The position numbers and the translations under genes are program-made. DNA of 64,000 nucleotides, from positions 1,550,001-1,614,000 of the forward strand of contig NZ_CP097322.1 of assembly GCF_023515955.1 (NCBI RefSeq). The letters run 5' to 3'. Positions 1 through 64,000 of the stretch are shown here, piece after piece. Origin of the DNA: Streptomyces sp. RerS4 (lineage in GTDB: Bacteria > Actinomycetota > Actinomycetes > Streptomycetales > Streptomycetaceae). The notes below the pieces were generated by a model, which saw nothing but the letters and a program-made list of their open reading frames with translations, made no database searches and was not told the DNA's origin. Positions within the stretch are counted from its first letter, which is position 1. Every line of letters begins with the position of its first letter.

Positions 1-1485
1 GGGCGGTGTCCTCGACGGACTCCTCGGGCGCCACGGCTTCGGTCGCGACGGCCTCGACCGGCTCGGCCTCCGGCGCGGCGGCGGGCTCCTCGGCGGGCTG
101 CACCACCGTTTCCGCGGGCTCGGGCTCGGGCGCGGCCGCGGTCTCCGGCGCCGGGACGGCCACGGGCTCGGCGGCTTCGACCGGCGCCGCCTCGGGCTCG
201 GGCTGTGGCTCGGGCTGCGCCGCCACCACGGGCTCCGGCTCCGGCGCGGCCTCGGCCGCCACGGGCTCGGCGGGCGCCGGCTCCACCGGCCACGGCGCGC
301 CGAGCTGCGGGGCCGGGGTGGCCACGGGGGTCTCGGGCTGCGGGAAGTCCAGGTACTCGGGACCGGGCGTCACCGGTCCGGGCTGCTCCGCCTGCACGGG
401 CGCGGGCTCCGGCAGCGGCGCGACGGGCGACTCGGGCGCCTCGGGTACATCAGCGACGGCGGCGGGCGCCTGCTCCGGCGCGGCTTCCGCTGCGGCCTCC
501 GGCTCCGGCTCGGTGCCCGTCACGGAAGCAGGAGCGGGAGCGGCAGCCGGGGCAGCAGCCGGAACCGGGGCCTCGGCCGCGCCGGGCACCGCCACCGGCT
601 CGGCGGCGGCGCCTGAGCCGGAACCGGCTCCTCGGCCGGCGCCTGGACCGGAACCGGAGCCGGAGCCGGAGCCGGGGTCTCGGCCGAGGCGGGCACCGCC
701 ACCGGCTCCGCCGCCGGCGCCTGAGCCGGAACCGGAACCGGCGCCGCGGCGGGGCCGGGACCATGGCCGGAGCCTGGGCCGGGGCGGGCGCCGGAGCGGC
801 GGCGGGCGCGGCGGCCGGGCCCCGGTCCGCGAGGGACCGTACGACTCCCGGTGGCGTCCGGCACGGGCGGGCCCATGTGCAGCGGCCTGCGGGACGGGGC
901 CTGCGGCGCGACGGGCGTCACGGGCACGGCCGGCGGCGGGACCACGAGTCCGCCGAGGTCGAGCGCGCCGGAGTCACGGCCGCCGGTCTCGTGGGCCCCG
1001 GCGCTGTAGGCCGCGGGGTCGAACGCCTCGGCGGCGGGGGGCTGCTGCCCGGCGTAGGGTGCCTCGGGGAAGCCGGGCGCGGGCTGCTGCGGCGCCATCG
1101 GGTAGCCGGGGTCGGGGAAGGCGAGGTGTCCGGTGTCGGAGTATCCGGCCTGCGGCTGCCCGCCCTGGCCGTAGCCGGCCTCCGGGTAGCCGGCCTCCGG
1201 ATAATTGGCCTCCGGGTAACCGCCCTCCGCCGCGAAGTCGGTCGGGAAGGCGGGGACCGGCGGGACGACCTGCGGGTCGCTCCAGGAGCCCTGCCCGCTC
1301 GGCATCAGCAGGAGTTCCTCGTCCTCCGCCTCGGCCGGGTCGTCGACGAGGTCCTGGAAGGCGTAGCCGGCCGGTGCCTGCGGCAGCGGCGGGAGGGGCG
1401 GCAGCGGCGCGGGAGTGCCGTGCTGGTCCACCATGCCCGTGTTGTCCGGGTGACCCTCGCCCGGGACCTGGCCGGTGTCAGTCAT
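1..1485 (-). CDS. cobT: CobT-like protein, N-terminal Pro/Ala/Glu-rich part (partial, frame interrupted)
   Basis: The ATG at 1485 has a GAGGGG ribosome site and begins MTDTGQVPGEG; the gene runs off the left edge. The first ~215 codons hold acidic and Gly-Tyr-Pro-Glu repeats and the rest is Pro/Ala/Glu low complexity, so no catalytic domain is visible here. From memory, Streptomyces nicotinate-nucleotide:dimethylbenzimidazole phosphoribosyltransferases (lower-ligand activation in B12 synthesis) carry such an N-terminal extension, and cobL lies 174 bases upstream on the same strand. The protein-like composition changes frame near 840, 755 and 605 (see findings), so as given the first frame stops at 520. 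The assignment rests on context and recall; another low-complexity protein is possible. Confidence 0.5.
590..715 (-). repeat. Imperfect 107-nt repeat in the Pro/Ala-rich coding region
   Basis: The stretch GAGCCGGTGGCGGTGCCC occurs on the minus strand starting at 708 and again at 601. The spacing of 107 is one base short of a whole number of codons. The sequence before it is GCGCCGGCGGCG in one copy and one base shorter in the other. The repeat encodes an Ala-Glu-Pro-Val-Ala-Val-Pro unit. Confidence 0.8.
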
Positions 1486-1659
1486 GCGTACCCCTCGCCC
1501 ATCGGTGTTGCCTCTTCGATCGCGCAACAACTCCTGAGCATTGTCGCGCTCGTCGGCCGCCGTGTCGGCCATAAACCGGCACGGTCCCCTGTGGACTGCG
1601 CCACGTCGCGCGTCCGCCAGGGCAGTACGACGATCGGCCAGCCTACCCCGGGCTCCGCG

Positions 1660-2895
1660 TCAGCGGTTCACGGGGCGTTCGGCCGCCAGCAGGAACACCA
1701 CGGAACGGTCCTGTTCGACCCAGGTTCGGGTGTCGAGGCCGACCGATTGCAGGAGCGCGCATTCGACCGTGTACCCGTGTTCGGTGAGGGTGCGTCCGAT
1801 GGCTTCGGCCTCGTCGCGGGTGGAGGCGTGGCTGACGATCCGTTCGGGACGGCGGTCGGCGACGGCCGCGACGACGGGGGCGCCGCCGCCGCCGACGCGC
1901 ACGACGTCGGGTTCGGGCAGGTTCTCCAGGACGTGCGGGGCCCGGCCGGCGACGACCTGGATCTGTACACCGCGCGTTCGGGCGGCGGCCGTTACGCGTT
2001 CACAGGCGCGGGGGTCGGAGTCGACGGCGATGACGGCGGCGCCGAAGGCGGCGGCGTCCACCGCGAGGGCTCCGGAGCCGGCGCCGATGTCCCAGACGAG
2101 GTCGCCGGGACGCGGGCCGAGCCGGGCGAGTTGGGCGGCGCGCAGCTGTGCGGACTCCCCTTCCCCGGCCGGTGCGAAGTCCCCGTTCGCCGCGGCGGCC
2201 GCGCTCCGCGCGCGGGCCCAGCCGCGGTCGGTGGCCTGGCCGGGGCTCTGGCCGAGGCGCCAGACCGGTTCGGCGGTGGTGGCGACCTGTCCGGCGCCGC
2301 CGATGACGATGACCACGTTGGGGTCGCGCCAGCTGTGGTCGGCGGCCTTGTCGGAGGTGAGGACGGTGACGCGTTCGCGGTCGGTGCCGAGTTCCTCGCA
2401 GATGACGAACGTACGGTGCACCCCGTCGAGGAGCAGGGCCAGTTCGGCGGGGCCGGCGCCGGGGGCGGTGAGGACGGCGACCTTGGCGTGGGCGCGGCAG
2501 ACGTTGACGGCGCGGCGCAGGGTCCGGGGGTGGGCGACGACGACCTGGGCGTCGTCCCAGGGCATCCCGGCGCGCGCGAAGGCGGCGGCGACGGAGGAGA
2601 CGGCGGGCACGACCTCCACTTCGAGGCCGTGCTCGGGGGCGCGCAGGATCCGGACGATGCCGAAGAATCCGGGGTCGCCGTCGGCGAGGACCACGGCGGT
2701 GCCGCGGTGGCCGGCGATCCGGCGGGCGGCGAGGCCGAGGCTGCCGAGCCGGACGCGTTCGGCGCCGGGCGGGATCTCGGGGAGCGCAAGGTGGTGGGCG
2801 GCGCCGGCCACGAGGGTGGCGGCGGAGAGCGCGGACCGGGCGGCCGCGGTCAGCGGAGAGCCGTCCCAGCCGATCACCGTGACCCGGTCGGCCAT
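1660..2895 (-). CDS. cobL: Precorrin-6Y C5,15-methyltransferase (decarboxylating)
   Basis: This is a bifunctional SAM-dependent corrin-ring methylase that adds methyls at C5 and C15 and decarboxylates the C12 acetate (cytosolic, aerobic-type B12 naming; CbiE+CbiT fusion). The 411 residues match the fused family. Residues ~1-205 form a tetrapyrrole methylase fold with VIGWDG at the start and ADGDPGFFG; residues ~225-411 form a Rossmann methyltransferase with the SAM loop DIGAGSG. The ATG at 2895 has AGGAG eight bases upstream. It is followed by the cobT-like gene on the same strand. I see no cobalamin riboswitch in front of it. Confidence 0.93.
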   Translation of the reverse strand: MADRVTVIGWDGSPLTAAARSALSAATLVAGAAHHLALPEIPPGAERVRLGSLGLAARRIAGHRGTAVVLADGDPGFFGIVRILRAPEHGLEVEVVPAVSSVAAAFARAGMPWDDAQVVVAHPRTLRRAVNVCRAHAKVAVLTAPGAGPAELALLLDGVHRTFVICEELGTDRERVTVLTSDKAADHSWRDPNVVIVIGGAGQVATTAEPVWRLGQSPGQATDRGWARARSAAAAANGDFAPAGEGESAQLRAAQLARLGPRPGDLVWDIGAGSGALAVDAAAFGAAVIAVDSDPRACERVTAAARTRGVQIQVVAGRAPHVLENLPEPDVVRVGGGGAPVVAAVADRRPERIVSHASTRDEAEAIGRTLTEHGYTVECALLQSVGLDTRTWVEQDRSVVFLLAAERPVNR

Positions 2896-2940
2896 CGTCG
2901 TCAGTCTCCTGGGGTGGGGGCAGGCGAAGTTTCGTCGGGA

Positions 2941-3030
2941 GGGTCGGACACGTCGGGCAACACGTCGCACACGTCAGGCACGTCAGGCACTCCGTCCGGC
3001 ATGTCCGGCACGTCGGGCACGCACGTCGGC
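2941..3030. repeat. Degenerate 9-10 bp direct repeats (CACGTCGGG-like)
   Basis: About nine imperfect tandem units (CACGTCGGGC, CACGTCAGG, CATGTCCGG and similar) fill the space between the acetyltransferase stop and the cobL ribosome site. Read on the minus strand they encode a PDVPD-type low-complexity string. I see no promoter or riboswitch in them. Confidence 0.6.
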
Positions 3031-3066
3031 CGCATCACGCACGACAGGCACGGTGAGACTACCTGG

Positions 3067-3852
3067 TCAGCCTCGGTTGCGGTCGGCGCCGACGGTGTGG
3101 CCGGCCGCGTCGGCCCGCTGCCCGAAGGGGGGTCGGGCGTCGTGGTCCGGGCGGATCGGGCGGGGTGGGTGGGGGGCGTGCCCGGCACGGTCCCGGGGGT
3201 CTCGGTAGTCACCGTAGTCCCGGTAGTCGCGGTACTCGTCGTAGGCGTCGTAGTCGCCGAAGGCGTCGGTGTCGTCGAGGTCCTCGGGCAGGAGGCTCCA
3301 GACGATGACGTCGGTACGGGTCTGCGTCCAGTCGCCGTCGGCCGCCTGGACGCGCACTATCCAGGCGTTGCGCAGGACGCCCTCGCTGATGCAGCCGATC
3401 TTCTGGGCGACCTGCTGGGCGGCGGTGTTGTCGGCGGCCGTGCGCAGTTCGAGGCGTTCGAAGCGCTGGTCGCGGAAGAGCCACTGGGCGACGGCGAGCA
3501 CGGCCTCGCTCGCGTAGCCCTCGCCGCGGGCCCAGGGGGCGGTGACGTACCAGGCGTCGGCGGTGCGGGTGCGCCAGTCGGTGTGGCGCAGGTGGACGAT
3601 GCCGACGAGGCGGTGGGTGAGGAACTCGGTCACCGCGAAGACGATCCCTCGGCCCTCGGTGCGCTCCGCGTGGGAGAGCCGGGTGGCCCAGGCGTGGGCG
3701 TCGTCGTGGGTGTAGGGGTGCGGGACGGTGGTCCAGGCGGTGATGTGCTCGTCGTTCATCATCTCGGCGAGCGCGGTGACGTCCTCTTCCTCGAACGGGC
3801 GCAGCACCAGCCGGTCCGTGCTGATGGTGACGTCCGGGAAGGTGGTAGTCAT
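3067..3852 (-). CDS. GNAT-family N-acetyltransferase (RimJ/RimL type) with Asp-Tyr-rich tail
   Basis: The predicted role is transfer of acetyl from acetyl-CoA to an amine, possibly a protein N-terminus; the substrate is unknown. The 261 residues start at the ATG at 3852, with GGAG seven bases upstream, just inside a longer open frame. Near the start is TDRLVLRPFEEED, as in RimJ/RimL-like enzymes, then the acetyl-CoA region with APWARGEGYASEAV and later NTAAQQVAQKIG. The last ~80 residues are unusual: a run of DYDAYDEYRDYRDYGDYRD followed by a Pro/Arg-rich tail. It precedes cobL on the same strand but the link is not functional as far as I can tell. Confidence 0.85.
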   Translation of the reverse strand: MTTTFPDVTISTDRLVLRPFEEEDVTALAEMMNDEHITAWTTVPHPYTHDDAHAWATRLSHAERTEGRGIVFAVTEFLTHRLVGIVHLRHTDWRTRTADAWYVTAPWARGEGYASEAVLAVAQWLFRDQRFERLELRTAADNTAAQQVAQKIGCISEGVLRNAWIVRVQAADGDWTQTRTDVIVWSLLPEDLDDTDAFGDYDAYDEYRDYRDYGDYRDPRDRAGHAPHPPRPIRPDHDARPPFGQRADAAGHTVGADRNRG

Positions 3853-3981
3853 GCGCAGCTCCATGCCTGAGACCGTGGTGCGACCGGGGGTACGGGACCG
3901 TGTGTGCGGGTCGTAGGCCACAGCATGCAGCATCGGCCCGGGGATGTGCAGGGCCGGGCCGCCCGTGAGCGGGCAGAGCGC

Positions 3982-4055
3982 GGCCCCGCGCGCCCGGATG
4001 GGTGCGCGGGGCCTGCGATCCGGCGTTCTACCAGGCGGTTTCCGCCAATTGGCGG
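3982..4055. terminator. Two hairpins downstream of metQ
   Basis: CCGCCAATTGGCGG (4042-4055) is a perfect palindrome only four bases after the metQ stop. A second hairpin has arms GGCCCCGCGC (3982-3991) and GCGCGGGGCC (4004-4013) with a 12-base loop. There is no U-tract, as is usual in Streptomyces. They likely end the metNIQ message. Confidence 0.6.
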
Positions 4056-4059
4056 TTCG

Positions 4060-4929
4060 TCAGGAAGCGGCCGGGGTGCCGAAGGCCGGGGTGACCGAGC
4101 CCTGGTACTTCTCCTCGATGAACTTCTTGACCTCGTCGGAGTTCAGGAGCTTGGCGAGCTTCTGGACGCGCGGGTCGTTCTGCTTGCCTTCCTTGACGGC
4201 GAGGAAGTTGGCGTACGGGTTGCCCTCGGCCTTCTCCAGGACCAGGGCGTCCTTGACGGGCGAGAGGTTGGCCTCCAGGGCGTAGTTGCCGTTGATGATC
4301 GCGGCGTCCACGTCGTTCAGGGCGCGGGGGACCGTGGCGGCCTCCAGCTCCTTGAACTCCAGGCCCTTCTTGTCGGTGATGTCGGAGAGCTTGGCGCTGG
4401 TGCCGACGCCGTCCTTGAGCGTGATGAGGTTGTTCGCGGCGAGCAGCTGGAGCGCGCGGCCCTCGTTGGTGGTGTCGTTGGGGACGGCGATGGTCTGGCC
4501 GGCCTTGATGTCGGTGAGGGCCTTGACCTTCTTGGAGTAGAGGCCGAGGGGCTCCAGGTGCACGTTCACGACGGGCACGATGTGGGTGCCGTTCTTCTTG
4601 TTGAAGTCGTCGAGGTACGGCTTGTGCTGGAAGTAGTTGCCGTCGACCTGGCCCTGCTCGGTGGCGGTGTTGGGCAGGACGTAGTCCGTGAACTCCTTCA
4701 CCTCCAGCTTGAGGCCGTCCTTCGCCGCGAGCTTGTCCTTGACGAAGTTCAGGATGTCGGCGTGGGGGCTCGGGGAGGCCGCGATGACCAGCGGCTTGCT
4801 CTCGTCGACCTTGCCGCCGTCGGTCTGGGCGGAGGAGGACGGGTCCGAGGAGCTGCCGCAGGCGGTGAGGCCGAGGGCGAGCGCGGCGGACGCGGCGGCG
4901 AAAGCGGTGAGCTTGATGTTCTTGCGCAC
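4060..4929 (-). CDS. metQ: Methionine ABC transporter substrate-binding lipoprotein
   Basis: This is the extracytoplasmic methionine receptor of the MetNIQ importer, anchored to the membrane by lipid. 289 residues from a GTG at 4929 with GAAAGG eight bases upstream; a longer open frame exists but has no signal peptide at its start. VRKNIKL and a hydrophobic stretch lead to the lipobox LTAC-G. The mature part is NlpA/MetQ-like: LVIAASPSPHADIL, GNYFQHKPYLDDFN and DAAIINGNYA. It is the third gene of metN-metI-metQ, with a 103-base gap after metI. Confidence 0.95.
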   Translation of the reverse strand: MRKNIKLTAFAAASAALALGLTACGSSSDPSSSAQTDGGKVDESKPLVIAASPSPHADILNFVKDKLAAKDGLKLEVKEFTDYVLPNTATEQGQVDGNYFQHKPYLDDFNKKNGTHIVPVVNVHLEPLGLYSKKVKALTDIKAGQTIAVPNDTTNEGRALQLLAANNLITLKDGVGTSAKLSDITDKKGLEFKELEAATVPRALNDVDAAIINGNYALEANLSPVKDALVLEKAEGNPYANFLAVKEGKQNDPRVQKLAKLLNSDEVKKFIEEKYQGSVTPAFGTPAAS

Positions 4930-5032
4930 GAAGAGTGCCTTTCTTGCGGTACGGGTCCTGGTGGGACCCGCTGGTGGTGGCCCAAGCACGACAAGTGCGG
5001 GCTCTCTTGGGGGGTGAAACGGGGGGGTTGGT

Positions 5033-5701
5033 TCAGGCTGTCCGGCCGCGGCGGGCGAGGACGCGAACCACGCCGTCACCGATGAGCTGGATCACCGTGA
5101 CGAGCGCGATCAGCACGACGACGGTGGCGACCATGAAGCCGGTCTCGAAGCGCTGGAAGCCGTAGGTGATGGCCTTGGAGCCGAGGCCCTCGCCGCCGAC
5201 CGCGCCGGCCATGGCGGAGTAGCCGACCAGGGTGATGACGGTGGTGGTGACGGCGGCGACCAGCGAGGGCAGGGCCTGCGGGAGGAGCACCTTGCCGACG
5301 AGGGTCGGGATGCCGCCGCCCATCGACTCGACGGCCTCGATCAGGCCGTGGTCCACCTCGCGGACGGCCGTCTCGACGAGGCGGGCGAAGAAGGGGATCG
5401 CGCCGATGGCGAGCGGGACGATCATGGCGGTAGGGCCGATGAAGGTGCCCACGACGGCCGTGGTGACCGGGATCAGGGCGATCAGCAGGATGATGAACGG
5501 CAGCGAGCGGCCGACGTTCACGATCACGCCGAGGACCTTGTTGAGCGGCCGGTTCTGAAGGAGGCCGCCCTTGTCGGTGAGGACGAGGAGGATGCCGATG
5601 GGCAGTCCGCCGAGGACGGTCACCACGGTGGACCACAGGACCATGTAGAGGGTGTCGTACGTGCCCTGGGTGAGCAGGGGCTGCATTTCGGACCAGGTCA
5701 C
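5033..5701 (-). CDS. metI: Methionine ABC transporter permease
   Basis: Integral membrane subunit of the MetNIQ importer. 222 residues with about five or six membrane segments and the ABC permease coupling loop EAVESMGGG...KVLLPQALP. The GTG start at 5701 overlaps the metN stop (GTGA), so translation is probably coupled. The spacing and content match MetI-type permeases (PF00528 family). Confidence 0.95.
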   Translation of the reverse strand: MTWSEMQPLLTQGTYDTLYMVLWSTVVTVLGGLPIGILLVLTDKGGLLQNRPLNKVLGVIVNVGRSLPFIILLIALIPVTTAVVGTFIGPTAMIVPLAIGAIPFFARLVETAVREVDHGLIEAVESMGGGIPTLVGKVLLPQALPSLVAAVTTTVITLVGYSAMAGAVGGEGLGSKAITYGFQRFETGFMVATVVVLIALVTVIQLIGDGVVRVLARRGRTA

Positions 5702-6771
5702 TTGGCACCGTCCTTGACCAGCGCGGCCAGTTCGTCGTCGATCGCGTCGGCCGCGTCGGTCTGCTCGTCCCCGTCGACCACGTCCACCTGGAGCCCCTGC
5801 TCGCGCAGGAAGCCGACGGGCACGACGTTGTCCTCGTAGCGGCCGGGGAGCTCGATGCGCATGCGGCCGATCTGGCGGCCGGCGACGGTGTCCATCGCGG
5901 CGCCCAGGATCGAGATGTCGATGTTGTACGTGCGCGAGAGCTGCGAGATGACCGGCTGGGTGGCGGCCTCGCCGTGGAAGGTGACGTCGACCACGGTGTG
6001 GTCGGGGCCGGTGGCGCTCCCGCTGACCGGGAAGAGTTCGCCGGCCAGCTCGGAGCCGGGAGTGGCGAGCAGTTCGGCGACGGTGCCGGATTCGATGATC
6101 CGGCCCCGCTTCATCAGGGCGGCGGAGTCGCAGACGGCCTTGACGACGTCCATCTCGTGCGTGATGAGCAGGACGGTCAGGCCGAGCTGCCGGTTCAGGT
6201 CGCGCAGCAGCTGGAGGATCGAGCGGGTGGTCTCCGGGTCGAGGGCGCTGGTGGCCTCGTCGGAGAGCAGCACCTTGGGGTCGCCGGCCAGGGCGCGGGC
6301 GATCCCGACGCGCTGCTTCTGACCGCCGGAGAGCTGGGTGGGGTAGGCCTTGGCCTTGTCGGCGAGGCCGACGAGGTCGAGGAGTTCCAGGGCCTTGCGG
6401 GAGCGTTCGCGGCCGGAGACGCCGAGGATTTCCAGGGGCAGTTCGATGTTGGCCTGCACCGTGCGCGAGGACAGCAGGTTGAAGTGCTGGAAGACCATGC
6501 CGATGCGGCTGCGGGCCTCGCGGAGCTCCTTGCCGGCGCGGCGGCCGCGACCGGCGAGCGCGGTGAGGTCGACGCCGTCGACGGTCACGGTGCCGGTGGT
6601 GGGGCGCTCCAGCAGGTTCACGCAGCGGATGAGGGAGGACTTGCCGGCGCCGCTCTGGCCGATGACTCCGTAGACCTCGCCCTCCCGGACGTGCAGGTCG
6701 ACGCCGTCCAGGGCGGTGACCTCACGGCCACGGGACTGGTAGACCTTCGTGAGGCCCGATGTGGTGATCAC
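5698..6771 (-). CDS. metN: Methionine ABC transporter ATP-binding protein with NIL domain
   Basis: Cytosolic ATPase of the methionine importer. Walker A is GQSGAGKSS, the signature LSGGQKQRVGIARAL, Walker B VLLSDEATSALD, followed by the switch His in LLITHEMD. The C-terminal ~75 residues (TVVDVTFHGEA onward) look like the NIL domain that binds methionine and inhibits transport when the cell is replete. I chose the GTG at 6771 because ITTSGLTKVYQ is the usual start; an upstream ATG at 6825 would add 18 Arg-rich residues. The gene is preceded by a leader ORF and operator-like repeats. Confidence 0.94.
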   Translation of the reverse strand: MITTSGLTKVYQSRGREVTALDGVDLHVREGEVYGVIGQSGAGKSSLIRCVNLLERPTTGTVTVDGVDLTALAGRGRRAGKELREARSRIGMVFQHFNLLSSRTVQANIELPLEILGVSGRERSRKALELLDLVGLADKAKAYPTQLSGGQKQRVGIARALAGDPKVLLSDEATSALDPETTRSILQLLRDLNRQLGLTVLLITHEMDVVKAVCDSAALMKRGRIIESGTVAELLATPGSELAGELFPVSGSATGPDHTVVDVTFHGEAATQPVISQLSRTYNIDISILGAAMDTVAGRQIGRMRIELPGRYEDNVVPVGFLREQGLQVDVVDGDEQTDAADAIDDELAALVKDGAK

Positions 6772-6963
6772 AGGATTTCCGTCGCTGTCGAGTGCACGGC
6801 GCAGCGGGTGCCGGGCACGGGGCAAACATCTGGGGACGCGATACGGGTCGAACCGTCACAAAAAGCCGGGGTCGACGCGTGCGCGGGGCAGGAGCGGTCC
6901 GTGGTGCGTGGACAGGCTCGGGCCGGTCTCGCTTCGGGGCGCGAGATAGCGGGGAAGGGGCCC

Positions 6964-7050
6964 TCAGAAGGCGCACATTCGACACATACAACGAGCACCG
7001 GGCGTCATCGTCGCCTCGGTCGCAAGGGTGCGGCTGCTCGTCGTGGTCAT
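6964..7050 (-). CDS. Short Cys/Met-rich leader peptide in front of metNIQ
   Basis: A 28-codon frame runs from the ATG at 7050 to TGA at 6964-6966 and ends RCMCRMCAF. A second ATG at 7008, with GAGG five bases upstream, would give a 14-residue peptide, MTPGARCMCRMCAF; I find this start more likely. The rest of the leader to metN is ~190 bases and holds short inverted repeats (for example CTCGC/GCGAG) and a TTTTT run. Three Cys and two Met codons among the last eight suggest a ribosome-stalling sensor of sulfur amino acid supply acting on metNIQ. That role is inference from position and composition; short attenuator peptides are known in actinobacteria. Confidence 0.6.
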   Translation of the reverse strand: MTTTSSRTLATEATMTPGARCMCRMCAF

Positions 7051-7090
7051 GGGCCCCAGTAAAGCAGACCGTACGACTCACCGATCAAAA

Positions 7091-7130
7091 CTGTCCGGAT
7101 AGCGGACAGGTTTTCGCCGGATCGCGGACA
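7091..7130. promoter_or_regulatory. Candidate tandem operator upstream of the metNIQ leader
   Basis: CTGTCCGGATAGCGGACAG (7091-7109) is a palindrome with 7-bp arms and a 5-bp centre, flanked by A4 and T4. A second copy of its core, CCGGATCGCGGACA (7117-7130), repeats CCGGATAGCGGACA (7095-7108) exactly 22 bp away, two helical turns. The pair sits 41 to 80 bases upstream of the leader ORF, where the -35 region is expected. I do not recognise the regulator. Confidence 0.5.
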
Positions 7131-7137
7131 CCCACGG

Positions 7138-7350
7138 TCACCTCGGGTCGCGCGTCTCCAGCCTCACTCCGGCTTCCCCGACCTGTGCGGACACGGCCGA
7201 CACGGCCGACAGGTCCTCGACGATCACGTGGGCGTCGAGTTCGGCGGCGGTGTGCGTTGTGGTCAAGGCCACGGTCCGCGTGCCGGCCGCGCGCCCGGCG
7301 GCGAGGCCGGCGGGTGCGTCCTCGACCTCCTCCAGGAAAGCGCGCACCCA
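7138..7350 (-). pseudogene. C-terminal remnant of a HAD-family phosphatase
   Basis: The minus strand encodes EDAPAGLAAGRAAGTRTVAL followed by TTTHTAAELDAHVIVEDLSAV. This is the last ~65 residues of a beta-phosphoglucomutase-like HAD hydrolase (motif IV EDAPAG and the Rossmann end). The nucleophile Asp and cap domain are missing: upstream the frame turns into unrelated sequence at ~7350, where the next gene's promoter begins. I read it as a truncated relic. Confidence 0.65.
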
Positions 7351-7394
7351 GGGGTGGGCGCATCGGGTCTTTCGGCCCGTAATACCCTCGCTGC

Positions 7395-7763
7395 ATGCTC
7401 GACGCCCTGACGGTCGCCATCGGTGCGGCCGCCCTCGCCCTCGCCGCCTGGTGCGGCCACGCCGCATGGCGGGACCAGCCGACCAAGGACTGGCACTTCA
7501 TCGGCATGGCCGTGGTGACCGTCCTGGTCCTGGCCCAGCTGGTGGTCGGCCTGGTCCAGCTGGCCCGCGGCGAGAAGCCCGGCCAGGGCACGGTGATCTT
7601 CGTGGCCTACCTGCTGGGCGCCTTCGCGGCGGTCCCGGCAGCCGGGATGCTCTCGCTGAGCGAGCGGACCAAGTGGGGGTCGGTGACGGTGGCCGCCGGC
7701 GCGGTCGTCCTCGCCGTCCTCGAAGTACGCCTCTACGACATCTGGGGAAGCACCGGTGCCTGA
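7395..7763 (+). CDS. Small integral membrane protein
   Basis: 122 residues, almost all hydrophobic, with four predicted membrane spans (residues ~4-24, 36-57, 68-87, 95-113). No known motif; function unknown. The ATG at 7395 has no ribosome site but lies nine bases after TAATAC (7380-7385), so the message may be leaderless. It overlaps the next gene by eight bases, so the two are likely made together. Confidence 0.75.
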   Translation: MLDALTVAIGAAALALAAWCGHAAWRDQPTKDWHFIGMAVVTVLVLAQLVVGLVQLARGEKPGQGTVIFVAYLLGAFAAVPAAGMLSLSERTKWGSVTVAAGAVVLAVLEVRLYDIWGSTGA

Positions 7764-8172
7764 CACGACGACCGCCACGCCCGAGGGCCGCGGGCGCCTC
7801 GTCTCCGGCCCGGGGCTGCTGCTGGTGTGGGTCTACGGAGTCATGGTGGTCGGCGCCGTCTCGCGCTCGGCCTACCAGATCTCCACCGAGTTCGACCGGG
7901 CGCCGCTGGCGTACTCGCTGTCCGCCGCGGCGGCCCTGGCCTACGCCTTCATCACGTACTCGCTGGTGCGCGGCGGGGAGCGGGCCCGCAAGGTGGCGCT
8001 GCTGTGCTGCGGCGTCGAGCTGGCCGGTGTGCTGGCCGTCGGCACCTGGACGCTGGCACGTCCGGAGGCCTTCCCGGACGCGACCGTGTGGTCCGACTTC
8101 GGGATGGGCTACCTGTTCATCCCGGTGATCCTGCCGATCACCGGGATGCTGTGGCTGCGCGCCAAGCGGTAG
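7756..8172 (+). CDS. Small integral membrane protein, partner of the preceding gene
   Basis: 138 residues from a GTG at 7756 inside the end of the upstream gene (translational coupling). After a ~20-residue polar N-terminus there are four hydrophobic spans (near GLLLVWVYGVMVVGAV, LAYSLSAAAALAYAF, VALLCCGVELAGVLAV and YLFIPVILPITGMLWL). No catalytic or transport motif is seen. The pair looks like a conserved two-gene membrane module of unknown role. Confidence 0.75.
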   Translation: MPDTTTATPEGRGRLVSGPGLLLVWVYGVMVVGAVSRSAYQISTEFDRAPLAYSLSAAAALAYAFITYSLVRGGERARKVALLCCGVELAGVLAVGTWTLARPEAFPDATVWSDFGMGYLFIPVILPITGMLWLRAKR

Positions 8173-8207
8173 GCGGCCGAACGGCGCACAGCCCAACGGC
8201 GGACAGC

Positions 8208-8230
8208 CCGCGGCGGACAGCCCGCCGCGG
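8208..8230. terminator. Hairpin between convergent genes
   Basis: Arms CCGCGGCGG (8208-8216) and CCGCCGCGG (8222-8230) with a 5-base loop, inside a short tandem repeat of GGCGGACAGCCC units (8184-8235). It lies between two genes that face each other and may end both transcripts. Confidence 0.55.
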
Positions 8231-8235
8231 ACAGG

Positions 8236-8739
8236 TCAGGCGCTGACCGCGAAGTCGGTCGCGTCGGCTTCCTTCTCCAGGATGACCAGGTGCACGCCGT
8301 CGGAGGCGGTGCGGTTGCCGACCGCGAGGTAGCCCGCCTTGCGGTACATGCGCAGGTTGGCCTCGCTCTTGACGCCGGTGTGCAGACGGAAGCGGGTGGT
8401 TCCGGCCTGGCCGGCCAGGGACGCCTCCACCGAACGCAGCAGCCGGGCCCCGAGTCCGTGGCCCTGCATCCGGGGGTGCACGCACAGCTTGGCGATGCTG
8501 GCCGTGCCGTCCTCGCCGAGGCTCCCGCGCACCGCTCCGACGACCTCGTCGCCGAGCCGGGCCACCAGGACGGTGTCCCCGGCCAGCTCGGCTTTGAGGG
8601 AGTCCAGGGACTGGGTGAGCGGCTGGATGAGGTAGTTGCCGTAGAGCTCGGCCTCCCGCTGGAACGCCAGATACTGCAGCTTGAAGATCTGCTCGGCGTC
8701 TTCGGCGGTCGCCGCCGAAATGGTCACGCTCATGCCCAT
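8236..8739 (-). CDS. GNAT-family N-acetyltransferase
   Basis: 167 residues. SVTISAATAEDAEQI opens the fold; the acetyl-CoA pyrophosphate loop is visible as HPRMQGHGLGARLL, followed by RLHTGVKSEANLRMYRKAGY. The substrate is unknown. I chose the ATG at 8739 for its GGGAGG nine bases upstream; a second ATG at 8733 is also possible. It lies 37 bases after the sigma-factor gene on the same strand and may share its transcript. Confidence 0.88.
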   Translation of the reverse strand: MGMSVTISAATAEDAEQIFKLQYLAFQREAELYGNYLIQPLTQSLDSLKAELAGDTVLVARLGDEVVGAVRGSLGEDGTASIAKLCVHPRMQGHGLGARLLRSVEASLAGQAGTTRFRLHTGVKSEANLRMYRKAGYLAVGNRTASDGVHLVILEKEADATDFAVSA

Positions 8740-8776
8740 GTGCGCATGCCTCCCGCTCACCTGGTAGCCCTGTGGT

Positions 8777-9304
8777 CTACCGCTCCCTTCCCCGCAGGCC
8801 AGGAGCCGCAACCTCTGCAGCCAGCATTCTGCGCAGACATCCCAGGCAACGGGAACGGACAGGCCCCAAACTTCCTTGTGAGATACCCAACTCTCCTGCG
8901 ATTTCACGGTAGGTGAGGTCTCTGGGCGAAAGAAGTGCCCTTATCAGTTCCGGGCAACGCCCCGGCAATCGGGCGACCGCCGATCGGAGGGCCCGGTTCT
9001 CCTCGCCGTGCAGCAGGGCGCCCTCCGGCTCGCCGGCCACGTCCCCCGGGGTGGCTCCGTAGGGGATCTCGCGTCGTGCCCGGCGCCGGGCGAGCCGGGC
9101 CTCCGCGCGCACCGCGCGCCGTATCCAGCGGGCCCGGCCCGTGGGGTCGGCTTCGCGCGGGCCGCGCTCCAGGAGCCTGACCCAGACGGCTTGTTCCAGG
9201 TCGGCGGGGTCCACTCCGGCGGCCGGGGCCTCGGCCTCGGCCTCGGCGGAGAGCAGCGGGCCCAACTCGTCGTAGAGGTCGGCCTTCACCTTCAGCAGGT
9301 CCAT
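8777..9304 (-). CDS. RNA polymerase sigma factor, ECF-like
   Basis: 175 residues. Region 2 appears as DLEQAVWVRLLERG...ARWIRRAVRAEARL; region 4 as ARLPGRCPELIRALLS, followed by DLTYREIAGELGISQGSLGP, a DNA-binding helix-turn-helix. No anti-sigma gene is adjacent, and no ZAS-type motif is seen nearby. The ATG at 9304 lacks a clear ribosome site. It is probably cotranscribed with the following acetyltransferase. Confidence 0.8.
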   Translation of the reverse strand: MDLLKVKADLYDELGPLLSAEAEAEAPAAGVDPADLEQAVWVRLLERGPREADPTGRARWIRRAVRAEARLARRRARREIPYGATPGDVAGEPEGALLHGEENRALRSAVARLPGRCPELIRALLSPRDLTYREIAGELGISQGSLGPVRSRCLGCLRRMLAAEVAAPGLRGRER

Positions 9305-9377
9305 GCCGGGCGGGACGCGGGCGGCGGGCCGGGCGGTTTCCCCGCCGGGCCCGGCCCACTCGTACGGGAACCCGTGC

Positions 9378-10565
9378 CTAGCGGTTGACGGCGCGGCCCG
9401 GCCGGAAGTCCTCGGCGGCGAGCAGGCCCGTGTCCGGGTGGTCGGTGAAGATGCCGTCGATGCCCAGCTCGAAGTAGCGTCGCAGGGCCCCGAGGGCGTC
9501 CCCGTAGGCGGCCGGGTCGGTGCCCTTGCGGTACTCGGCGGGCAGGAAGCTGTTCTCGTTGCGCGCCGTGTAGGGGTGCAGGATCAGGCCGCGGGCGTGG
9601 GCGTCGCGCACCAGCGTGGTCGGGGCGGCGAGCTTGCCGGCCGCGTCGCGGGGCACGACGAGGTCGAGGGTGGGGCCGATGCCCTGGGCGAAGCCGGAGA
9701 TCCACTTCAGGCCCTCGGGCTTGACCAGGTCGGCGACGGTACGCGGGTCCTTGGCCACCTCGAAGTCCCAGGGCCGGGTGTGCGCGGCCGACAGCAGCAC
9801 CACGCGCGGCGCGGACACGAGCCGGGAGAGCCGCTGGATGCTGGAGGGCTCGAAGGACTGGAGGAAGACGGCGGCGTCGCGGCCGTCGCGGCGGAAGCGG
9901 CGCAGGAGCTTGGCGAGCGGCTCCTCCAGTCCGAGGCCGAGGCCGCGGAAGTAGGTGGGGTGCTTGGTCTCGACGTGCAGCCAGACGCGGCGGTCGCGCC
10001 GGCGGCCCTCGCGTTCGGCCCAGCGCAGGACCTCTTCGAACGTGGGAACGGCCCAGCGGCCGTCGTAGAGCGTGTTGCGCTGCCGGAGGGCGGGGATGCG
10101 TTCCTTCGCGCGCAGGGTCTTCAGCTCGGCGAGGGTGAAGTCCTCGGTGAACCAGCCGGTGACGGAGACGCCGTCGATGGTCTTGGTGGTGCGCCGGGAG
10201 GCGAAGGCGGGGTGGTCGGCGACGTCGGTGGTGCCGCCGATCTCGTTCTCGTGGCGGCAGACGAGATGACCGTCCTTGGTGGGGACGAGGTCCTGCTCGA
10301 TGACGTCGGCGCCGAGGTCGAGGGCGAGTTGATAGGAGCCGAGGGTGTGCTCGGGGCGGTAGCCGCTCGCACCCCGATGACCTATCACCGTCGGGGAGGG
10401 CAGGTCCCGGTAGCCGCCCTCGCGGCCGTCGTCGTGTCCGCCGGCCGCCCGCGAGTCGGCGGTCACGGCGGAGGCGGTCGTGGCCGCCAGGCCGGTCATG
10501 CCGGCTCCGGCCGCCAGGACGGCCGCGCCCAGTACCGTGCGCCGCGCTGCCCCACCCTGTGTCAT
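9378..10565 (-). CDS. glpQ: Secreted glycerophosphodiester phosphodiesterase
   Basis: Hydrolyses glycerophosphodiesters to glycerol-3-phosphate and an alcohol outside the cell. The 395-residue protein begins with a twin-arginine-like signal (ARRTVLG, then a hydrophobic run ending ATTASA). The catalytic core is clear: GHRGASGYRPEHTLGSY, then IEQDLVPTKDGHLVCRHE, and near the end the metal site FTDHPDTG. The start at 10565 has AAGGAG eight bases upstream. It is divergent from the PlsC gene, which fits a shared phospholipid theme. Confidence 0.92.
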   Translation of the reverse strand: MTQGGAARRTVLGAAVLAAGAGMTGLAATTASAVTADSRAAGGHDDGREGGYRDLPSPTVIGHRGASGYRPEHTLGSYQLALDLGADVIEQDLVPTKDGHLVCRHENEIGGTTDVADHPAFASRRTTKTIDGVSVTGWFTEDFTLAELKTLRAKERIPALRQRNTLYDGRWAVPTFEEVLRWAEREGRRRDRRVWLHVETKHPTYFRGLGLGLEEPLAKLLRRFRRDGRDAAVFLQSFEPSSIQRLSRLVSAPRVVLLSAAHTRPWDFEVAKDPRTVADLVKPEGLKWISGFAQGIGPTLDLVVPRDAAGKLAAPTTLVRDAHARGLILHPYTARNENSFLPAEYRKGTDPAAYGDALGALRRYFELGIDGIFTDHPDTGLLAAEDFRPGRAVNR

Positions 10566-10822
10566 GAGTGCCACTCCTTGGTTTCGAAGGGCCTCGGTCC
10601 CGGGATCCGCCGGTTCCGTCCGGCCCGGATCGGGATGCGATCGTAGGCAGGCGGAGGTGGCGTGGCGGCGGTCTGCGCCGGAACATGGCGGAAACACACG
10701 TCAACACCGCGTATCCACTGCGTGAACCCGATGTGCGATCAGTGGTGACCCGCGAGTATCGTCCTCACCTGCACTACCGCTGTGTGGTGCGAAAGCCGCT
10801 TTTCGATGCCGGAGGGCTCACG

Positions 10823-11494
10823 TTGTTCCGTACCGCGCTCATCAAAGCCACTGTCGGACCGGTCATGCGCATGATGTTCCCCACCCGGGTGGAGGGCATC
10901 GAGAACATTCCGGGCACCGGTCCGGTGATCCTGGCGGGCAACCACCTCACCTTCATCGACTCGATGATCCTGCCGCTCGTCTGTGACCGCACGGTCCACT
11001 TCATCGGCAAGGACGAGTACGTGACGGGCAAGGGCCTCAAGGGTCGCCTGATGGCGTGGTTCTTCACCGGATCGGGCATGATCCCGGTGGACCGCGACGG
11101 GGCCAACGGCGGAGTCGCCGCGCTGATGACGGGCCGCCGGATCCTGGAGGAGGGCAAGATCTTCGGGATCTACCCCGAGGGCACCCGCTCCCCCGACGGT
11201 CGCCTCTACCGGGGCCGTACCGGCATCGCCCGCCTCACCCTGATGACCGGCGCCCCGGTGGTCCCGTTCGCGGTGATCGGCACCGACAAGCTCCAGCCCG
11301 GCGGCGCCGGCATGCCGCGCCCGGGGCGGGTCACCGTCCGCTTCGGCGAGCCGATGGAGTTCTCCCGCTACGAGGGCATGGACCGCGACCGCTACGTGCT
11401 GCGGGCCGTCACCGACTCGGTGATGGCCGAGGTCATGCGACTGTCGGGCCAGGAGTACGTGGACATGTACGCCACCAAGGCCAAGGCGGCCTGA
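10823..11494 (+). CDS. 1-acyl-sn-glycerol-3-phosphate acyltransferase (PlsC family)
   Basis: Transfers an acyl chain to lysophosphatidate in membrane lipid synthesis. 223 residues with the family motifs NHLTFID (H-x4-D), GMIPVDRD, and YPEGTRSPDG. The start is TTG at 10823: GGAGGG lies six bases before it and LFRTALIKATVGPV is the expected N-terminus; the frame is open further upstream but with non-homologous sequence. A C-terminal amphipathic end is present. It stands alone on the plus strand, divergent from the glycerophosphodiesterase. Confidence 0.9.
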   Translation: MFRTALIKATVGPVMRMMFPTRVEGIENIPGTGPVILAGNHLTFIDSMILPLVCDRTVHFIGKDEYVTGKGLKGRLMAWFFTGSGMIPVDRDGANGGVAALMTGRRILEEGKIFGIYPEGTRSPDGRLYRGRTGIARLTLMTGAPVVPFAVIGTDKLQPGGAGMPRPGRVTVRFGEPMEFSRYEGMDRDRYVLRAVTDSVMAEVMRLSGQEYVDMYATKAKAA

Positions 11495-11534
11495 CCCGGG
11501 GTCACGACCGACCCGGCGTCACGACCGACCCGGT

Positions 11535-13010
11535 TCACTGGCGGCTCAGTGACCGGCTGACCCCCGCCGCCGTCGTGGTGGCGAGGACCCAGCCGGTCAC
11601 GATCAGCAGGTACGACAGCCACTGGTACCAGCCGCTCGGCGCGAAGGCGTTCTCCTGCCCGAAGCCGACGATCGGCAGCATCAGGTCGATGGTGTAGAAG
11701 ACCGGGTTGAAGTCGGGGGCCTCCCCCGCCTTGATCTCGCGGGGCGGCCGCAGTCCGTACGCGACCGTGCCCGTCACCAGCAGCGCCAGCAGCCAGCCCG
11801 CCGCCCGCAGCGGCCGGAAGCCGTACCCGACGGTGACGTCCTGGAGCAGTCCCCAGGCCCGGCTGTGCCGGGGCTGGGTGCGCCGGTGGCGGCGGAGTTT
11901 GGCGAGCTGGACGGTACGGGCGGAGGCCTCGTCGCCCACCGTGCGGTAGGCGGCGGCCAACTGCTCGTAGGCGTACGGCAGATAGCCGTCCTCCTCGCGT
12001 TCCGGCAGCGGTACCCGCTCCTCGGCGGGCAGGTGCGGGTGCAGCAGCCGGTAGGTGAGCCCGTCCATGCGGACCACGGGCGGCCAGACCGACGGCTCGG
12101 CCCACAGCAGGTCGAGCCGGCTGCGACGCAGGTTCACGACGCCGTCGATGGTGGGGCACTTGCGCAGCCAGAACTCCGCGATGTCGGCCGAGCTGGCGCG
12201 CAGCGCCACGCCACCCGGGTTGGACAGGTGCGCCCGGCTCAGGATGAGCTGGCCGGGGACGCGGGCGCCGGTGAGGTTGACCATGCCTTCGGCGTGCAGC
12301 TCGTTGGCGCGTACGTCGCTGCCGACGGTGAGGGTCTCGGCGTGCAGGGCGATGCCGCCGGGGTTGATCAGCCGGGCGCGGTCGAGGTTGATCTGACCGG
12401 CGACGGTGGCTCCGTTGATGCGGAGCTGACCGTGGACGGTGAGGTCCCCGGCGATGATGTCCGTGCCTATCTCGGCGTGGTTGAGCTGCAGCGGCGGCTC
12501 GTCGACCTCGTCGGGGAGGCTGCCGGGCCGGATGTCGGCCCCCTGGAGGAAGAGGCCGCCGGTGATCTTCGCGCCGGCGAGCCGGACGGGACCGTTGATC
12601 CGGCAGCAGGAGAGCCGCAGGACGACCTCGACGCGGACGGTGGCGGCGGTCAGGCCCGGCAGGGTGGAGTCCCCGAGGACGACGGCGCGCAGCTGGGCCC
12701 CGTACATCATGGGTTTGCGTTCGAACCAGCAGACCCGCATCCGGATCGGGTGGTCCACGACCGCGTACTTGAGGTCGAGCTTGCCGACGATCTTCGCACC
12801 GTAGAGCTTGAGGCCGGCGACGCGGCCCTCCTCGGCTGAGCCGCCGACGAGCAGGGCGCGCAGCACTTCGGCGCGGACGGTGCGCTCGGGCCCCCAGGAG
12901 GCTCCGTCGTGGGAGGTCTCCTCGGGGCTCTCGCGGAAGTCGACGCTCTCGCCGCGCGGGAAGGCCTCCCGGACACGGCGTTCCGCGGGGGTCAGGTCGG
13001 TGATCTCCAT
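11535..13010 (-). CDS. Beta-helix membrane protein with C-terminal two-span domain
   Basis: 491 residues. Residues ~60-310 are built of short repeats such as LKLYGAKIVGKLDLKYAVV, VRLAGAKITGGLFLQGADI and INLDRARLINPGG, typical of a right-handed beta-helix (pentapeptide/bactofilin-like). Residues ~325-410 are charged and possibly helical. The end has two membrane spans (LLALLVTGTVAYGL and YLLIVTGWVLATTTA) separated by FYTIDLMLPIVGFGQENAF. From memory such proteins are often named membrane-associated oxidoreductase, but I see no cofactor motif. The pore-loop look of the linker is discussed in findings. Confidence 0.75.
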   Translation of the reverse strand: MEITDLTPAERRVREAFPRGESVDFRESPEETSHDGASWGPERTVRAEVLRALLVGGSAEEGRVAGLKLYGAKIVGKLDLKYAVVDHPIRMRVCWFERKPMMYGAQLRAVVLGDSTLPGLTAATVRVEVVLRLSCCRINGPVRLAGAKITGGLFLQGADIRPGSLPDEVDEPPLQLNHAEIGTDIIAGDLTVHGQLRINGATVAGQINLDRARLINPGGIALHAETLTVGSDVRANELHAEGMVNLTGARVPGQLILSRAHLSNPGGVALRASSADIAEFWLRKCPTIDGVVNLRRSRLDLLWAEPSVWPPVVRMDGLTYRLLHPHLPAEERVPLPEREEDGYLPYAYEQLAAAYRTVGDEASARTVQLAKLRRHRRTQPRHSRAWGLLQDVTVGYGFRPLRAAGWLLALLVTGTVAYGLRPPREIKAGEAPDFNPVFYTIDLMLPIVGFGQENAFAPSGWYQWLSYLLIVTGWVLATTTAAGVSRSLSRQ

Positions 13011-13087
13011 CGCGCGGATGGTGCCGCGACGGTGATCACGCTGTCAACCCGTCAACTCCGGCCGCACCGAAGCGCCCTGCCGGGGCG

Positions 13088-14635
13088 TCAGTGCTCGACG
13101 CCCTCCTGGAGTTCCTGCCCCTTGAGCAGGAACCAGGCGGCCACCGCCGTGGCCAGCAGGACGGCGGCGCCGACGCCGGAGGCGAGGCGCAGGCCGTCCA
13201 CGAAGGCCTCCTGGGCCGCGCCGACCATGGTCTGGGCGGTCTGCGGGTCCAGGGCGCGGGCGGCTTCCACGGCGCCGCCGAGCGATTCGTGCGCGGCGTC
13301 GGCGACGGGTGCGGGGACCGAGGCCGGGACGGTGAAGCCCTGGTAGACGCCGGTGACGACGGAGCCGAGCAGGGCGATGCCGAGGGCCGCGCCGAGTTCG
13401 TAGGCGGTCTCGGAGACGGCCGAGGCGGAACCGGCCTGTTCCTTGGGGACGCTGGAGAGGATCACGTCGGCTGTGACGGTGAAGGAGAAGCCGGCGCCGA
13501 GTCCGACGACGAGCAGCGCGGCGCCGAGCAGCGGGTAGCCGGTCTCGCGGTGGATCACGGTGAGCGCGCCGAGGGCCAGGCCGATGGCGGCGAGGCCGCC
13601 GGCGACGATGACGCGTACCGAGTACCTGCGGGCGAACCGGCCCGCGACCAGGCCCGTGGCCACCGCGCCGACGGCGGCGGGCAGTTCGGCGAGGCCGGCC
13701 TCCAGCGGGTCGCGGCCCTGGACGAGCTGGAGGAACTGGGAGAGGAAGAAGACCAGGCCGGAGAGGCCGAAGACGGTCAGGAGGTCGGCGAGGACGGCGC
13801 CGGAGAAGCCGCGGTGCTTGAAGAGCCGCATGTCGAGCAGCGGGGAGGTCAGGGCGAACTGGCGGCGTACGAAGGCGTACAGGCAGGCGGCGCCGAGGGC
13901 GGCGGCGATCCAGACGTCCGGGGTGGGGCCGTGGGTGGCGACCTCCTTGATGGCGTACACGACGCCGATGACGCCGACGAGGGACAGGCCGACGCTGACG
14001 AGGTCCCAGGGCCCGGCGACCGGGTTCTTGGACTCGGGGAGCAGCCGCATGCCGACGAGGACCAGGGCGATCATCACCGGGAGGTTGATGAGGAAGACCG
14101 AGCCCCACCAGAAGTGCTGGAGCAGCGCGCCGCCGACGACGGGTCCGACGGCCGCGCCGGCCGAGGCGGTGGCGCCCCAGATGCCGATGGCGAGGCTGCG
14201 TTCGCGCGGGTCGTGGAAGATGTTGCGGATCAGCGCGAGGGTGGACGGCATGAGGGTGGCGCCGGCCACGCCGAGCAGGGCGCGGGCGACGATCATCAAC
14301 TCGGGGCTGGTGGCGTAGGCGTTCAGGACCGAGACGGCGCCGAACGCGGTGGCGCCGACGAGCAGGAGCTTCTTGCGGCCTATGCGGTCGCCGAGGGAGC
14401 CCATGGAGACGAGCAGGCCGGCGATGACGAACGAGTAGATGTCGCCGATCCACAGCAACTGCGTGCCGGACGGCTTGAGGTCCTCGCTGAGGGAGGGCGT
14501 GGCGAGACCGAGTACGGTGGCGTCGACGGCGACCAGCAGGACGGCCAGGACGAGCACGGACAGGGCCGCCCAGCGCCCGCGCCCGGTCCCCTCCGCGGCG
14601 GTACGCCGGGCCGGCTGTTCGGTTCGGCTCATCAC
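13088..14635 (-). CDS. DHA2-family (14-span) multidrug efflux MFS transporter
   Basis: Proton-driven drug exporter of the cytoplasmic membrane. 515 residues, about 14 membrane segments, motif A as GSLGDRIGRKKLLL, motif C as GATASAGAAVGPVVGGALL, and VDATVLGLATPSL at the first span, as in LfrA/EmrB-type pumps. The ATG at 14635 overlaps the TGA of the TetR gene (ATGATGA), so the two are translationally coupled and likely regulated together by that repressor. Confidence 0.92.
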   Translation of the reverse strand: MMSRTEQPARRTAAEGTGRGRWAALSVLVLAVLLVAVDATVLGLATPSLSEDLKPSGTQLLWIGDIYSFVIAGLLVSMGSLGDRIGRKKLLLVGATAFGAVSVLNAYATSPELMIVARALLGVAGATLMPSTLALIRNIFHDPRERSLAIGIWGATASAGAAVGPVVGGALLQHFWWGSVFLINLPVMIALVLVGMRLLPESKNPVAGPWDLVSVGLSLVGVIGVVYAIKEVATHGPTPDVWIAAALGAACLYAFVRRQFALTSPLLDMRLFKHRGFSGAVLADLLTVFGLSGLVFFLSQFLQLVQGRDPLEAGLAELPAAVGAVATGLVAGRFARRYSVRVIVAGGLAAIGLALGALTVIHRETGYPLLGAALLVVGLGAGFSFTVTADVILSSVPKEQAGSASAVSETAYELGAALGIALLGSVVTGVYQGFTVPASVPAPVADAAHESLGGAVEAARALDPQTAQTMVGAAQEAFVDGLRLASGVGAAVLLATAVAAWFLLKGQELQEGVEH

Positions 14636-15180
14636 TCCACACTCCGTCGTGCGCCACCGAGCAGCAACTCGGTGATCATGTACTGGAAGTCCTTCGCGGC
14701 GACCCGACCGTCCATGACGGCCCAGGCGCAGCTGCCGATGAGGCCGTAGAGGGCCTCGGTGAGCCAGGCGGGGCTCAGGTCGATCCGGATGTCGCCGTCG
14801 CTCTGGCCGCGCCGGAAGAGCGCGAGGACGCGGGCGTCGAGGCGGGCCCAGCCCTCGTTGACCTGGTCGCCCTCGAAGAGCTGGTTCTCGGTGACGAGGA
14901 AGGCCAGCAGCTCGGCGTTCGGCTCCGCCTCCGCGATGAGCCGCTTCAGGGCCTCCACCGCCGTGCCCTCGTCGAGGCGGGCGTTGTCGAAGGCCTCCTC
15001 GAACGCGCGGATGCCGAGGTCTTCGAGGGCCCGTACGAGGGCGTCGCGCCCGGCGAAGTGTCGGTGGAGGGTCGCCCTGCCGATGCCGGCGGCGCGGGCC
15101 ACCTCGTCCATCGTGGCGGTCGATTTGCGGGAGAGCAGGGCCGCCGCGTCGCGCAGCACCTGGTCACGATCCATAGCCAT
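14632..15180 (-). CDS. TetR-family transcriptional repressor
   Basis: 182 residues. N-terminal helix-turn-helix: LLSRKSTATMDEVARAAGIG then RATLHRHFAGRDALV. The C-terminal half is a helical ligand domain. The start at 15180 has no ribosome site; a leaderless start fits, with TTACGCT just upstream. A 28-bp inverted repeat lies 15 bases before the start. It probably represses itself and the downstream efflux pump and lets go when a drug binds (family knowledge). Confidence 0.92.
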   Translation of the reverse strand: MAMDRDQVLRDAAALLSRKSTATMDEVARAAGIGRATLHRHFAGRDALVRALEDLGIRAFEEAFDNARLDEGTAVEALKRLIAEAEPNAELLAFLVTENQLFEGDQVNEGWARLDARVLALFRRGQSDGDIRIDLSPAWLTEALYGLIGSCAWAVMDGRVAAKDFQYMITELLLGGARRSVE

Positions 15181-15194
15181 GAGACAAGCGTAAC

Positions 15195-15222
15195 CCGAAT
15201 GAGACGCCACTGTCTCATTCGG
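15195..15222. promoter_or_regulatory. TetR operator, perfect inverted repeat
   Basis: Arms CCGAATGAGAC (15195-15205) and GTCTCATTCGG (15212-15222) with a 6-bp spacer form an 11-bp perfect inverted repeat directly in front of the repressor gene, overlapping its promoter. An extra half-site TGAGAC overlaps the repressor start codon (15180-15185). Confidence 0.8.
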
Positions 15223-15269
15223 TCGGAAAATCAGCTGCCTGCAGGCGGCCGGAAGGAAACCCTGATCAC

Positions 15270-15770
15270 ATGAAGCCACTGCTGCTGATCGACGTCGACG
15301 GCCCCCTGAACCCCTACGGGGCCCAGCCTCAGCGCCGCCCCGAGGGCTACCTCACCCACCGCATGCGCCCCACCGGTTTCACGGAGGGCAAGCCGCTGCG
15401 GGTCTGGCTGAACCCCGACCACGGCGCCGAGCTGCTCGCGCTGGCGCGGTGGTACGACCTCGTGTGGGCGACGACCTGGAAGGACGAGGCCAACGACTGG
15501 ATAGGCCCCCACCTGGGGCTGCCGCGGCTGCCGTTCATCGACTGGCCGGTGATGCACGGCTGGGCGCCGCGCGGCACGTTCTGGAAGACGCAGTACATCC
15601 TCCCGTACGCGGCCGGGCGGCCGTTCGCCTGGATCGACGACGACATCACGACCCTGGACCGCGAGTACGTGGACCGGTCGCACCCGGCGCACACGCTGCT
15701 GATGCGGATCGACGAGCGGATCGGCCTGACCCGGCCGGACTTCGACGCGCTGGCGGACTGGGCGTCGTAG
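15270..15770 (+). CDS. HAD-like domain protein (Swiss-army-knife RNA-repair-like HAD)
   Basis: 166 residues. The N-terminus LLLIDVDGPLNPYG is a HAD motif I (DxDG), and the late WIDDDITTLD is the acidic metal-binding motif. WATTWKDEANDWI sits where motif II is expected. From memory this matches small HAD proteins (HAD_SAK type) of unknown substrate. GGAAGGAAA precedes the ATG at 15270 by about 10 bases. It is divergent from the TetR gene, and the TetR operator is upstream of it as well, so its transcription may also be affected. Confidence 0.7.
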   Translation: MKPLLLIDVDGPLNPYGAQPQRRPEGYLTHRMRPTGFTEGKPLRVWLNPDHGAELLALARWYDLVWATTWKDEANDWIGPHLGLPRLPFIDWPVMHGWAPRGTFWKTQYILPYAAGRPFAWIDDDITTLDREYVDRSHPAHTLLMRIDERIGLTRPDFDALADWAS

Positions 15771-15817
15771 GCCGGGACGACCGTTGGTCATGCCGAGACC
15801 GCTCTCGGAACGAAACG

Positions 15818-15862
15818 CCGCGGGGGCGGTACGGGCCGATGCTGCCCGTACCGCCCCCGCGG
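15818..15862. terminator. 18-bp GC hairpin between convergent genes
   Basis: Arms 15818-15835 and 15845-15862 (CGCGGGGGCGGTACGGG and its exact complement, plus one more pair) with a 9-base loop. It lies between the HAD-like gene and argH, which converge, and probably terminates both. Confidence 0.85.
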
Positions 15863-15888
15863 GCGCGCCCCTGCGGGCGTCGTGACGA

Positions 15889-17328
<1,440 letters not shown>

Positions 17329-17346
17329 TCATGAGGGTGGGTGTGC

Positions 17347-17384
17347 GACGGCCTCCCCGCCGCGGAGGTAACGGGGAGGCCGTC
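17347..17384 (-). terminator. Hairpin between argG and argH
   Basis: Arms GACGGCCTCCCC (17347-17358) and GGGGAGGCCGTC (17373-17384), perfect over 12 bp with a 14-base loop, no U-tract. It may terminate or attenuate argG read-through into argH. Confidence 0.65.
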
Positions 17385-17423
17385 TCGGTACTGCGCTGCT
17401 GCGCTCCTGCGTGACGACCGGGG

Positions 17424-18617
17424 TCAGGCCAGGTCGCGGCGGGCGGCGATCTTCGCGGACAGGGCGAAGATGTCGATGAAGCCCTGGGCCTTGGACTGGT
17501 CGAAGGTGTCGCCCGAGTCGTAGGTCGCCAGGTTGAAGTCGTAGAGGGACTCCTCCGACTTCCGGCCGGTGACGACGGCGCGGCCGCCGTGGAGGGTCAT
17601 CCGGATGTCGCCGGTGACGTGCTGGTTGGCCTCGTTGATGAAACCGTCCAGGGCCCGCTTGAGCGGGGAGAACCACAGGCCGTCGTAGACCATCTCGCCC
17701 CAGCGCTGCTCGACCTGCCGCTTGTAGCGGGCCAGTTCGCGCTCGACGGTGACGTTCTCCAGCTCCTGGTGGGCGGTGATCAGCGCGATCGCGCCCGGGG
17801 CCTCGTACACCTCGCGGGACTTGATGCCGACGAGACGGTCCTCGACCATGTCGATCCGGCCGATGCCCTGGGCGCCGGCGCGCTCGTTGAGCTGCTGGAT
17901 GGCCTGGAGCACGGTGACGGGCTTGCCGTCGATGGCGACCGGGACGCCCTCCTTGAAGGAGATGACGACCTCGTCGGCCTCGCGGGGGGTGGCCGGGTTC
18001 GAGGTGTACTCGTAGATGTCCTCGATCGGCGCGTTCCAGATGTCCTCCAGGAAGCCCGTCTCGACGGCGCGACCGAAGACGTTCTGGTCGATGGAGTACG
18101 GGGACTTCTTGGTGGTGGCGATGGGGAGGTCGGCCCGCTCCGCGAAGGCGATGGCCTTGTCGCGGGTCATCGCGTAGTCACGGACCGGGGCGATGCACTT
18201 GAGGTCCGGGCCCAGGGCCTGGATGCCGGCCTCGAAGCGGACCTGGTCGTTGCCCTTGCCGGTGCAGCCGTGGGCGACGATGCCGGCGTTGTGCTTCTTC
18301 GCGGCGGCGACGAGGTGCTTGACGATGGTCGGCCGGGACAGGGCGGAGACCAGCGGGTACCGGTCCATGTAGAGGGCGTTCGCCTTGATCGCCGGGAGGC
18401 AGTACTCGTTGGCGAACTCGTCCTTGGCGTCCGCGACCTCGGCTTCGACGGCACCGCAGGCGAGCGCGCGCTTGCGGATGACGTCCAGGTCCTCGCCGCC
18501 CTGGCCGACGTCCACGGCAACGGCGATGACCTCGGCGCCGGTCTCCTCGGCGATCCAGCCGATGGCGACGGAGGTGTCCAGGCCGCCCGAGTAGGCGAGT
18601 ACGACGCGCTCGGTCAC
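17424..18617 (-). CDS. argG: Argininosuccinate synthase
   Basis: Joins citrulline and aspartate with ATP to argininosuccinate. 397 residues; the ATP loop is [14 protein letters not shown], and [13 protein letters not shown] is the citrulline/aspartate region. The GTG at 18617 has AAGGAG six bases upstream and is preferred over an ATG seven codons before it. A strong promoter with an ARG-box-like operator lies directly upstream. Confidence 0.97.
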
Positions 18618-18633
18618 GGGTTTCTCCTTACGG

Positions 18634-18682
18634 TGCATTCAACGACAGGCATAACTATGCACTACTCCGTATGTTTCGTCAA
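18634..18682 (-). promoter_or_regulatory. argG promoter and candidate ArgR box
   Basis: On the minus strand TTGACG (18677-18682), 17 bases, then CATAGT (18654-18659) make a near-consensus promoter. The -10 overlaps GCATAGTTATGC, a palindrome, and a second TGAATGCA half lies next to it (18634-18641). Two A/T-rich TGCAT elements facing each other are what arginine repressor boxes look like. ArgR itself is encoded 2 kb away. Confidence 0.7.
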
Positions 18683-18793
18683 TCGAGAATCGGAGGCATG
18701 TCGTCCGCCCCGTCTGACCTGCGGGTATCTCGGGCGACACCGCGGCCGGCGACCGCCTACGCTCCCCCGGAGACACGCGGAGAGGGGCGGAAC

Positions 18794-19180
18794 ATGGGCA
18801 CGACGGGGCGGCGCGGCGCGCGAAGCGGGCGGGCGGTCGTGGAGGCGCTGGAGCGCGGGGAGGAGCCCGCCCCGCACGGCGCGGGCCTCGGCCTCGACGG
18901 GCCCGACGCGTGGATCGAGTTCGACCTCACGGTGCGGCGCGTCTGGTCGTACCACCACCCCGTGCCCGACGGCGCCCGCCTGACCTCCTGGAGGACCCCG
19001 ACCCGGGGCTGCGCCGCATCGCCGAGCTGACGGTGCGTGCGTGGGAGCCGTCGACCTTCGTGCGGGAGGCGGATCGGGCCGTGCTCGGCGGGCTGCTGAT
19101 GCGCGCGGCGCACCTGTTCGATCCGTTCCGGTTGGCGCGGCGGCTCTCTCGGCTGGGTATCGGGGAGTGGAACCCCCCGA
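18794..19180 (+). pseudogene. Hypothetical protein with an apparent frameshift
   Basis: An ATG at 18794 opens a frame with ordinary Streptomyces codon use up to FDLTVRRVWSYHHPVPDGAR. It then meets a stop at ~19028 after unnatural sequence. The next frame continues in protein-like fashion from ~18985: LLEDPDPGLRRIAELTVRAW, EPSTFVREADRAVLGGLL and AAHLFDPFRLARRLSRLG. So one gene of ~130 residues seems split by a one-base change near 18975-18985. The true 3' end is uncertain. I do not recognise the family. Confidence 0.5.
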
Positions 19181-19223
19181 ACCCGACCGATCCACCGCGC
19201 ACAGATCCGACAGAATCGGGGGC

Positions 19224-19799
19224 ATGGGAAAGCTCCACGATCGCATCGACGGCAGGTTGCGCGCGTTCATCGAGGCGCAGCCGATCTTCTTCACCGCGAC
19301 CGCCCCGCTCGCCGGGGACGGTCATGTCAACCTCTCCCCCAAGGGGCGCGCCGGCACCCTCGTCGTCATCGACGAGCAGACCCTCGCCTACCTGGACTTC
19401 GGGGGCAGCGGCGCCGAGACCATCGCCCACGTCCGTGAGAACGGCCGCATCACCCTCATGTGGTGCGCGTTCTCCGGCCCGCCCAACATCGTGCGCGTGC
19501 ACGGCGAGGGCGAGGCGGTCTTCCGCGACGACCCCCGCTGGGCCGAGCTGGTCGGCCTGTTCGGGGAGGCGGACGGGCCGGCCGCGCGGGCCGTGATCCT
19601 CGTCCACGCCCGCCGGATCTCCGACGTGTGCGGGTACGCCGTCCCCTTCATGGAGTACCAGGGCGAGCGCACCCTCCACGCGGAGTACTTCGGCCGCAAG
19701 ACGGACGAGGAGTTCGCCGAGTACTGCGAGAAGAAGGTCGCCACGAGCCTCGACGGCCTGCCTGCGCTGCCGTTGCCCCTTCCGGCCCGTACGGTCTGA
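19224..19799 (+). CDS. Pyridoxamine 5'-phosphate oxidase-family protein
   Basis: 191 residues with the FMN/F420-binding split-barrel pattern: IEAQPIFFTATAPLAGDGHV, NLSPKGRAGTLVVID, GSGAETIAHVRENGRI. From memory, longer proteins of this kind are found widely in actinobacteria; the substrate is unknown, and it need not make vitamin B6. The ATG at 19224 lies seven bases after CAGAAT, which suggests a leaderless message. Confidence 0.85.
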   Translation: MGKLHDRIDGRLRAFIEAQPIFFTATAPLAGDGHVNLSPKGRAGTLVVIDEQTLAYLDFGGSGAETIAHVRENGRITLMWCAFSGPPNIVRVHGEGEAVFRDDPRWAELVGLFGEADGPAARAVILVHARRISDVCGYAVPFMEYQGERTLHAEYFGRKTDEEFAEYCEKKVATSLDGLPALPLPLPARTV

Positions 19800-19802
19800 C
19801 AT

Positions 19803-20519
19803 GTGCTGCGTACCGCTCTGCTGACCGGCTCCCTGGTCCTCGCCGCCCTGTTCCCGCCACCCGTCCTCCCGGACGACTTCCCGTTCGGCCCGCCGCCGCT
19901 GCCCGAGCGCCTCGTCGACACCGGCGGCGGCAGCCAGCTGATCACCGCCGTCGCGCCGTCGCCCGGCGCCACGACGGGCCGGCTCACCTGGTGGGACCGG
20001 CGCGCGGGCCGCTGGTACGAGGCCGGCCACGCGCCCGCCCGGTTCGGCGCGAAGGGGTTGGCGGAGGGGGAGAGCCGGGTCCAGGGGACGAACACCACCC
20101 CGACGGGCCTGTACCCGCTCCCGTACGCCTTCGGCATCGCGCCGGCGCCGGCCGGGACGCGGTACGGGTACCGGCGGGTGACGGACCGTTCCTGGTGGTG
20201 CCAGGACAACGCCTCGACGAGCTACAACCGGTGGGTGGAGCCGCTGCCGGCCGACTGCGCGCCGGGCGAGGCCGAGCACCTGGTGACGTACCGGCAGCAG
20301 TACGCGCACGCGCTGGTCGTCGCGTTCAACTACGACCGCCCCGTACGCGGCCGGGGCGCGGGCATCTTCGTGCACGTCAACGGCAAGGGGGCGACGGCCG
20401 GTTGCGTCTCGGTCCCGGAGCGCGCGATGCGCGCGCTGCTGCGCTGGGCCGACCCGCGCCGCCGCCCGCACCTGGCGATCGGCACGGAGGGCGGCCCGCT
20501 GGCGGTGACGCGGTATTAG
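19803..20519 (+). CDS. Secreted L,D-transpeptidase-like protein (YkuD fold)
   Basis: 238 residues from a GTG at 19803, with a signal-peptide-like hydrophobic start (LLTGSLVLAALFPPPVLP). The catalytic pattern is GIFVHVNGKGATAGCVSVP: a His and, after a short gap, the Cys nucleophile of the YkuD family. Such enzymes cross-link or trim peptidoglycan; this one is of the YafK/ErfK-like secreted type and its exact role is unknown. Only three bases separate it from the upstream gene. Confidence 0.75.
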   Translation: MLRTALLTGSLVLAALFPPPVLPDDFPFGPPPLPERLVDTGGGSQLITAVAPSPGATTGRLTWWDRRAGRWYEAGHAPARFGAKGLAEGESRVQGTNTTPTGLYPLPYAFGIAPAPAGTRYGYRRVTDRSWWCQDNASTSYNRWVEPLPADCAPGEAEHLVTYRQQYAHALVVAFNYDRPVRGRGAGIFVHVNGKGATAGCVSVPERAMRALLRWADPRRRPHLAIGTEGGPLAVTRY

Positions 20520-20545
20520 GGGGTGTCCGGCGGATCAGGGTCGGA
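20517..20545. repeat. Dispersed GGGGGTGTC element, copy A (half-element)
   Basis: TAGGGGGTGTCCGGCGGATC begins at the stop codon of the L,D-transpeptidase gene. The same words recur at 55585 and 62761. Here the opposite inverted arm is missing. Confidence 0.6.
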
Positions 20546-20554
20546 CGGGCCGGG

Positions 20555-21118
20555 TCAGCCTTCCTTCTGCGCCAGACGCAGGAGGTGGTCGGCCAGGGCC
20601 TGGCCGCCGGCCGGGTCGCGGCTGATCAGCATCAGCGTGTCGTCGCCGGCGATGGTGCCGAGGATCTCGCGCAGTTCCGCCTGGTCGATCGCGGAGGCGA
20701 GGAACTGGGCCGCGCCGGGCGGGGTGCGCAGGACCACGAGGTTCGCGGAGGCCTCGGCCGAGATCAGCAGTTCGCCGGAGAGGCGCCGCATGCGCTCCTC
20801 CTTCGCCGACTCCCCGAGCGGGGCCTGCGGGGTGCGGAAGCCGCCCTCGCTGGGGACCGCGTAGATCAGCTCGCCACCGGTGTTGCGGATCTTCACCGCG
20901 CCCAGCTCGTCGAGGTCGCGGGAGAGCGTCGCCTGGGTGACGCTCAGCCCGTCGTCGGCGAGGAGCTTGGCCAGCTGGCTCTGGGAGCGGACCGGCTGCC
21001 GGTTGAGGATGTCCACGATCCGGCGGTGGCGGGCGGTGCGGGTCTGCGGGACGGACGGTCCGCCCACGGCCTCCGTCTGGGGGGACCTCCAGGGCTCGTG
21101 TTCCTGCGCCTGACTCAT
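20555..21118 (-). CDS. argR: Arginine repressor
   Basis: Hexameric repressor of arginine genes that needs arginine as corepressor. 187 residues: winged helix-turn-helix as [20 protein letters not shown] and [20 protein letters not shown]-terminal oligomerisation/arginine-binding domain with [12 protein letters not shown]. The N-terminus is a little longer than in other phyla. It is the last gene of argC-J-B-D-R, seven bases after argD, so it is feedback-regulated with its targets. Confidence 0.96.
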
Positions 21119-21125
21119 CGTCGTC

Positions 21126-22316
21126 TCATTCTCCGGATCGTCCCGCTGCGTCGAGGATGCCGGGCAGGGCCCCGACGAACGCGTCGACCTCGGCCTCGGT
21201 GATGACGAACGGGGGCATCAACCGCAGGACGTCGGGGGCGGGCGCGTTGACCAGGAATCCGGCTTCCTGAGCCGCCGACTGCGCCTTCTGCGCGAGCGGC
21301 TCCGTCAGCACGATACCCAGCAGCAGGCCCGAACCGCGGACGTGGGAGACCAGCGGATGCCCGGAGCCTTCGATTCCGGCGCGCAGCCGCTCGCCGCGGG
21401 CCTTGACCCGGTCGAGCAGTCCGTCGGCGGCGATGGTGTCGATCACGGCGAGGCCGGCGGCGCAGGCGACCGGGTTCCCGCCGAAGGTGGTGCCGTGCTG
21501 GCCGGGCTGGAGCAGGTCGGCGGTCGGGCCGAAGGCGGCGACGGCGCCGATCGGCAGACCGCCGCCGAGACCCTTCGCGAGCGTGACGAGATCCGGCTCG
21601 ACGCCCTCGTGGGCCTGGTGCTCGAACCACTGGCCGCAGCGACCGATGCCGGTCTGCACCTCGTCGAGGGCCAGCAGGGTCCCGGTGGCGCGGGTGATCT
21701 CGCGGGCGGCCGTGAGGTAGCCGGCGGGCGGGACGACGACGCCGTTCTCGCCCTGGATCGGTTCGATGAGGACGAGCGCCGTCTCCTCGGTGACGGCGGC
21801 CCGCAGGGCCTCCACGTCGCCGTACGGGACGTGGGTGACGTCGCCGGGCAGCGGCAGGAAGGGCGCCTGCTTCGCCGGCTGGCCGGTGAGCGCGAGGGCG
21901 CCCATGGTCCGGCCGTGGAAGCCGCCGTCGGTGGCGACCATGTGGGTGCGCCCCGTCAACCGGCCGATCTTGAAGACGGCCTCGACGGCCTCGGCGCCGG
22001 AGTTGCAGAAGAAAACCCGGCCCTCGCGGCCGAACAGCTGGAGCAGCCGCTCTCCGAGCGCGAGGACGGGCTCGGAGGCGTAGAGGTTCGAGACGTGGCC
22101 GAGGGCGGCGATCTGCGTGGAGACGGCCCCGACGATCGCCGGGTGGGCGTGCCCGAGGGCGTTGACGGCGATGCCGCCGACGTAGTCGGTGTACTGCTTG
22201 CCGTCCGCGTCCCAGACCTGCGCGCCGGCGCCGCGTACGAGGGCCAGCGCCGGGGTGCCGTAGTTGTTGGTCAGCGCGCCCCGCCAGCGGGCCGCGTAAT
22301 CCTGGTTGCCGGTCAT
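21126..22316 (-). CDS. argD: Acetylornithine aminotransferase
   Basis: PLP enzyme that makes N-acetylornithine from N-acetylglutamate semialdehyde. 396 residues; the PLP-binding Lys is in [16 protein letters not shown], and [15 protein letters not shown] and [11 protein letters not shown] are present. The ATG overlaps the argB stop (ATGA). Confidence 0.97.
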
Positions 22317-23247
22317 GCCGCGTCGCCTCCCTTGGCGTTCGAGCCCTTGGCGTTCGAGCCCTGGTCGTCCGGCACGACCATCGTGCCGATGCCCTCGTCG
22401 GTGAAGATCTCCAGCAGGATCGAATGCTGCACCCGGCCGTCGATGACGCGGGCGGTGCCGACGCCGCCGCGCACGGCGTGCAGGCAGCCCTCCATCTTGG
22501 GCACCATGCCGCTGGACAGCTCGGGCAGCAGCTTCTCCAGTTCGCTGACGGTGAGCCGGCTGATGACCTCGTCGCTGCTCGGCCAGTCCGCGTAGAGGCC
22601 CTCGACGTCGGTGAGGACCATCAGCGTCTCGGCGCCGAGCGCGGCGGCGAGCGCGGCGGCGGCGGTGTCGGCGTTCACGTTGTAGACGTGGTGGTCGTCC
22701 GCGCTGCGGGCGATCGAGGAGATGACCGGGATGCGGCCGTCCGCGAGGAGGGCCTCGATGGCGCCGGTGTCGATCGCGGTGATCTCGCCGACGCGGCCGA
22801 TGTCGACGCGTTCGCCGTCGATCTCGGGGGTGTGCTTGGTGGCGGTGATGGTGTGGGCGTCCTCGCCGGTCAGGCCGACGGCGAGGGGGCCGTGCTGGTT
22901 GAGCAGCCCGACCAGCTCGCGCTGCACCTGACCCGCCAGGACCATCCGTACGACGTCCATGGCCTCCGGGGTGGTGACCCGCAGACCCGCCTTGAACTCG
23001 CTGACCAGCCCCTGCTTGTCGAGCTGGGCGTTGATCTGCGGGCCGCCGCCGTGGACCACGACGGGCCGCAGGCCGGCCTGGCGCAGGAAGACCACGTCCT
23101 GGGCGAAGGCGGCCTTCAGGTCCTCGTCGATCATGGCGTTGCCGCCGAACTTGATCACGACGATCTTGCCGTTGTGTCGGGTGAGCCAGGGCAGCGCCTC
23201 GATGAGGATCTCGGCCTTGGGCAGGGCGGTGTGCTTCCTCGCGGTCG

Positions 23248-23251
<4 letters not shown>
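22313..23251 (-). CDS. argB: Acetylglutamate kinase
   Basis: Phosphorylates N-acetylglutamate, the usual arginine-sensitive step. 312 residues with [21 protein letters not shown] and [17 protein letters not shown]. The start ATG overlaps the argJ stop (ATGA). The C-terminal tail carries a tandem duplication: a 15-bp unit repeated at 22331-22360 gives [11 protein letters not shown], probably replication slippage. Confidence 0.97.
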
Positions 23252-25500
<2,249 letters not shown>

Positions 25501-25549
25501 TCTTTCGCCTGACCCACCTCGCCCACCGCGCGCTTCGGCCGCCGGCGGG

Positions 25550-26005
25550 TCAGCGCCACCACCAGAAGCCGGGAAGGGCCACGATGGCGACCCAGAGGAG
25601 GGTCCCCGCCGCGAAGAGCGCGGGGGCCGCCACCGGGCGGCGGCGGGGGTCGGCGGCGCCGGCGGCCCACAGCAGGGGCACCGACAGGGCGAAGGTCCCC
25701 AGGCCGATCAGGATCCCGAAGAGGATCCACGGCACCAACACGGCACCCACGACCCCGGCGGTACCCACGAAGGCCGCCCGCCGGCGGTGCAGGAACAGCG
25801 GCGACGCCACCGCGGCCGTGGTCAGCCCGATCAGCACCCAGTACCCGTGGCCGTCCACGACGCGACTGAAGCCGATGGCGGGCGGCAGCGGGGCCAGTAC
25901 GGCGAACAGCACCAGGGCCAACTGCCAGGGATGCGCCGATCCCCTCCGCACCACGCCCCGCCTCCCGCCCCGCCGGCACGTGCCGACCGTCGCGATGGCT
26001 CCCAT
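25550..26005 (-). CDS. Small integral membrane protein
   Basis: 151 residues. After a basic N-terminus (CRRGGRRGVVRRG) come four or five hydrophobic spans: LALVLFAVLAPLPPAIGF, VLIGLTTAAVASPLFL, TAGVVGAVLVPWILFGILIG, LGTFALSVPLLWAAGA and LLWVAIVALPGF. No known motif. ATG at 26005 with GGAGGG six bases upstream. A 16-bp palindrome lies 28 bases before the start. Confidence 0.7.
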   Translation of the reverse strand: MGAIATVGTCRRGGRRGVVRRGSAHPWQLALVLFAVLAPLPPAIGFSRVVDGHGYWVLIGLTTAAVASPLFLHRRRAAFVGTAGVVGAVLVPWILFGILIGLGTFALSVPLLWAAGAADPRRRPVAAPALFAAGTLLWVAIVALPGFWWWR

Positions 26006-26032
26006 GGCCGGCCCTCCGTTCACTGGACTCGT

Positions 26033-26048
26033 GTTGAACGCGTTCAAC
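26033..26048. promoter_or_regulatory. Perfect palindrome GTTGAACGCGTTCAAC
   Basis: 16-bp perfect palindrome between the acetyltransferase-like gene and the small membrane protein gene. It resembles redox-sensor Rex sites (TGTGAANNNNTTCACA) in the core and LacI-type operators in its central CG, but matches neither consensus exactly. Candidate operator for the membrane protein gene. Confidence 0.5.
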
Positions 26049-26858
26049 CTATCCCAGCGGGTGCCGCACCCATACGTTCGGCTCCACATAGACCGCGTAG
26101 CCGCGCTCCGGTTCACAGTGGACCGGCACCAGCGCCCCCGGGACCTGGACCGGTCCCGCCGTGTCGAAGGGCAGGCCGGTCCACTCCCGCCACTGCGCGA
26201 GCGAGCCGCTGACGGTCATCGACAGCGGGGCCACCGAGTCGATGACCGCGCCCGCGCGCACGTGGACCCGTAGCCACGGGTCGTAAGGGAGGCCGTCCTC
26301 GCGGGTGCGGTACGCGTACTCGGCCATCGGCGTGTCCGGCTCGGCCGGCTTGCCGCTCGGCCGGACCGGGGCGACCAGCTCCGCGAAGCCGGCCGCCCGT
26401 ACGCTCTCGCGCATCGCGGCGAGCATCCGCGCCGACAGGCCCTCGCCCTGTCGGTCGGTGGCGACGCTGATCTCGATGGCGCTGACCGTGTCAGGCTCCA
26501 CCCCGCGCCGCTGGTCGGAGAAGGCCCACATGAGGACCGCGTCCCAGCCGTTCGCCGGCAGTACGCCGCCCCGTGCCTCGGTGTGCAGGGCGAAGGGCAG
26601 GCTGAAGGCTCGGGCGATGACCTCGTCGCCCTCGGTCGCGATCCAGACGTGGTCCGGGAACTCGGCGACCATGCGGGGGTAGAGGAGCCAGCCCAGCGCG
26701 TCGTTGACGGAGAACTCCGGCCAGGAGTCCTCCATGTCCCAGAGCCGCGAGGCCAGTTCGGGACGGGCGGCGATGGAGGTGATCACGATCCCGGTGTCAG
26801 GCCCGGACGCGTCGGATGTCTCGGCGATCTGTGCGCTCTCTGCGGCTTCTGCGGTCAT
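26049..26858 (-). CDS. GNAT-like N-acetyltransferase domain protein
   Basis: 269 residues. The middle carries an acetyltransferase-like core (SAIEISVATDRQGEGLSARM then LAAMRESVRAAGFAEL). The rest (EFPDHVWIATEGDEVIARAF; LPYDPWLRVHVRAGAVI) is typical of a family of larger actinobacterial GNAT-like proteins. No substrate can be given. The ATG at 26858 follows a short gap from the MocR gene on the same strand. Confidence 0.7.
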   Translation of the reverse strand: MTAEAAESAQIAETSDASGPDTGIVITSIAARPELASRLWDMEDSWPEFSVNDALGWLLYPRMVAEFPDHVWIATEGDEVIARAFSLPFALHTEARGGVLPANGWDAVLMWAFSDQRRGVEPDTVSAIEISVATDRQGEGLSARMLAAMRESVRAAGFAELVAPVRPSGKPAEPDTPMAEYAYRTREDGLPYDPWLRVHVRAGAVIDSVAPLSMTVSGSLAQWREWTGLPFDTAGPVQVPGALVPVHCEPERGYAVYVEPNVWVRHPLG

Positions 26859-26890
26859 TTCCGCAGGCTAGGCGGCACGTCACGACCGCC

Positions 26891-28348
26891 TCAACCGAGT
26901 TTGCCGGCCGGTCGGTCCTCCGTCGCGCCGCGCAGCCGCTGGACCGCCTCCACCAGGTCGCCCGGCCCCGAGACCCCCGCGAAGCTCAGCCGTACGTACG
27001 GGGCCGGCGGCTCGGCGCAGAAGTACGGGCGGCCGGGGGCGACCGCGACCCCGGCGCGCAGAGCGGCCGCCGCGAAGGTGGCGTCGTCACCGCTCCCGCC
27101 CGGCCGGACCCACAACTGGTAGCTCCCGGACGGCAGGTGCGGCAGTTCCACCCCGGGCAGCTCCCGACGCAGGGCCCCCGCGAGCACGTCGCGGCGGTGG
27201 CGCAGCTCGGCGGCGACGGCCCGCAGGTGGCGCGGCCAGGCGGGGCTGCCGACCAGTTCGAGGGCGGCCTCCTGGAGCGGGCGGGGCACGAAGAAGGAGT
27301 CCACGACCTGGATGGCACGCAGCCGGTCCAGCACCGGGCCCCGGGCGGCGAGCGCGCCGACGCGCAGGCTGGGCGAGGTGACCTTGGTGAGCGAGCGGAG
27401 GTGGACGACGACCCCGTCGGTGTCCTCGGCGGCGAGGGTCGGGGGCAGGGGACCCGCGTCCTCGTGCGCGAGGGAGCGCGCGTAGTCGTCCTCCACGACG
27501 AACGCCCCGGCGGCGCGCGCGATCCGCAGCACCTCCGACCGCCGCGCGGCGGACAGCACCACCCCGGTCGGGTTCTGGAACAGCGGCTGGCATACGAAGA
27601 CCCGTGCGCCCGTGGCTTCGAAGGCGGCGGCCAGCAGCTCCGGTCGGACGCCGTCGGCGTCCATCGGCACCGGCACCGGGCGGCAGCCGGAGGCGCGGGC
27701 GATGGACAGCAGCCCGGGGTAGGTGGGCGACTCGACCAGGATCGGTGCTCCCGGCGGGGCCAGCGCCCGTACGGCGGCGGTGAGGGCGCTCTGCCCCCCG
27801 GCGGTGATCAGGACGTCGGCGGCGCCCAGGGCCCCCGCCGCTCCGCCGATCTCCCGGGCGAACCAGTCCCGCAGCTCCGGCAGCCCCTCCACGGGCGGTC
27901 GCCCCCAGGCCCCGGGGCGGCGGCCGGCCCGCGCGAGGGCGGCGGCCATGGCCCGCTCGGGCTGGAGCGAGGGGTGCAGGTAGCCGCCGTTGAGCTCGAT
28001 CACCCCGGTGGGCGAGGCGGCCAGCGAGGCCAGGACGCCCGAGGCGTCCACGGAACGCGGGACGACCTCGCCGACGCCCTCGGCGCTGAGGGCGACCTCC
28101 TGCCAGGAGGTGTCGCCGCGCTCGGGGTCGCTCGTACGCGGCCGGGCCCGGTAGACGCCGGCGCCGGGCCGGGTGACGACCAGGCCCTCGGCGGCGAGCT
28201 GCGCGAGGGACCGCGAAACGGTCACGGGGCTCACCCGGTAGCGCTCCACGAGGGCCCGACTGGACGGCAGCTTTCCACCTACCGGGTAGCGGTCGAGCTC
28301 GGACCGCAGGGATTCCGCCAGTTCCGCCACACTGTTACGCTCATGCAT
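26891..28348 (-). CDS. MocR-type GntR/aminotransferase regulator
   Basis: 485 residues: N-terminal GntR winged helix (LPSSRALVERYRVSPVTVSR) fused to a fold-type I aminotransferase-like domain with the PLP Lys in HLRSLTKVTSPSLRVG and the Asp/Tyr pocket VEDDYARSL. MocR proteins sense PLP or an amino acid. ATG at 28348. It is divergent from the EamA exporter gene and the two start codons overlap by two bases, so it very probably controls that gene and itself. Confidence 0.92.
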   Translation of the reverse strand: MHERNSVAELAESLRSELDRYPVGGKLPSSRALVERYRVSPVTVSRSLAQLAAEGLVVTRPGAGVYRARPRTSDPERGDTSWQEVALSAEGVGEVVPRSVDASGVLASLAASPTGVIELNGGYLHPSLQPERAMAAALARAGRRPGAWGRPPVEGLPELRDWFAREIGGAAGALGAADVLITAGGQSALTAAVRALAPPGAPILVESPTYPGLLSIARASGCRPVPVPMDADGVRPELLAAAFEATGARVFVCQPLFQNPTGVVLSAARRSEVLRIARAAGAFVVEDDYARSLAHEDAGPLPPTLAAEDTDGVVVHLRSLTKVTSPSLRVGALAARGPVLDRLRAIQVVDSFFVPRPLQEAALELVGSPAWPRHLRAVAAELRHRRDVLAGALRRELPGVELPHLPSGSYQLWVRPGGSGDDATFAAAALRAGVAVAPGRPYFCAEPPAPYVRLSFAGVSGPGDLVEAVQRLRGATEDRPAGKLG

Positions 28349-28362
28349 GACAGCACAGAATA
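28335..28362. promoter_or_regulatory. Divergent overlapping leaderless promoters of the MocR and EamA genes
   Basis: Plus strand: TACGCT (28335-28340), six bases, then ATG at 28347. Minus strand: TATTCT (28362-28357), eight bases, then ATG at 28348. Each -10 element sits inside the other gene's first codons. Neither gene has a ribosome site, so both transcripts should be leaderless. Confidence 0.6.
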
Positions 28363-29330
28363 GCGCTACTCCCTCCGCCGCGATAGCGGTCCAGGTCCCG
28401 GGCAGCCCGGACCCCGACCGCTCGCGGGCCGCCCTCCCCCGGAGCGGAGCCGCGCCGGCCGGCGTGGCGGGTACGAGCGCGCGTACCGGTACCGTCCTCG
28501 CCGCGCTCGGCGTCGTCGCCTTCTCGCTGACCTTCCCCTCCACCGCCTGGGGCCTGGAGAGCTTCGGCCCCTGGTCGCTGGTGGCCCTGCGCAGCGTGCT
28601 CGCCGCCGTCATCGCGGGCACCTTCCTGCTCGCCGTGCGGGCGCCCCTGCCCCGCCGCGAGCACGGGGTGGGGCTCGCCGTCGTCGCCGGCGGGGTGGTC
28701 GTCGGGTTCCCGCTGCTGACCACCCTCGCGCTGCAAACCTCGACCACCTCGCACGCCGCCGTCGTCGTCGGGCTGCTGCCGCTGACCACCGCCGCGCTGT
28801 CCGCCCTGCGGACGGGCGCCCGCCCGTCCGGCCGCTTCTGGGCGGCGGCCGTCGCCGGGGCGGCGGTCGTCCTCGCCTTCGCCCTCGCGCAGAGCGGCGG
28901 TGCCCCGTCCACGGGGGACCTCTACCTGTTCGGGGCGCTCCTGGTCTGCGCGGCCGGATACACCGAGGGCGCCCGGCTCGCCCGGGAGCTGCCGGGTTGG
29001 CAGGTGATCGGCTGGGCCCTGGTCGGGTGCCTGCCGATCACGGTGGTCGGCGCCGCGCTCGGGCTCGCGTACGAGCCGGTGCGGCTGAGCGCCCACGGGG
29101 TGATCGGGCTGCTGTGGGCTGCCGCCGGGTCCACCTTCCTCGGCCTGTACGTCTGGTACCGGGGCATGGCCGCGATCGGGGCCCCGCGCGCCAGCCAGCT
29201 CCAGCTCGCCCAGCCGCTGCTGACCCTGGTCTGGTCGGTGGCGCTGCTGGGCGAGCACCTGACGCCGGCCGCCCCGGCCGCCGCCGGCGCGGTCCTCGTC
29301 TGCATCGCCGTGACCCAGCGGGTCAAATAG
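28347..29330 (+). CDS. EamA-family (DMT) membrane transporter
   Basis: 327 residues. After a ~45-residue polar N-terminus there are about ten membrane spans in two EamA repeats (GTVLAALGVVAFSLTFPSTA to ALAQSGG, then LYLFGALLVCAAGYTEGARL to the end). The family exports metabolites such as amino acids. The regulator next door suggests an amino-acid or PLP-related substrate. The start at 28347 overlaps the MocR start; a GTG nearer the first span is a possible alternative. Confidence 0.88.
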   Translation: MTAQNSATPSAAIAVQVPGSPDPDRSRAALPRSGAAPAGVAGTSARTGTVLAALGVVAFSLTFPSTAWGLESFGPWSLVALRSVLAAVIAGTFLLAVRAPLPRREHGVGLAVVAGGVVVGFPLLTTLALQTSTTSHAAVVVGLLPLTTAALSALRTGARPSGRFWAAAVAGAAVVLAFALAQSGGAPSTGDLYLFGALLVCAAGYTEGARLARELPGWQVIGWALVGCLPITVVGAALGLAYEPVRLSAHGVIGLLWAAAGSTFLGLYVWYRGMAAIGAPRASQLQLAQPLLTLVWSVALLGEHLTPAAPAAAGAVLVCIAVTQRVK

Positions 29331-29387
29331 CCGCGAATCGCCCTAAACTGCAATCACTGGATCGGACCGTCACCGAGGAGGCCGGTT

Positions 29388-29588
29388 ATGCACGCTACCG
29401 AGGGCGACCAGCTGGTGCAGCACGGCAGGATCGTCGGACAGCACGACAAGGTGGGCGAGATCACCCAGGTGCTGGGCGAGAACGGAACCCCCCCGTACCG
29501 GGTCCGTTTCGAGGACGGCCACGAGGCCCTCATGGCTCCCGGACCCGACTGCGTGGTCCGCCACCCGGCCGAGCCGCCCCGCCACTGA
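29388..29588 (+). CDS. DUF1918 protein
   Basis: 66 residues, small SH3-like fold expected: GDQLVQHGRIVGQHDKVGEI, then PYRVRFEDGHEALMAPGPDC. GAGGAGG lies six bases before the ATG. Found widely in actinobacteria; function unknown. Confidence 0.9.
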   Translation: MHATEGDQLVQHGRIVGQHDKVGEITQVLGENGTPPYRVRFEDGHEALMAPGPDCVVRHPAEPPRH

Positions 29589-29646
29589 ACACCACCCAGC
29601 GCAGACCACCCAGCGGACACCAACTCAGCGGACACCACTCAGCGGC
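29588..29646. repeat. Four imperfect ~15-bp direct repeats (ACCACCCAGCGGAC)
   Basis: The units ACCACCCAGCGCAG, ACCACCCAGCGGAC, ACCAACTCAGCGGAC and ACCACTCAGCGGCG follow each other just after the DUF1918 stop. No role is apparent; slippage is likely. Confidence 0.6.
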
Positions 29647-29660
29647 GCTGAACGCCACCG

Positions 29661-29699
29661 GCTGCCCGGCCGGCCCGCCCCACGGGCCGGCCGGGCAGC
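29661..29699. terminator. 16-bp GC hairpin between convergent genes
   Basis: Arms GCTGCCCGGCCGGCCC (29661-29676) and its exact complement (29684-29699) with a 7-base loop. It separates DUF1918 from the glycoside hydrolase gene, which converge. Confidence 0.85.
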
Positions 29700-29713
29700 G
29701 GCGCCCGCCCGCG

Positions 29714-30982
29714 TCAACGCGGTGGCGCCGCCGCGCGGTAGTGGTCGGCGACGACCCGGTCCATCGCGCCGTTGGGGTCCGCCACCACGTACTTCGCGGA
29801 GAAGTACGAGTGGCCCCGTACCTCGGGGTGCTTCCGGGCGAAGGTCAGGTGCCGCGACAACTCGGCCGGGTCCCGCCAGGCCTTCGTCGGGCTCTCGGCG
29901 TCGCAGCGGTACAGCGCCTCCCCCACGTAGAGGTCGACGCCGGTGCCCCGTACCGTCTCGGCCCACCAGGGCACGATCGCCGCGTAGTCGGCGGTGGGGT
30001 GGCCGATGTGCCAGTAGGCCTGCGGGACGATGTAGTCGAGCAGGCCCTCCTTGACCCACTTGCGGGTGTCCGCGTACAGGTCGTCGTACGTGGACACGCC
30101 CGCCCGCGTCCGCGAGCCGCGCGGGTCGACGTCGTCGCCCCGCCACACCCCGAACGGGCTGATCCCGAAGCGGGCCGCCGGTCGGATCCGGCGCACCTCG
30201 GCGGACATCTCGCGCACCAGCGTGTCGATGTTGTCGCGCCGCCAGTCGGCCCGGGTGTCGAAGGAGCCGCCGTACCGCTCGTACGCCGCGTCGTCGTCGA
30301 AGCGCTCGCCGCTCACCGGGTAGGGGTAGAAGTAGTCGTCCCAGTGCACCCCGTCGACCGCGTAGCGGGACACCGCGTCGAGCATCGCCCGCTGCACGAA
30401 GGCCCGTACGTCGGGCAGTCCGGGGTTGTAATACAGCTTGCCGCCGTACGCGACGAGCCAGCCGGGGTTGCGACGGGCCGGGTGCGAGGCGACCAGCCGG
30501 CCGGGGTCGGCGTGGTTGGCCACGCGGTAGGGGTTGAACCAGGCGTGCAACTCCAGCCCCCGACGGTGCGCCTCCGCGACCGCCACGCCCAGCGGATCCC
30601 AGCCGGGATCGCGGCCCTGCGTCCCGCTCAGCCACTGCGACCACGGCTCGTGCGGCGAGGGCCACAACGCGTCGGCCGCCGGCCGCACCTGGAGCATCAC
30701 CGTGTTCAGCCGGCGCTCCACGGCGGCGTCGAGGAACGCGGTCAGCTCGTCGCGCTGCCGGCGCGCGGAGAGTCCCGCCTCGGAGGGCCAGTCCACGTTC
30801 TGTACGGTGGCGATCCACATCCCCCGGAATTCCGGCGTCCCCGCCCGGCGCGGATGCGCCGGCTCCGGTGCCGGCGCCGCCCGTGGCGCCGCCGAGGCCT
30901 CCGCGCCGAGCCCCACCACGGCCGTCGCCGCCAGCGCCCCCGCCGCTCCCGCCAGCAGCCCCCGCCGCCCGATGTACGTCAT
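29714..30982 (-). CDS. Secreted glycosyl-hydrolase-like family 10 protein (DUF187)
   Basis: 422 residues with a Tat-like signal (GRRGLLAGAAGALAATAVVG). The body has EFRGMWIATVQNVDWPSE and LELHAWFNPYRVANH; later come VDGVHWDDYFYPYPV and GVWRGDD. These are hallmarks of GHL10 TIM-barrel proteins, thought to act on cell-wall or capsular glycans. The acidic WDDY pair is probably catalytic. ATG at 30982. It stands alone. Confidence 0.88.
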   Translation of the reverse strand: MTYIGRRGLLAGAAGALAATAVVGLGAEASAAPRAAPAPEPAHPRRAGTPEFRGMWIATVQNVDWPSEAGLSARRQRDELTAFLDAAVERRLNTVMLQVRPAADALWPSPHEPWSQWLSGTQGRDPGWDPLGVAVAEAHRRGLELHAWFNPYRVANHADPGRLVASHPARRNPGWLVAYGGKLYYNPGLPDVRAFVQRAMLDAVSRYAVDGVHWDDYFYPYPVSGERFDDDAAYERYGGSFDTRADWRRDNIDTLVREMSAEVRRIRPAARFGISPFGVWRGDDVDPRGSRTRAGVSTYDDLYADTRKWVKEGLLDYIVPQAYWHIGHPTADYAAIVPWWAETVRGTGVDLYVGEALYRCDAESPTKAWRDPAELSRHLTFARKHPEVRGHSYFSAKYVVADPNGAMDRVVADHYRAAAPPR

Positions 30983-31158
30983 GTGACGAATCAACTCCGT
31001 TCCGTGACATTGTCTCGCGTGGGGCCAGCATGCCCGCCCCGGCCCGCCACACACTCCAGGGACGGGGGTAACGTCGGGGGGCGTGGCGGGCGCCGGAACG
31101 CAGTTACCACTGCACAGACACGGGGGACCCGCGATGGATGAGCTGCGAAAGGCACGAT

Positions 31159-32040
31159 GTGACTGACCTCTCTACCCTCCCGACCGACATCGCACGGGTC
31201 GGCGTGGTGGGCTGCGGCCAGATGGGCGCGGGCATCGCCGAGGTGTGCGCCCGCAGCGGTCTTGAGGTGAAGGTCGCCGAGACCACCGGCGAGGCCCTGG
31301 AGATCGGGCGCACCCGGCTGCACAACTCGCTGACCAAGGCCGCCGAACGCGGCAAGATCACCGAGGAGGAGCGGGACGCCACCCTGGCCCGCCTCAGCTT
31401 CACCACCGATCTCGGCGAGTTCGCCGACCGCGACCTCGTCATCGAGGCCGTCGTGGAGAACGAGCAGGTCAAGACGGAGATCTTCCAGGTCCTCGACCAG
31501 GTGATCACCCGCCCGGACGCGATCCTCGCCTCCAACACCTCCTCGATCCCGCTGGTCAAGCTGGCCGTCGCGACCTCGCGGCCGGACCAGGTCATCGGCA
31601 TCCACTTCTTCAACCCGGCCCCGGTGCAGAAGCTCGTCGAGCTGATCCCGGCGCTCACCACCGGCGAGGAGACCGTCAAGCGGGCCGAGGCCCTGGTGCG
31701 GGACGTGCTGGGCAAGCACGCCGTCCGCGCCCAGGACCGTTCCGGCTTCGTGGTCAACGCGCTGCTGGTCCCCTACCTGCTGTCCGCGATCCGGATGTTC
31801 GAGTCCGGCATCGCGAGCCGCGAGGACATCGACAACGGCATGGAGTTGGGCTGCGCCCACCCCATGGGCCCGCTGAAGCTGTCGGACCTGATCGGCCTGG
31901 ACACCATCGTCTCCATCGCCGACTCCATGTACGCCGAGTACAAGGAGCCGCTGTACGCCGCTCCCCCGCTGCTCCAGCGCATGGTCGACGCCGGTCGCCT
32001 CGGCCGCAAGACGGGCTCGGGCTTCTACCCGTACGGCTGA
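31159..32040 (+). CDS. 3-hydroxybutyryl-CoA dehydrogenase
   Basis: NAD(P)-dependent interconversion of acetoacetyl-CoA and 3-hydroxybutyryl-CoA. 293 residues: Rossmann loop VGVVGCGQMGAGIAEVCA, catalytic region SNTSSIPLVKLA...GIHFFNPAPVQKLVELI, and MELGCAHPMGPLKL at the dimer interface. The GTG at 31159 has AAAGG six bases upstream and is preferred to an ATG seven codons earlier. In Streptomyces such enzymes feed ethylmalonyl-CoA or polyhydroxybutyrate routes; context here gives no hint. Confidence 0.95.
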   Translation: MTDLSTLPTDIARVGVVGCGQMGAGIAEVCARSGLEVKVAETTGEALEIGRTRLHNSLTKAAERGKITEEERDATLARLSFTTDLGEFADRDLVIEAVVENEQVKTEIFQVLDQVITRPDAILASNTSSIPLVKLAVATSRPDQVIGIHFFNPAPVQKLVELIPALTTGEETVKRAEALVRDVLGKHAVRAQDRSGFVVNALLVPYLLSAIRMFESGIASREDIDNGMELGCAHPMGPLKLSDLIGLDTIVSIADSMYAEYKEPLYAAPPLLQRMVDAGRLGRKTGSGFYPYG

Positions 32041-32065
32041 CCGGCCACCACCCCGCGCGGGCCTG

Positions 32066-32596
32066 CTAGCCGAGCCGCAGGTGACGCAACAGGAGCAGCC
32101 CGGCCGCCATGTTGGCGGCCGGGACCTCTCCGCGCGCGATCATGTCGGGCACCAGCTTGAGCGGCACCCACTCCCGACGCGAGGACTCGAACCCGTCCTC
32201 GGGCGGTCCGACGTACGTGGCCCCCTCCGCCCAGTAGAGGTGGTGACGGGCGTCGGTCAGCCCGTTCGAGGGCTCCACCGTCATCAGGTGGCGCAGCGGG
32301 CCCGGCCGCCAGCCCGATTCCTCCTCCATCTCCCGGGCCGCCGCCGCCTCGACGGATTCGCCGTCCTCGACCACGCCGGCGGGCAGCTCCCAGCCCCAGC
32401 TGTCGGTGATGAACCGGTGCCGCCACAGCAGCAGCACCTCGTCGGCGTCGTTGACGGCCGTGGCGACGGCGACCGGCCGCAGCCGGATCACGAAGTGGTC
32501 CAGGTGGCGTCCGTCGGGGAGTTCCACATCCGCGAGATTCACGTCGAACCAGCGGTTCTTGTACACGGTCTGCTCACTCAGGTTCATCCACTGCAC
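32066..32596 (-). CDS. Nudix hydrolase
   Basis: 176 residues. The Nudix box is complete: G-x5-E-x7-REUxEExGU as GVVEDGESVEAAAAREMEEE followed by SGW. The rest (RLRPVAVATAVNDADEVLLL) is like ADP-ribose or nucleotide-sugar pyrophosphatases. Substrate not assigned. GTG at 32596 with AGGTGG seven bases upstream. It lies 52 bases after the helix-turn-helix/TPR regulator on the same strand. Confidence 0.9.
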   Translation of the reverse strand: MQWMNLSEQTVYKNRWFDVNLADVELPDGRHLDHFVIRLRPVAVATAVNDADEVLLLWRHRFITDSWGWELPAGVVEDGESVEAAAAREMEEESGWRPGPLRHLMTVEPSNGLTDARHHLYWAEGATYVGPPEDGFESSRREWVPLKLVPDMIARGEVPAANMAAGLLLLRHLRLG

Positions 32597-32648
32597 GTTT
32601 GTGCCACCTTTCACTTCGTAGGTGGCAACATGGCAGCAGTCCGAGCCC

Positions 32649-33986
32649 TCAGAAGGGAACGCGCAGCGCCTCGTCGATGAGGCGGACGGTCTCCTCCGCG
32701 CCGGCGCAGCCGCTGGCCGACACCTGTTCGCGGACCGCCCGCAGCCGGTCGCGCAGTCGCAGCGACTCCATCCCCTTGGCCCGTTCCGCCATCTCGGCCG
32801 CCGCCACCACCGCCCGGTCCGCCTCGCCCTGGCGAAGCTGGATCTCGCAGAGCATCGCCAGCCGGTGGACCCGACCCCGGTCGTGCGCGGGCGCGGAGGC
32901 GGCCTCGGCGGCCTGTTCGTGCGCGGCGTCCAGTTCCCCGAGGCTCAGCAGCGCCTGGGCCACCTGGACGTTGACCAGTCCGGGCTGGACGTAGCCGGTC
33001 TCCTCGGGCTCGGCGCCGGGCCGGATCCGTGCTGCGGCGGCCTCGGCGCTGTGGATGCAGGCCAACGCGGCCGCCGCGTCGCCGAGTTGGGCGTAGGCCT
33101 TGGCCTGCATCGCGTACAGGTCGGCGGCGAGGGCCGGGGTGGTGTCACGTCCGGCGGCCCTCAGCGCGGCCTCCGCGAAGGCGACGGCCTGGCGGAACTC
33201 CCGCAGGTGCAGGGACTGGTTGACCAGGAGCGCGATCACGTAGGCGCCGAGCCCCCGGTCCCCGCTCGCCTTCGCGAGCCGCAGGGCCTGGTGGAAGTAG
33301 CGTTGGGCGAGGCCGTGGGCGTCGGAGTCGTAGGCGCAGATGCCCGCGACGGCCACCAGGGAACCGGTGGCCCGGTGCAGCAGCCGGCCGAGGTCGTCGG
33401 GGTAACTGCCGCGCAGCAGCGGCGCGGTCTCGCTGCCGAGGAAGCGCACGATGCGGGCCCGGGTGGCCATGCCGCCGGCCCGGCGGTACATCAGCTCGTA
33501 GTGGGCCCGTGCGGCGCGCAGGATCTCGATGTGCTCGGGCCCGACGCGCAGCGGCCCGCAGCGGGAGACGTCGGCGTCCTCGGGCGGGTTCTCCCACTCC
33601 CAGACCGGGATCACCGCCGGGGTGCCGGTGACGGCCTCGGCGGTGAGTTGCGCGGGCCGGCCCAGTTCGTCGGAGCGCCACAGGGCGGTGGCCCGGTCGA
33701 CGAAGCCGCCGATGCGGGTGGCGTGCGCGCCGGCCTGGCCGGGGATGCCGAGCCCGATGTCGTCGAGGCCGACGGGCCGGTGCAGGCGCCCGCCCAGCAC
33801 CTCGCAGATCAGGTCGGGCACCTGACCGCGCGGGCGCTGCCCCTTCAACCAACGGGAGACGGCGGTGTGTTCGTAGCGCAGCGCGAGTCCGCGGCTGCGG
33901 CCCGCCTGGTTGACGTGCGCGGCGAGTCCGGCGCGGGACATGCCCGCCTCGGCGAGGAGGGCGTCGAGCAGGGCGTTGGGCTGCAT
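32649..33986 (-). CDS. Helix-turn-helix/TPR regulator (NsdA-like)
   Basis: 445 residues. The N-terminus (AEAGMSRAGLAAHVNQAGRS; YEHTAVSRWLKGQRP) is a variant helix-turn-helix; the long remainder is helical and TPR-like (AYAQLGDAAAALACIHSAEA, LVNVQVAQALLSLGELDAAH). From memory, Streptomyces NsdA-type regulators of sporulation and antibiotics share this plan. ATG at 33986 with GGAGG five bases upstream. Probably cotranscribed with the Nudix gene. Confidence 0.75.
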   Translation of the reverse strand: MQPNALLDALLAEAGMSRAGLAAHVNQAGRSRGLALRYEHTAVSRWLKGQRPRGQVPDLICEVLGGRLHRPVGLDDIGLGIPGQAGAHATRIGGFVDRATALWRSDELGRPAQLTAEAVTGTPAVIPVWEWENPPEDADVSRCGPLRVGPEHIEILRAARAHYELMYRRAGGMATRARIVRFLGSETAPLLRGSYPDDLGRLLHRATGSLVAVAGICAYDSDAHGLAQRYFHQALRLAKASGDRGLGAYVIALLVNQSLHLREFRQAVAFAEAALRAAGRDTTPALAADLYAMQAKAYAQLGDAAAALACIHSAEAAAARIRPGAEPEETGYVQPGLVNVQVAQALLSLGELDAAHEQAAEAASAPAHDRGRVHRLAMLCEIQLRQGEADRAVVAAAEMAERAKGMESLRLRDRLRAVREQVSASGCAGAEETVRLIDEALRVPF

Positions 33987-34360
33987 GGGCCCCTCCAAGG
34001 GCTCGGCGGAATCAGGCTAGTGGGTGCGCGCTTCACACGGGGTGTGAATGTCGTACGCGCATAAATGCGATACGGACCCTGCCCGGGGAGGGCCTTTCGG
34101 CGGTTCACTGAAGAGCCTCGCCAATGAGGCCGCTCGGGTCGTCGGCTCCCCCTCGTACAGTGCGACGACCCGACACCGCGCCGCCCGCCTTGCTGTCTGC
34201 CCGACACTCCATGGCAGGCGGGCGGCGCGCGCAGCGGCTCCGTCGGGTCCCGGTTGGTCGCCGGGACCCGACGGCAGCCGGGCCAGGTCCGCACCGGGCT
34301 CGTCCACCGGTCCGGTGCGGACCGGCACCCGCCGGACCGGCACCCGTCGGACCGGGCCGG
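33987..34360. other. Gene-free stretch between regulator and phosphatase, with two strong hairpins
   Basis: This 374-base gap lies between two minus-strand genes. It holds a 14-bp hairpin at 34240-34274 (GTCGGGTCCCGG and complement, 7-base loop) and a 14-bp stem with a 25-base loop at 34177-34229 (CGCCGCCCGCCT and complement); both would follow the phosphatase gene and probably terminate it. A 15-bp tandem repeat (CCGGACCGGCACCCG) lies at ~34315-34350. The promoter of the regulator should lie near 34000-34080; GTGTGAATGTCGTACGCGCA there is the only A/T-richer part. Confidence 0.65.
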
Positions 34361-35476
34361 TCAGGCGCGGTCGTTGCGCAGCACGAGCAGGGCGACGTCG
34401 TCGGTGAGTCGCCCTCCCGTGTGGCGCAGCAGCGCGGTGTGCACGCCCGCCACCAGCCGGGCGGGCGTGAGCGCCGGCGCGCCGGCCAGGACGCGGCCCA
34501 GCGGGAAGAACCGGCCGCGGCCGTCCCGGGCGTCCTCCGCCCCGTCGGTGTGCAGGACCAGCACCTCGCCCGGCGCGAGTTCCCCGCAGGGCTGCGGTCC
34601 GAGGTCGTGCGGCAGCGGCAGGACCCCCAGCGGCGGCAGGATCTCGCCGCCGACCAGCCGCGTCACGGCCACCGGCTCGCCGCCGCACGGCTGCCCGGGT
34701 CGGGCGGGCCCGTGCTCGGCGTACGGGCGCGCCGCCACCTCGCCGCGCCCCGCCGGGGCGATCCCGCAGGGTTCCCGGCTCGGGAGCGGCAGCGGCAGCG
34801 GCACCGGGCGCGGGCCGATCCGGTACGGCCAGGGGTGGCCGCAGTTCAGGGCCAGCACGGAGCCGTCCGGGGCGATCTGGAGCAGCAGCACCGTCACGAA
34901 CTCCTCCCCCGACGGGGACTCCGGCTCGCCCGCGCGGGCCGCCGGGTGTTCCGTACGGGCCCGCTCGCGCAGGTGCCGCTGGAGGGAACGCTCCAGCCGG
35001 CGCAGCACCGCCGCCGGCGAGGGTTCGTCGTACGCCGCCTCGCGGAAGGAACCGAGGACGGCGGCGGCCGCCCCCAGCGCGGGCAGCCCGTGGCCCCGTA
35101 CGTCGCCGATGAGCACCCGTACCCCGTACGCCGTCGGCACGGCCTCGTACAGGTCCCCGCCCACCGACGCGCCCCGGCTCGCGGACAGTTGGGCGGCGGA
35201 GATCGTGAGGCCCTCGATCCGCGCGGGCAGCGGCCGCAGCAGCACCCGCTGTGTGGCACCGGCGATGGCGCGCGAGCGCCGCAGTTCCCCGACGAGTCCG
35301 CGGCGGGTGTGCAGGGCGCAGCCCGTGGCGAGGAGCAGGAACGCCGCGCAGGTCGCCAGGCTCCGCGCCGGCGGCCCGGGGGAGGTCAGCTCCCAGGACA
35401 CCGCGGCGCCGCCCCAGGCGAGGACGCACACCCGGCGCAACCCGTGCGTCCGGCGCATCCGCCCGCGCGTGGTCAT
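34361..35476 (-). CDS. Membrane-linked PP2C/SpoIIE-type protein phosphatase
   Basis: 371 residues. Two hydrophobic stretches near the N-terminus (VCVLAWGGAAVSWEL; ARSLATCAAFLLLATGCAL) suggest membrane anchoring. The SpoIIE domain follows with GGDLYEAVPTAYGVRVLIGD, VRGHGLPALGAA, then LHTDGAEDARD and LTDDVALLVLRND, all metal-binding motifs in place. It dephosphorylates Ser/Thr of partners such as anti-sigma antagonists (family knowledge). The ATG at 35476 has GGGGAG ten bases upstream. No anti-sigma or STAS gene is adjacent. Confidence 0.87.
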   Translation of the reverse strand: MTTRGRMRRTHGLRRVCVLAWGGAAVSWELTSPGPPARSLATCAAFLLLATGCALHTRRGLVGELRRSRAIAGATQRVLLRPLPARIEGLTISAAQLSASRGASVGGDLYEAVPTAYGVRVLIGDVRGHGLPALGAAAAVLGSFREAAYDEPSPAAVLRRLERSLQRHLRERARTEHPAARAGEPESPSGEEFVTVLLLQIAPDGSVLALNCGHPWPYRIGPRPVPLPLPLPSREPCGIAPAGRGEVAARPYAEHGPARPGQPCGGEPVAVTRLVGGEILPPLGVLPLPHDLGPQPCGELAPGEVLVLHTDGAEDARDGRGRFFPLGRVLAGAPALTPARLVAGVHTALLRHTGGRLTDDVALLVLRNDRA

Positions 35477-35572
35477 CCGTAGGACACTCCCCTTCCGGCC
35501 ATCCGGCCGAAACGATTGTGTCGACCTCACGACGCACCGGACACGGGTCACCGGCGTTCTCACCCGAATGAG

Positions 35573-35610
35573 TGAGGGGGCACGCCCGGTGGTCCGGGCG
35601 TGCCCCCTCA
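35573..35610 (-). terminator. 17-bp hairpin after pheT
   Basis: Arms TGAGGGGGCACGCCCGG (35573-35589) and its exact complement (35594-35610), with a 4-base loop, 44 bases after the pheT stop. Confidence 0.85.
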
Positions 35611-35653
35611 ACAGGGCTTTACGGCTGGGCCCTTACGACCCGCCGCCGGGTGC

Positions 35654-38181
35654 TCACGCGCCCCGCAGCACCGCCCCGGTCCGCTCGCCGGCCAGGGCCA
35701 CCGCCGCGTCGCGGGCGGCCGTGGACTCCTCGGCCGTCAGCGTGCGGTCGGGGGCCCGGAAGCGCAGCGCGTAGGCCAGGGACTTCTTGCCCTCGCCGAC
35801 CTGCTCGCCGGTGAACACGTCGAACAGCCGCAGGGACTCCAGCAGTTCGCCGGCGCCCTCGCGCAGCGCGTCCTCGACGGAGGCCGCCGGGACGGAGGCG
35901 TCCACGATCAGCGCGACGTCCTGGGTCGCCACCGGGAAGGAGGAGATCCGGGGCGCCTGGAGGGCCTCGCCGCCGGCCGCCGCGAGGCGGTCGAGGTCGA
36001 GCTCCATGGCACTGGTCCGCGCGGGCAGGCCCAGCGCCTTGACGACGCGGGGGTGCAGCTCACCGGCGTGGCCGATGACCGTCTCCACGCCGTCCAGGGT
36101 GACGACGAGCTCGGCGCAGCGGCCCGGGTGCCAGGGCCCGTACTGGCCCTGGCGGACGACCAGTTCGGCACCGGCCTCGACGGCCAGGGAGCGGGCGGCC
36201 TGGATCGCGTCGGCCCAGTCGGCCGGGCGGCCCTTGCCCCACCAGCCGGCCTGCTCGCGGGCGCCGGCCAGCACGACCGCGGCGTGGCGCGGCTGCGCGG
36301 GCAGGGCCGCGTTCAGGGTGGCGACCTCCTCGTCCGTGGGACGCCGGTCGACGGGCAGCCGTACGGCGACACCCGCCTCGGCGGCGGCCAGGAAGACCGA
36401 ACCGGTCTCGAAGAGCGCGAGGTCGTGGCTGCCCCGGCTGTCGTTGCGGCGCAGCGCGCCGAGCAGACCCGGCAGCAGCGTGGTGCGCAGCGCCGGCTCC
36501 TCGTCGGAGATCGGGTTGACGAGCTTCACGACCCGGCGGCTCGCGTCGTGCGCGGGCAGCTGGAGCTGGTCGAAGACGCCCTCGCCGATGAAGGGGTAGC
36601 TCAACGCCTCCACGTAGCCGGCGCCCGCGAGCGCGCGGCCGACGCGGCGGTGCAGCTGCTGCCGGGCGGTCAGACCGCGACCGGAGGGCACCTGCGGGAG
36701 GGTGGACGGGAGGTTCCCGTAGCCCTCCAGGCGGATGACCTCCTCGGCGAGGTCGTTGGGCTCGGCGAGGTCGGGCCGCCACGACGGGACGGTGACGACC
36801 AGCTCGTCCTGGCCGTAGACGTCGCAGCCGACCTCCTGGAGGCGGCGTACGACGGTCTCGCGGCCGTACTCCATGCCCGCGACGCGGTCCGGGTGGTCCG
36901 CGCGCATCGCGATGGTGCGCGGGGCGCCCGGGGCGATCAGCTCGGTGACGCCCGCCTCGGCGGTGCCGCCGGCGAGGAGCACGAGGAGGTCGACGGTGCG
37001 CTGCGCGGCAGCGGCGGCGGCCTGCGGGTCGACGCCCCGCTCGAAGCGCTTGGAGGCCTCGGAGGAGAGCTTCAGGCGGCGGGCGGTGCGCGAGATCGCC
37101 ACGGAGTCGAAGTGCGCGGCCTCGATCACCACGTCGGTGGTGCCGGTGACGACGCCCGTCTCCGGGTCGGTGACGGAGTCGGCGATCTCGGTGTTGGCGC
37201 CGCCCATGACACCGGCGAGCCCGATGGGGCCGCTGTTGTCGGTGATCACCAGGTCCTCGGCGTCGAGGGTGCGCTTGACCCCGTCGAGGGTGGTGAACTT
37301 CTCGCCCTGCTCCGCGCGGCGCACGCCGATCGCGCCGTCGAGGCGGGAGCGGTCGTAGGCGTGCAGCGGCTGGCCGAGTTCGAGCATCACGTAGTTGGTG
37401 ATGTCGACGGCGAGCGAGACCGGGCGCATGCCGGCCTTCTGCAGGCGCCGCGTGAGCCAGATCGGGGACTTCGCCTCGGGGTCGAGACCGGTCACCGTGC
37501 GGGCGGTGAAGCGGTCGCAGCCGGTCGGGTCGTCGATCTTGACGAGGTAGCCGTAGGAGTTCGGCGCCGGGACGTCGAGCAGTGCCGGGTCGCGCAGCGG
37601 CAGGCCGTAGGCGGTGGCGGCCTCGCGGGCCACACCGCGCATCGACATGCAGTAGCCGCGGTCCGGGGTGATGTCGATGTGGAGGACCTCGTCGACGAGC
37701 TGGAGCAGCTCGATCGCGTCGGTGCCGACCTCGTACTCCGGCGGCAGCACGATGATGCCGTGCGTGCCGTCGTCGCCCATGCCGAGCTCGTCGCCGGAGC
37801 AGATCATGCCGTGCGAGGTACGGCCGTACGTCTTGCGCGAGGCGATCGCGAAGTCGCCGGGCAGGACGGCGCCGGGCAGGACCACGACGACCTTGTCGCC
37901 GACGGCGAAGTTCCGGGCGCCGCAGACGATCTCCTGCGGGGCGCCGGTGCCGTTGGCCTGACCGACGTCGACCGTGCAGAAACGGATCGGCTTGCGGAAG
38001 CCTTCGAGCTCCTCGATGGTCAACACCTGACCGACGACGAGGGGGCCCGTGAGCCCGGCGCCGAGCTGCTCGACGGTCTCGACCTCAAGGCCGGCGTCGA
38101 CCAGCTTGGCGGCCACGTCACGGCCGGTTTCACCCGCGGGGAGATCAACGTACTCCCGCAGCCAGGAAAGCGGGACGCGCA

Positions 38182-38182
<1 letters not shown>
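35654..38182 (-). CDS. pheT: Phenylalanine--tRNA ligase beta subunit
   Basis: 842 residues. N-terminal [15 protein letters not shown], tRNA-binding domain with VGQVLTIEE...[18 protein letters not shown]3/B4 editing region, B5 ([16 protein letters not shown]), and C-terminal anticodon-binding domain ([16 protein letters not shown]). With PheS forms the (alpha-beta)2 enzyme that charges tRNA-Phe. Its ATG at 38182 shares one base with the pheS stop (TGATG), so translation is coupled. Confidence 0.97.
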
Positions 38183-39357
<1,175 letters not shown>

Positions 39358-39457
39358 CTAAGACTCGGCACGCGGACACAAAGGTGCCAAAGGACGAGTC
39401 TAAAGGTCGACGGGGGTGAAGGAGCCCGTGGGCCGCCTGGCGAGACTCTCCGCAGGG

Positions 39458-40769
39458 TTACTGGGTGAGGTAGGCCGGCGCGCTCACGGGCAGGATAAAT
39501 CGGAACTCGGCGCCGCCGCCGGGGCCGCGGCCGACGGTGATGGTGCCGCCGTGGGCTTCCACGATCCCCTTGACGATGTACAGGCCCAGGCCGGTGCCGC
39601 CGCGCTTGCTGCCCCGCCAGAAGCGGGTGAAGACGCGGCCCATCGACTCCTCGGGGATCCCGGGGCCTTCGTCGGTCACGGTGACGGCGGTTCCCTTCTC
39701 ATGCGGCGATACGTCGATGGTGACCGTTCCGTCACCGTGGCGCACCGCATTTTCGAGCAGGTTGCCCAGGATCTGGTCGATCTTGTCCGGATCGGCCCAG
39801 CAGTCCGGCAGCGGACGGCTGACCCGGACGAGGAACCGTTCGGGGGGCTGACCGTTCGCGGTGAGCGCCTGGACGTGCCGGCCGACGGCGGCGGCGAGGT
39901 CCACCGGCTGCCTGCGCACCTCCAGGCGGCCGGAGTCGATGCGGGAGATGTCGAGCAGCTCGGCGATCAGCCGGGTGACGCGGTTGGCGTCGGCGTCGAC
40001 GGTCTCCAGCATCAGCCGCTTCTGGTCGTCGGTGAAGCGTTCCCACTTGGCGAGCAGGGTCGCGGTGAACCCCTTGACGGAGGTCAGCGGCGAGCGCAGT
40101 TCGTGCGCGACGGTGGCGATCAGCTCGGCGTGGCTGCGCTCGGTGCGGCGCCGGGCCTCGGTGCCGCGCAGGGTGACCACGAGGCGGCGCAGCGGGCCGG
40201 TGGGATGGGTGCGCACGTACCGGGCGGAGACGAGCACCTCGCGGCCGCCGGGGAGCAGCAGGTTGCGCTCGGGCTGGCCGCGTCGGGTGGCGAGGCCGCC
40301 GTAGGGGTCGGTCAGCGCCCACCAGCGGCGGCCTTCGAGGTCCTCCAGCGGCAGGGCGCGGTCGATGCGGGCGCCGAGGGCCTCGGCGGGGTCGGTGGCG
40401 GTCATCCGGGCGGCGGCCCGGTTGAAGCAGATGACCCGCCCGGTGTGGTCGGCGACGACGAGGCCCTCGGGCAGCTCGTCGGGGTCGATCAGCCCGAACT
40501 CCGCCGAGCCCCGGTCGTTCGCGTCGGCGGCGGTCGTACGGGGCCCCGTGCCCGCCCCGCGGCCGTGCGGGCCGTCCTGCCCGGTCGGGGCCCGGCGGGC
40601 GGCCGCGGGGCCTGCGGCGGCACCCGCGCAGCGCGTCGGGGACGGCGGCCGGACCGGACGCGAGGGGTCGGAGGGCTTCGGCGGGCCGCCCGGGGGTGTC
40701 CCGGGGCCCTTCCCCGGCCGCGTCCGCGGCTCCCGCGGCCCCCGGCGAGCTGTTCGTACCGACGGTCAT
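39458..40769 (-). CDS. PAS-domain histidine kinase (frame interrupted near the N-terminus)
   Basis: The 3' ~380 codons give a good kinase: PAS (LPEGLVVADHTGRVICFNRA), H-box VAHELRSPLTSVKGF, N-box NLLENAVRHG, G-boxes DEGPGIP and GGTGLGLYIVKGI. No membrane span is seen, so it is cytosolic. The likely start ATG at 40769 (MTVGTNSSPG) is in a different frame from the PAS part; composition switches at ~40615. Either a one-base indel exists there or translation starts elsewhere. No response regulator is adjacent; it is an orphan kinase between pheST and the rRNA methyltransferase. Confidence 0.8.
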
Positions 40770-40823
40770 TTCCCCGTACCCCACATCTCCGAGGAGCGCG
40801 GTGGCCCCCGGGCGGCCACCCTA

Positions 40824-41681
40824 CTAGCTGGGGGTCACGGAGCGGCACCCTCCGGACGCCCGCTGTGCACGCGCGGACGCGTAGAGGCACACGGCGGCGG
40901 CGGTGGCGAGGTTCAGGCTCTCGGCCTTGCCGTGGATCGGGACGCGCACGACGGCGTCGGCGAGCGCCCGGGTCTCCTCGGGCAGCCCCCAGGCCTCGTT
41001 GCCGAAGACCCAGGCCGAGGGGCCGCCCATGGTGCCGGCGTCCAGTTCGGCGTCGAGGTCGTCCGTGCCGGCGCCGTCGGCGGCGAGGATGCGCACCCCG
41101 GCCGCCCGCAGCCCCTCGACGGCCTGCTCGACCGGGACGCCGACGGCGACCGGCAGGTGGAAGAGGGAGCCCACGGAGGCCCGTACCGACTTGGGGTTGT
41201 ACAGGTCGACGGAGGCGTCGGTCAGCACGACGGCGTCGGCGCCGGCGGCGTCGGCGCAGCGCAGGACCGTGCCGGCGTTCCCGGGGTCGCGGACGTGCGC
41301 GAGGACGGCGACCAGCTTGGGGCCGGCCTTGAGGATCTCCTCGAACGGGGAGTCCAGGAAGTGGCAGACGCCGACCAGGCCCTGCGGGGTCACGGTCTGC
41401 GAGACCTCGGCGAGCACCTCGTCGGAGGCGTAGTGCACGCGGGCCCCGGCCAGCAGCGCGGCCTCGACGATGTCGGCGTAGCGCTCGGCGGCCTCGACGG
41501 TGGCGAACAGCTCGATCAGGGTCGCGCCCTGGGCCCCGCGGTGCTCGACGGCCTCCCGGACGGCCTGCGGGCCCTCGGCGATGAACCGCCGCTCCTTGGT
41601 GCGGAAGTTGCGCCGCGCCAGGCGCCTGGCGGCGGCCACCCGCGGGGATCGGGGGGAGATCAGCTCGTCGGGGTAACCCAT
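40824..41681 (-). CDS. TrmH/SpoU-family RNA 2'-O-methyltransferase
   Basis: 285 residues. The SPOUT knot motifs are ALVAVLAHVRDPGNAGTVLR-like (here LVAVLAHVRDPGNAGTVLR), then VFGNEAWGLPEE and VPIHGKAESLNLATAAAV. An N-terminal substrate-binding domain (RRNFRTKERRFIAEGPQAVR) fits 23S rRNA or tRNA enzymes of the RlmB/TsnR type. The exact base modified is unknown. ATG at 41681. It follows rplT with a strong hairpin between. Confidence 0.92.
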   Translation of the reverse strand: MGYPDELISPRSPRVAAARRLARRNFRTKERRFIAEGPQAVREAVEHRGAQGATLIELFATVEAAERYADIVEAALLAGARVHYASDEVLAEVSQTVTPQGLVGVCHFLDSPFEEILKAGPKLVAVLAHVRDPGNAGTVLRCADAAGADAVVLTDASVDLYNPKSVRASVGSLFHLPVAVGVPVEQAVEGLRAAGVRILAADGAGTDDLDAELDAGTMGGPSAWVFGNEAWGLPEETRALADAVVRVPIHGKAESLNLATAAAVCLYASARAQRASGGCRSVTPS

Positions 41682-41735
41682 GTGTCTGCGGTTCTCTTTC
41701 GAAGGTTCCGGGGGCCCGGGGGTGGGGCGAAAGCA

Positions 41736-41770
41736 CACGGACCCGCAGGCGCATCGCCTGCGGGTCCGTG
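41736..41770 (-). terminator. 16-bp hairpin after rplT
   Basis: Arms CACGGACCCGCAGGCG (41736-41751) and its exact complement (41755-41770), 3-base loop. It ends the infC-rpmI-rplT message before the methyltransferase gene. Confidence 0.88.
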
Positions 41771-41803
41771 GGGCCGGTCGCGTCAAGCGGGACCGGCTAG
41801 CCC

Positions 41804-42190
41804 TTAGGCGGCGGCCTTGGGGGCGTTGACGTCGGCCGGGAGGGCCTTCTGCGCGACCTCGACGAGGGCGGCGAACGCGTTGGCGTCGTTGACGGCCAGC
41901 TCCGCGAGGATCTTGCGGTCCACCTCGATGTTGGCGGCCTTCAGACCCTGGATGAGGCGGTTGTACGTCATGCCGTTCTGGCGGGCAGCGGCGTTGATGC
42001 GCTGGATCCACAGCTGACGGAAGTCGCCCTTGCGCTTCTTGCGGTCGTTGAAGTTGTAGACCAGCGAGTGGGTGACCTGCTCCTTGGCCTTGCGGTACAG
42101 GCGCGAACGCTGACCGCGGTAGCCGGAGGCCGCCTCGAGGATCGCCCGGCGCTTCTTGTGGGCGTTTACTGCCCGCTTGACGCGTGCCAC
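41804..42190 (-). CDS. rplT: 50S ribosomal protein L20
   Basis: 128 residues, [20 protein letters not shown] onward; the basic N-terminal arm and [20 protein letters not shown] are diagnostic. Binds 23S rRNA early in 50S assembly. Third gene after infC and rpmI. Confidence 0.98.
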
Positions 42191-42291
42191 TTTTTAACTC
42201 CTTGTAGCGGGGCCGTGGTTGTCTTCACACGACCCGAATTCGATGGGGTCCCGGTCTTGAACCGTCCGCTCCGAAGGGGAGCGGAAGCGGA

Positions 42292-42486
42292 TCAGATGCC
42301 GAGAAGCTTCTTGATCTTCGCGGCGTCGCCGGGGGCCATCTCCGCGTTGCCGGTCAGGCGGCGGGTGACACGGGACGACTTGTGCTCGAGCAGGTGGCGC
42401 TTGCCGGCGCGCTCGCGGAGCACCTTGCCGGAGCCGGTGACCTTGAAGCGCTTCTTGGTACCGCTGTGCGTCTTGTTCTTCGGCAT
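42292..42486 (-). CDS. rpmI: 50S ribosomal protein L35
   Basis: 64 residues from the ATG at 42486: [20 protein letters not shown] then [32 protein letters not shown] lies before the start. Between infC and rplT, the usual order. Confidence 0.98.
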
Positions 42487-42590
42487 GGCGCCGTTATCTC
42501 CTCGTCGGTGGCGCTCCCACCGGTCCGGTGAGGGACCGGCTGGCGGGAGCGTCATGTTGTGTCGGTGATCCGAGACGGGCTGCCTCGGGA

Positions 42591-43277
42591 TCAGGCCTCG
42601 GTGTTCGCCTCGGTGGAGGAAGCCTCGTCGGAGGCGACCTCGGTGGCCGCTGCCTCGACCGGGGCGGTCTCCTCGGAAGGAGCCTCCTCGACGCCGGCGG
42701 CGACACCCTGGCGCTCGGCCTTGCGGGCGGCCTGCGCCTCGCGGGCTTCGGCCATCGCCTCGGTCTTCTTCTTGTGCGGACCGAGAACCATGATCATGTT
42801 TCGGCCGTCCTGCTTCGGGTTCGACTCGATGAAGCCGAGGTCCTCGACGTCCGAAGCGAGACGCTGCAGCAGTCGGTAGCCGAGTTCCGGCCTGGACTGC
42901 TCGCGACCACGGAACATGATCGTGATCTTGACCTTGTCGCCCTGCTTGAGGAACCGAACGACGTGACCCTTCTTGGTGTCATAGTCGTGCGGGTCGATCT
43001 TCGGCCGGAGCTTCATTTCCTTGATGACCGTGTGCGCCTGGTTCTTGCGCGCCTCACGGGCCTTCATGGCCGACTCGTACTTGAACTTGCCGTAGTCCAT
43101 GAGCTTGCAGACCGGCGGGCGTGCAGACGCGGCGACCTCGACCAGGTCGAGGTCGTACTCCTGCGCGAGCTCAAGCGCCTTCGCAAGCGGGACGATGCCC
43201 ACCTGCTCGCCGCTGGGACCGACGAGTCGCACCTCAGGGACACGAATCCGATCGTTGATGCGGGGCTCGGTGCTGAT
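42591..43277 (-). CDS. infC: Translation initiation factor IF-3, probable ATC start
   Basis: Binds the 30S subunit and proofreads start codons. 228 residues from the likely ATC start at 43277: [20 protein letters not shown]; the linker [15 protein letters not shown] and the C-domain [20 protein letters not shown] are canonical. An acidic Glu/Ala tail of ~35 residues is added, common in actinobacteria. GAGGAGG sits directly before ATC; the only GTG upstream (43301) would place this ribosome site inside the gene and add MWCYRGGS. Non-canonical infC starts are a known autoregulatory feature. Confidence 0.95.
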
Positions 43278-43360
43278 GGATCCTCCTCGGTAGCACCACA
43301 CGGATGTCTGGCAGACAACCGCTGACGTCTTGTGTCGTCAGACCTACCGCGGCGGGAACC

Positions 43361-43391
43361 AAAAAAGCCCCGCCGGGCACAGGCAGGGGCT
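43361..43391 (-). terminator. Leader terminator (attenuator) upstream of infC
   Basis: On the minus strand AGCCCC...GGGGCT with an inner GCC/GGC pair (one bulged T) is followed at once by TTTTTT. The hairpin spans 43366-43391 and the T-run 43361-43366, about 85 bases before the infC start. A second small hairpin (CTGACG/CGTCAG) follows. A true U-tract terminator inside the leader of a ribosomal operon points to transcription attenuation. Confidence 0.75.
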
Positions 43392-43576
43392 CCAAAACAA
43401 CCGGAGCACCGCCGCGTGCGAACCGCGGGGCGCAGACTCGGGCGGCTTTCCATCGTCCGTACGGAACGATGGATGCCGCCTGACCGGATGACCCGCCTCC
43501 CCGGAGGGTGGTCGGGTGGGAGAACGGAGCCTCCACTTGTGGGCCGGGCACAACAGTGTCCGGCCGGTCGAAGTAC

Positions 43577-43585
43577 ATACTAGCA
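43577..43585 (-). promoter_or_regulatory. Candidate extended -10 promoter for infC
   Basis: Minus strand TGCTAGTAT is an extended -10 (TGnTAGTAT) ~300 bases before the infC start codon, giving a leader of roughly 290 bases. TTGCAT lies nearby but at poor spacing for a -35. It is back to back with the DUF1844 promoter. Confidence 0.45.
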
Positions 43586-43625
43586 CCCGCGATGCAAGGC
43601 CGCCGCACGGCATATCGTGTGGAGC

Positions 43626-44006
43626 ATGACTGACGCGACGCCCTCCGATTCCGCTCTCGACTCCGCCACCGCCCCCGACTACGACGACATGACCCGCGAC
43701 ATCGCGGACGTGCCGGCCGTGGAGGTCATCACCACGGTGGCCGTCCACCTGCTGAGCGCGGCGGCCGTCAACCTGGGCCTGGACAAGCCGGACTCCGAAC
43801 ACAAGGACCTCGACGAGGCCCGCAAGCTGATCAACGCCCTCGCCGGCCTGGTCACCGCCAGCGCCACCGAGATCAGTTCCTTCCACGCCGCCCCGCTGCG
43901 CGACGGCCTGAAGTCCCTCCAGCTCGCCTTCCGCGAGGCATCCCTGGTCCCCGACGAGCCGGGCCAGGGCCCGGGTGAGAAGTTCACCGGCCCGGTTTAC
44001 GCCTGA
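43626..44006 (+). CDS. DUF1844 protein
   Basis: 126 residues, acidic N-terminus, then DIADVPAVEVITTVAVHLLS, AAAVNLGLDKPDSEHKDLDE and ARKLINALAGLVTA: the usual DUF1844 core, mostly helical. From memory it lies next to infC in many actinobacteria. Function unknown. ATG at 43626; TATCGT at 43613-43618 allows a leaderless start, or GGAG very close to the ATG may be used. Confidence 0.9.
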   Translation: MTDATPSDSALDSATAPDYDDMTRDIADVPAVEVITTVAVHLLSAAAVNLGLDKPDSEHKDLDEARKLINALAGLVTASATEISSFHAAPLRDGLKSLQLAFREASLVPDEPGQGPGEKFTGPVYA

Positions 44007-44120
44007 TTTTTTGGGGCTCCTTCGCCTCCGGGGCGCTCGGAGCCTGACTCACAGGTCGCGCCCCTTCGGCTCAGGAGCCCGTGCACGCTTCGGTCGAGAC
44101 GCTCGGCCGGAGCTGCGGGC

Positions 44121-44861
44121 TCACCGCGTGAAGAGCGCGTCACCGGGCGGGGCCGGGGAGTCCGCCGGGAGGAGGGCCAGGTTCAGGCCTTGGACGAGGC
44201 GGGCCCGGAGGGTTTCGTCGGCGGCGAGGGCCTCCGCCACGCGGCGGGCCGCCGGGGCGGGCTCCGCGTCGGCGGCCAGGACCACCGCGAGGGTGCCGGC
44301 GGAGCCGGCGCCGCCCGGGACCAGATGGGCCCGCAGGACCGACGGCTCGGCCGCCACGGCGGCCCGTACGGCTTCCCGTACGGCCGGCGCGGTCAGCGGG
44401 TCGGCGTCCGTGCGGCCCTCCGCGAGGGCCAGCAGGGCGGGGCCGGTCAGCTGGTAGGGCACGGGGCCGGCCAGGTCGAGGACGATCGTGTCGGCCTTCT
44501 CGTGCGCGGCGGCGGCCAGGGCCTGGTGCAGCGGGACCGCGACCGGGCGGGCCGCCGGGTCCCACAGGGCCAGCGAGGCGATCGAGGTGAACGCGGGCAG
44601 CGCCCGCCGGTCGCCCGCCGTGAGGGTGGGCACGGCCATGTCGCTGGTCTTCTCGCGCTTGAGGCCGGTCTCCGGGTCGGTCTCGACCTCGCCGAGCATC
44701 GCCACGACGGGCACCAGCAGCCGCGCGTCCTTCAGCGCCGCGAGCACCCGCGGTTCGGCCGACCGGTCCGCCGACCAGGCGGCGAGGGCCGCGCTCAGCC
44801 GGGGATCGGCGGTGCCGTCGTCGTCGGAGAAACCGGGATCGGGAATGTTCTTGGTCGCCAC
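44121..44861 (-). CDS. SseB-family protein
   Basis: 246 residues. LKDARLLVPVVAMLGEVETD, DMAVPTLTAGDRRALPAFTS and ARPVAVPLHQALAAAAHEKA are the SseB N-domain pattern; the C-domain is also present. Function in actinobacteria unknown. Its start is three bases after the mycosin stop, so the two are probably cotranscribed. Confidence 0.88.
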   Translation of the reverse strand: MATKNIPDPGFSDDDGTADPRLSAALAAWSADRSAEPRVLAALKDARLLVPVVAMLGEVETDPETGLKREKTSDMAVPTLTAGDRRALPAFTSIASLALWDPAARPVAVPLHQALAAAAHEKADTIVLDLAGPVPYQLTGPALLALAEGRTDADPLTAPAVREAVRAAVAAEPSVLRAHLVPGGAGSAGTLAVVLAADAEPAPAARRVAEALAADETLRARLVQGLNLALLPADSPAPPGDALFTR

Positions 44862-44863
44862 AG

Positions 44864-46050
44864 TTACCCGACCCTATCCCGCCGGGCGGCGCGCGGGCGC
44901 CGCGCCAGTACGCCGGCCAGCACCAGCAGGGCCGCTCCCCCGACGGCGGCCGCCGGGGCTCCCAGCCGATCGGCCTTCCCCCCGGCCGCGCGCACCGGTT
45001 CGGGGCCCTGCCCGAAGTACGGCCGGCCGGCGGGGACGGGGCGGGCGTCGGCGCCTCGGGGCGCAGCGCCTCGGCGGCCTGGAGGGCGGCGACGGGGTCG
45101 ACGGTGCCGTGGCCCCGGGCGTCGTCGCGGCCGCCGGCCGGGCCGTCGGTGGCGGTGTCCTCCAGCAGCTTCTTGATCTGCGCCGGGGACAGGCCGGGGT
45201 GGGCGGCCTTGACGAGGGCGACGGCGCCGGAGACGAAGGCGGCGGCGGCGCTGGTGCCCCAGCCCTCGTAGTAGGAGCGGTCGGGGTCGGCGATGACGAC
45301 GTCGACGCCGGGCGCGCTGACGGTCGCGTACCAGTGGCGGGTGGAGAAGGGTGCCTTGCGGCCCTTGCGGTCGACGGCCGCGACGGCGATGACGCCGGGG
45401 TAGGCGGCGGGGTAGGAGGTGTGGTCGCCGCGTTCGCCGCCGTTGCCGGAGGAGGCGACGACGACGGCGCCCTTGCTCAGGGCGTATTGGACGGCCTCGT
45501 CCTCGGCGGCCTCGTGGTGGGCGGAGTCGCTGTCGTCGCCCAGGGAGAGGTTGATGACGTCGGCGCCGTGGTCGGCGGCCCAGCGGATGCCTTCGGCGAG
45601 GGCGCCGGACTTGCTGTCGCGGGCCTTGGCCCGGCCGGGGTCGCCCTCCTCCAGGATCACGCGGACCGGCAGGATCCGGGCCTGCGGGGCGATCCCGAGG
45701 ACGCCCTGGGAGCGGTCGGGGCCGTGGCCGTGGCCCGCGATGATGCCGGCCATGGCGGTGCCGTGGCGGGCCCAGGCGCGTTCGCCGCGGCCGGCGCCCA
45801 TGCCGACGAGGTCGGTGCCTTCGAGGACCTGTCCGGCGAGGTCGGGGTGGCTCGCGTCGACGCCGGTGTCGAGGACGGCAACGGTGACCCCGTCGCCCCG
45901 GGTGGTGCCCCAGGCCTCTTCGGCGCGCAGGGCGAGCAGGCCCCACTGGCGGTCGCGGATGGTGTCGGCGGCGGCGGGGGCGCTCGCGCCGGCGAGGAGC
46001 GCCGTCAGGGCGAGGAGGCCGGTGGCGGTACGGGCGGTCGTGCGGGTCAT
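44864..46050 (-). CDS. Mycosin-like subtilisin protease with C-terminal membrane anchor (frame interrupted)
   Basis: Secreted, membrane-anchored S8 serine protease. Signal peptide (LLALTALLAGASAPAAA), catalytic Asp in VAVLDTGVDASHPDL, His in ARHGTAMAGIIAG, Ser in YEGWGTSAAAAFVSGAVAL. After ALRPEAPTPAPSPPAG the frame changes at ~45035, and the next frame gives KADRLGAPAAAVGGAALLVL then AGVLARRP and a TAA at 44864, the expected anchor. So a one-base deletion is likely in the Pro-rich linker. The ATG at 46050 has GGAG and overlaps the upstream gene (ATGA). Mycosins work with type VII secretion (family knowledge), but no ESX genes lie here. Confidence 0.87.
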
Positions 46051-46850
46051 CGGCGGGGCTCCGGGGCGTCCGGTACGGGTCTGTCCGTGGGGGCGGGCGG
46101 AGCCGCGAGGGCGGCGAGGTCCCGGCCGACGCGCTGGGCGACGGCCTCGGCGGCGTGGCCGAGGCCCGCTTCGGCGACGACCCCGCCGGCGTCCTGGCGG
46201 GTGGCCTCCTCGGCGGGGACGGGTGCGTCCATGGCGCGGCCGTCGGCGAAGGCGGAGACGGCGTAGACGGCGACGGGGGCCTCGGTGAGGACGGTCGCGG
46301 TCCAGGCGGCGCGGCTGTGGTCGGCGTACCCGTAGGCGGGCGGGGCGGTCAGGCGGGGGCGCAGGGCGTCCATGGCGGCGGCGTCGGCGGCGGTGAAGAC
46401 GAGGCCGACGGTGACGAGGCCGCTGCGGGTGGCGTCGGTGTAGGTGGCGCGCAGGACGCGGGTGCAGTCGGTGGCGGCGAAGGCGGCCCGCCAGTCGGCG
46501 GCGAGGCCGGTGGGGCAGTCGGCGTCGGGGGCCAGGGCGGTACGGGTCCAGGTGCGGTCGGCGCCGCCGGGGCCGCCGCGCTCGGCTTCGATGACGGGCG
46601 GGAAGAGGGTGTCCACGGGCGCCGACCGCCACAGCGAGGCGGCCTTGCGGTAGGCGGCGTCGGAGGGCAGGGGGTGGTGGGCGGCGCGGTGTTCGCTCCA
46701 GGCGGTGGTGGCGGCGCCGGCGAGGAGGGCGCTGCCGAGGAGGGCGGAGAGGGTGGCCGTGACCACCCGGATGGGATGGCGGCGCGGGGCCCGGGGCGGG
46801 GGCGGACCGGGTTCGCCCAGGACCGTGGCCCCTGGTGTCGACGTGGTCAT
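46047..46850 (-). CDS. Single-span membrane protein cotranscribed with the mycosin
   Basis: 267 residues. A Pro-rich cytosolic start, one membrane span (VVTATLSALLGSALLAGAAT), and an extracellular domain of ~200 residues with two Cys (DADCPTG, AATDCTRVLR) that may pair. No known motif. It overlaps the protease gene by four bases, which suggests a partner or substrate of the protease. Confidence 0.8.
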   Translation of the reverse strand: MTTSTPGATVLGEPGPPPPRAPRRHPIRVVTATLSALLGSALLAGAATTAWSEHRAAHHPLPSDAAYRKAASLWRSAPVDTLFPPVIEAERGGPGGADRTWTRTALAPDADCPTGLAADWRAAFAATDCTRVLRATYTDATRSGLVTVGLVFTAADAAAMDALRPRLTAPPAYGYADHSRAAWTATVLTEAPVAVYAVSAFADGRAMDAPVPAEEATRQDAGGVVAEAGLGHAAEAVAQRVGRDLAALAAPPAPTDRPVPDAPEPRR

Positions 46851-46996
46851 CCGGCGGCTGCGCCCCCCACTTTCCGTACGGCTGCCTGCCCGTACTCTAC
46901 GGGGCCCCGCGGTGGGGTCGCCCCGGTCCGGCCCGGTGGCCGGCGGGTGCGGGTGGCCTCTACCCACCGGTAGCGGGGTCTGGCAAGCTGCCGCCC

Positions 46997-48190
46997 ATGA
47001 CTTCCGACCGGGCCCGGTACGACCGGGCGACCGCGCATCTGGACGCTCCTTTGGCCCTCGTGGATCTCGACGCGTTCGACGCGAACGCGGACGATCTGGT
47101 GCGCCGGGCGGGCGGGAAGCCGATCCGGGTCGCCAGCAAGTCCGTACGGTGTCGGGCGCTGCTGGAGCGGGTGCTGGCCCGGCCGGGGTTCGCCGGGGTC
47201 ATGTCGTACACGCTGGCCGAGTCGCTGTGGTTGGCGCGGTCGGGCTTCGAGGACGTGCTGCTGGCGTATCCGTCGGCGGACCGGGGGGCGTTCGGGGAGT
47301 TGGCGAGCGACGCGAAGTTGGCGGCGGCCGTCACGGTGATGGTGGACGATCCGGCGCAGCTGGACCTGATCGACCGGTCCCGGGACGGGGGCGCGGAGCA
47401 GATCCGGGTCTGCCTGGAGTTGGACACGGCGCTGCGGCTGCTGGGCGGGCGGGTACGGGTGGGCGCGCGGCGTTCCCCGCTGCGGGAGCCGGCCGAACTG
47501 GCGGAGCTGGCCCGCCGGGTGGCCGAGCGGCCCGGGTTCCGGGTGGTGGGGCTGATGGGCTACGAGGGGCACGTGGCCGGGGTCGGTGACGCGCTCGCGG
47601 GCCGGCCGCTGCGCTCGCGGGCGATCCGGCTGATGCAGGCGGCGGCCCGTAGGGAGCTCGCGGCGCGCCGGGCCGAGGTGGTCCGGGCGGTGCGGGCGGT
47701 CGTGCCGGACCTGGAGTTCGTCAACGGTGGCGGGACGGGCAGCGTGGCGCAGACGGCCGCCGAGGAGGCGGTGACGGAGATCGCCGCCGGTTCGGGGCTG
47801 TACGTACCGCGGCTGTTCGACAACTACACGTCGTTTCGGGGGCGTCCGGCCGCGCTGTTCGCGCTGCCGGTGGTACGCCGACCCGGGGTCGGGGTGGTGA
47901 CCGTGCTGGGCGGGGGTTATCCGGCGTCCGGGGCGCCGGGCGCCGACCGGCTGCCGGTTCCGTACCTGCCGGCGGGGCTGCGCTACGACCCGCAGGAGGG
48001 TGCGGGCGAGGTGCAGACCCCGCTGCTCGGCAGCCCGGCCGACGATCTGCTGATCGGCGACCGGGTGTGGTTCCGGCACGCGAAGGCGGGCGAACTGTGC
48101 GAGCGCTTCGACGTGTTGCACCTGGTCGAGGGCGACCGGGTGACGGCCACCGCCCCGACGTACCGGGGCGAGGGCCGCACCTTCTTGTGA
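46997..48190 (+). CDS. PLP-dependent amino acid deaminase/aldolase (alanine-racemase fold)
   Basis: 397 residues. N-terminal TIM-barrel with the PLP Lys in RVASKSVRC, as in DSD1/D-threonine aldolase-like enzymes: APLALVDLDAFDANADDLVR, GLMGYEGHVAGVGD, EFVNGGGTGS. The C-terminal beta domain holds GDRVWFRHAKAGELCERFD, which supplies the metal-binding His/Cys in that family. Likely acts on a D-amino acid or hydroxy-amino acid; which one is unknown. ATG at 46997, divergent from the mycosin operon. Confidence 0.82.
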   Translation: MTSDRARYDRATAHLDAPLALVDLDAFDANADDLVRRAGGKPIRVASKSVRCRALLERVLARPGFAGVMSYTLAESLWLARSGFEDVLLAYPSADRGAFGELASDAKLAAAVTVMVDDPAQLDLIDRSRDGGAEQIRVCLELDTALRLLGGRVRVGARRSPLREPAELAELARRVAERPGFRVVGLMGYEGHVAGVGDALAGRPLRSRAIRLMQAAARRELAARRAEVVRAVRAVVPDLEFVNGGGTGSVAQTAAEEAVTEIAAGSGLYVPRLFDNYTSFRGRPAALFALPVVRRPGVGVVTVLGGGYPASGAPGADRLPVPYLPAGLRYDPQEGAGEVQTPLLGSPADDLLIGDRVWFRHAKAGELCERFDVLHLVEGDRVTATAPTYRGEGRTFL

Positions 48191-48193
48191 TCC

Positions 48194-48985
48194 CTAGAGC
48201 GGGGTGACGTACGCGCCGGAGATGCCGCCGTCGACCAGGAAGTCGGTGGCGTTGATGAAGGAGGAGTCGTCGCTCGCGAGGAAGGCGACGGCGGCGGCGA
48301 TCTCGGTGGGTTCGGCGAAGCGGCCGAGCGGGATGTGCACGAGGCGGCGGGCTGCCCGTTCGGGGTCCTTGGCGAACAGTTCCCGCAGCAGCGGGGTGTT
48401 GACGGGCCCCGGGCACAGGGCGTTGACGCGGATGCCCTCGCGGGCGAACTGGACGCCGAGTTCGCGGGACATGGCGAGGACGCCGCCCTTGGAGGCGGTG
48501 TAGGAGATCTGGGAGGTGGCCGCGCCCATGATGGCGACGAAGGAGGCCGTGTTGATGATGGAGCCGCGGCCCTGGCGCTGCATGTAGGGCAGGGCGGCCT
48601 TGCAGCACAGGTAGACGGAGGTCAGGTTGACGTCCTGGACGCGGCGCCAGGCGTCGAGTTCGGTGGTGAGGATGGAGTCGTCGTCCGGGGGCGAGATGCC
48701 CGCGTTGTTGAAGGCGATGTCGACCGAGCCGTAGGTGTCGTAGGCCGTCTTGAAGAGGGCGTCGACCTGCTCCTTGTCGGTGACGTCGACCTGGACGAAG
48801 GTGCCGCCGACCTCTTCGGCCGCGGCCTTGCCGGCGGCGGGGTCGATGTCGGCGCAGACGACGTTGGCGCCTTCGGAGGCGAGGCGGCGAGCGGCGGCGA
48901 GGCCGATGCCGCTGCCGGCTCCGGTGATGACGGCGGTGCGGCCGACGAGACGGCGGCAGACGACGTCGGTGTCGGAAGTGGTCAT
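48194..48985 (-). CDS. SDR-family dehydrogenase of the ethanolamine cluster
   Basis: 263 residues, classical short-chain dehydrogenase: TGAGSGIG cofactor loop, Asp in CADIDPA (NAD preference), NNAG, and YTASKGG with the catalytic Tyr/Lys. Six bases after the aldehyde dehydrogenase, last gene of the operon that starts with the GlnA4-like ligase. I infer that it oxidises the alcohol of gamma-glutamylethanolamide; the sequence alone cannot prove this. Confidence 0.9.
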   Translation of the reverse strand: MTTSDTDVVCRRLVGRTAVITGAGSGIGLAAARRLASEGANVVCADIDPAAGKAAAEEVGGTFVQVDVTDKEQVDALFKTAYDTYGSVDIAFNNAGISPPDDDSILTTELDAWRRVQDVNLTSVYLCCKAALPYMQRQGRGSIINTASFVAIMGAATSQISYTASKGGVLAMSRELGVQFAREGIRVNALCPGPVNTPLLRELFAKDPERAARRLVHIPLGRFAEPTEIAAAVAFLASDDSSFINATDFLVDGGISGAYVTPL

Positions 48986-48991
48986 GGTTGC

Positions 48992-50371
48992 TCAGGCCTC
49001 CGTGCTGATGAAGACGTTCTTGGTCTCGGTGAAAGCGGTGAGGGCGTCGGGTCCGAGCTCGCGGCCGAGCCCGGACTGCTTGTATCCGCCGAAGGGGGTC
49101 CAGTAGCGGACGCTGCTGTGGGAGTTGACGGACAGGTTGCCGGCGGCGACGGCGCGCGAGACGCGCAGGGCGCGGCCGAGGTCGCGGGTCCACAGGGAGC
49201 CGGAGAGGCCGTACTCGGTGGCGTTGGCCAGGCGTACGGCGTCCTCCTCGTCCTCGAAGGGGAGGACGACGGCGACGGGTCCGAAGACCTCCTCGGCGGC
49301 GACGGGCGCGGTGGGGGCGACGTCGGTGACGAGGGTGGGCGGGTACCAGAAGCCGGGTCCCTCGGGGGCGGTGCCGCGGATCGTGGTGAGGTCGTCGGTG
49401 ACGTAGCCGCGGACGCGTTCCAGTTGGGTGCGGGAGATGAGGGGGCCCATCTGGGTCTTCTCGTCCAGCGGGTCGCCGACGCGGACGGCTTCGAGGGCGG
49501 GGACGACGAGTTCCAGGAACCGGTCGTAGACGGAGCGCTGTACGAGGATCCGGGTGCGGGCGCAGCAGTCCTGGCCGGTGTTGTCGAGGTAGGCCATGGG
49601 GGCGGCGGCGGCCGCGGTTTCGAGGTCGGCGTCGGCGAAGACGATGTTGGGGCTCTTGCCGCCCAGTTCCAGGGTGACGCGCTTCACGCGGTCGGCGCAC
49701 TTGGCCATGATCTGCTTGCCGACGCGGGTGGAGCCGGTGAAGACGATCTTGGCGACTCCGGGGTGCTCGACCAGGGCGTCGCCGGTGACGGCTCCGTGGC
49801 CGGGGAGCACCTGGAAGAGGTGCTCGGGGATCCCGGCTTCGAGGGCGAGTTCGGCGAGGCGCAGGGCCGTGAGCGGGGTCGTCTCGGCGGGTTTGAGGAT
49901 GACGGCGTTGCCCGCGGCGAGGGCGGGGGCCAGGCCCCAGGCGGCGATCGGCATGGGGAAGTTCCATGGGGCGATCACGCCGATGACGCCGAGGGGTTCG
50001 AGGAAGGTGACGTCGATGCCGCCGGCGACGGGGATCTGGCGGCCGGAGAGGCGTTCCACTCCCCCGGCGGCGAACTCCAGGAGGTCGCGTACGTTGCCGG
50101 CTTCCCAGCGGGCGTTGGCGAGGGTGTGGCCGGCTTCGCGGACCTCCAGCAGGGCCAGTTCCTCGATGTGTCCGTCGACGACCGCCGCGAAGCGGCGGAG
50201 CGCCCGTGCGCGGTCGGCGGGGGCGGCCGCTGCCCAGCCGCGCTGGGCGGCGGCGGCCTTGGCGACGGCGGCGTCGACGTCGTCCCGTGTGGCGGCCGGG
50301 ACGGTGGCGACGAGTTCCTCGGTGGCCGGGTTGAGTACGGCCAGGTCGGCGGTGGCCGGCGCGTCGGACAC
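48992..50371 (-). CDS. Aldehyde dehydrogenase of the ethanolamine/gamma-glutamyl cluster
   Basis: 459 residues. Catalytic Cys in NTGQDCCARTRI, Glu in TLELGGKSPNIVF, cofactor site APWNFPMPIAAWGLAPALAA and FTGSTRVGKQI. Related to gamma-glutamyl-aminobutyraldehyde and betaine-aldehyde dehydrogenases. Middle gene between the ligase (52 bases upstream) and the SDR (six bases downstream). Confidence 0.94.
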   Translation of the reverse strand: MSDAPATADLAVLNPATEELVATVPAATRDDVDAAVAKAAAAQRGWAAAAPADRARALRRFAAVVDGHIEELALLEVREAGHTLANARWEAGNVRDLLEFAAGGVERLSGRQIPVAGGIDVTFLEPLGVIGVIAPWNFPMPIAAWGLAPALAAGNAVILKPAETTPLTALRLAELALEAGIPEHLFQVLPGHGAVTGDALVEHPGVAKIVFTGSTRVGKQIMAKCADRVKRVTLELGGKSPNIVFADADLETAAAAAPMAYLDNTGQDCCARTRILVQRSVYDRFLELVVPALEAVRVGDPLDEKTQMGPLISRTQLERVRGYVTDDLTTIRGTAPEGPGFWYPPTLVTDVAPTAPVAAEEVFGPVAVVLPFEDEEDAVRLANATEYGLSGSLWTRDLGRALRVSRAVAAGNLSVNSHSSVRYWTPFGGYKQSGLGRELGPDALTAFTETKNVFISTEA

Positions 50372-50423
50372 GTGATGCCTCTCAGGTATTGGGGGAGGGT
50401 TACGGGCGGGGTTACGGGCCGGG

Positions 50424-51794
50424 TTACAGGCGTTCGAAGGAGCGGCGCAGTTCCCAGTCGGTGACGGCCGAGTCGTAGGCGTCCAGTTCGACGCGTGCCA
50501 TGTTGCGGTAGTGCGCGACGACCTCGGGGCCGAAGGCGGCCTTGGCGATCTCGCTGTTCTCCCACAATTCGGCGGCCTCGCGCAGGGTGGTGGGGACGTG
50601 CGCGAAGTCGGCGGTGTAGGCGTTGCCGGGGCAGGCGTCGGGTAGTTCGAGCTGGTTCTCGATGCCGTAGAGACCGGCCGCGACCAGGCCGGACACGGCG
50701 AGGTAGGGGTTGACGTCGCCGCCGGGGAGGCGGTTTTCGAAGCGCATGGAGCGGCCGTGGCCGACCACGCGCAGGGCGCAGGTGCGGTTGTCGACGCCCC
50801 AGGCGACGGCGGTGGGTGCGAAGGATCCCGGGCGGAAACGCTTGTACGAGTTGATGTTCGGGGCGTAGAGAAGGGAGAAGTCGCGCAGCGCGGCCAGCTG
50901 TCCGGCCAGGAAGTGACGCATCACGGGTGACATCCCGTGGTCCTGGTCGGCGTCGCCGGCCATGGCGTTGCGTCCGTCGGCGTCGTTCAGCGAGAGGTGG
51001 ATGTGACAGGAATTGCCCTCGCGCTCGTCGTACTTGGCCATGAAGGTGAGGGAGACGCCTTCCTGGGACGCGATCTCCTTGGCGCCCGTCTTGTAGACGG
51101 CGTGCTGGTCGCAGGTGGTGAGCGCCTCGTCATAGCGGAAGGCGATCTCGTGCTGGCCGAGGTTGCACTCGCCCTTGGCGGACTCGACGACCAGGCCGGC
51201 GGCCTGCATCTCGTTGCGGATGCGGCGCAGGAGGGGTTCGACGCGGCCGGTGCCGAGGACGGAGTAGTCGATGTTGTACTGGTTGGCGGGGGTCAGGCCG
51301 CGGTAGTGGGAGTTCCAGGCCTGTTCGTAGGTGTCCTGGAAGACCATGAACTCCAGCTCGGTGCCGACCATGGCGGTGTAGCCGCGCTCGGCGAGGCGTT
51401 CCAGCTGGCGGCGCAGGATCTGGCGGGGCGCGGCGACGACGGGGGTGCCGTCGTTCCATGCGAGGTCGGCCATGACGAAGGCGCTGCCGGGGTTCCAGGG
51501 GATGCGGCGCAGGGTGGCGAGGTCGGGGTGCATGGCGAAGTCGCCGTAGCCCCGGTCCCAGGAGGACATCTCGTAGCCGTCGACGGTGTTCATGTCGGTG
51601 TCGACGGCGAGGAGGTAGTTGCATCCCTCGGTGCCGTGGGCGAGGACCTCGTCGAGGAAGAAGGGTGCGGCGAACCGCTTGCCCTGGAGCCGACCCTGCA
51701 TGTCGGGGAAGGCCAGGACGACGGTGTCGATCTCGCCGCTCGCGACGAGGGCGCGGAGCTCCTCGGGCGTGAGCGGGGGCTTGCGGTCTACCAC
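50424..51794 (-). CDS. glnA4: Glutamine-synthetase-like gamma-glutamyl ligase (GlnA4 type)
   Basis: 456 residues from a GTG at 51794 with GGAG eight bases upstream. Glutamine synthetase fold: TELEFMVF and GQHEIAFRYD metal residues, NSCHIHLSL, ENRLPGGDVNPYLAVSGLVA. In S. coelicolor, GlnA4 is reported to couple ethanolamine, rather than ammonia, to glutamate. The permease, FadR-type regulator, ALDH, SDR and amidase around this gene match that setting. I did not see the adenylylation motif of true GlnA. Confidence 0.88.
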   Translation of the reverse strand: MVDRKPPLTPEELRALVASGEIDTVVLAFPDMQGRLQGKRFAAPFFLDEVLAHGTEGCNYLLAVDTDMNTVDGYEMSSWDRGYGDFAMHPDLATLRRIPWNPGSAFVMADLAWNDGTPVVAAPRQILRRQLERLAERGYTAMVGTELEFMVFQDTYEQAWNSHYRGLTPANQYNIDYSVLGTGRVEPLLRRIRNEMQAAGLVVESAKGECNLGQHEIAFRYDEALTTCDQHAVYKTGAKEIASQEGVSLTFMAKYDEREGNSCHIHLSLNDADGRNAMAGDADQDHGMSPVMRHFLAGQLAALRDFSLLYAPNINSYKRFRPGSFAPTAVAWGVDNRTCALRVVGHGRSMRFENRLPGGDVNPYLAVSGLVAAGLYGIENQLELPDACPGNAYTADFAHVPTTLREAAELWENSEIAKAAFGPEVVAHYRNMARVELDAYDSAVTDWELRRSFERL

Positions 51795-51871
51795 TGGAAT
51801 CTCTCCTTCGGTGAGCCGAGTGCGCCTAAGGTATTGAATAGAACCATTACTTGGGAAGGGGAGGGGCCAAG
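51795..51871. promoter_or_regulatory. Divergent control region of the glnA4-like and FadR genes
   Basis: 77 bases between two divergent starts. TATTGAATA (51834-51842 region) is a 9-bp near-palindrome within GGTATTGAATAGAACC, a possible FadR-type operator. Both -10 elements must lie in the same ~30 bases, so one operator could switch both genes. Confidence 0.45.
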
Positions 51872-52618
51872 ATGACCGACACGACGAGCGAGGGTGGCGC
51901 GATCGCGCGGCTGAATCCCGTCCTGCGACAGGTGCGGGCGGGCAACGGTTTCGAGGAGGCCCTGGAGCAGATCCTCCAGGTGGTCCGGCTCGGTCTGGTG
52001 CCGGGCGGGGAGCGACTGCCACCGGAGCGGGAGTTGGCGGAGCGGATGGGCATCAGCCGGGTCACGCTGCGCGAGGTGCTGAAGGTGCTCCAGGACCAGG
52101 GCCTGGTCGAGGCCCGGCGCGGCCGGTACGGCGGAACGTTCGTGCTGGCCCGTCCGGACACCCCGGCCGGCGGCGCCGAGGAGGAGCTGCGCCGGCGCGT
52201 GGCGGGCGTGGACATCGAGGACGTCCTGCGGTTCCGCGAGGTCCTGGAGGTGGGGGCGGCCGGGCTGTGCGCCTCGCAGGGGCTCGGCGAGGAGGACGTG
52301 GAGCGGCTGCTGCGGGCGCTGACGGCCACGCACGACGCCCCGCTGTCCGAGTACCGCCGCCAGGACACCCTCTTCCACCTCACCCTGTGCGAACTCGCGG
52401 GCTCCGCCAGCCTGACGGCCCAGTACGCGGCCGTCCGGGCGACCGTGAACGACCTGCTGGACTGCATCCCGCTGCTGGTGCGCAACCTGGAGCACTCGCA
52501 GCAGCAGCACAGCGCGCTCGTCGAGGCCGTACTGGAGCGGGACGCGGAGGCCGCCCGGCGGGTGATGCGGGAGCACTGCTGCGGCACGGCGGCCCTGCTG
52601 CGCGGCTTCCTGGCGTGA
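51872..52618 (+). CDS. FadR/GntR-family regulator
   Basis: 248 residues. Winged helix: GERLPPERELAERMGISRVT then LREVLKVLQDQGLVEARRGR. The C-terminal FCD domain has FREVLEVGAAGLCA, RRQDTLFHLTLCELAGS and HSALVEAVLERDAEAARRVM, with the metal-binding Asp/His pattern. ATG at 51872 with GGGAGGGG five bases upstream. Divergent from the ligase and upstream of the permease, so probably the cluster's local regulator. Confidence 0.93.
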   Translation: MTDTTSEGGAIARLNPVLRQVRAGNGFEEALEQILQVVRLGLVPGGERLPPERELAERMGISRVTLREVLKVLQDQGLVEARRGRYGGTFVLARPDTPAGGAEEELRRRVAGVDIEDVLRFREVLEVGAAGLCASQGLGEEDVERLLRALTATHDAPLSEYRRQDTLFHLTLCELAGSASLTAQYAAVRATVNDLLDCIPLLVRNLEHSQQQHSALVEAVLERDAEAARRVMREHCCGTAALLRGFLA

Positions 52619-52678
52619 ACGCCGGGCGCCGTCGCCAACACCCCGGGCCTCACGCGCCACGCCCGCCACGCCCGTTTC

Positions 52679-52694
52679 GTAACCGGTCTTTAAC
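52679..52694 (+). promoter_or_regulatory. Possible GlnR half-box upstream of the permease
   Basis: GTAAC, six bases, TTAAC resembles one a/b half of the actinobacterial GlnR box (gTnAc-n6-GaAAc), and GTTTC lies just before it. The match is weak and the second half is not clear. Confidence 0.25.
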
Positions 52695-52773
52695 GCAAGG
52701 GCCTTGCGCGCTCCGCACCCATGACGCAAAGGTACGCCTCACAACCATTGCATTGCCCTAGGCAGGAGCGCAC

Positions 52774-54252
52774 ATGGCCGACGACATCGCACCCGTATCC
52801 ACACCGTCCGGGCCCGGCTCCGGCTCCGGCTCCGCCAAGGACCCGGACGCGGCCTATCTGGAGCGCCGCACCCTGCGCCGGGGCAGCGCCGGCTGGCTGC
52901 TGCTGACCGGCCTCGGGGTCGCCTACGTCGTCTCCGGGGACTTCTCCGGCTGGAACGTGGGCCTGAACAAGGGCGGCTTCGGCGGCCTGGCCATCGCCAC
53001 CGTGCTCATGGGCACGATGTACGCCTGCCTGGTCTTCTCCCTGGCCGAGCTGTCCACCATCCTGCCCACGGCCGGCGGCGGTTACGGTTTCGCCCGCCGC
53101 GCGCTCGGCCCCTGGGGCGGCTTCCTGACCGGCACCGCCATCCTCATCGAGTACATCCTCGCCCCGGCGGCCATCGTCATCTTCATCGGCGACTACGTCG
53201 AATCCCTGGGCCTGTTCGGACTGACCTCCGGATGGCCCGTCTACCTCGGCTGCTTCGTCCTGTTCATCGGCGTCCACCTGTGGGGCGTGGGCGAGGCCCT
53301 GCGCTTCAGCCTGGTCGTCACCGCCGTGGCGGTGGCCGCGCTGCTGATCTTCGCGATCGGCGCCTTCACCGAGTTCGACGCGGGCGCGCTCGACGACATC
53401 GCGGTGGACACGAGCGCCTTCGGCGCGAACTCCTGGCTGCCCTTCGGAATCCTCGGCATCTGGGCGGCCTTCCCGTTCGGCATGTGGTTCTTCCTCGGCG
53501 TGGAGGGCGTACCGCTGGCCGCCGAGGAGGCCAAGGACCCGGTCCGCTCCATGCCGAAGGCGCTCGCCATCTCCATGGGCGTCCTCGCGCTGCTCGCCCT
53601 GATCACGTTCTTCGCCGCCACCGGAGCGCAGGGCGCCGACGCCGTCAAGAGCGCCGGCAACCCGCTGGTCGTCGCGCTGGAGGGGGACGGCGGGCCGACC
53701 GCGCTCAGCCGCTTCGTCAACTACGCGGGCCTGGCCGGGCTCGTCGCCTCCTTCTTCTCCCTCATCTACGCGGGCTCGCGCCAGCTCTTCGCCCTCTCCC
53801 GCGCCGGCTACCTGCCGCGCTTCCTGTCACTCACCTCGAAGCGCAAGGCCCCGTACCTCGGTCTGGTGATTCCCGGCGGGATCGGTTTCGCCCTCGCGGC
53901 GGCCACCGGGGACGGCGCCCGGATGCTGAACATCGCCGTCTTCGGCGCGACGATCTCGTACGCGCTGATGGCCCTCTCCCACATCGTGCTGCGCCGTCGC
54001 GAGCCCGGCCTGGAGCGGCCGTACCGCACGCCGGGCGGGGTGCTGACCTCCTCCGTCGCCTTCGTCCTCGCCCTTTCGGCCCTGGTCGCCACCTTCCTGG
54101 TGGATCGTGACGCGGCGTTCATCGCACTGGCCGTGTACGTCGTCGCCCTCGCCTATTTCGCGCTCTACAGTCGGCACCACCTCGTGGCCTCGGCGCCCGA
54201 GGAGGAGTTCGCGGCGCTGGCGGAAGCCGAGGCGGAGTTGACCCGGGACTGA
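52774..54252 (+). CDS. APC-family amino acid/ethanolamine permease
   Basis: 492 residues with 12 membrane spans. AYVVSGDFSGWNVGLNKGGF and AELSTILPTAGGGYGFARRA are very close to ethanolamine permeases of the APC superfamily. FLGVEGVPLAAEEAKDPVRS is the conserved loop after span 6. AGGAG five bases before the ATG. Between the FadR regulator and the amidase. Confidence 0.92.
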   Translation: MADDIAPVSTPSGPGSGSGSAKDPDAAYLERRTLRRGSAGWLLLTGLGVAYVVSGDFSGWNVGLNKGGFGGLAIATVLMGTMYACLVFSLAELSTILPTAGGGYGFARRALGPWGGFLTGTAILIEYILAPAAIVIFIGDYVESLGLFGLTSGWPVYLGCFVLFIGVHLWGVGEALRFSLVVTAVAVAALLIFAIGAFTEFDAGALDDIAVDTSAFGANSWLPFGILGIWAAFPFGMWFFLGVEGVPLAAEEAKDPVRSMPKALAISMGVLALLALITFFAATGAQGADAVKSAGNPLVVALEGDGGPTALSRFVNYAGLAGLVASFFSLIYAGSRQLFALSRAGYLPRFLSLTSKRKAPYLGLVIPGGIGFALAAATGDGARMLNIAVFGATISYALMALSHIVLRRREPGLERPYRTPGGVLTSSVAFVLALSALVATFLVDRDAAFIALAVYVVALAYFALYSRHHLVASAPEEEFAALAEAEAELTRD

Positions 54253-54268
54253 AATCCTTGCCCCGTAA

Positions 54269-54311
54269 TCTCCCGATCTCCCGTCTCCCGCTCTCCCGTC
54301 TCCCGATCTCC
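54269..54311. repeat. Tandem TCTCCCG(N) microsatellite
   Basis: Six units of 7-8 bases (TCTCCCGA, TCTCCCG, TCTCCCGC, TCTCCCG, TCTCCCGA, TCTCC) between the permease stop and the amidase ribosome site. Length changes here would alter the intergenic distance. No other role is seen. Confidence 0.75.
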
Positions 54312-54341
54312 ACCGTCCGGAACCACCCTGGAGGCATCACC

Positions 54342-55079
54342 GTGCACAGGCCGCTCATCGGCATCACCACCTATGTGGAGGAATCCACCCGCTACGGGGT
54401 GTGGGACCACCCCACGTCCCTCGTGCCCACCGGGTACTACGAGCTCGTCCAGGCGGCGGGCGGCGCGGCCGTGCTGCTGCCGCCGGACGAACCGGAGCGG
54501 GCGGCGGAGGTGTTGAGCCGGGTGGACGGCCTGGTCGTCGCGGGCGGCCCGGACGTGGACCCGATCCACTACGGGGCCCCGCGCGACCCCCGCACGGGCG
54601 CGCCGGCGACCGTGCGCGACACGTGGGAACTCGCGCTGATCGGGGCGGCCCTGGAGGCGGACACCCCGCTGCTGGGCATCTGCCGGGGCATGCAGGCGCT
54701 GAACGTGGCGCTGGGCGGCACCCTGATCCAGCACATCGACGGCCACGTCCACACCCCCGGGGTCACCTCCTGGCACCCCGTCAGCCCCGTCCCCGGCACC
54801 CGGTACGCGGAGCTGGTCCCGGAGGACGCGGAGGTGCCGACGTACCACCACCAGGCCGTCGACCGCCTGGGGCGGGAGCTGGTCGTCTCGGCGTACGCGG
54901 TCGACGGAACGGTGGAGGCGATCGAGATCCCCGACCGTTCGCGCTGGGTCCTGGGCGTTCAGTGGCATCCGGAGCGGGACAAGGACACCCGGGTCATGGC
55001 CTCCTTCGTCGAGGCGGCCGGCGACCGCCGGGCCGTGCCGATGGCGAGGCCGATGCCGGTGTCGGTGTCGGTTTCCTGA
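54342..55079 (+). CDS. Gamma-glutamyl-type amidase (PuuD-like class I glutamine amidotransferase)
   Basis: 245 residues. PLIGITTYVEES start, DGLVVAGGPDVDP, nucleophile Cys in LLGICRGMQALNVALGGTL, and catalytic His/Glu in LGVQWHPE. The family hydrolyses gamma-glutamyl-aminobutyrate in putrescine breakdown; in this cluster I expect it to free glutamate from a gamma-glutamyl product of ethanolamine. GTG at 54342 with GGAGG seven bases upstream. Confidence 0.9.
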   Translation: MHRPLIGITTYVEESTRYGVWDHPTSLVPTGYYELVQAAGGAAVLLPPDEPERAAEVLSRVDGLVVAGGPDVDPIHYGAPRDPRTGAPATVRDTWELALIGAALEADTPLLGICRGMQALNVALGGTLIQHIDGHVHTPGVTSWHPVSPVPGTRYAELVPEDAEVPTYHHQAVDRLGRELVVSAYAVDGTVEAIEIPDRSRWVLGVQWHPERDKDTRVMASFVEAAGDRRAVPMARPMPVSVSVS

Positions 55080-55087
55080 CGTGTGGT

Positions 55088-55116
55088 GGCGGGGCGTGGC
55101 CGAGCCACGCCCCGCC
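55088..55116. terminator. 13-bp hairpin between convergent genes
   Basis: Arms GGCGGGGCGTGGC (55088-55100) and GCCACGCCCCGCC (55104-55116), 3-base loop. Ends the amidase message and probably that of the opposing small secreted protein. Confidence 0.85.
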
Positions 55117-55125
55117 CCGCCCGGA

Positions 55126-55470
55126 TCAGCTGAAGACGACCGACCGGAGCTTCAGCCGCTCGGAGCCGCGGCCCGTGAGCGGCCGCAGCGTGAACCAGTC
55201 GCCCGAGCAGTCCGGTTCGACGAACACCGTCGCCGTCGAGGTGGTCCGGTTGCGCGGGGAGTGGGCGGGGTCGGCGCCGGGGTCGGCCGCCTCGGGCAGC
55301 GTGATGCACTCACCGCTCACCGGGTCGTTCAGCACCGCCCGCTGCGGGGTGCCGTCCGGGGTGACGAAGGTGTACTGGAACTCCCCCACCGCGGCCGAGG
55401 CGGAGGACGGAACGGCCAGCAGGAGCGTGAAGGCGCCGAAAGCGGCGACGGCGGCGCGGCGAAGAAGCAT
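55126..55470 (-). CDS. Small secreted protein
   Basis: 114 residues. Signal peptide MLLRRAAVAAFGAFTLLLAV ending ASA, then a ~85-residue mature part rich in beta-forming residues with two Cys (GECITLPEA, EPDCSGDWF). ATG at 55470 with AAGGGG eight bases upstream. No family recognised; small secreted proteins like this are common in Streptomyces. Confidence 0.8.
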   Translation of the reverse strand: MLLRRAAVAAFGAFTLLLAVPSSASAAVGEFQYTFVTPDGTPQRAVLNDPVSGECITLPEAADPGADPAHSPRNRTTSTATVFVEPDCSGDWFTLRPLTGRGSERLKLRSVVFS

Positions 55471-55580
55471 CAGGGAATCCCCTTCGGAGAAGAAGCGATA
55501 CGGGAGCCACCTTTCCGACGGGCCACCCGCCCGTCACCGCCCGGCCCCCGCCGAATCGATCCCTCCTCACCCGGACGGCC

Positions 55581-55632
55581 CCCAGGGGGTGTCCGGCGAA
55601 TCAGGGCCGGGCCGCGCCGGACACCCCCTGGG
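55581..55632. repeat. Dispersed GGGGGTGTC element, copy B (full palindrome)
   Basis: Arms CCCAGGGGGTGTCCGGCG (55581-55598) and its exact complement (55615-55632), with a 16-base loop containing TCAGGGCCGGGC. The right arm encodes the last residues of the LysR protein and the loop holds its stop codon. Same words as at 20517 and 62760. Confidence 0.8.
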
Positions 55633-56551
55633 CCCGCCCCCGCGTCAGGGACAGCAGGTCGCGGGCCGGGCCCGCCGGGCGGGAGCCCGTGGGCCACACC
55701 GCCCGCAGGGCGCGGTCGAGGGCGGCGGCGACCACCGGCACCCCCACCAGGCGGCGGGCCGCCAGTTCGTCCCCGAGCGCGAGCTCCGACAGGACGCACG
55801 GGCCGGCCCCGCTCACCGCCGCCCCCTTGACGGCGGTGGTCGACGCCAGCTCCAGCAGCGGTTCCGCCAGTCCCCCGGCGTCGGCCAGCGCGGCGTCCAG
55901 CACCTGCCGGGTGCCCGACCCGCGCTCGCGCAGGATCAGCGGGGTCGCCGCCAGCTCCGCCGCCTCCACGCCCCGCGTGCGCCGCGCCCAGGGGTGCGAG
56001 GGGGCCACGGCCACCACCAGGCGGTCCTGCGCGATGACCGCCGAGTCCAGGCCGTCGGGCACCGACAGCCCCTCCACGAAGCCGAGGTCCGCCTCGTGGG
56101 CGAGCACCCGCTGGGCGACGTCCGCCGAGTTCCCCGCGTGCAGGGACACCGCCGTGCCCGGCCGGTCCCCGCGCAGGGCGATCAACCAGCCGGGCAGCAG
56201 GTACTCCGCGATGGTCATGCTGGCCGCCACCCGCAGCCGCGAGTCGCGCCGGCCCCGTAGCGCCTGCGCCCCGGCGTCGAAGGCCTCGGCCGCCTCGACC
56301 ACCCGTCGGGCCCAGTCCGTGACGAGCGCGCCCTCCGCCGTGAGCGTCGAGCCGCGCGGCGAGCGGTCCACCAGGGCCACCCCGAGCCGGGCCTCCATCG
56401 CCCGGATCCGGCTGCTCGCGGCGGGCTGCGTGATGCCCAGCCGGCGCGCCGCCCCGCTCAGGCTGCCCACCCGCGCCACCGCGAGCAGCAGTTCCAGCGC
56501 GCCCAGGTCCGGCACGCGGTGCGCCAGCGGAACCCACTCCTCATTACCCAT
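55601..56551 (-). CDS. LysR-family regulator
   Basis: 316 residues. Helix-turn-helix: ALELLLAVARVGSLSGAARR then LGITQPAASSRIRAMEARLG. The effector domain is complete (RLRVAASMTIAEYLLPGW; RERGSGTRQVLD). The start codon at 56551 lies inside the operator and has no ribosome site. Divergent from the TDT transporter, which it most likely controls. The last ~10 residues come from the dispersed repeat. Confidence 0.93.
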   Translation of the reverse strand: MGNEEWVPLAHRVPDLGALELLLAVARVGSLSGAARRLGITQPAASSRIRAMEARLGVALVDRSPRGSTLTAEGALVTDWARRVVEAAEAFDAGAQALRGRRDSRLRVAASMTIAEYLLPGWLIALRGDRPGTAVSLHAGNSADVAQRVLAHEADLGFVEGLSVPDGLDSAVIAQDRLVVAVAPSHPWARRTRGVEAAELAATPLILRERGSGTRQVLDAALADAGGLAEPLLELASTTAVKGAAVSGAGPCVLSELALGDELAARRLVGVPVVAAALDRALRAVWPTGSRPAGPARDLLSLTRGRAQGVSGAARP

Positions 56552-56566
56552 AACATCAGTTTATGG
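56548..56566. promoter_or_regulatory. LysR-type operator over the LysR start codon
   Basis: CCATAACATCAGTTTATGG: 6-bp perfect arms with a 7-bp centre, containing the canonical T-N11-A pattern. The regulator's own ATG is part of the left arm. On the minus strand TAAACT just upstream could be its -10. Confidence 0.75.
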
Positions 56567-56621
56567 CCTCATAGGAAGTTGATCCCTGCCGCCCCGGGTG
56601 GCCCCGCGCGAGGCTGAACCC

Positions 56622-57749
56622 ATGGTCACCACCCTCGTGCACCCCCGCACCACCCCCGCCCGACCCGCGGCCCGGACCCACAAGGCCCCCGCGCTGCGCC
56701 ACCTCGGCCCCAACTGGTACGCGTCCGTCATGGGCACGGCCATCATCGCCAACGCCGGCGCCGGCCTCCCGTACCAGCTCCCCGGACAGCGCGTGGCCTG
56801 CCAGATCGTCTGGGCGCTGTCCGCCGTGGCCCTCGCCGTGCTCCTGACCGCCCGTGCCGGGCACTGGCTTCACCACCGTGACCAGGCCCGTGCCCATCTG
56901 CTCGACCCCGCCGTGGCGCCCTTCTACGGCTGCCTCTCGATGGCCCTGCTGGCCGTCGGCGGCGGCACCCTGATCGTGGGCAAGGACCTCGTCGGCGAGG
57001 GCGCGGCCGTGGCGATCGACGCCGTCCTCTTCACCGCCGGCACCGCCATCGGTCTGCTCATGGCGGTCGTGGTGCCCTACCTGATGGTGGTCCGCCACAA
57101 GGTCGAGGCCTCCCAGGCCACGCCCGTCTGGCTGCTGCCCGTCGTCGCGCCCATGGTCTCCGCCGCCCTGGGCCCCCTGCTCGTCCCCCACCTGCCCGCC
57201 GGTCAGCCCCGCGAGGCCATGCTGCTGGCCTGCTACGCGATGTTCGGCATCAGCCTGCTCGCCACGCTGCTGATGCTGCCCCTGATCTTCGGCCGGCTGA
57301 TCGTCAGCGGTCCCCTGCCCCTGGCGCTGACCCCCGCCCTGTTCCTGGTGCTGGGCCCCCTCGGCCAGTCGACCACCGCCGTGAACCAGCTCGCCGACGT
57401 CGCCCCCGACGCCATCGCGGCCCCCTACGCCGGCGCCCTCGGCGCCTTCGCGGTGGTCTACGGGGTCCCCGTGCTCGGCTTCGCCCTGCTGTGGCTGGCC
57501 CTGGCCGCCGCGATGCTCGTACGGGCCGCCCGCGCCGGGATGGGCTTCGCGATGACCTGGTGGGCCCTGACCTTCCCCGTCGGCACCTGCGTCACCGGCG
57601 CCACCGGCCTGGCCCGGCACACCGGGCTCACCGCCTTCTCGTGGCTGGCCGCGGCGCTCTTCCTGGCCCTGGTCACCGCCTGGGTGCTCGCCGCCGGCCA
57701 CACCCTGCGCGGCCTGTTCACCGGCCGCCTGCTCGCCGCGCCCCGCTGA
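56622..57749 (+). CDS. TDT-family (tellurite/dicarboxylate, SLAC1-like) transporter
   Basis: 375 residues, about ten spans. HLGPNWYASVMGTAIIANAG is the family's opening motif; FPVGTCVTGATGLARHTGLT comes late. Family members move C4-dicarboxylates, sulfite or anions; the substrate here is unknown. ATG at 56622 with GAGG eight bases upstream. Divergent from a LysR gene with a shared operator. Confidence 0.9.
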   Translation: MVTTLVHPRTTPARPAARTHKAPALRHLGPNWYASVMGTAIIANAGAGLPYQLPGQRVACQIVWALSAVALAVLLTARAGHWLHHRDQARAHLLDPAVAPFYGCLSMALLAVGGGTLIVGKDLVGEGAAVAIDAVLFTAGTAIGLLMAVVVPYLMVVRHKVEASQATPVWLLPVVAPMVSAALGPLLVPHLPAGQPREAMLLACYAMFGISLLATLLMLPLIFGRLIVSGPLPLALTPALFLVLGPLGQSTTAVNQLADVAPDAIAAPYAGALGAFAVVYGVPVLGFALLWLALAAAMLVRAARAGMGFAMTWWALTFPVGTCVTGATGLARHTGLTAFSWLAAALFLALVTAWVLAAGHTLRGLFTGRLLAAPR

Positions 57750-57778
57750 AGCACCGCCAAGCACCGCCAAGCACCGCT
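57750..57778. repeat. Three 10-bp tandem repeats (AGCACCGCCA)
   Basis: AGCACCGCCA repeated three times (last unit degenerate) fills the gap between the convergent stops of the TDT transporter and the metal-receptor-like gene. No hairpin is seen here. Confidence 0.7.
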
Positions 57779-58497
57779 CAGAGCGCCTGCGCCAGCGCCG
57801 CCGCCAGCACCTGCGGCGCCTCCTCCAGCGAGGGCCCGTACCAGGTCAGGTGGCGACCGCTCACCAGCGCGGCCCGGATGCCCGGAAAGGCCTCCGGGCC
57901 GTCCTGCGCGGTGAAGCGGTACGGCTCGTCCGGGAGCACCACCAGGGGGCAGCCGCTCGCCGCGAGCTCCGCCGCCGCCACCTTCGGGTACCGCTCCGGG
58001 TGGCCCGCGAAGACGTTGCGTACGCCGAGTCGCGCGAGCAGGTCCCCCGCGAAGGTGTCGCGGCCCAGGACCATCCACGGCCGCCGCCACACCGGCACGA
58101 AGGCGTCCACCGGGGGCTCGGACGCCGCCACCGCCGCCCAGGCCGCCTCCGCCCTGGCCAACCACGCCGGCCGGCGCAGCCCCAGCGCCCCCACCAGCAC
58201 CCGGTCCAGCTCGGCCCACGCCTGCGCCAGGTCCCGGACCTCGGTGACGAGCACCTGCACCCCGGCGGCGCGCAGCGCGGCCAGGTCGGGGGCCCGGTTC
58301 TCCTCCTCGTTGGCGATGACCAGATCGGGCCGCAGCTCCACGATGGCCCGTACGTCGGGGTTCTTGGTACCGCCGATCCGTACCGCGTCCCCGAGGTCGG
58401 CCGGGTGCGTGCACCAGCCGGTCACCCCGACCAGCAGTCCGGGCGCGGACACCGCGACGGCCTCCGTCAGGGACGGGACGAGCGAGACGACGCGCAC
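57778..58497 (-). CDS. BtuF-like metal/cobalamin receptor domain protein without signal peptide
   Basis: 239 residues. RVVSLVPSLTEAVAVSAPGL, TGWCTHPADLGDAVRIGGTK and NPDVRAIVELRPDLVIANEE are the class III (helical-backbone) binding-protein pattern, with AFVPVWRRPWMVLGRDTF and PDEPYRFT. There is no signal peptide or lipobox and no ABC permease nearby, so it should be cytosolic. GTG at 58497, four bases after the stop of the XRE-cupin gene. Confidence 0.82.
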   Translation of the reverse strand: MRVVSLVPSLTEAVAVSAPGLLVGVTGWCTHPADLGDAVRIGGTKNPDVRAIVELRPDLVIANEEENRAPDLAALRAAGVQVLVTEVRDLAQAWAELDRVLVGALGLRRPAWLARAEAAWAAVAASEPPVDAFVPVWRRPWMVLGRDTFAGDLLARLGVRNVFAGHPERYPKVAAAELAASGCPLVVLPDEPYRFTAQDGPEAFPGIRAALVSGRHLTWYGPSLEEAPQVLAAALAQAL

Positions 58498-58501
58498 CGG
58501 C

Positions 58502-59140
58502 TCAGCGGCCCGGCGCGGGCGGCTCGGAGGTGGCGTGGATGTGCTCGCCGACGGCCACGACCAGCAGCCGGGTGTCCTCGCTGACGGCCCTCCAGCGGTG
58601 GCGCACCCCGCCGGAGAGGAACAGCGCGTCCCCGCTCTCCAGCCGGTAGGCGCGTCCTTCCGCCTCCACCTGGCAGGCGCCGGAGACCACGTACATCAGC
58701 TCGTCGTTGCGGTGCTGGTACTCGCGGCCGGCGTCCTGGTCCCCGCTGAATTCCAGCGCGTGCAGTTGGTGGTGGCCGCGCACGAGGGGGCGTACGCCCT
58801 TCATCGGCGTGAGGCCGGAGTCGTCGCCGGCGCGGACGAGGTCGACGGTGCGCGCGGTGTCGGAGGCGGCCAGCAGGTCGACGGCGGTGGTCTCCAGGGC
58901 GTCGGCGACCCGCTCCAGGGAACGCATGCTGGGGCGGGCCCGTTCGTTCTCTATCTGGCTCAGGAAGGGAACGGACAGGCCACTGCGCGCCGACACCGCG
59001 GCCAGGGTCAGGTGGAGGGCGCGGCGCCGCTTGCGTACGGCGACGCCCACGCGCAGCGGCTCCTTGGAGTCCTTCTCCTTGTCTCCGCCGGCGCCGTCGT
59101 CGGCGTTGTCAGCGATGTGACCGGTTTCCTTCTCGTTCAT
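58502..59140 (-). CDS. XRE-family regulator with C-terminal cupin
   Basis: 212 residues. Helix-turn-helix: LTLAAVSARSGLSVPFLSQI, then ENERARPSMRSLERVADAL. Cupin: EYQHRNDELMYVVSGACQVE and ESGDALFLSGGVRHRWRAV. Such regulators sense small molecules. The first ~28 residues are charged and probably flexible. Cotranscribed with the receptor-like gene; a palindrome lies 37 bases upstream. Confidence 0.92.
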   Translation of the reverse strand: MNEKETGHIADNADDGAGGDKEKDSKEPLRVGVAVRKRRRALHLTLAAVSARSGLSVPFLSQIENERARPSMRSLERVADALETTAVDLLAASDTARTVDLVRAGDDSGLTPMKGVRPLVRGHHQLHALEFSGDQDAGREYQHRNDELMYVVSGACQVEAEGRAYRLESGDALFLSGGVRHRWRAVSEDTRLLVVAVGEHIHATSEPPAPGR

Positions 59141-59522
59141 TGCGGGGCTGCCCTCCCCTGTCCTCGTGCACGTCGATGTGCTCTAAAGCACCTTACGCAG
59201 CATCCGCCTCCGGATTCGCGCTCAAGGCCGTACCCGACGACACCTCGGTAGGTTTCCGTGGCCGGCCCGTCACGGTGTGTGCGTCCGGCGATCGCCGGGA
59301 ACCGGCGGGAGGACCTCGCCCCCGACCCCGATCGGCCCGTCCCCGTCCGGCCTGACCAGCGATCTCGCCTCCGAGCCTCCCTCCGCGCCGCCGCTCCGGA
59401 CCCGCTCGCCCGACGCGTCACTCACGGTGAGCCCGCCTGGGTGGTCGAACCGGGCATCGTGGCCGGATCCGGCGGTATCGGCGCTCCGGACCGCCGTCGG
59501 ACCCGTGCGGCATCATCGACCC
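59141..59522. other. Divergent control region of the XRE-cupin and exonuclease genes
   Basis: 382 bases with no gene. GTGCTCTAAAGCAC (59178-59191; 5-bp arms, 4-bp centre) is a candidate operator for the XRE-cupin gene and the only A/T-rich spot. The rest is GC-rich with no clear promoter for the exonuclease; the frame upstream of its GTG is open but has poor codon use and no domain. I see no RNA gene. Confidence 0.5.
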
Positions 59523-60446
59523 GTGACGACACGACGCCTGATGCTCCTGGACACCGCCTCCCTCTACTTCCGCGCCTACTTCGGCGTGCCGGACTCCGTG
59601 AAGGCCCCCGACGGCACGCCCGTCAACGCCGTGCGCGGACTGCTCGACTTCATCGGACGGCTCGTCCAGGACCACCACCCCGACGACCTGGTGGCCTGCA
59701 TGGACGCCGACTGGCGCCCGCACTGGCGCGTGGAGCTGATCCCCTCCTACAAGGCGCACCGGGTCGCCGTGGAGAGCGAGGTCGGGCCCGACGTCGAGGA
59801 GACCCCGGACACCCTGACCCCCCAGGTGCCGGTCATCGAGGCGGCGTTGGACGCGTTCGGGATCGCCCGCGTCGGGGTCGCCGGCTACGAGGCGGACGAC
59901 GTGATCGGCACCCTCACGGCCCGCGCGACCGGGCCGGTGGACATCGTCACGGGCGACCGGGACCTCTTCCAGCTGGTGGACGACGCCCGGCAGCGCCGCG
60001 TCCTCTACCCGCTCAAGGGCGTGGGCAGCCTCCAGGTGACGGACGAGGCATGGCTGCGCGAGAAGTACGGGGTCGACGGCCCCGGGTACGCGGACCTGGC
60101 GCTGCTGCGCGGCGACCCGAGCGACGGCCTGCCGGGCGTTCCCGGTATCGGGGAGAAGACGGCGGCCAAGCTCCTGGACACCTTCGGCAGCCTCGCGGGG
60201 ATCATCGCGGCGATCGACGACCCGAAGGCGAAGCTGACCCCCACTCAGCGCAAGCGGCTCGACGAATCCCGCCCCTACCTGGCGGTGGCCCCCAAGGTCG
60301 TCCGAGTGGCCGACGACGTGCCGCTCCCGGCCTTCGATCCCACGCTCCCGCGCGCCCCGAGGTATCCCGAAGTGGTCGACGTGCTCGCCCATCAGTGGGG
60401 TTTGGGAGGAGCGGTGTCACGTCTGAGCAGCGCGCTGCGCCCATGA
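59523..60446 (+). CDS. 5'-3' exonuclease (DNA polymerase I exonuclease-like)
   Basis: 307 residues. LLDTASLYFRAYFGVPDSVK, ACMDADWRPHWR, GYEADDVIGTL, TGDRDLFQLVDDA carry the acidic metal site; GVPGIGEKTAAKLLDTFGS is the H3TH DNA-binding part. It is a stand-alone flap-endonuclease-type enzyme of replication or repair. GTG at 59523 is chosen because VTTRRLMLLDTASL is the usual N-terminus; there is no ribosome site. Confidence 0.92.
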   Translation: MTTRRLMLLDTASLYFRAYFGVPDSVKAPDGTPVNAVRGLLDFIGRLVQDHHPDDLVACMDADWRPHWRVELIPSYKAHRVAVESEVGPDVEETPDTLTPQVPVIEAALDAFGIARVGVAGYEADDVIGTLTARATGPVDIVTGDRDLFQLVDDARQRRVLYPLKGVGSLQVTDEAWLREKYGVDGPGYADLALLRGDPSDGLPGVPGIGEKTAAKLLDTFGSLAGIIAAIDDPKAKLTPTQRKRLDESRPYLAVAPKVVRVADDVPLPAFDPTLPRAPRYPEVVDVLAHQWGLGGAVSRLSSALRP

Positions 60447-60454
60447 AGTGCTAA

Positions 60455-60470
60455 CTTAGGTAATCCTAAG
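60455..60470. promoter_or_regulatory. Candidate iron box upstream of the siderophore-interacting protein
   Basis: CTTAGGTAATCCTAAG: 6-bp perfect arms with a 4-bp centre, 24 bases before the start codon. It resembles the DmdR/IdeR iron box (TTAGGTTAGGCTAACCTAA) in its TTAGGT and CCTAA halves but is shorter. Confidence 0.6.
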
Positions 60471-60494
60471 CTTCGTAAGTTCAGGGGAGACGCC

Positions 60495-61340
60495 GTGGCA
60501 GAAGGACGCGCCCGCACTGTCGGCACCGCCGTCGTCGTACGTACCGAGCGGCTCACGCCGCACATGGTCCGCATCGTGCTGGGCGGTGACGGGCTGGCCG
60601 GCTTCGGCGCGGGCGTGTACACCGACCACTACGTCAAACTCCTGTTCGCGCCCGAGGGCGTGCGGTACGCCGAACCCTGGGACCTCGACGCGATCCGAGC
60701 GGCCCACCCCCGCGAGGAGTGGCCGCGCCAGCGCGCGTACACGGTCCGCGCCTGGGATGCGACCCGACGCGAACTGACCCTGGACTTCGTCGTCCACGGC
60801 GACGAGGGCCTGGCCGGCCCGTGGGCGGCCCGCGTCCAGCCGGGCGAGCCCGTACGATTCCTCGGCCCCGGCGGCGCCTACGCCCCGGACCCGCTGGCCG
60901 GCTGGCACCTCCTCGTCGGCGACGAGAGCGCGCTCCCGGCCATCGCGGCGGCCATGGAGCGGATGCCGCACGGCGCGAACGTACGGGCCTTCGTGGAGGT
61001 CGAGGGCCCGGCCGACGAGCAGCCCGTCACCACCCCGGACGGCATCGCGCCGGTGTGGCTGCACCGGGCCGGGCGCCCGGTGGGCTCCGCCCTGCTGGAG
61101 GCCGTCACCACGATGGTGTTCCCGTCCGCCGACGTACAGGCGTTCGTCCACGGCGAGGCCGGCTTCGTGAAGGAACTCCGCCGCCACCTGCGCCTGGACC
61201 GTGGCGTCGCCCGCGAGCGCCTGTCCATCTCGGGCTACTGGCGTCAGGGCGAGACCGACGAGGGCTGGCGCGCGATCAAGCGCGACTGGAACGCCACCGT
61301 CGAAGCCGAGCAGGAACTGCGCACCCCCGCCGCGGCCTGA
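60495..61340 (+). CDS. Siderophore-interacting protein (ferric reductase, FAD)
   Basis: 281 residues. FAD-binding domain with RQRAYTVRAWDATRRELTLD (RxYT) and DFVVHGDEGLAGPWAARVQP; C-terminal SIP domain with HLLVGDESALPAIAAAMERM and RLSISGYWRQGETDEGWRAI. Reduces ferric siderophores to free iron in the cytosol. GTG at 60495 with GGGGAG five bases upstream, behind an iron-box-like palindrome. Confidence 0.94.
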   Translation: MAEGRARTVGTAVVVRTERLTPHMVRIVLGGDGLAGFGAGVYTDHYVKLLFAPEGVRYAEPWDLDAIRAAHPREEWPRQRAYTVRAWDATRRELTLDFVVHGDEGLAGPWAARVQPGEPVRFLGPGGAYAPDPLAGWHLLVGDESALPAIAAAMERMPHGANVRAFVEVEGPADEQPVTTPDGIAPVWLHRAGRPVGSALLEAVTTMVFPSADVQAFVHGEAGFVKELRRHLRLDRGVARERLSISGYWRQGETDEGWRAIKRDWNATVEAEQELRTPAAA

Positions 61341-61463
61341 AGGAGCCGGTGACCGGGCGGAGCCGAGGCGGCCCCGCCCCGCAGCCGCCACCGCACCGCC
61401 ACCTCCCGCGCGCCGCGCCCCGGCCGCCGACGGGCGTCGCCGCCCCGGCGCGACAATGACCCC

Positions 61464-62763
61464 ATGCGTACGCTCCGCGCAGCCGGACGGTTCGGGGCCG
61501 CGTTCCTCCCGCGACGGCGGGAGTCACGGCCGCGACCGGCGCGCGGGCCGACACGCCCCACCGCGCGGGCCGCCGCCCCCACGCCACCGCCCGCGCCCGC
61601 CCCGCGCGTCACCGTCGCCGAGGTCGACAGCGCCCTCGCCCGCCTCGACGCCACCGTCACCGCCGCCATGCGCCGCACCGGCGTCCCGGGCGTCGCGGTG
61701 ACCGTCGTGTACGGGGACAAGGTCGTCTTCCTCAAGGGCTACGGCCTGCACAAGGTCGGCGAGAGCGCCCCGGTCGGCGCCGACACCGTCTTCCAGCTGG
61801 CCTCCCTCTCCAAACCGGTCTCCTCCACCGTCGTCGCCGGCGCCCTGGCCACTCCCGCCGCCGGGGACAAGCCCCTCGGCACCACCCTGCCCGGCTTCGC
61901 CCTGAAGGACCCGTGGGTCACGGAACACGTCTCCACCGCCGACCTGTTCTCCCACCGCGGCGGCCTGCCCGACCACGCCGGCGACCTCCTGGAGGACCTC
62001 GGCCACGATCAGGCGTACATCCTCGACCACCTCCGCCTGGAGCCCCTGACCCCCTTCCGTGCGAGCTACGCCTACACCGACTTCGGGCTCACCGCAGCCG
62101 CCGAGGCCATCGCCCGCTCCCACGGCACCAGCTGGCAGAAACTCAGCGCGGACACCCTCTTCAAGCCCGCCGGGATGACCCGCACCAGCACCGAGTTCTC
62201 CGCGTACGCCAACTCCCCCGAGCGAGCCTTCGGCCACGTGAGGACCGCCGCCCGCACCGCCGCCGGCGCCCCCGTCTGGAGCCCCCGCTTCGTCCGCGAC
62301 GCCGACGCCCAGCCCCCGCCGGCTGCGCCTCCAGCTCGCCGACGGCGCCCTCGACGGGAAGCGGATCGTCCCCGCCGACACCCTCGCGCGCACCCGCCTG
62401 CCCGAGATCGTCGCCCAGGCCCGGACCCCCAGGGCACCCCGCAGTTCTACGGCCTCGGCTGGAACGTCTCCTACGCCGACGCCGGCCGGCTGCGCCTGAG
62501 CCACTCCGGGGCCTTCGAGCTCGGCGCCAACTCCAACGTCACGATGCTCCCCTCGGAGCGGCTCGGCATCGTCGTCCTCACCAACGCCGCCCCCGCCGGC
62601 CTCGCCGACGCCGTCGCCCTCGACTTCTACGACGGCGACACCTTCAGCTTCGAGACCGGTCGGCGAGAACGCCGTCGGGCGCACCGGGGTCACGTTCTCC
62701 GACGGCACGGTCCGCGTCGAGTACCTGGACGCGAACCACCTGGGCACCTTGACCCGGAACTAG
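61464..62763 (+). pseudogene. Serine beta-lactamase-fold hydrolase with three frame breaks
   Basis: The frame from ATG 61464 reads RRTGVPGVAVTVVYGDKVVF, then LASLSKPVSS with the SxxK nucleophile, HRGGLPDHAGD and YAYTDFGL where YxN is expected. After FVRDADAQ (62310) the protein-like frame shifts by one (RLRLQLADGALDGKRIVPAD, 62320-62425), returns (GTPQFYGLGWNVSYADAGRL, 62430-62655), and shifts again for GVTFSDGTVRVEYLDANHLG, ending at TAG 62761. Each part matches the family (PF00144), so the gene is whole in content but broken in frame. GACAAT at 61452-61457 suggests a leaderless start. Confidence 0.75.
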
Positions 62764-62850
62764 GGGGTGTCTTCGGATCAGGCCGGGCTCGCGGTGGCCG
62801 GCACCGACCACCGCTCCCGGATCCGGCCCGATCCGAAAGACACCCCCTAG
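62760..62850. repeat. Dispersed GGGGGTGTC element, copy C (long near-palindrome)
   Basis: CTAGGGGGTGTCTTCGGATC (62760-62779) pairs with 62830-62850, with one bulged base. The inner part GGCC...GGCC may pair further. It starts at the stop codon of the frame-broken hydrolase and should act as its terminator. Confidence 0.7.
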
Positions 62851-62897
62851 GCCCGCCCGAAAGGGGCCCCGGCGGCGGCCGCCTACCCTTGACCCCG

Positions 62898-63872
62898 ATG
62901 AGCCGCAGATCCCACATCCCGCCCGCGCCCCTGCCGCAGCAGTCCGGCATCGACCCGGTCCGCATGCGCCTGCCCCCCGACCCCGAGGGCAGGTGGCCGG
63001 TGCTCGGCGCGTACCTGACCGAGCGCTACGCCGGCACGCGCGGCGCCGAGGCGATGGCGCGGCTGCTCGCGGCGGGCCGGGTGCTCGGCGTCGGCGGTCG
63101 GGTGCTGCGCCCGGAGGACCCGTACGAGCCGGGCGGCTGGCTCTGGTTCCACCGGGACATGCCGCCCGAGCCGGTGGTTCCGTTCCCGATCCGCGTCGTA
63201 CACCGGGACCGGCACCTGCTGGTGGTGGACAAGCCGCACTTCCTGGCGACCACCCCGCGCGGCAGCCACGTCACCCAGACCGCCCTGGCCCGGCTGCGCG
63301 AGGAGCTGGACCTGCCCACCCTCAGCCCGGCGCACCGGCTGGACCGGATGACGGCCGGACTGGTGATGTTCAGCATCCGCCCCGAGGACCGGGGCGCCTA
63401 CCAGCTGCTGTTCCAGGAGCGTCGGGTCCACAAGGAGTACGAGGCCCTCGCCCCGTACGACGCGACCGTGGAGCTGCCGCGGCTGGTCCGCAGCAACATC
63501 GAGAAGGTGCGCGGGCTGATCGCGGTGATCGAGCACCCGGACGCCGAGCCCAACTCCGAGAGCCTGGTCGAACTCGCCGAGACCCGCGCCGGCCTCGGCC
63601 GCTACCGGCTGACCCCGCACACCGGCCGCACCCACCAGCTGCGGGTCCACATGAGCGGCCTGGGGCTGCCCATCCTCGGCGACCCGGTCTACCCGGTCGT
63701 CGCCGTCGAGACCGCTCCGACGGACTTCCGCCGCCCCCTCCAGCTGCTGGCCAAGACCCTGTCCTTCACCGATCCGGTCACGGGCCGGGCACACCGCCTG
63801 GAGTCGGGGCTCACCCTCCAGGCCTGGGACGACCCCGCGGGCTGGGAGGCGGGCCCCCCGCCGGCCTGTTAG
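62898..63872 (+). CDS. RluA-family pseudouridine synthase
   Basis: 324 residues. PFPIRVVHRDRHLLVVDKPH, then the catalytic motif SPAHRLDRMTAGLVMF with the Asp of HRLD, and PHTGRTHQLRVHMSGLGLPI near the end. Isomerises uridine in rRNA or tRNA; the target is unknown. TACCCT at 62884-62889, eight bases before the ATG, suggests a leaderless message. An N-terminal ~100 residues include an S4-like part (LAAGRVLGVGGRVLRPEDPY). Confidence 0.92.
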   Translation: MSRRSHIPPAPLPQQSGIDPVRMRLPPDPEGRWPVLGAYLTERYAGTRGAEAMARLLAAGRVLGVGGRVLRPEDPYEPGGWLWFHRDMPPEPVVPFPIRVVHRDRHLLVVDKPHFLATTPRGSHVTQTALARLREELDLPTLSPAHRLDRMTAGLVMFSIRPEDRGAYQLLFQERRVHKEYEALAPYDATVELPRLVRSNIEKVRGLIAVIEHPDAEPNSESLVELAETRAGLGRYRLTPHTGRTHQLRVHMSGLGLPILGDPVYPVVAVETAPTDFRRPLQLLAKTLSFTDPVTGRAHRLESGLTLQAWDDPAGWEAGPPPAC

Positions 63873-64000
63873 GCGGACCGCCCTTGGGCCGGCCCCCCGC
63901 GAGGCCCGCGACGCGCAGCGCCGCGTCGGCGGCGGCCTCGGCGAAGGCGGCCACCGGGCGGGCCGGGTCGGAGCGGCGGACGAGCATGACGCCCTCGATC
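63811..64000 (-). CDS. C-terminal end of an unidentified protein (partial)
   Basis: On the minus strand from the right edge: EGVMLVRRSDPARPVAAFAE then AAADAALRVAGLAG, a Pro/Gly/Arg-rich tail, and TGA at 63811-63813, overlapping the end of the pseudouridine synthase gene by ~60 bases. The VRRSDPARPVAAF pattern is like the end of some LysR-type effector domains, but too little is visible to be sure. Confidence 0.4.
   Translation of the reverse strand, partial: IEGVMLVRRSDPARPVAAFAEAAADAALRVAGLAGGRPKGGPPNRPAGGPPPSPRGRPRPGG

Follow-up and report, generated by a model that had tools for sequence, protein, structure and literature searches.

A conserved leader ORF upstream of the methionine importer operon metNIQ in Streptomyces, probably a ribosome-operated attenuator

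Organization of the metNIQ locus

The window analyzed here is a stretch of 64,000 nt from Streptomyces sp. RerS4; coordinates refer to it, and the features described lie on the minus strand. Three genes of a methionine importer operon were identified: metN, encoding the ATP-binding subunit (5698-6771, GTG start), metI, encoding the permease subunit (5033-5701), and metQ, encoding the substrate-binding lipoprotein (4060-4929, the GTG start being chosen by eye inside an ORF covering 4060-5079). Assignments rest on family and Pfam matches: the top NCBIfam families of the three genes are metN, metI and metQ, all three under NCBIfam's own cut-offs, and the Pfam domains of the three products pass their cut-offs. 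The best named MetN relatives share up to 90% identity.

Upstream of metN, an ORF of 28 codons plus TGA (6964-7050) translates as MTTTSSRTLATEATMTPGARCMCRMCAF followed by the stop. It is separated from the metN GTG (6771) by 192 nt, in which no other gene was seen. A sequence-only reading of this DNA had singled out a short Cys/Met-rich ORF in front of metN, and the ORF is confirmed: its last eight residues, CMCRMCAF, include three Cys and two Met. In a crude set of genes taken from the window, 2.3% of codons encode Cys or Met; at this rate the probability of finding at least five of them among eight codons is 3e-7. Since this test is post hoc, conservation is the stronger argument. Judged on sequence, the ORF has the clustered control codons by which classical ribosome-mediated attenuators are recognized, and a run of adjacent Cys codons is absent from it.

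No credible Rfam match was found at the locus, SAM riboswitches included, with either gathering scores or permissive settings, in agreement with the first reading, which saw no SAM riboswitch motif. The sole permissive match (E 6.2) is to a human-type lncRNA model and falls far under its cut-off. The leader peptide is likewise without a match to the NCBIfam model NF042934 (cis_reg_atten); six leader peptides elsewhere in the genome (L337-L342) match this model above cut-off. Two further observations concern the window: positions 43360-43572 match the Streptomyces RNA Scr1601 (Rfam RF02830, 154.5 bits), and a frame at 7138-7340, ending ...EDAPAGLAAGRAAGTRTVALTTTHTAAELDAHVIVEDLSAVSA..., resembles by eye the tail of a HAD-type hydrolase without its front.

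Distribution and variation of the leader ORF

Among 198 Streptomyces genomes, 191 have a MetN match with an E-value of 1e-140 or lower. We analyzed 72 upstream regions, corresponding to all even-numbered loci among the MetN matches listed. A homologue of the leader ORF is present in 72/72 of them, with 0 to 8 mismatches across the first 40 bases. Three of these loci (L182, L186 and L194) encode exactly the peptide published for metL of S. lividans. The pattern CRMCAF followed by a stop occurs in 34 of 199 genomes, compared to 0 for the reversed control, and the 19 loci located by the P4 hairpin alone (see below) all carry the leader ORF. Short frames are plentiful in this DNA, 68 of at least 20 codons overlapping positions 3000-9500, and a frame arising by chance could be imagined on that ground; such a reading is contradicted by the ORF in all 72 upstream regions and by the zero count of the control, and we give it practically no weight.

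The leader ORF was also present in 39 of 40 hand-picked loci of the family, and among named loci it was observed in 14 Streptomyces, two Kitasatospora and one Actinomadura. The named loci were located through CGAATG and are therefore no evidence for this motif. Together, the 72 even-numbered loci, the 39 family picks (one of which, L320, belongs to Streptomyces) and the 17 named loci form the set of 128 ORFs used below. With a covariance model of the element and an E-value limit of 1, matches were obtained in 117 of the 150 genomes of the family; the E-values are rough, and matches near E 1 are mostly short fragments, probably due to chance. At 1e-5 or better, 84 genomes remain, of which 37 belong to the genus and 47 to other genera. 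In no genome was a second match better than 1e-3, the next one in the window's genome being at E 0.86.

Outside the family, 16 metN-like loci were considered. Two have an upstream frame of some resemblance: an Arg-Met-Cys-rich one at L277 and a Cys-containing MTTT frame at L285. Nothing comparable was seen upstream of the others, L284 offering too little sequence. The L277 frame is long (RVMCRGTRMCGTARMCAMGG), lies about 180-300 nt upstream of metN in a genome of another family, and is perhaps a distant counterpart of the metL leader.

Control codons 21-26 (Cys Met Cys Arg Met Cys, 6973-6990) contain an Arg-Met pair conserved in 128/128 homologues, encoded by CGA ATG in 126 and followed by Cys in 98 cases and by Arg in 30. 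The last 12 residues contain between one and five Cys (a single one in 6 ORFs) and between one and four Met (a single one in 21). By these counts the constant core is Arg-Met rather than Cys. In the crude gene set, CGA accounts for 57 of 1122 Arg codons and TGT for 12 of 115 Cys codons. ORF lengths range from 26 to 37 codons and change by whole codons; tandem Arg-Met-Cys expansions occur, e.g. RCMCRLMCRMCAF and RRMCRMCHMCRMCA. In divergent genera the Arg-Met-Cys end is kept and the ORF body differs. At one Actinomadura locus (L024:965-1051) the leader body is unlike the others, but the Arg-Met-Cys end is kept, and the sequence after the stop, P4 included, is nearly unchanged.

There is good support for the view that the ORF encodes a regulatory leader peptide of metNIQ: its position is constant, its length changes by whole codons, Arg-Met-Cys expansions occur, and an independent prediction has been published for S. 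lividans. The leader peptide proposed at the outset is upheld to this extent, a Cys core and a ribosome site of its own (next section) being the parts that were not borne out.

Start site and upstream repeat

The leader ORF had been credited with a weak ribosome site of its own. We saw no Shine-Dalgarno-like site; the ATG is preceded instead by a -10-like box, TTTACT (7058-7063), at a distance of 7 nt. Of the 128 homologues, 127 have TTTACT or a near match at this place, with 6 or 7 nt between its end and the ATG. With such a spacing transcripts should begin at or beside the ATG, and a leaderless start is predicted here.

Farther upstream lies an inverted repeat, TGTCCGCTATCCGGACA (TGTCCG-N5-CGGACA, 7092-7108), which is a possible operator, as yet a candidate. 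The sequence TGTCCGNNATNCGGACA exists as a single exact copy in the genome, and similar repeats precede many homologous leaders. The repeat is overlapped by 7091-7109, the only terminator-like site in 6700-7200, which is upstream of the leader.

Regulation could also be sought at the promoter, through either SenR or a DNA-binding protein that recognizes the TGTCCG-N5-CGGACA repeat, with the ORF adding little. The uniqueness of the exact repeat speaks for it, and so do expression data from S. coelicolor: in the available text of PMC4991794, H2O2 treatment raises metN, metI and metQ 5.2-, 3.5- and 2.3-fold together with cys genes, a mutant without HbpS-SenS-SenR shows no gene up-regulated at that study's threshold, the H2O2 induction of metN being lost, and SCO1559 has a predicted SenR site. 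SCO1559 was not among the five gel-shift fragments described in the same text, and promoter control leaves the constant Arg-Met and the silent sites frozen in 72/72 regions unexplained; we consider it improbable. Induction of metNIQ by H2O2 also fits a signal of sulfur amino acid shortage.

The ORF body as a constrained RNA

Among the 56 ORFs that are 28 codons long, codons 5, 7, 10-13, 17-19, 24 and 25 are invariant even at silent positions, and changes at codons 6, 8, 14 and 15 mostly alter the amino acid. The synonymous-site comparison suggested with the first reading thus cuts both ways: there is no variation at silent sites, yet several of the variable codons change the residue, which places much of the constraint on the RNA. 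An RNAalifold consensus puts most of the frozen codons located before the control region in three stems (6988-7044), P1 (ORF nucleotides 7-15/55-63), P2 (19-21/28-30) and P3 (31-39/47-54), and the variable codons in loops. Folding of the ORF body apparently explains the frozen silent sites.

All 72 Streptomyces have G-C at pair 14-56 of P1; among the 26 rows that represent other genera, 23 have A-U. This compensated change in the alignment converts Ser5 to Asn and Ala19 to Val and may be one event. Within Streptomyces, stems P1-P4 have only two double changes, with 99.2% of cells paired: on sequence comparison they vary too little to prove pairing. The ORF body has a mean z of -1.8 against shuffles in Streptomyces; eighteen chosen ORFs, mostly divergent, range from -1.9 to +1.8, many of the divergent ones being no better than shuffles. 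The stretch from the leader to metN (279 nt) has a z of -1.46, and that from the ORF to P4 (131 nt) a z of -2.35.

Such frozen silent sites, together with the near invariance of P1-P3 and of the P4 loop GCCCCGAA, would also be expected of a metabolite-binding, riboswitch-like RNA overlapping the ORF, whose letters are conserved for the fold, the coding sense being secondary. This reading sits badly with length changes that add whole Arg, Met and Cys codons, with an Arg-Met-Cys end kept in divergent genera despite a different body, and with the absence of an Rfam match at the locus. We regard it as quite remote, more so than promoter control.

Hairpins P4 and P5 and a possible competing duplex

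Two hairpins follow the ORF. P4 (CTCGCGCCCCGAAGCGAG, 6928-6945) starts 18 nt after the stop codon, and its 18-mer occurs without mismatch in 19 of 22 Streptomyces genomes and in none of 224 further genomes of the class. P5 (6792-6818), which immediately precedes the metN ribosome site, is supported both by fold scores and by covariation. Its mean z against shuffles is -2.15 in the 72 Streptomyces, -1.94 in 37 family picks and -2.66 in 17 named loci. The arms could be located in 101 of 126 sequences, where they read GTGC/GCAC in 84 cases and GTAC/GTAC in 14, with a G-U pair in 2 and a broken pair in 1.

The 3' arm of P5 and the adjoining UCGACA (6786-6797) show complementarity to the control codons. 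The 15 bases surrounding the last Met codon were scored against this segment, with either the target or the query shuffled. In the 72 Streptomyces the z values are -2.5 (shuffled target) and -2.6 (shuffled query); they are -1.2 and -1.5 in the 37 family picks, and -1.7 and -1.6 in the 17 named loci. For the Streptomyces controls, an ORF stretch of equal length taken elsewhere gives +0.8 and +0.5, and the P5 5' arm -0.6 and -0.3. Conservation of both strands can mimic such a signal, and the control-strand changes UGCCGA or CUCCGA occur without compensation on the metN side. As the 3' arm of P5 cannot hold both partners, P5 and the control-codon duplex would compete. Of the mutually exclusive structures that had been proposed as a check, one partner, P5, is thus well supported, and the other comes from shuffle tests without covariation. 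We treat the duplex as a tentative step of the switch, to which we give rather less than an even chance.

Other pairings were considered. For the ORF tail and a mid-leader segment, GCCCCGCGCAC, pairing with the downstream regions did not exceed that with their dinucleotide shuffles (mean z +0.15, 128 loci). Own pairs were better than permuted ones, with 0 of 300 permutations reaching them for the segment and 3 of 300 for the whole region. The motif CCGCGTCAC is found in 5/5 Streptomyces ORFs of the MCD type and in 0/67 others; among family picks it is found in 9/12 MCD and 6/15 MCA or MRA ORFs, and among named loci in 3/4 versus 1/10. This pairing is unproven. Pairing of the mid-leader segment with a second segment, counted in those Streptomyces that allowed the two to be located, 35 of 72 (25 GCAC-GTGC, 5 GCAT-ATGC, 3 GCAT-GTGC, 2 GCAC-ATGC), was set aside as too patchy, and a pairing between the leader start and the metN start chosen by RNAalifold (z -0.4 to -0.9) was dropped.

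The same leader and the same sensing could serve transcription attenuation, with a stalled ribosome preventing premature termination, either Rho-dependent or at P4/P5. Classical attenuators of Actinobacteria work in this way, P4 and P5 are conserved hairpins, and the metL authors, in the available text of PMC8079986, regard their element as a transcription attenuator. A scan of 6700-7200 found no U-tract intrinsic terminator, nor any other terminator-like site, between the leader ORF and metN, and published metL is described in that text as having no typical Rho-independent terminator. Moreover, were P5 a terminator, a stalled ribosome masking its competitor would turn the operon off. We see transcription attenuation as less likely than not, and as the leading rival of the model below.

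A proposed model for metNIQ control

We propose that the metL leader is probably a ribosome-operated attenuator of metNIQ. Transcription would start at or next to the leader ATG, and a ribosome would load on the leaderless 5' end and read through the ORF, with its folded body (P1-P3), up to final Arg-Met-Cys codons that are partly rare. Should charged tRNA-Met or tRNA-Cys be short, the ribosome would stall there and cover the control strand; P5 would then form and the metN ribosome site would stay open. Should no stall occur, the control strand would pair with the P5 3' arm and UCGACA, and metN would be held down. An importer should rise on starvation, and a ribosome masking the closing strand gives the right sign without a terminator. 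In this model we infer that the ribosome stalls, which amino acid it senses, and that translation, not transcription, is the level controlled.

A bolder version of the same model, which we hold to be unlikely, is that the control codons themselves close the metN ribosome site, a single RNA segment both measuring Met/Cys supply and delivering the output; Arg-Met would maybe act as well as a nascent-peptide arrest motif for a sulfur metabolite, and the Arg-Met-Cys repeats would set the gain. If true, this would be a family-wide sulfur sensor replacing the SAM riboswitch at metNIQ. More generally, a ribosome-operated leader would bear on how sulfur amino acid uptake may be controlled at metNIQ without such a riboswitch.

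Comparison with known systems

Mycobacteria reportedly possess leaderless polycysteine ORFs with Cys codons near their end, located before a sulfur amino acid operon (Canestrari 2020), and one citing paper classes them as translation attenuation. The leader in the window resembles them as a short ORF with a predicted leaderless start, Cys codons towards its end and a sulfur amino acid operon downstream. It differs in lacking two adjacent Cys, in its interleaved Met and Arg, and in the operon concerned.

With the classical trp and ilv attenuators of Actinobacteria, as presented in the available text of PMC1262725, metL shares control codons in a short leader ORF and putative competing RNA structures; unlike them, it has no U-tract terminator that we could find. 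The same text, a survey of Actinobacteria, reports no conserved RNA element or structure before methionine operons.

The closest system is metL itself (SLIV_29928), predicted in 2021 in S. lividans TK24 as an attenuator upstream of metNIQ (PMC8079986). Among the papers listed by our literature searches, we recognized no further one as describing the metNIQ leader of Streptomyces. The element is thus already known as a one-species prediction. Operon, position and peptide plan are the same (MSTTSDRTPATEATTTPGARCMCRRMCAF there, one residue longer than the peptide encoded here), and S. lividans metL is reported as leaderless and with hairpins. The available text of that paper credits Met and Thr codons, leaves termination open and covers a single species, without structure or comparison. 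To this prediction the present analysis adds the presence of the leader in every sampled Streptomyces genome and in relatives, Arg-Met with Cys as the constant codons, an ORF body constrained as RNA, and a covarying hairpin, P5, before metN with a candidate competing partner in the control codons.
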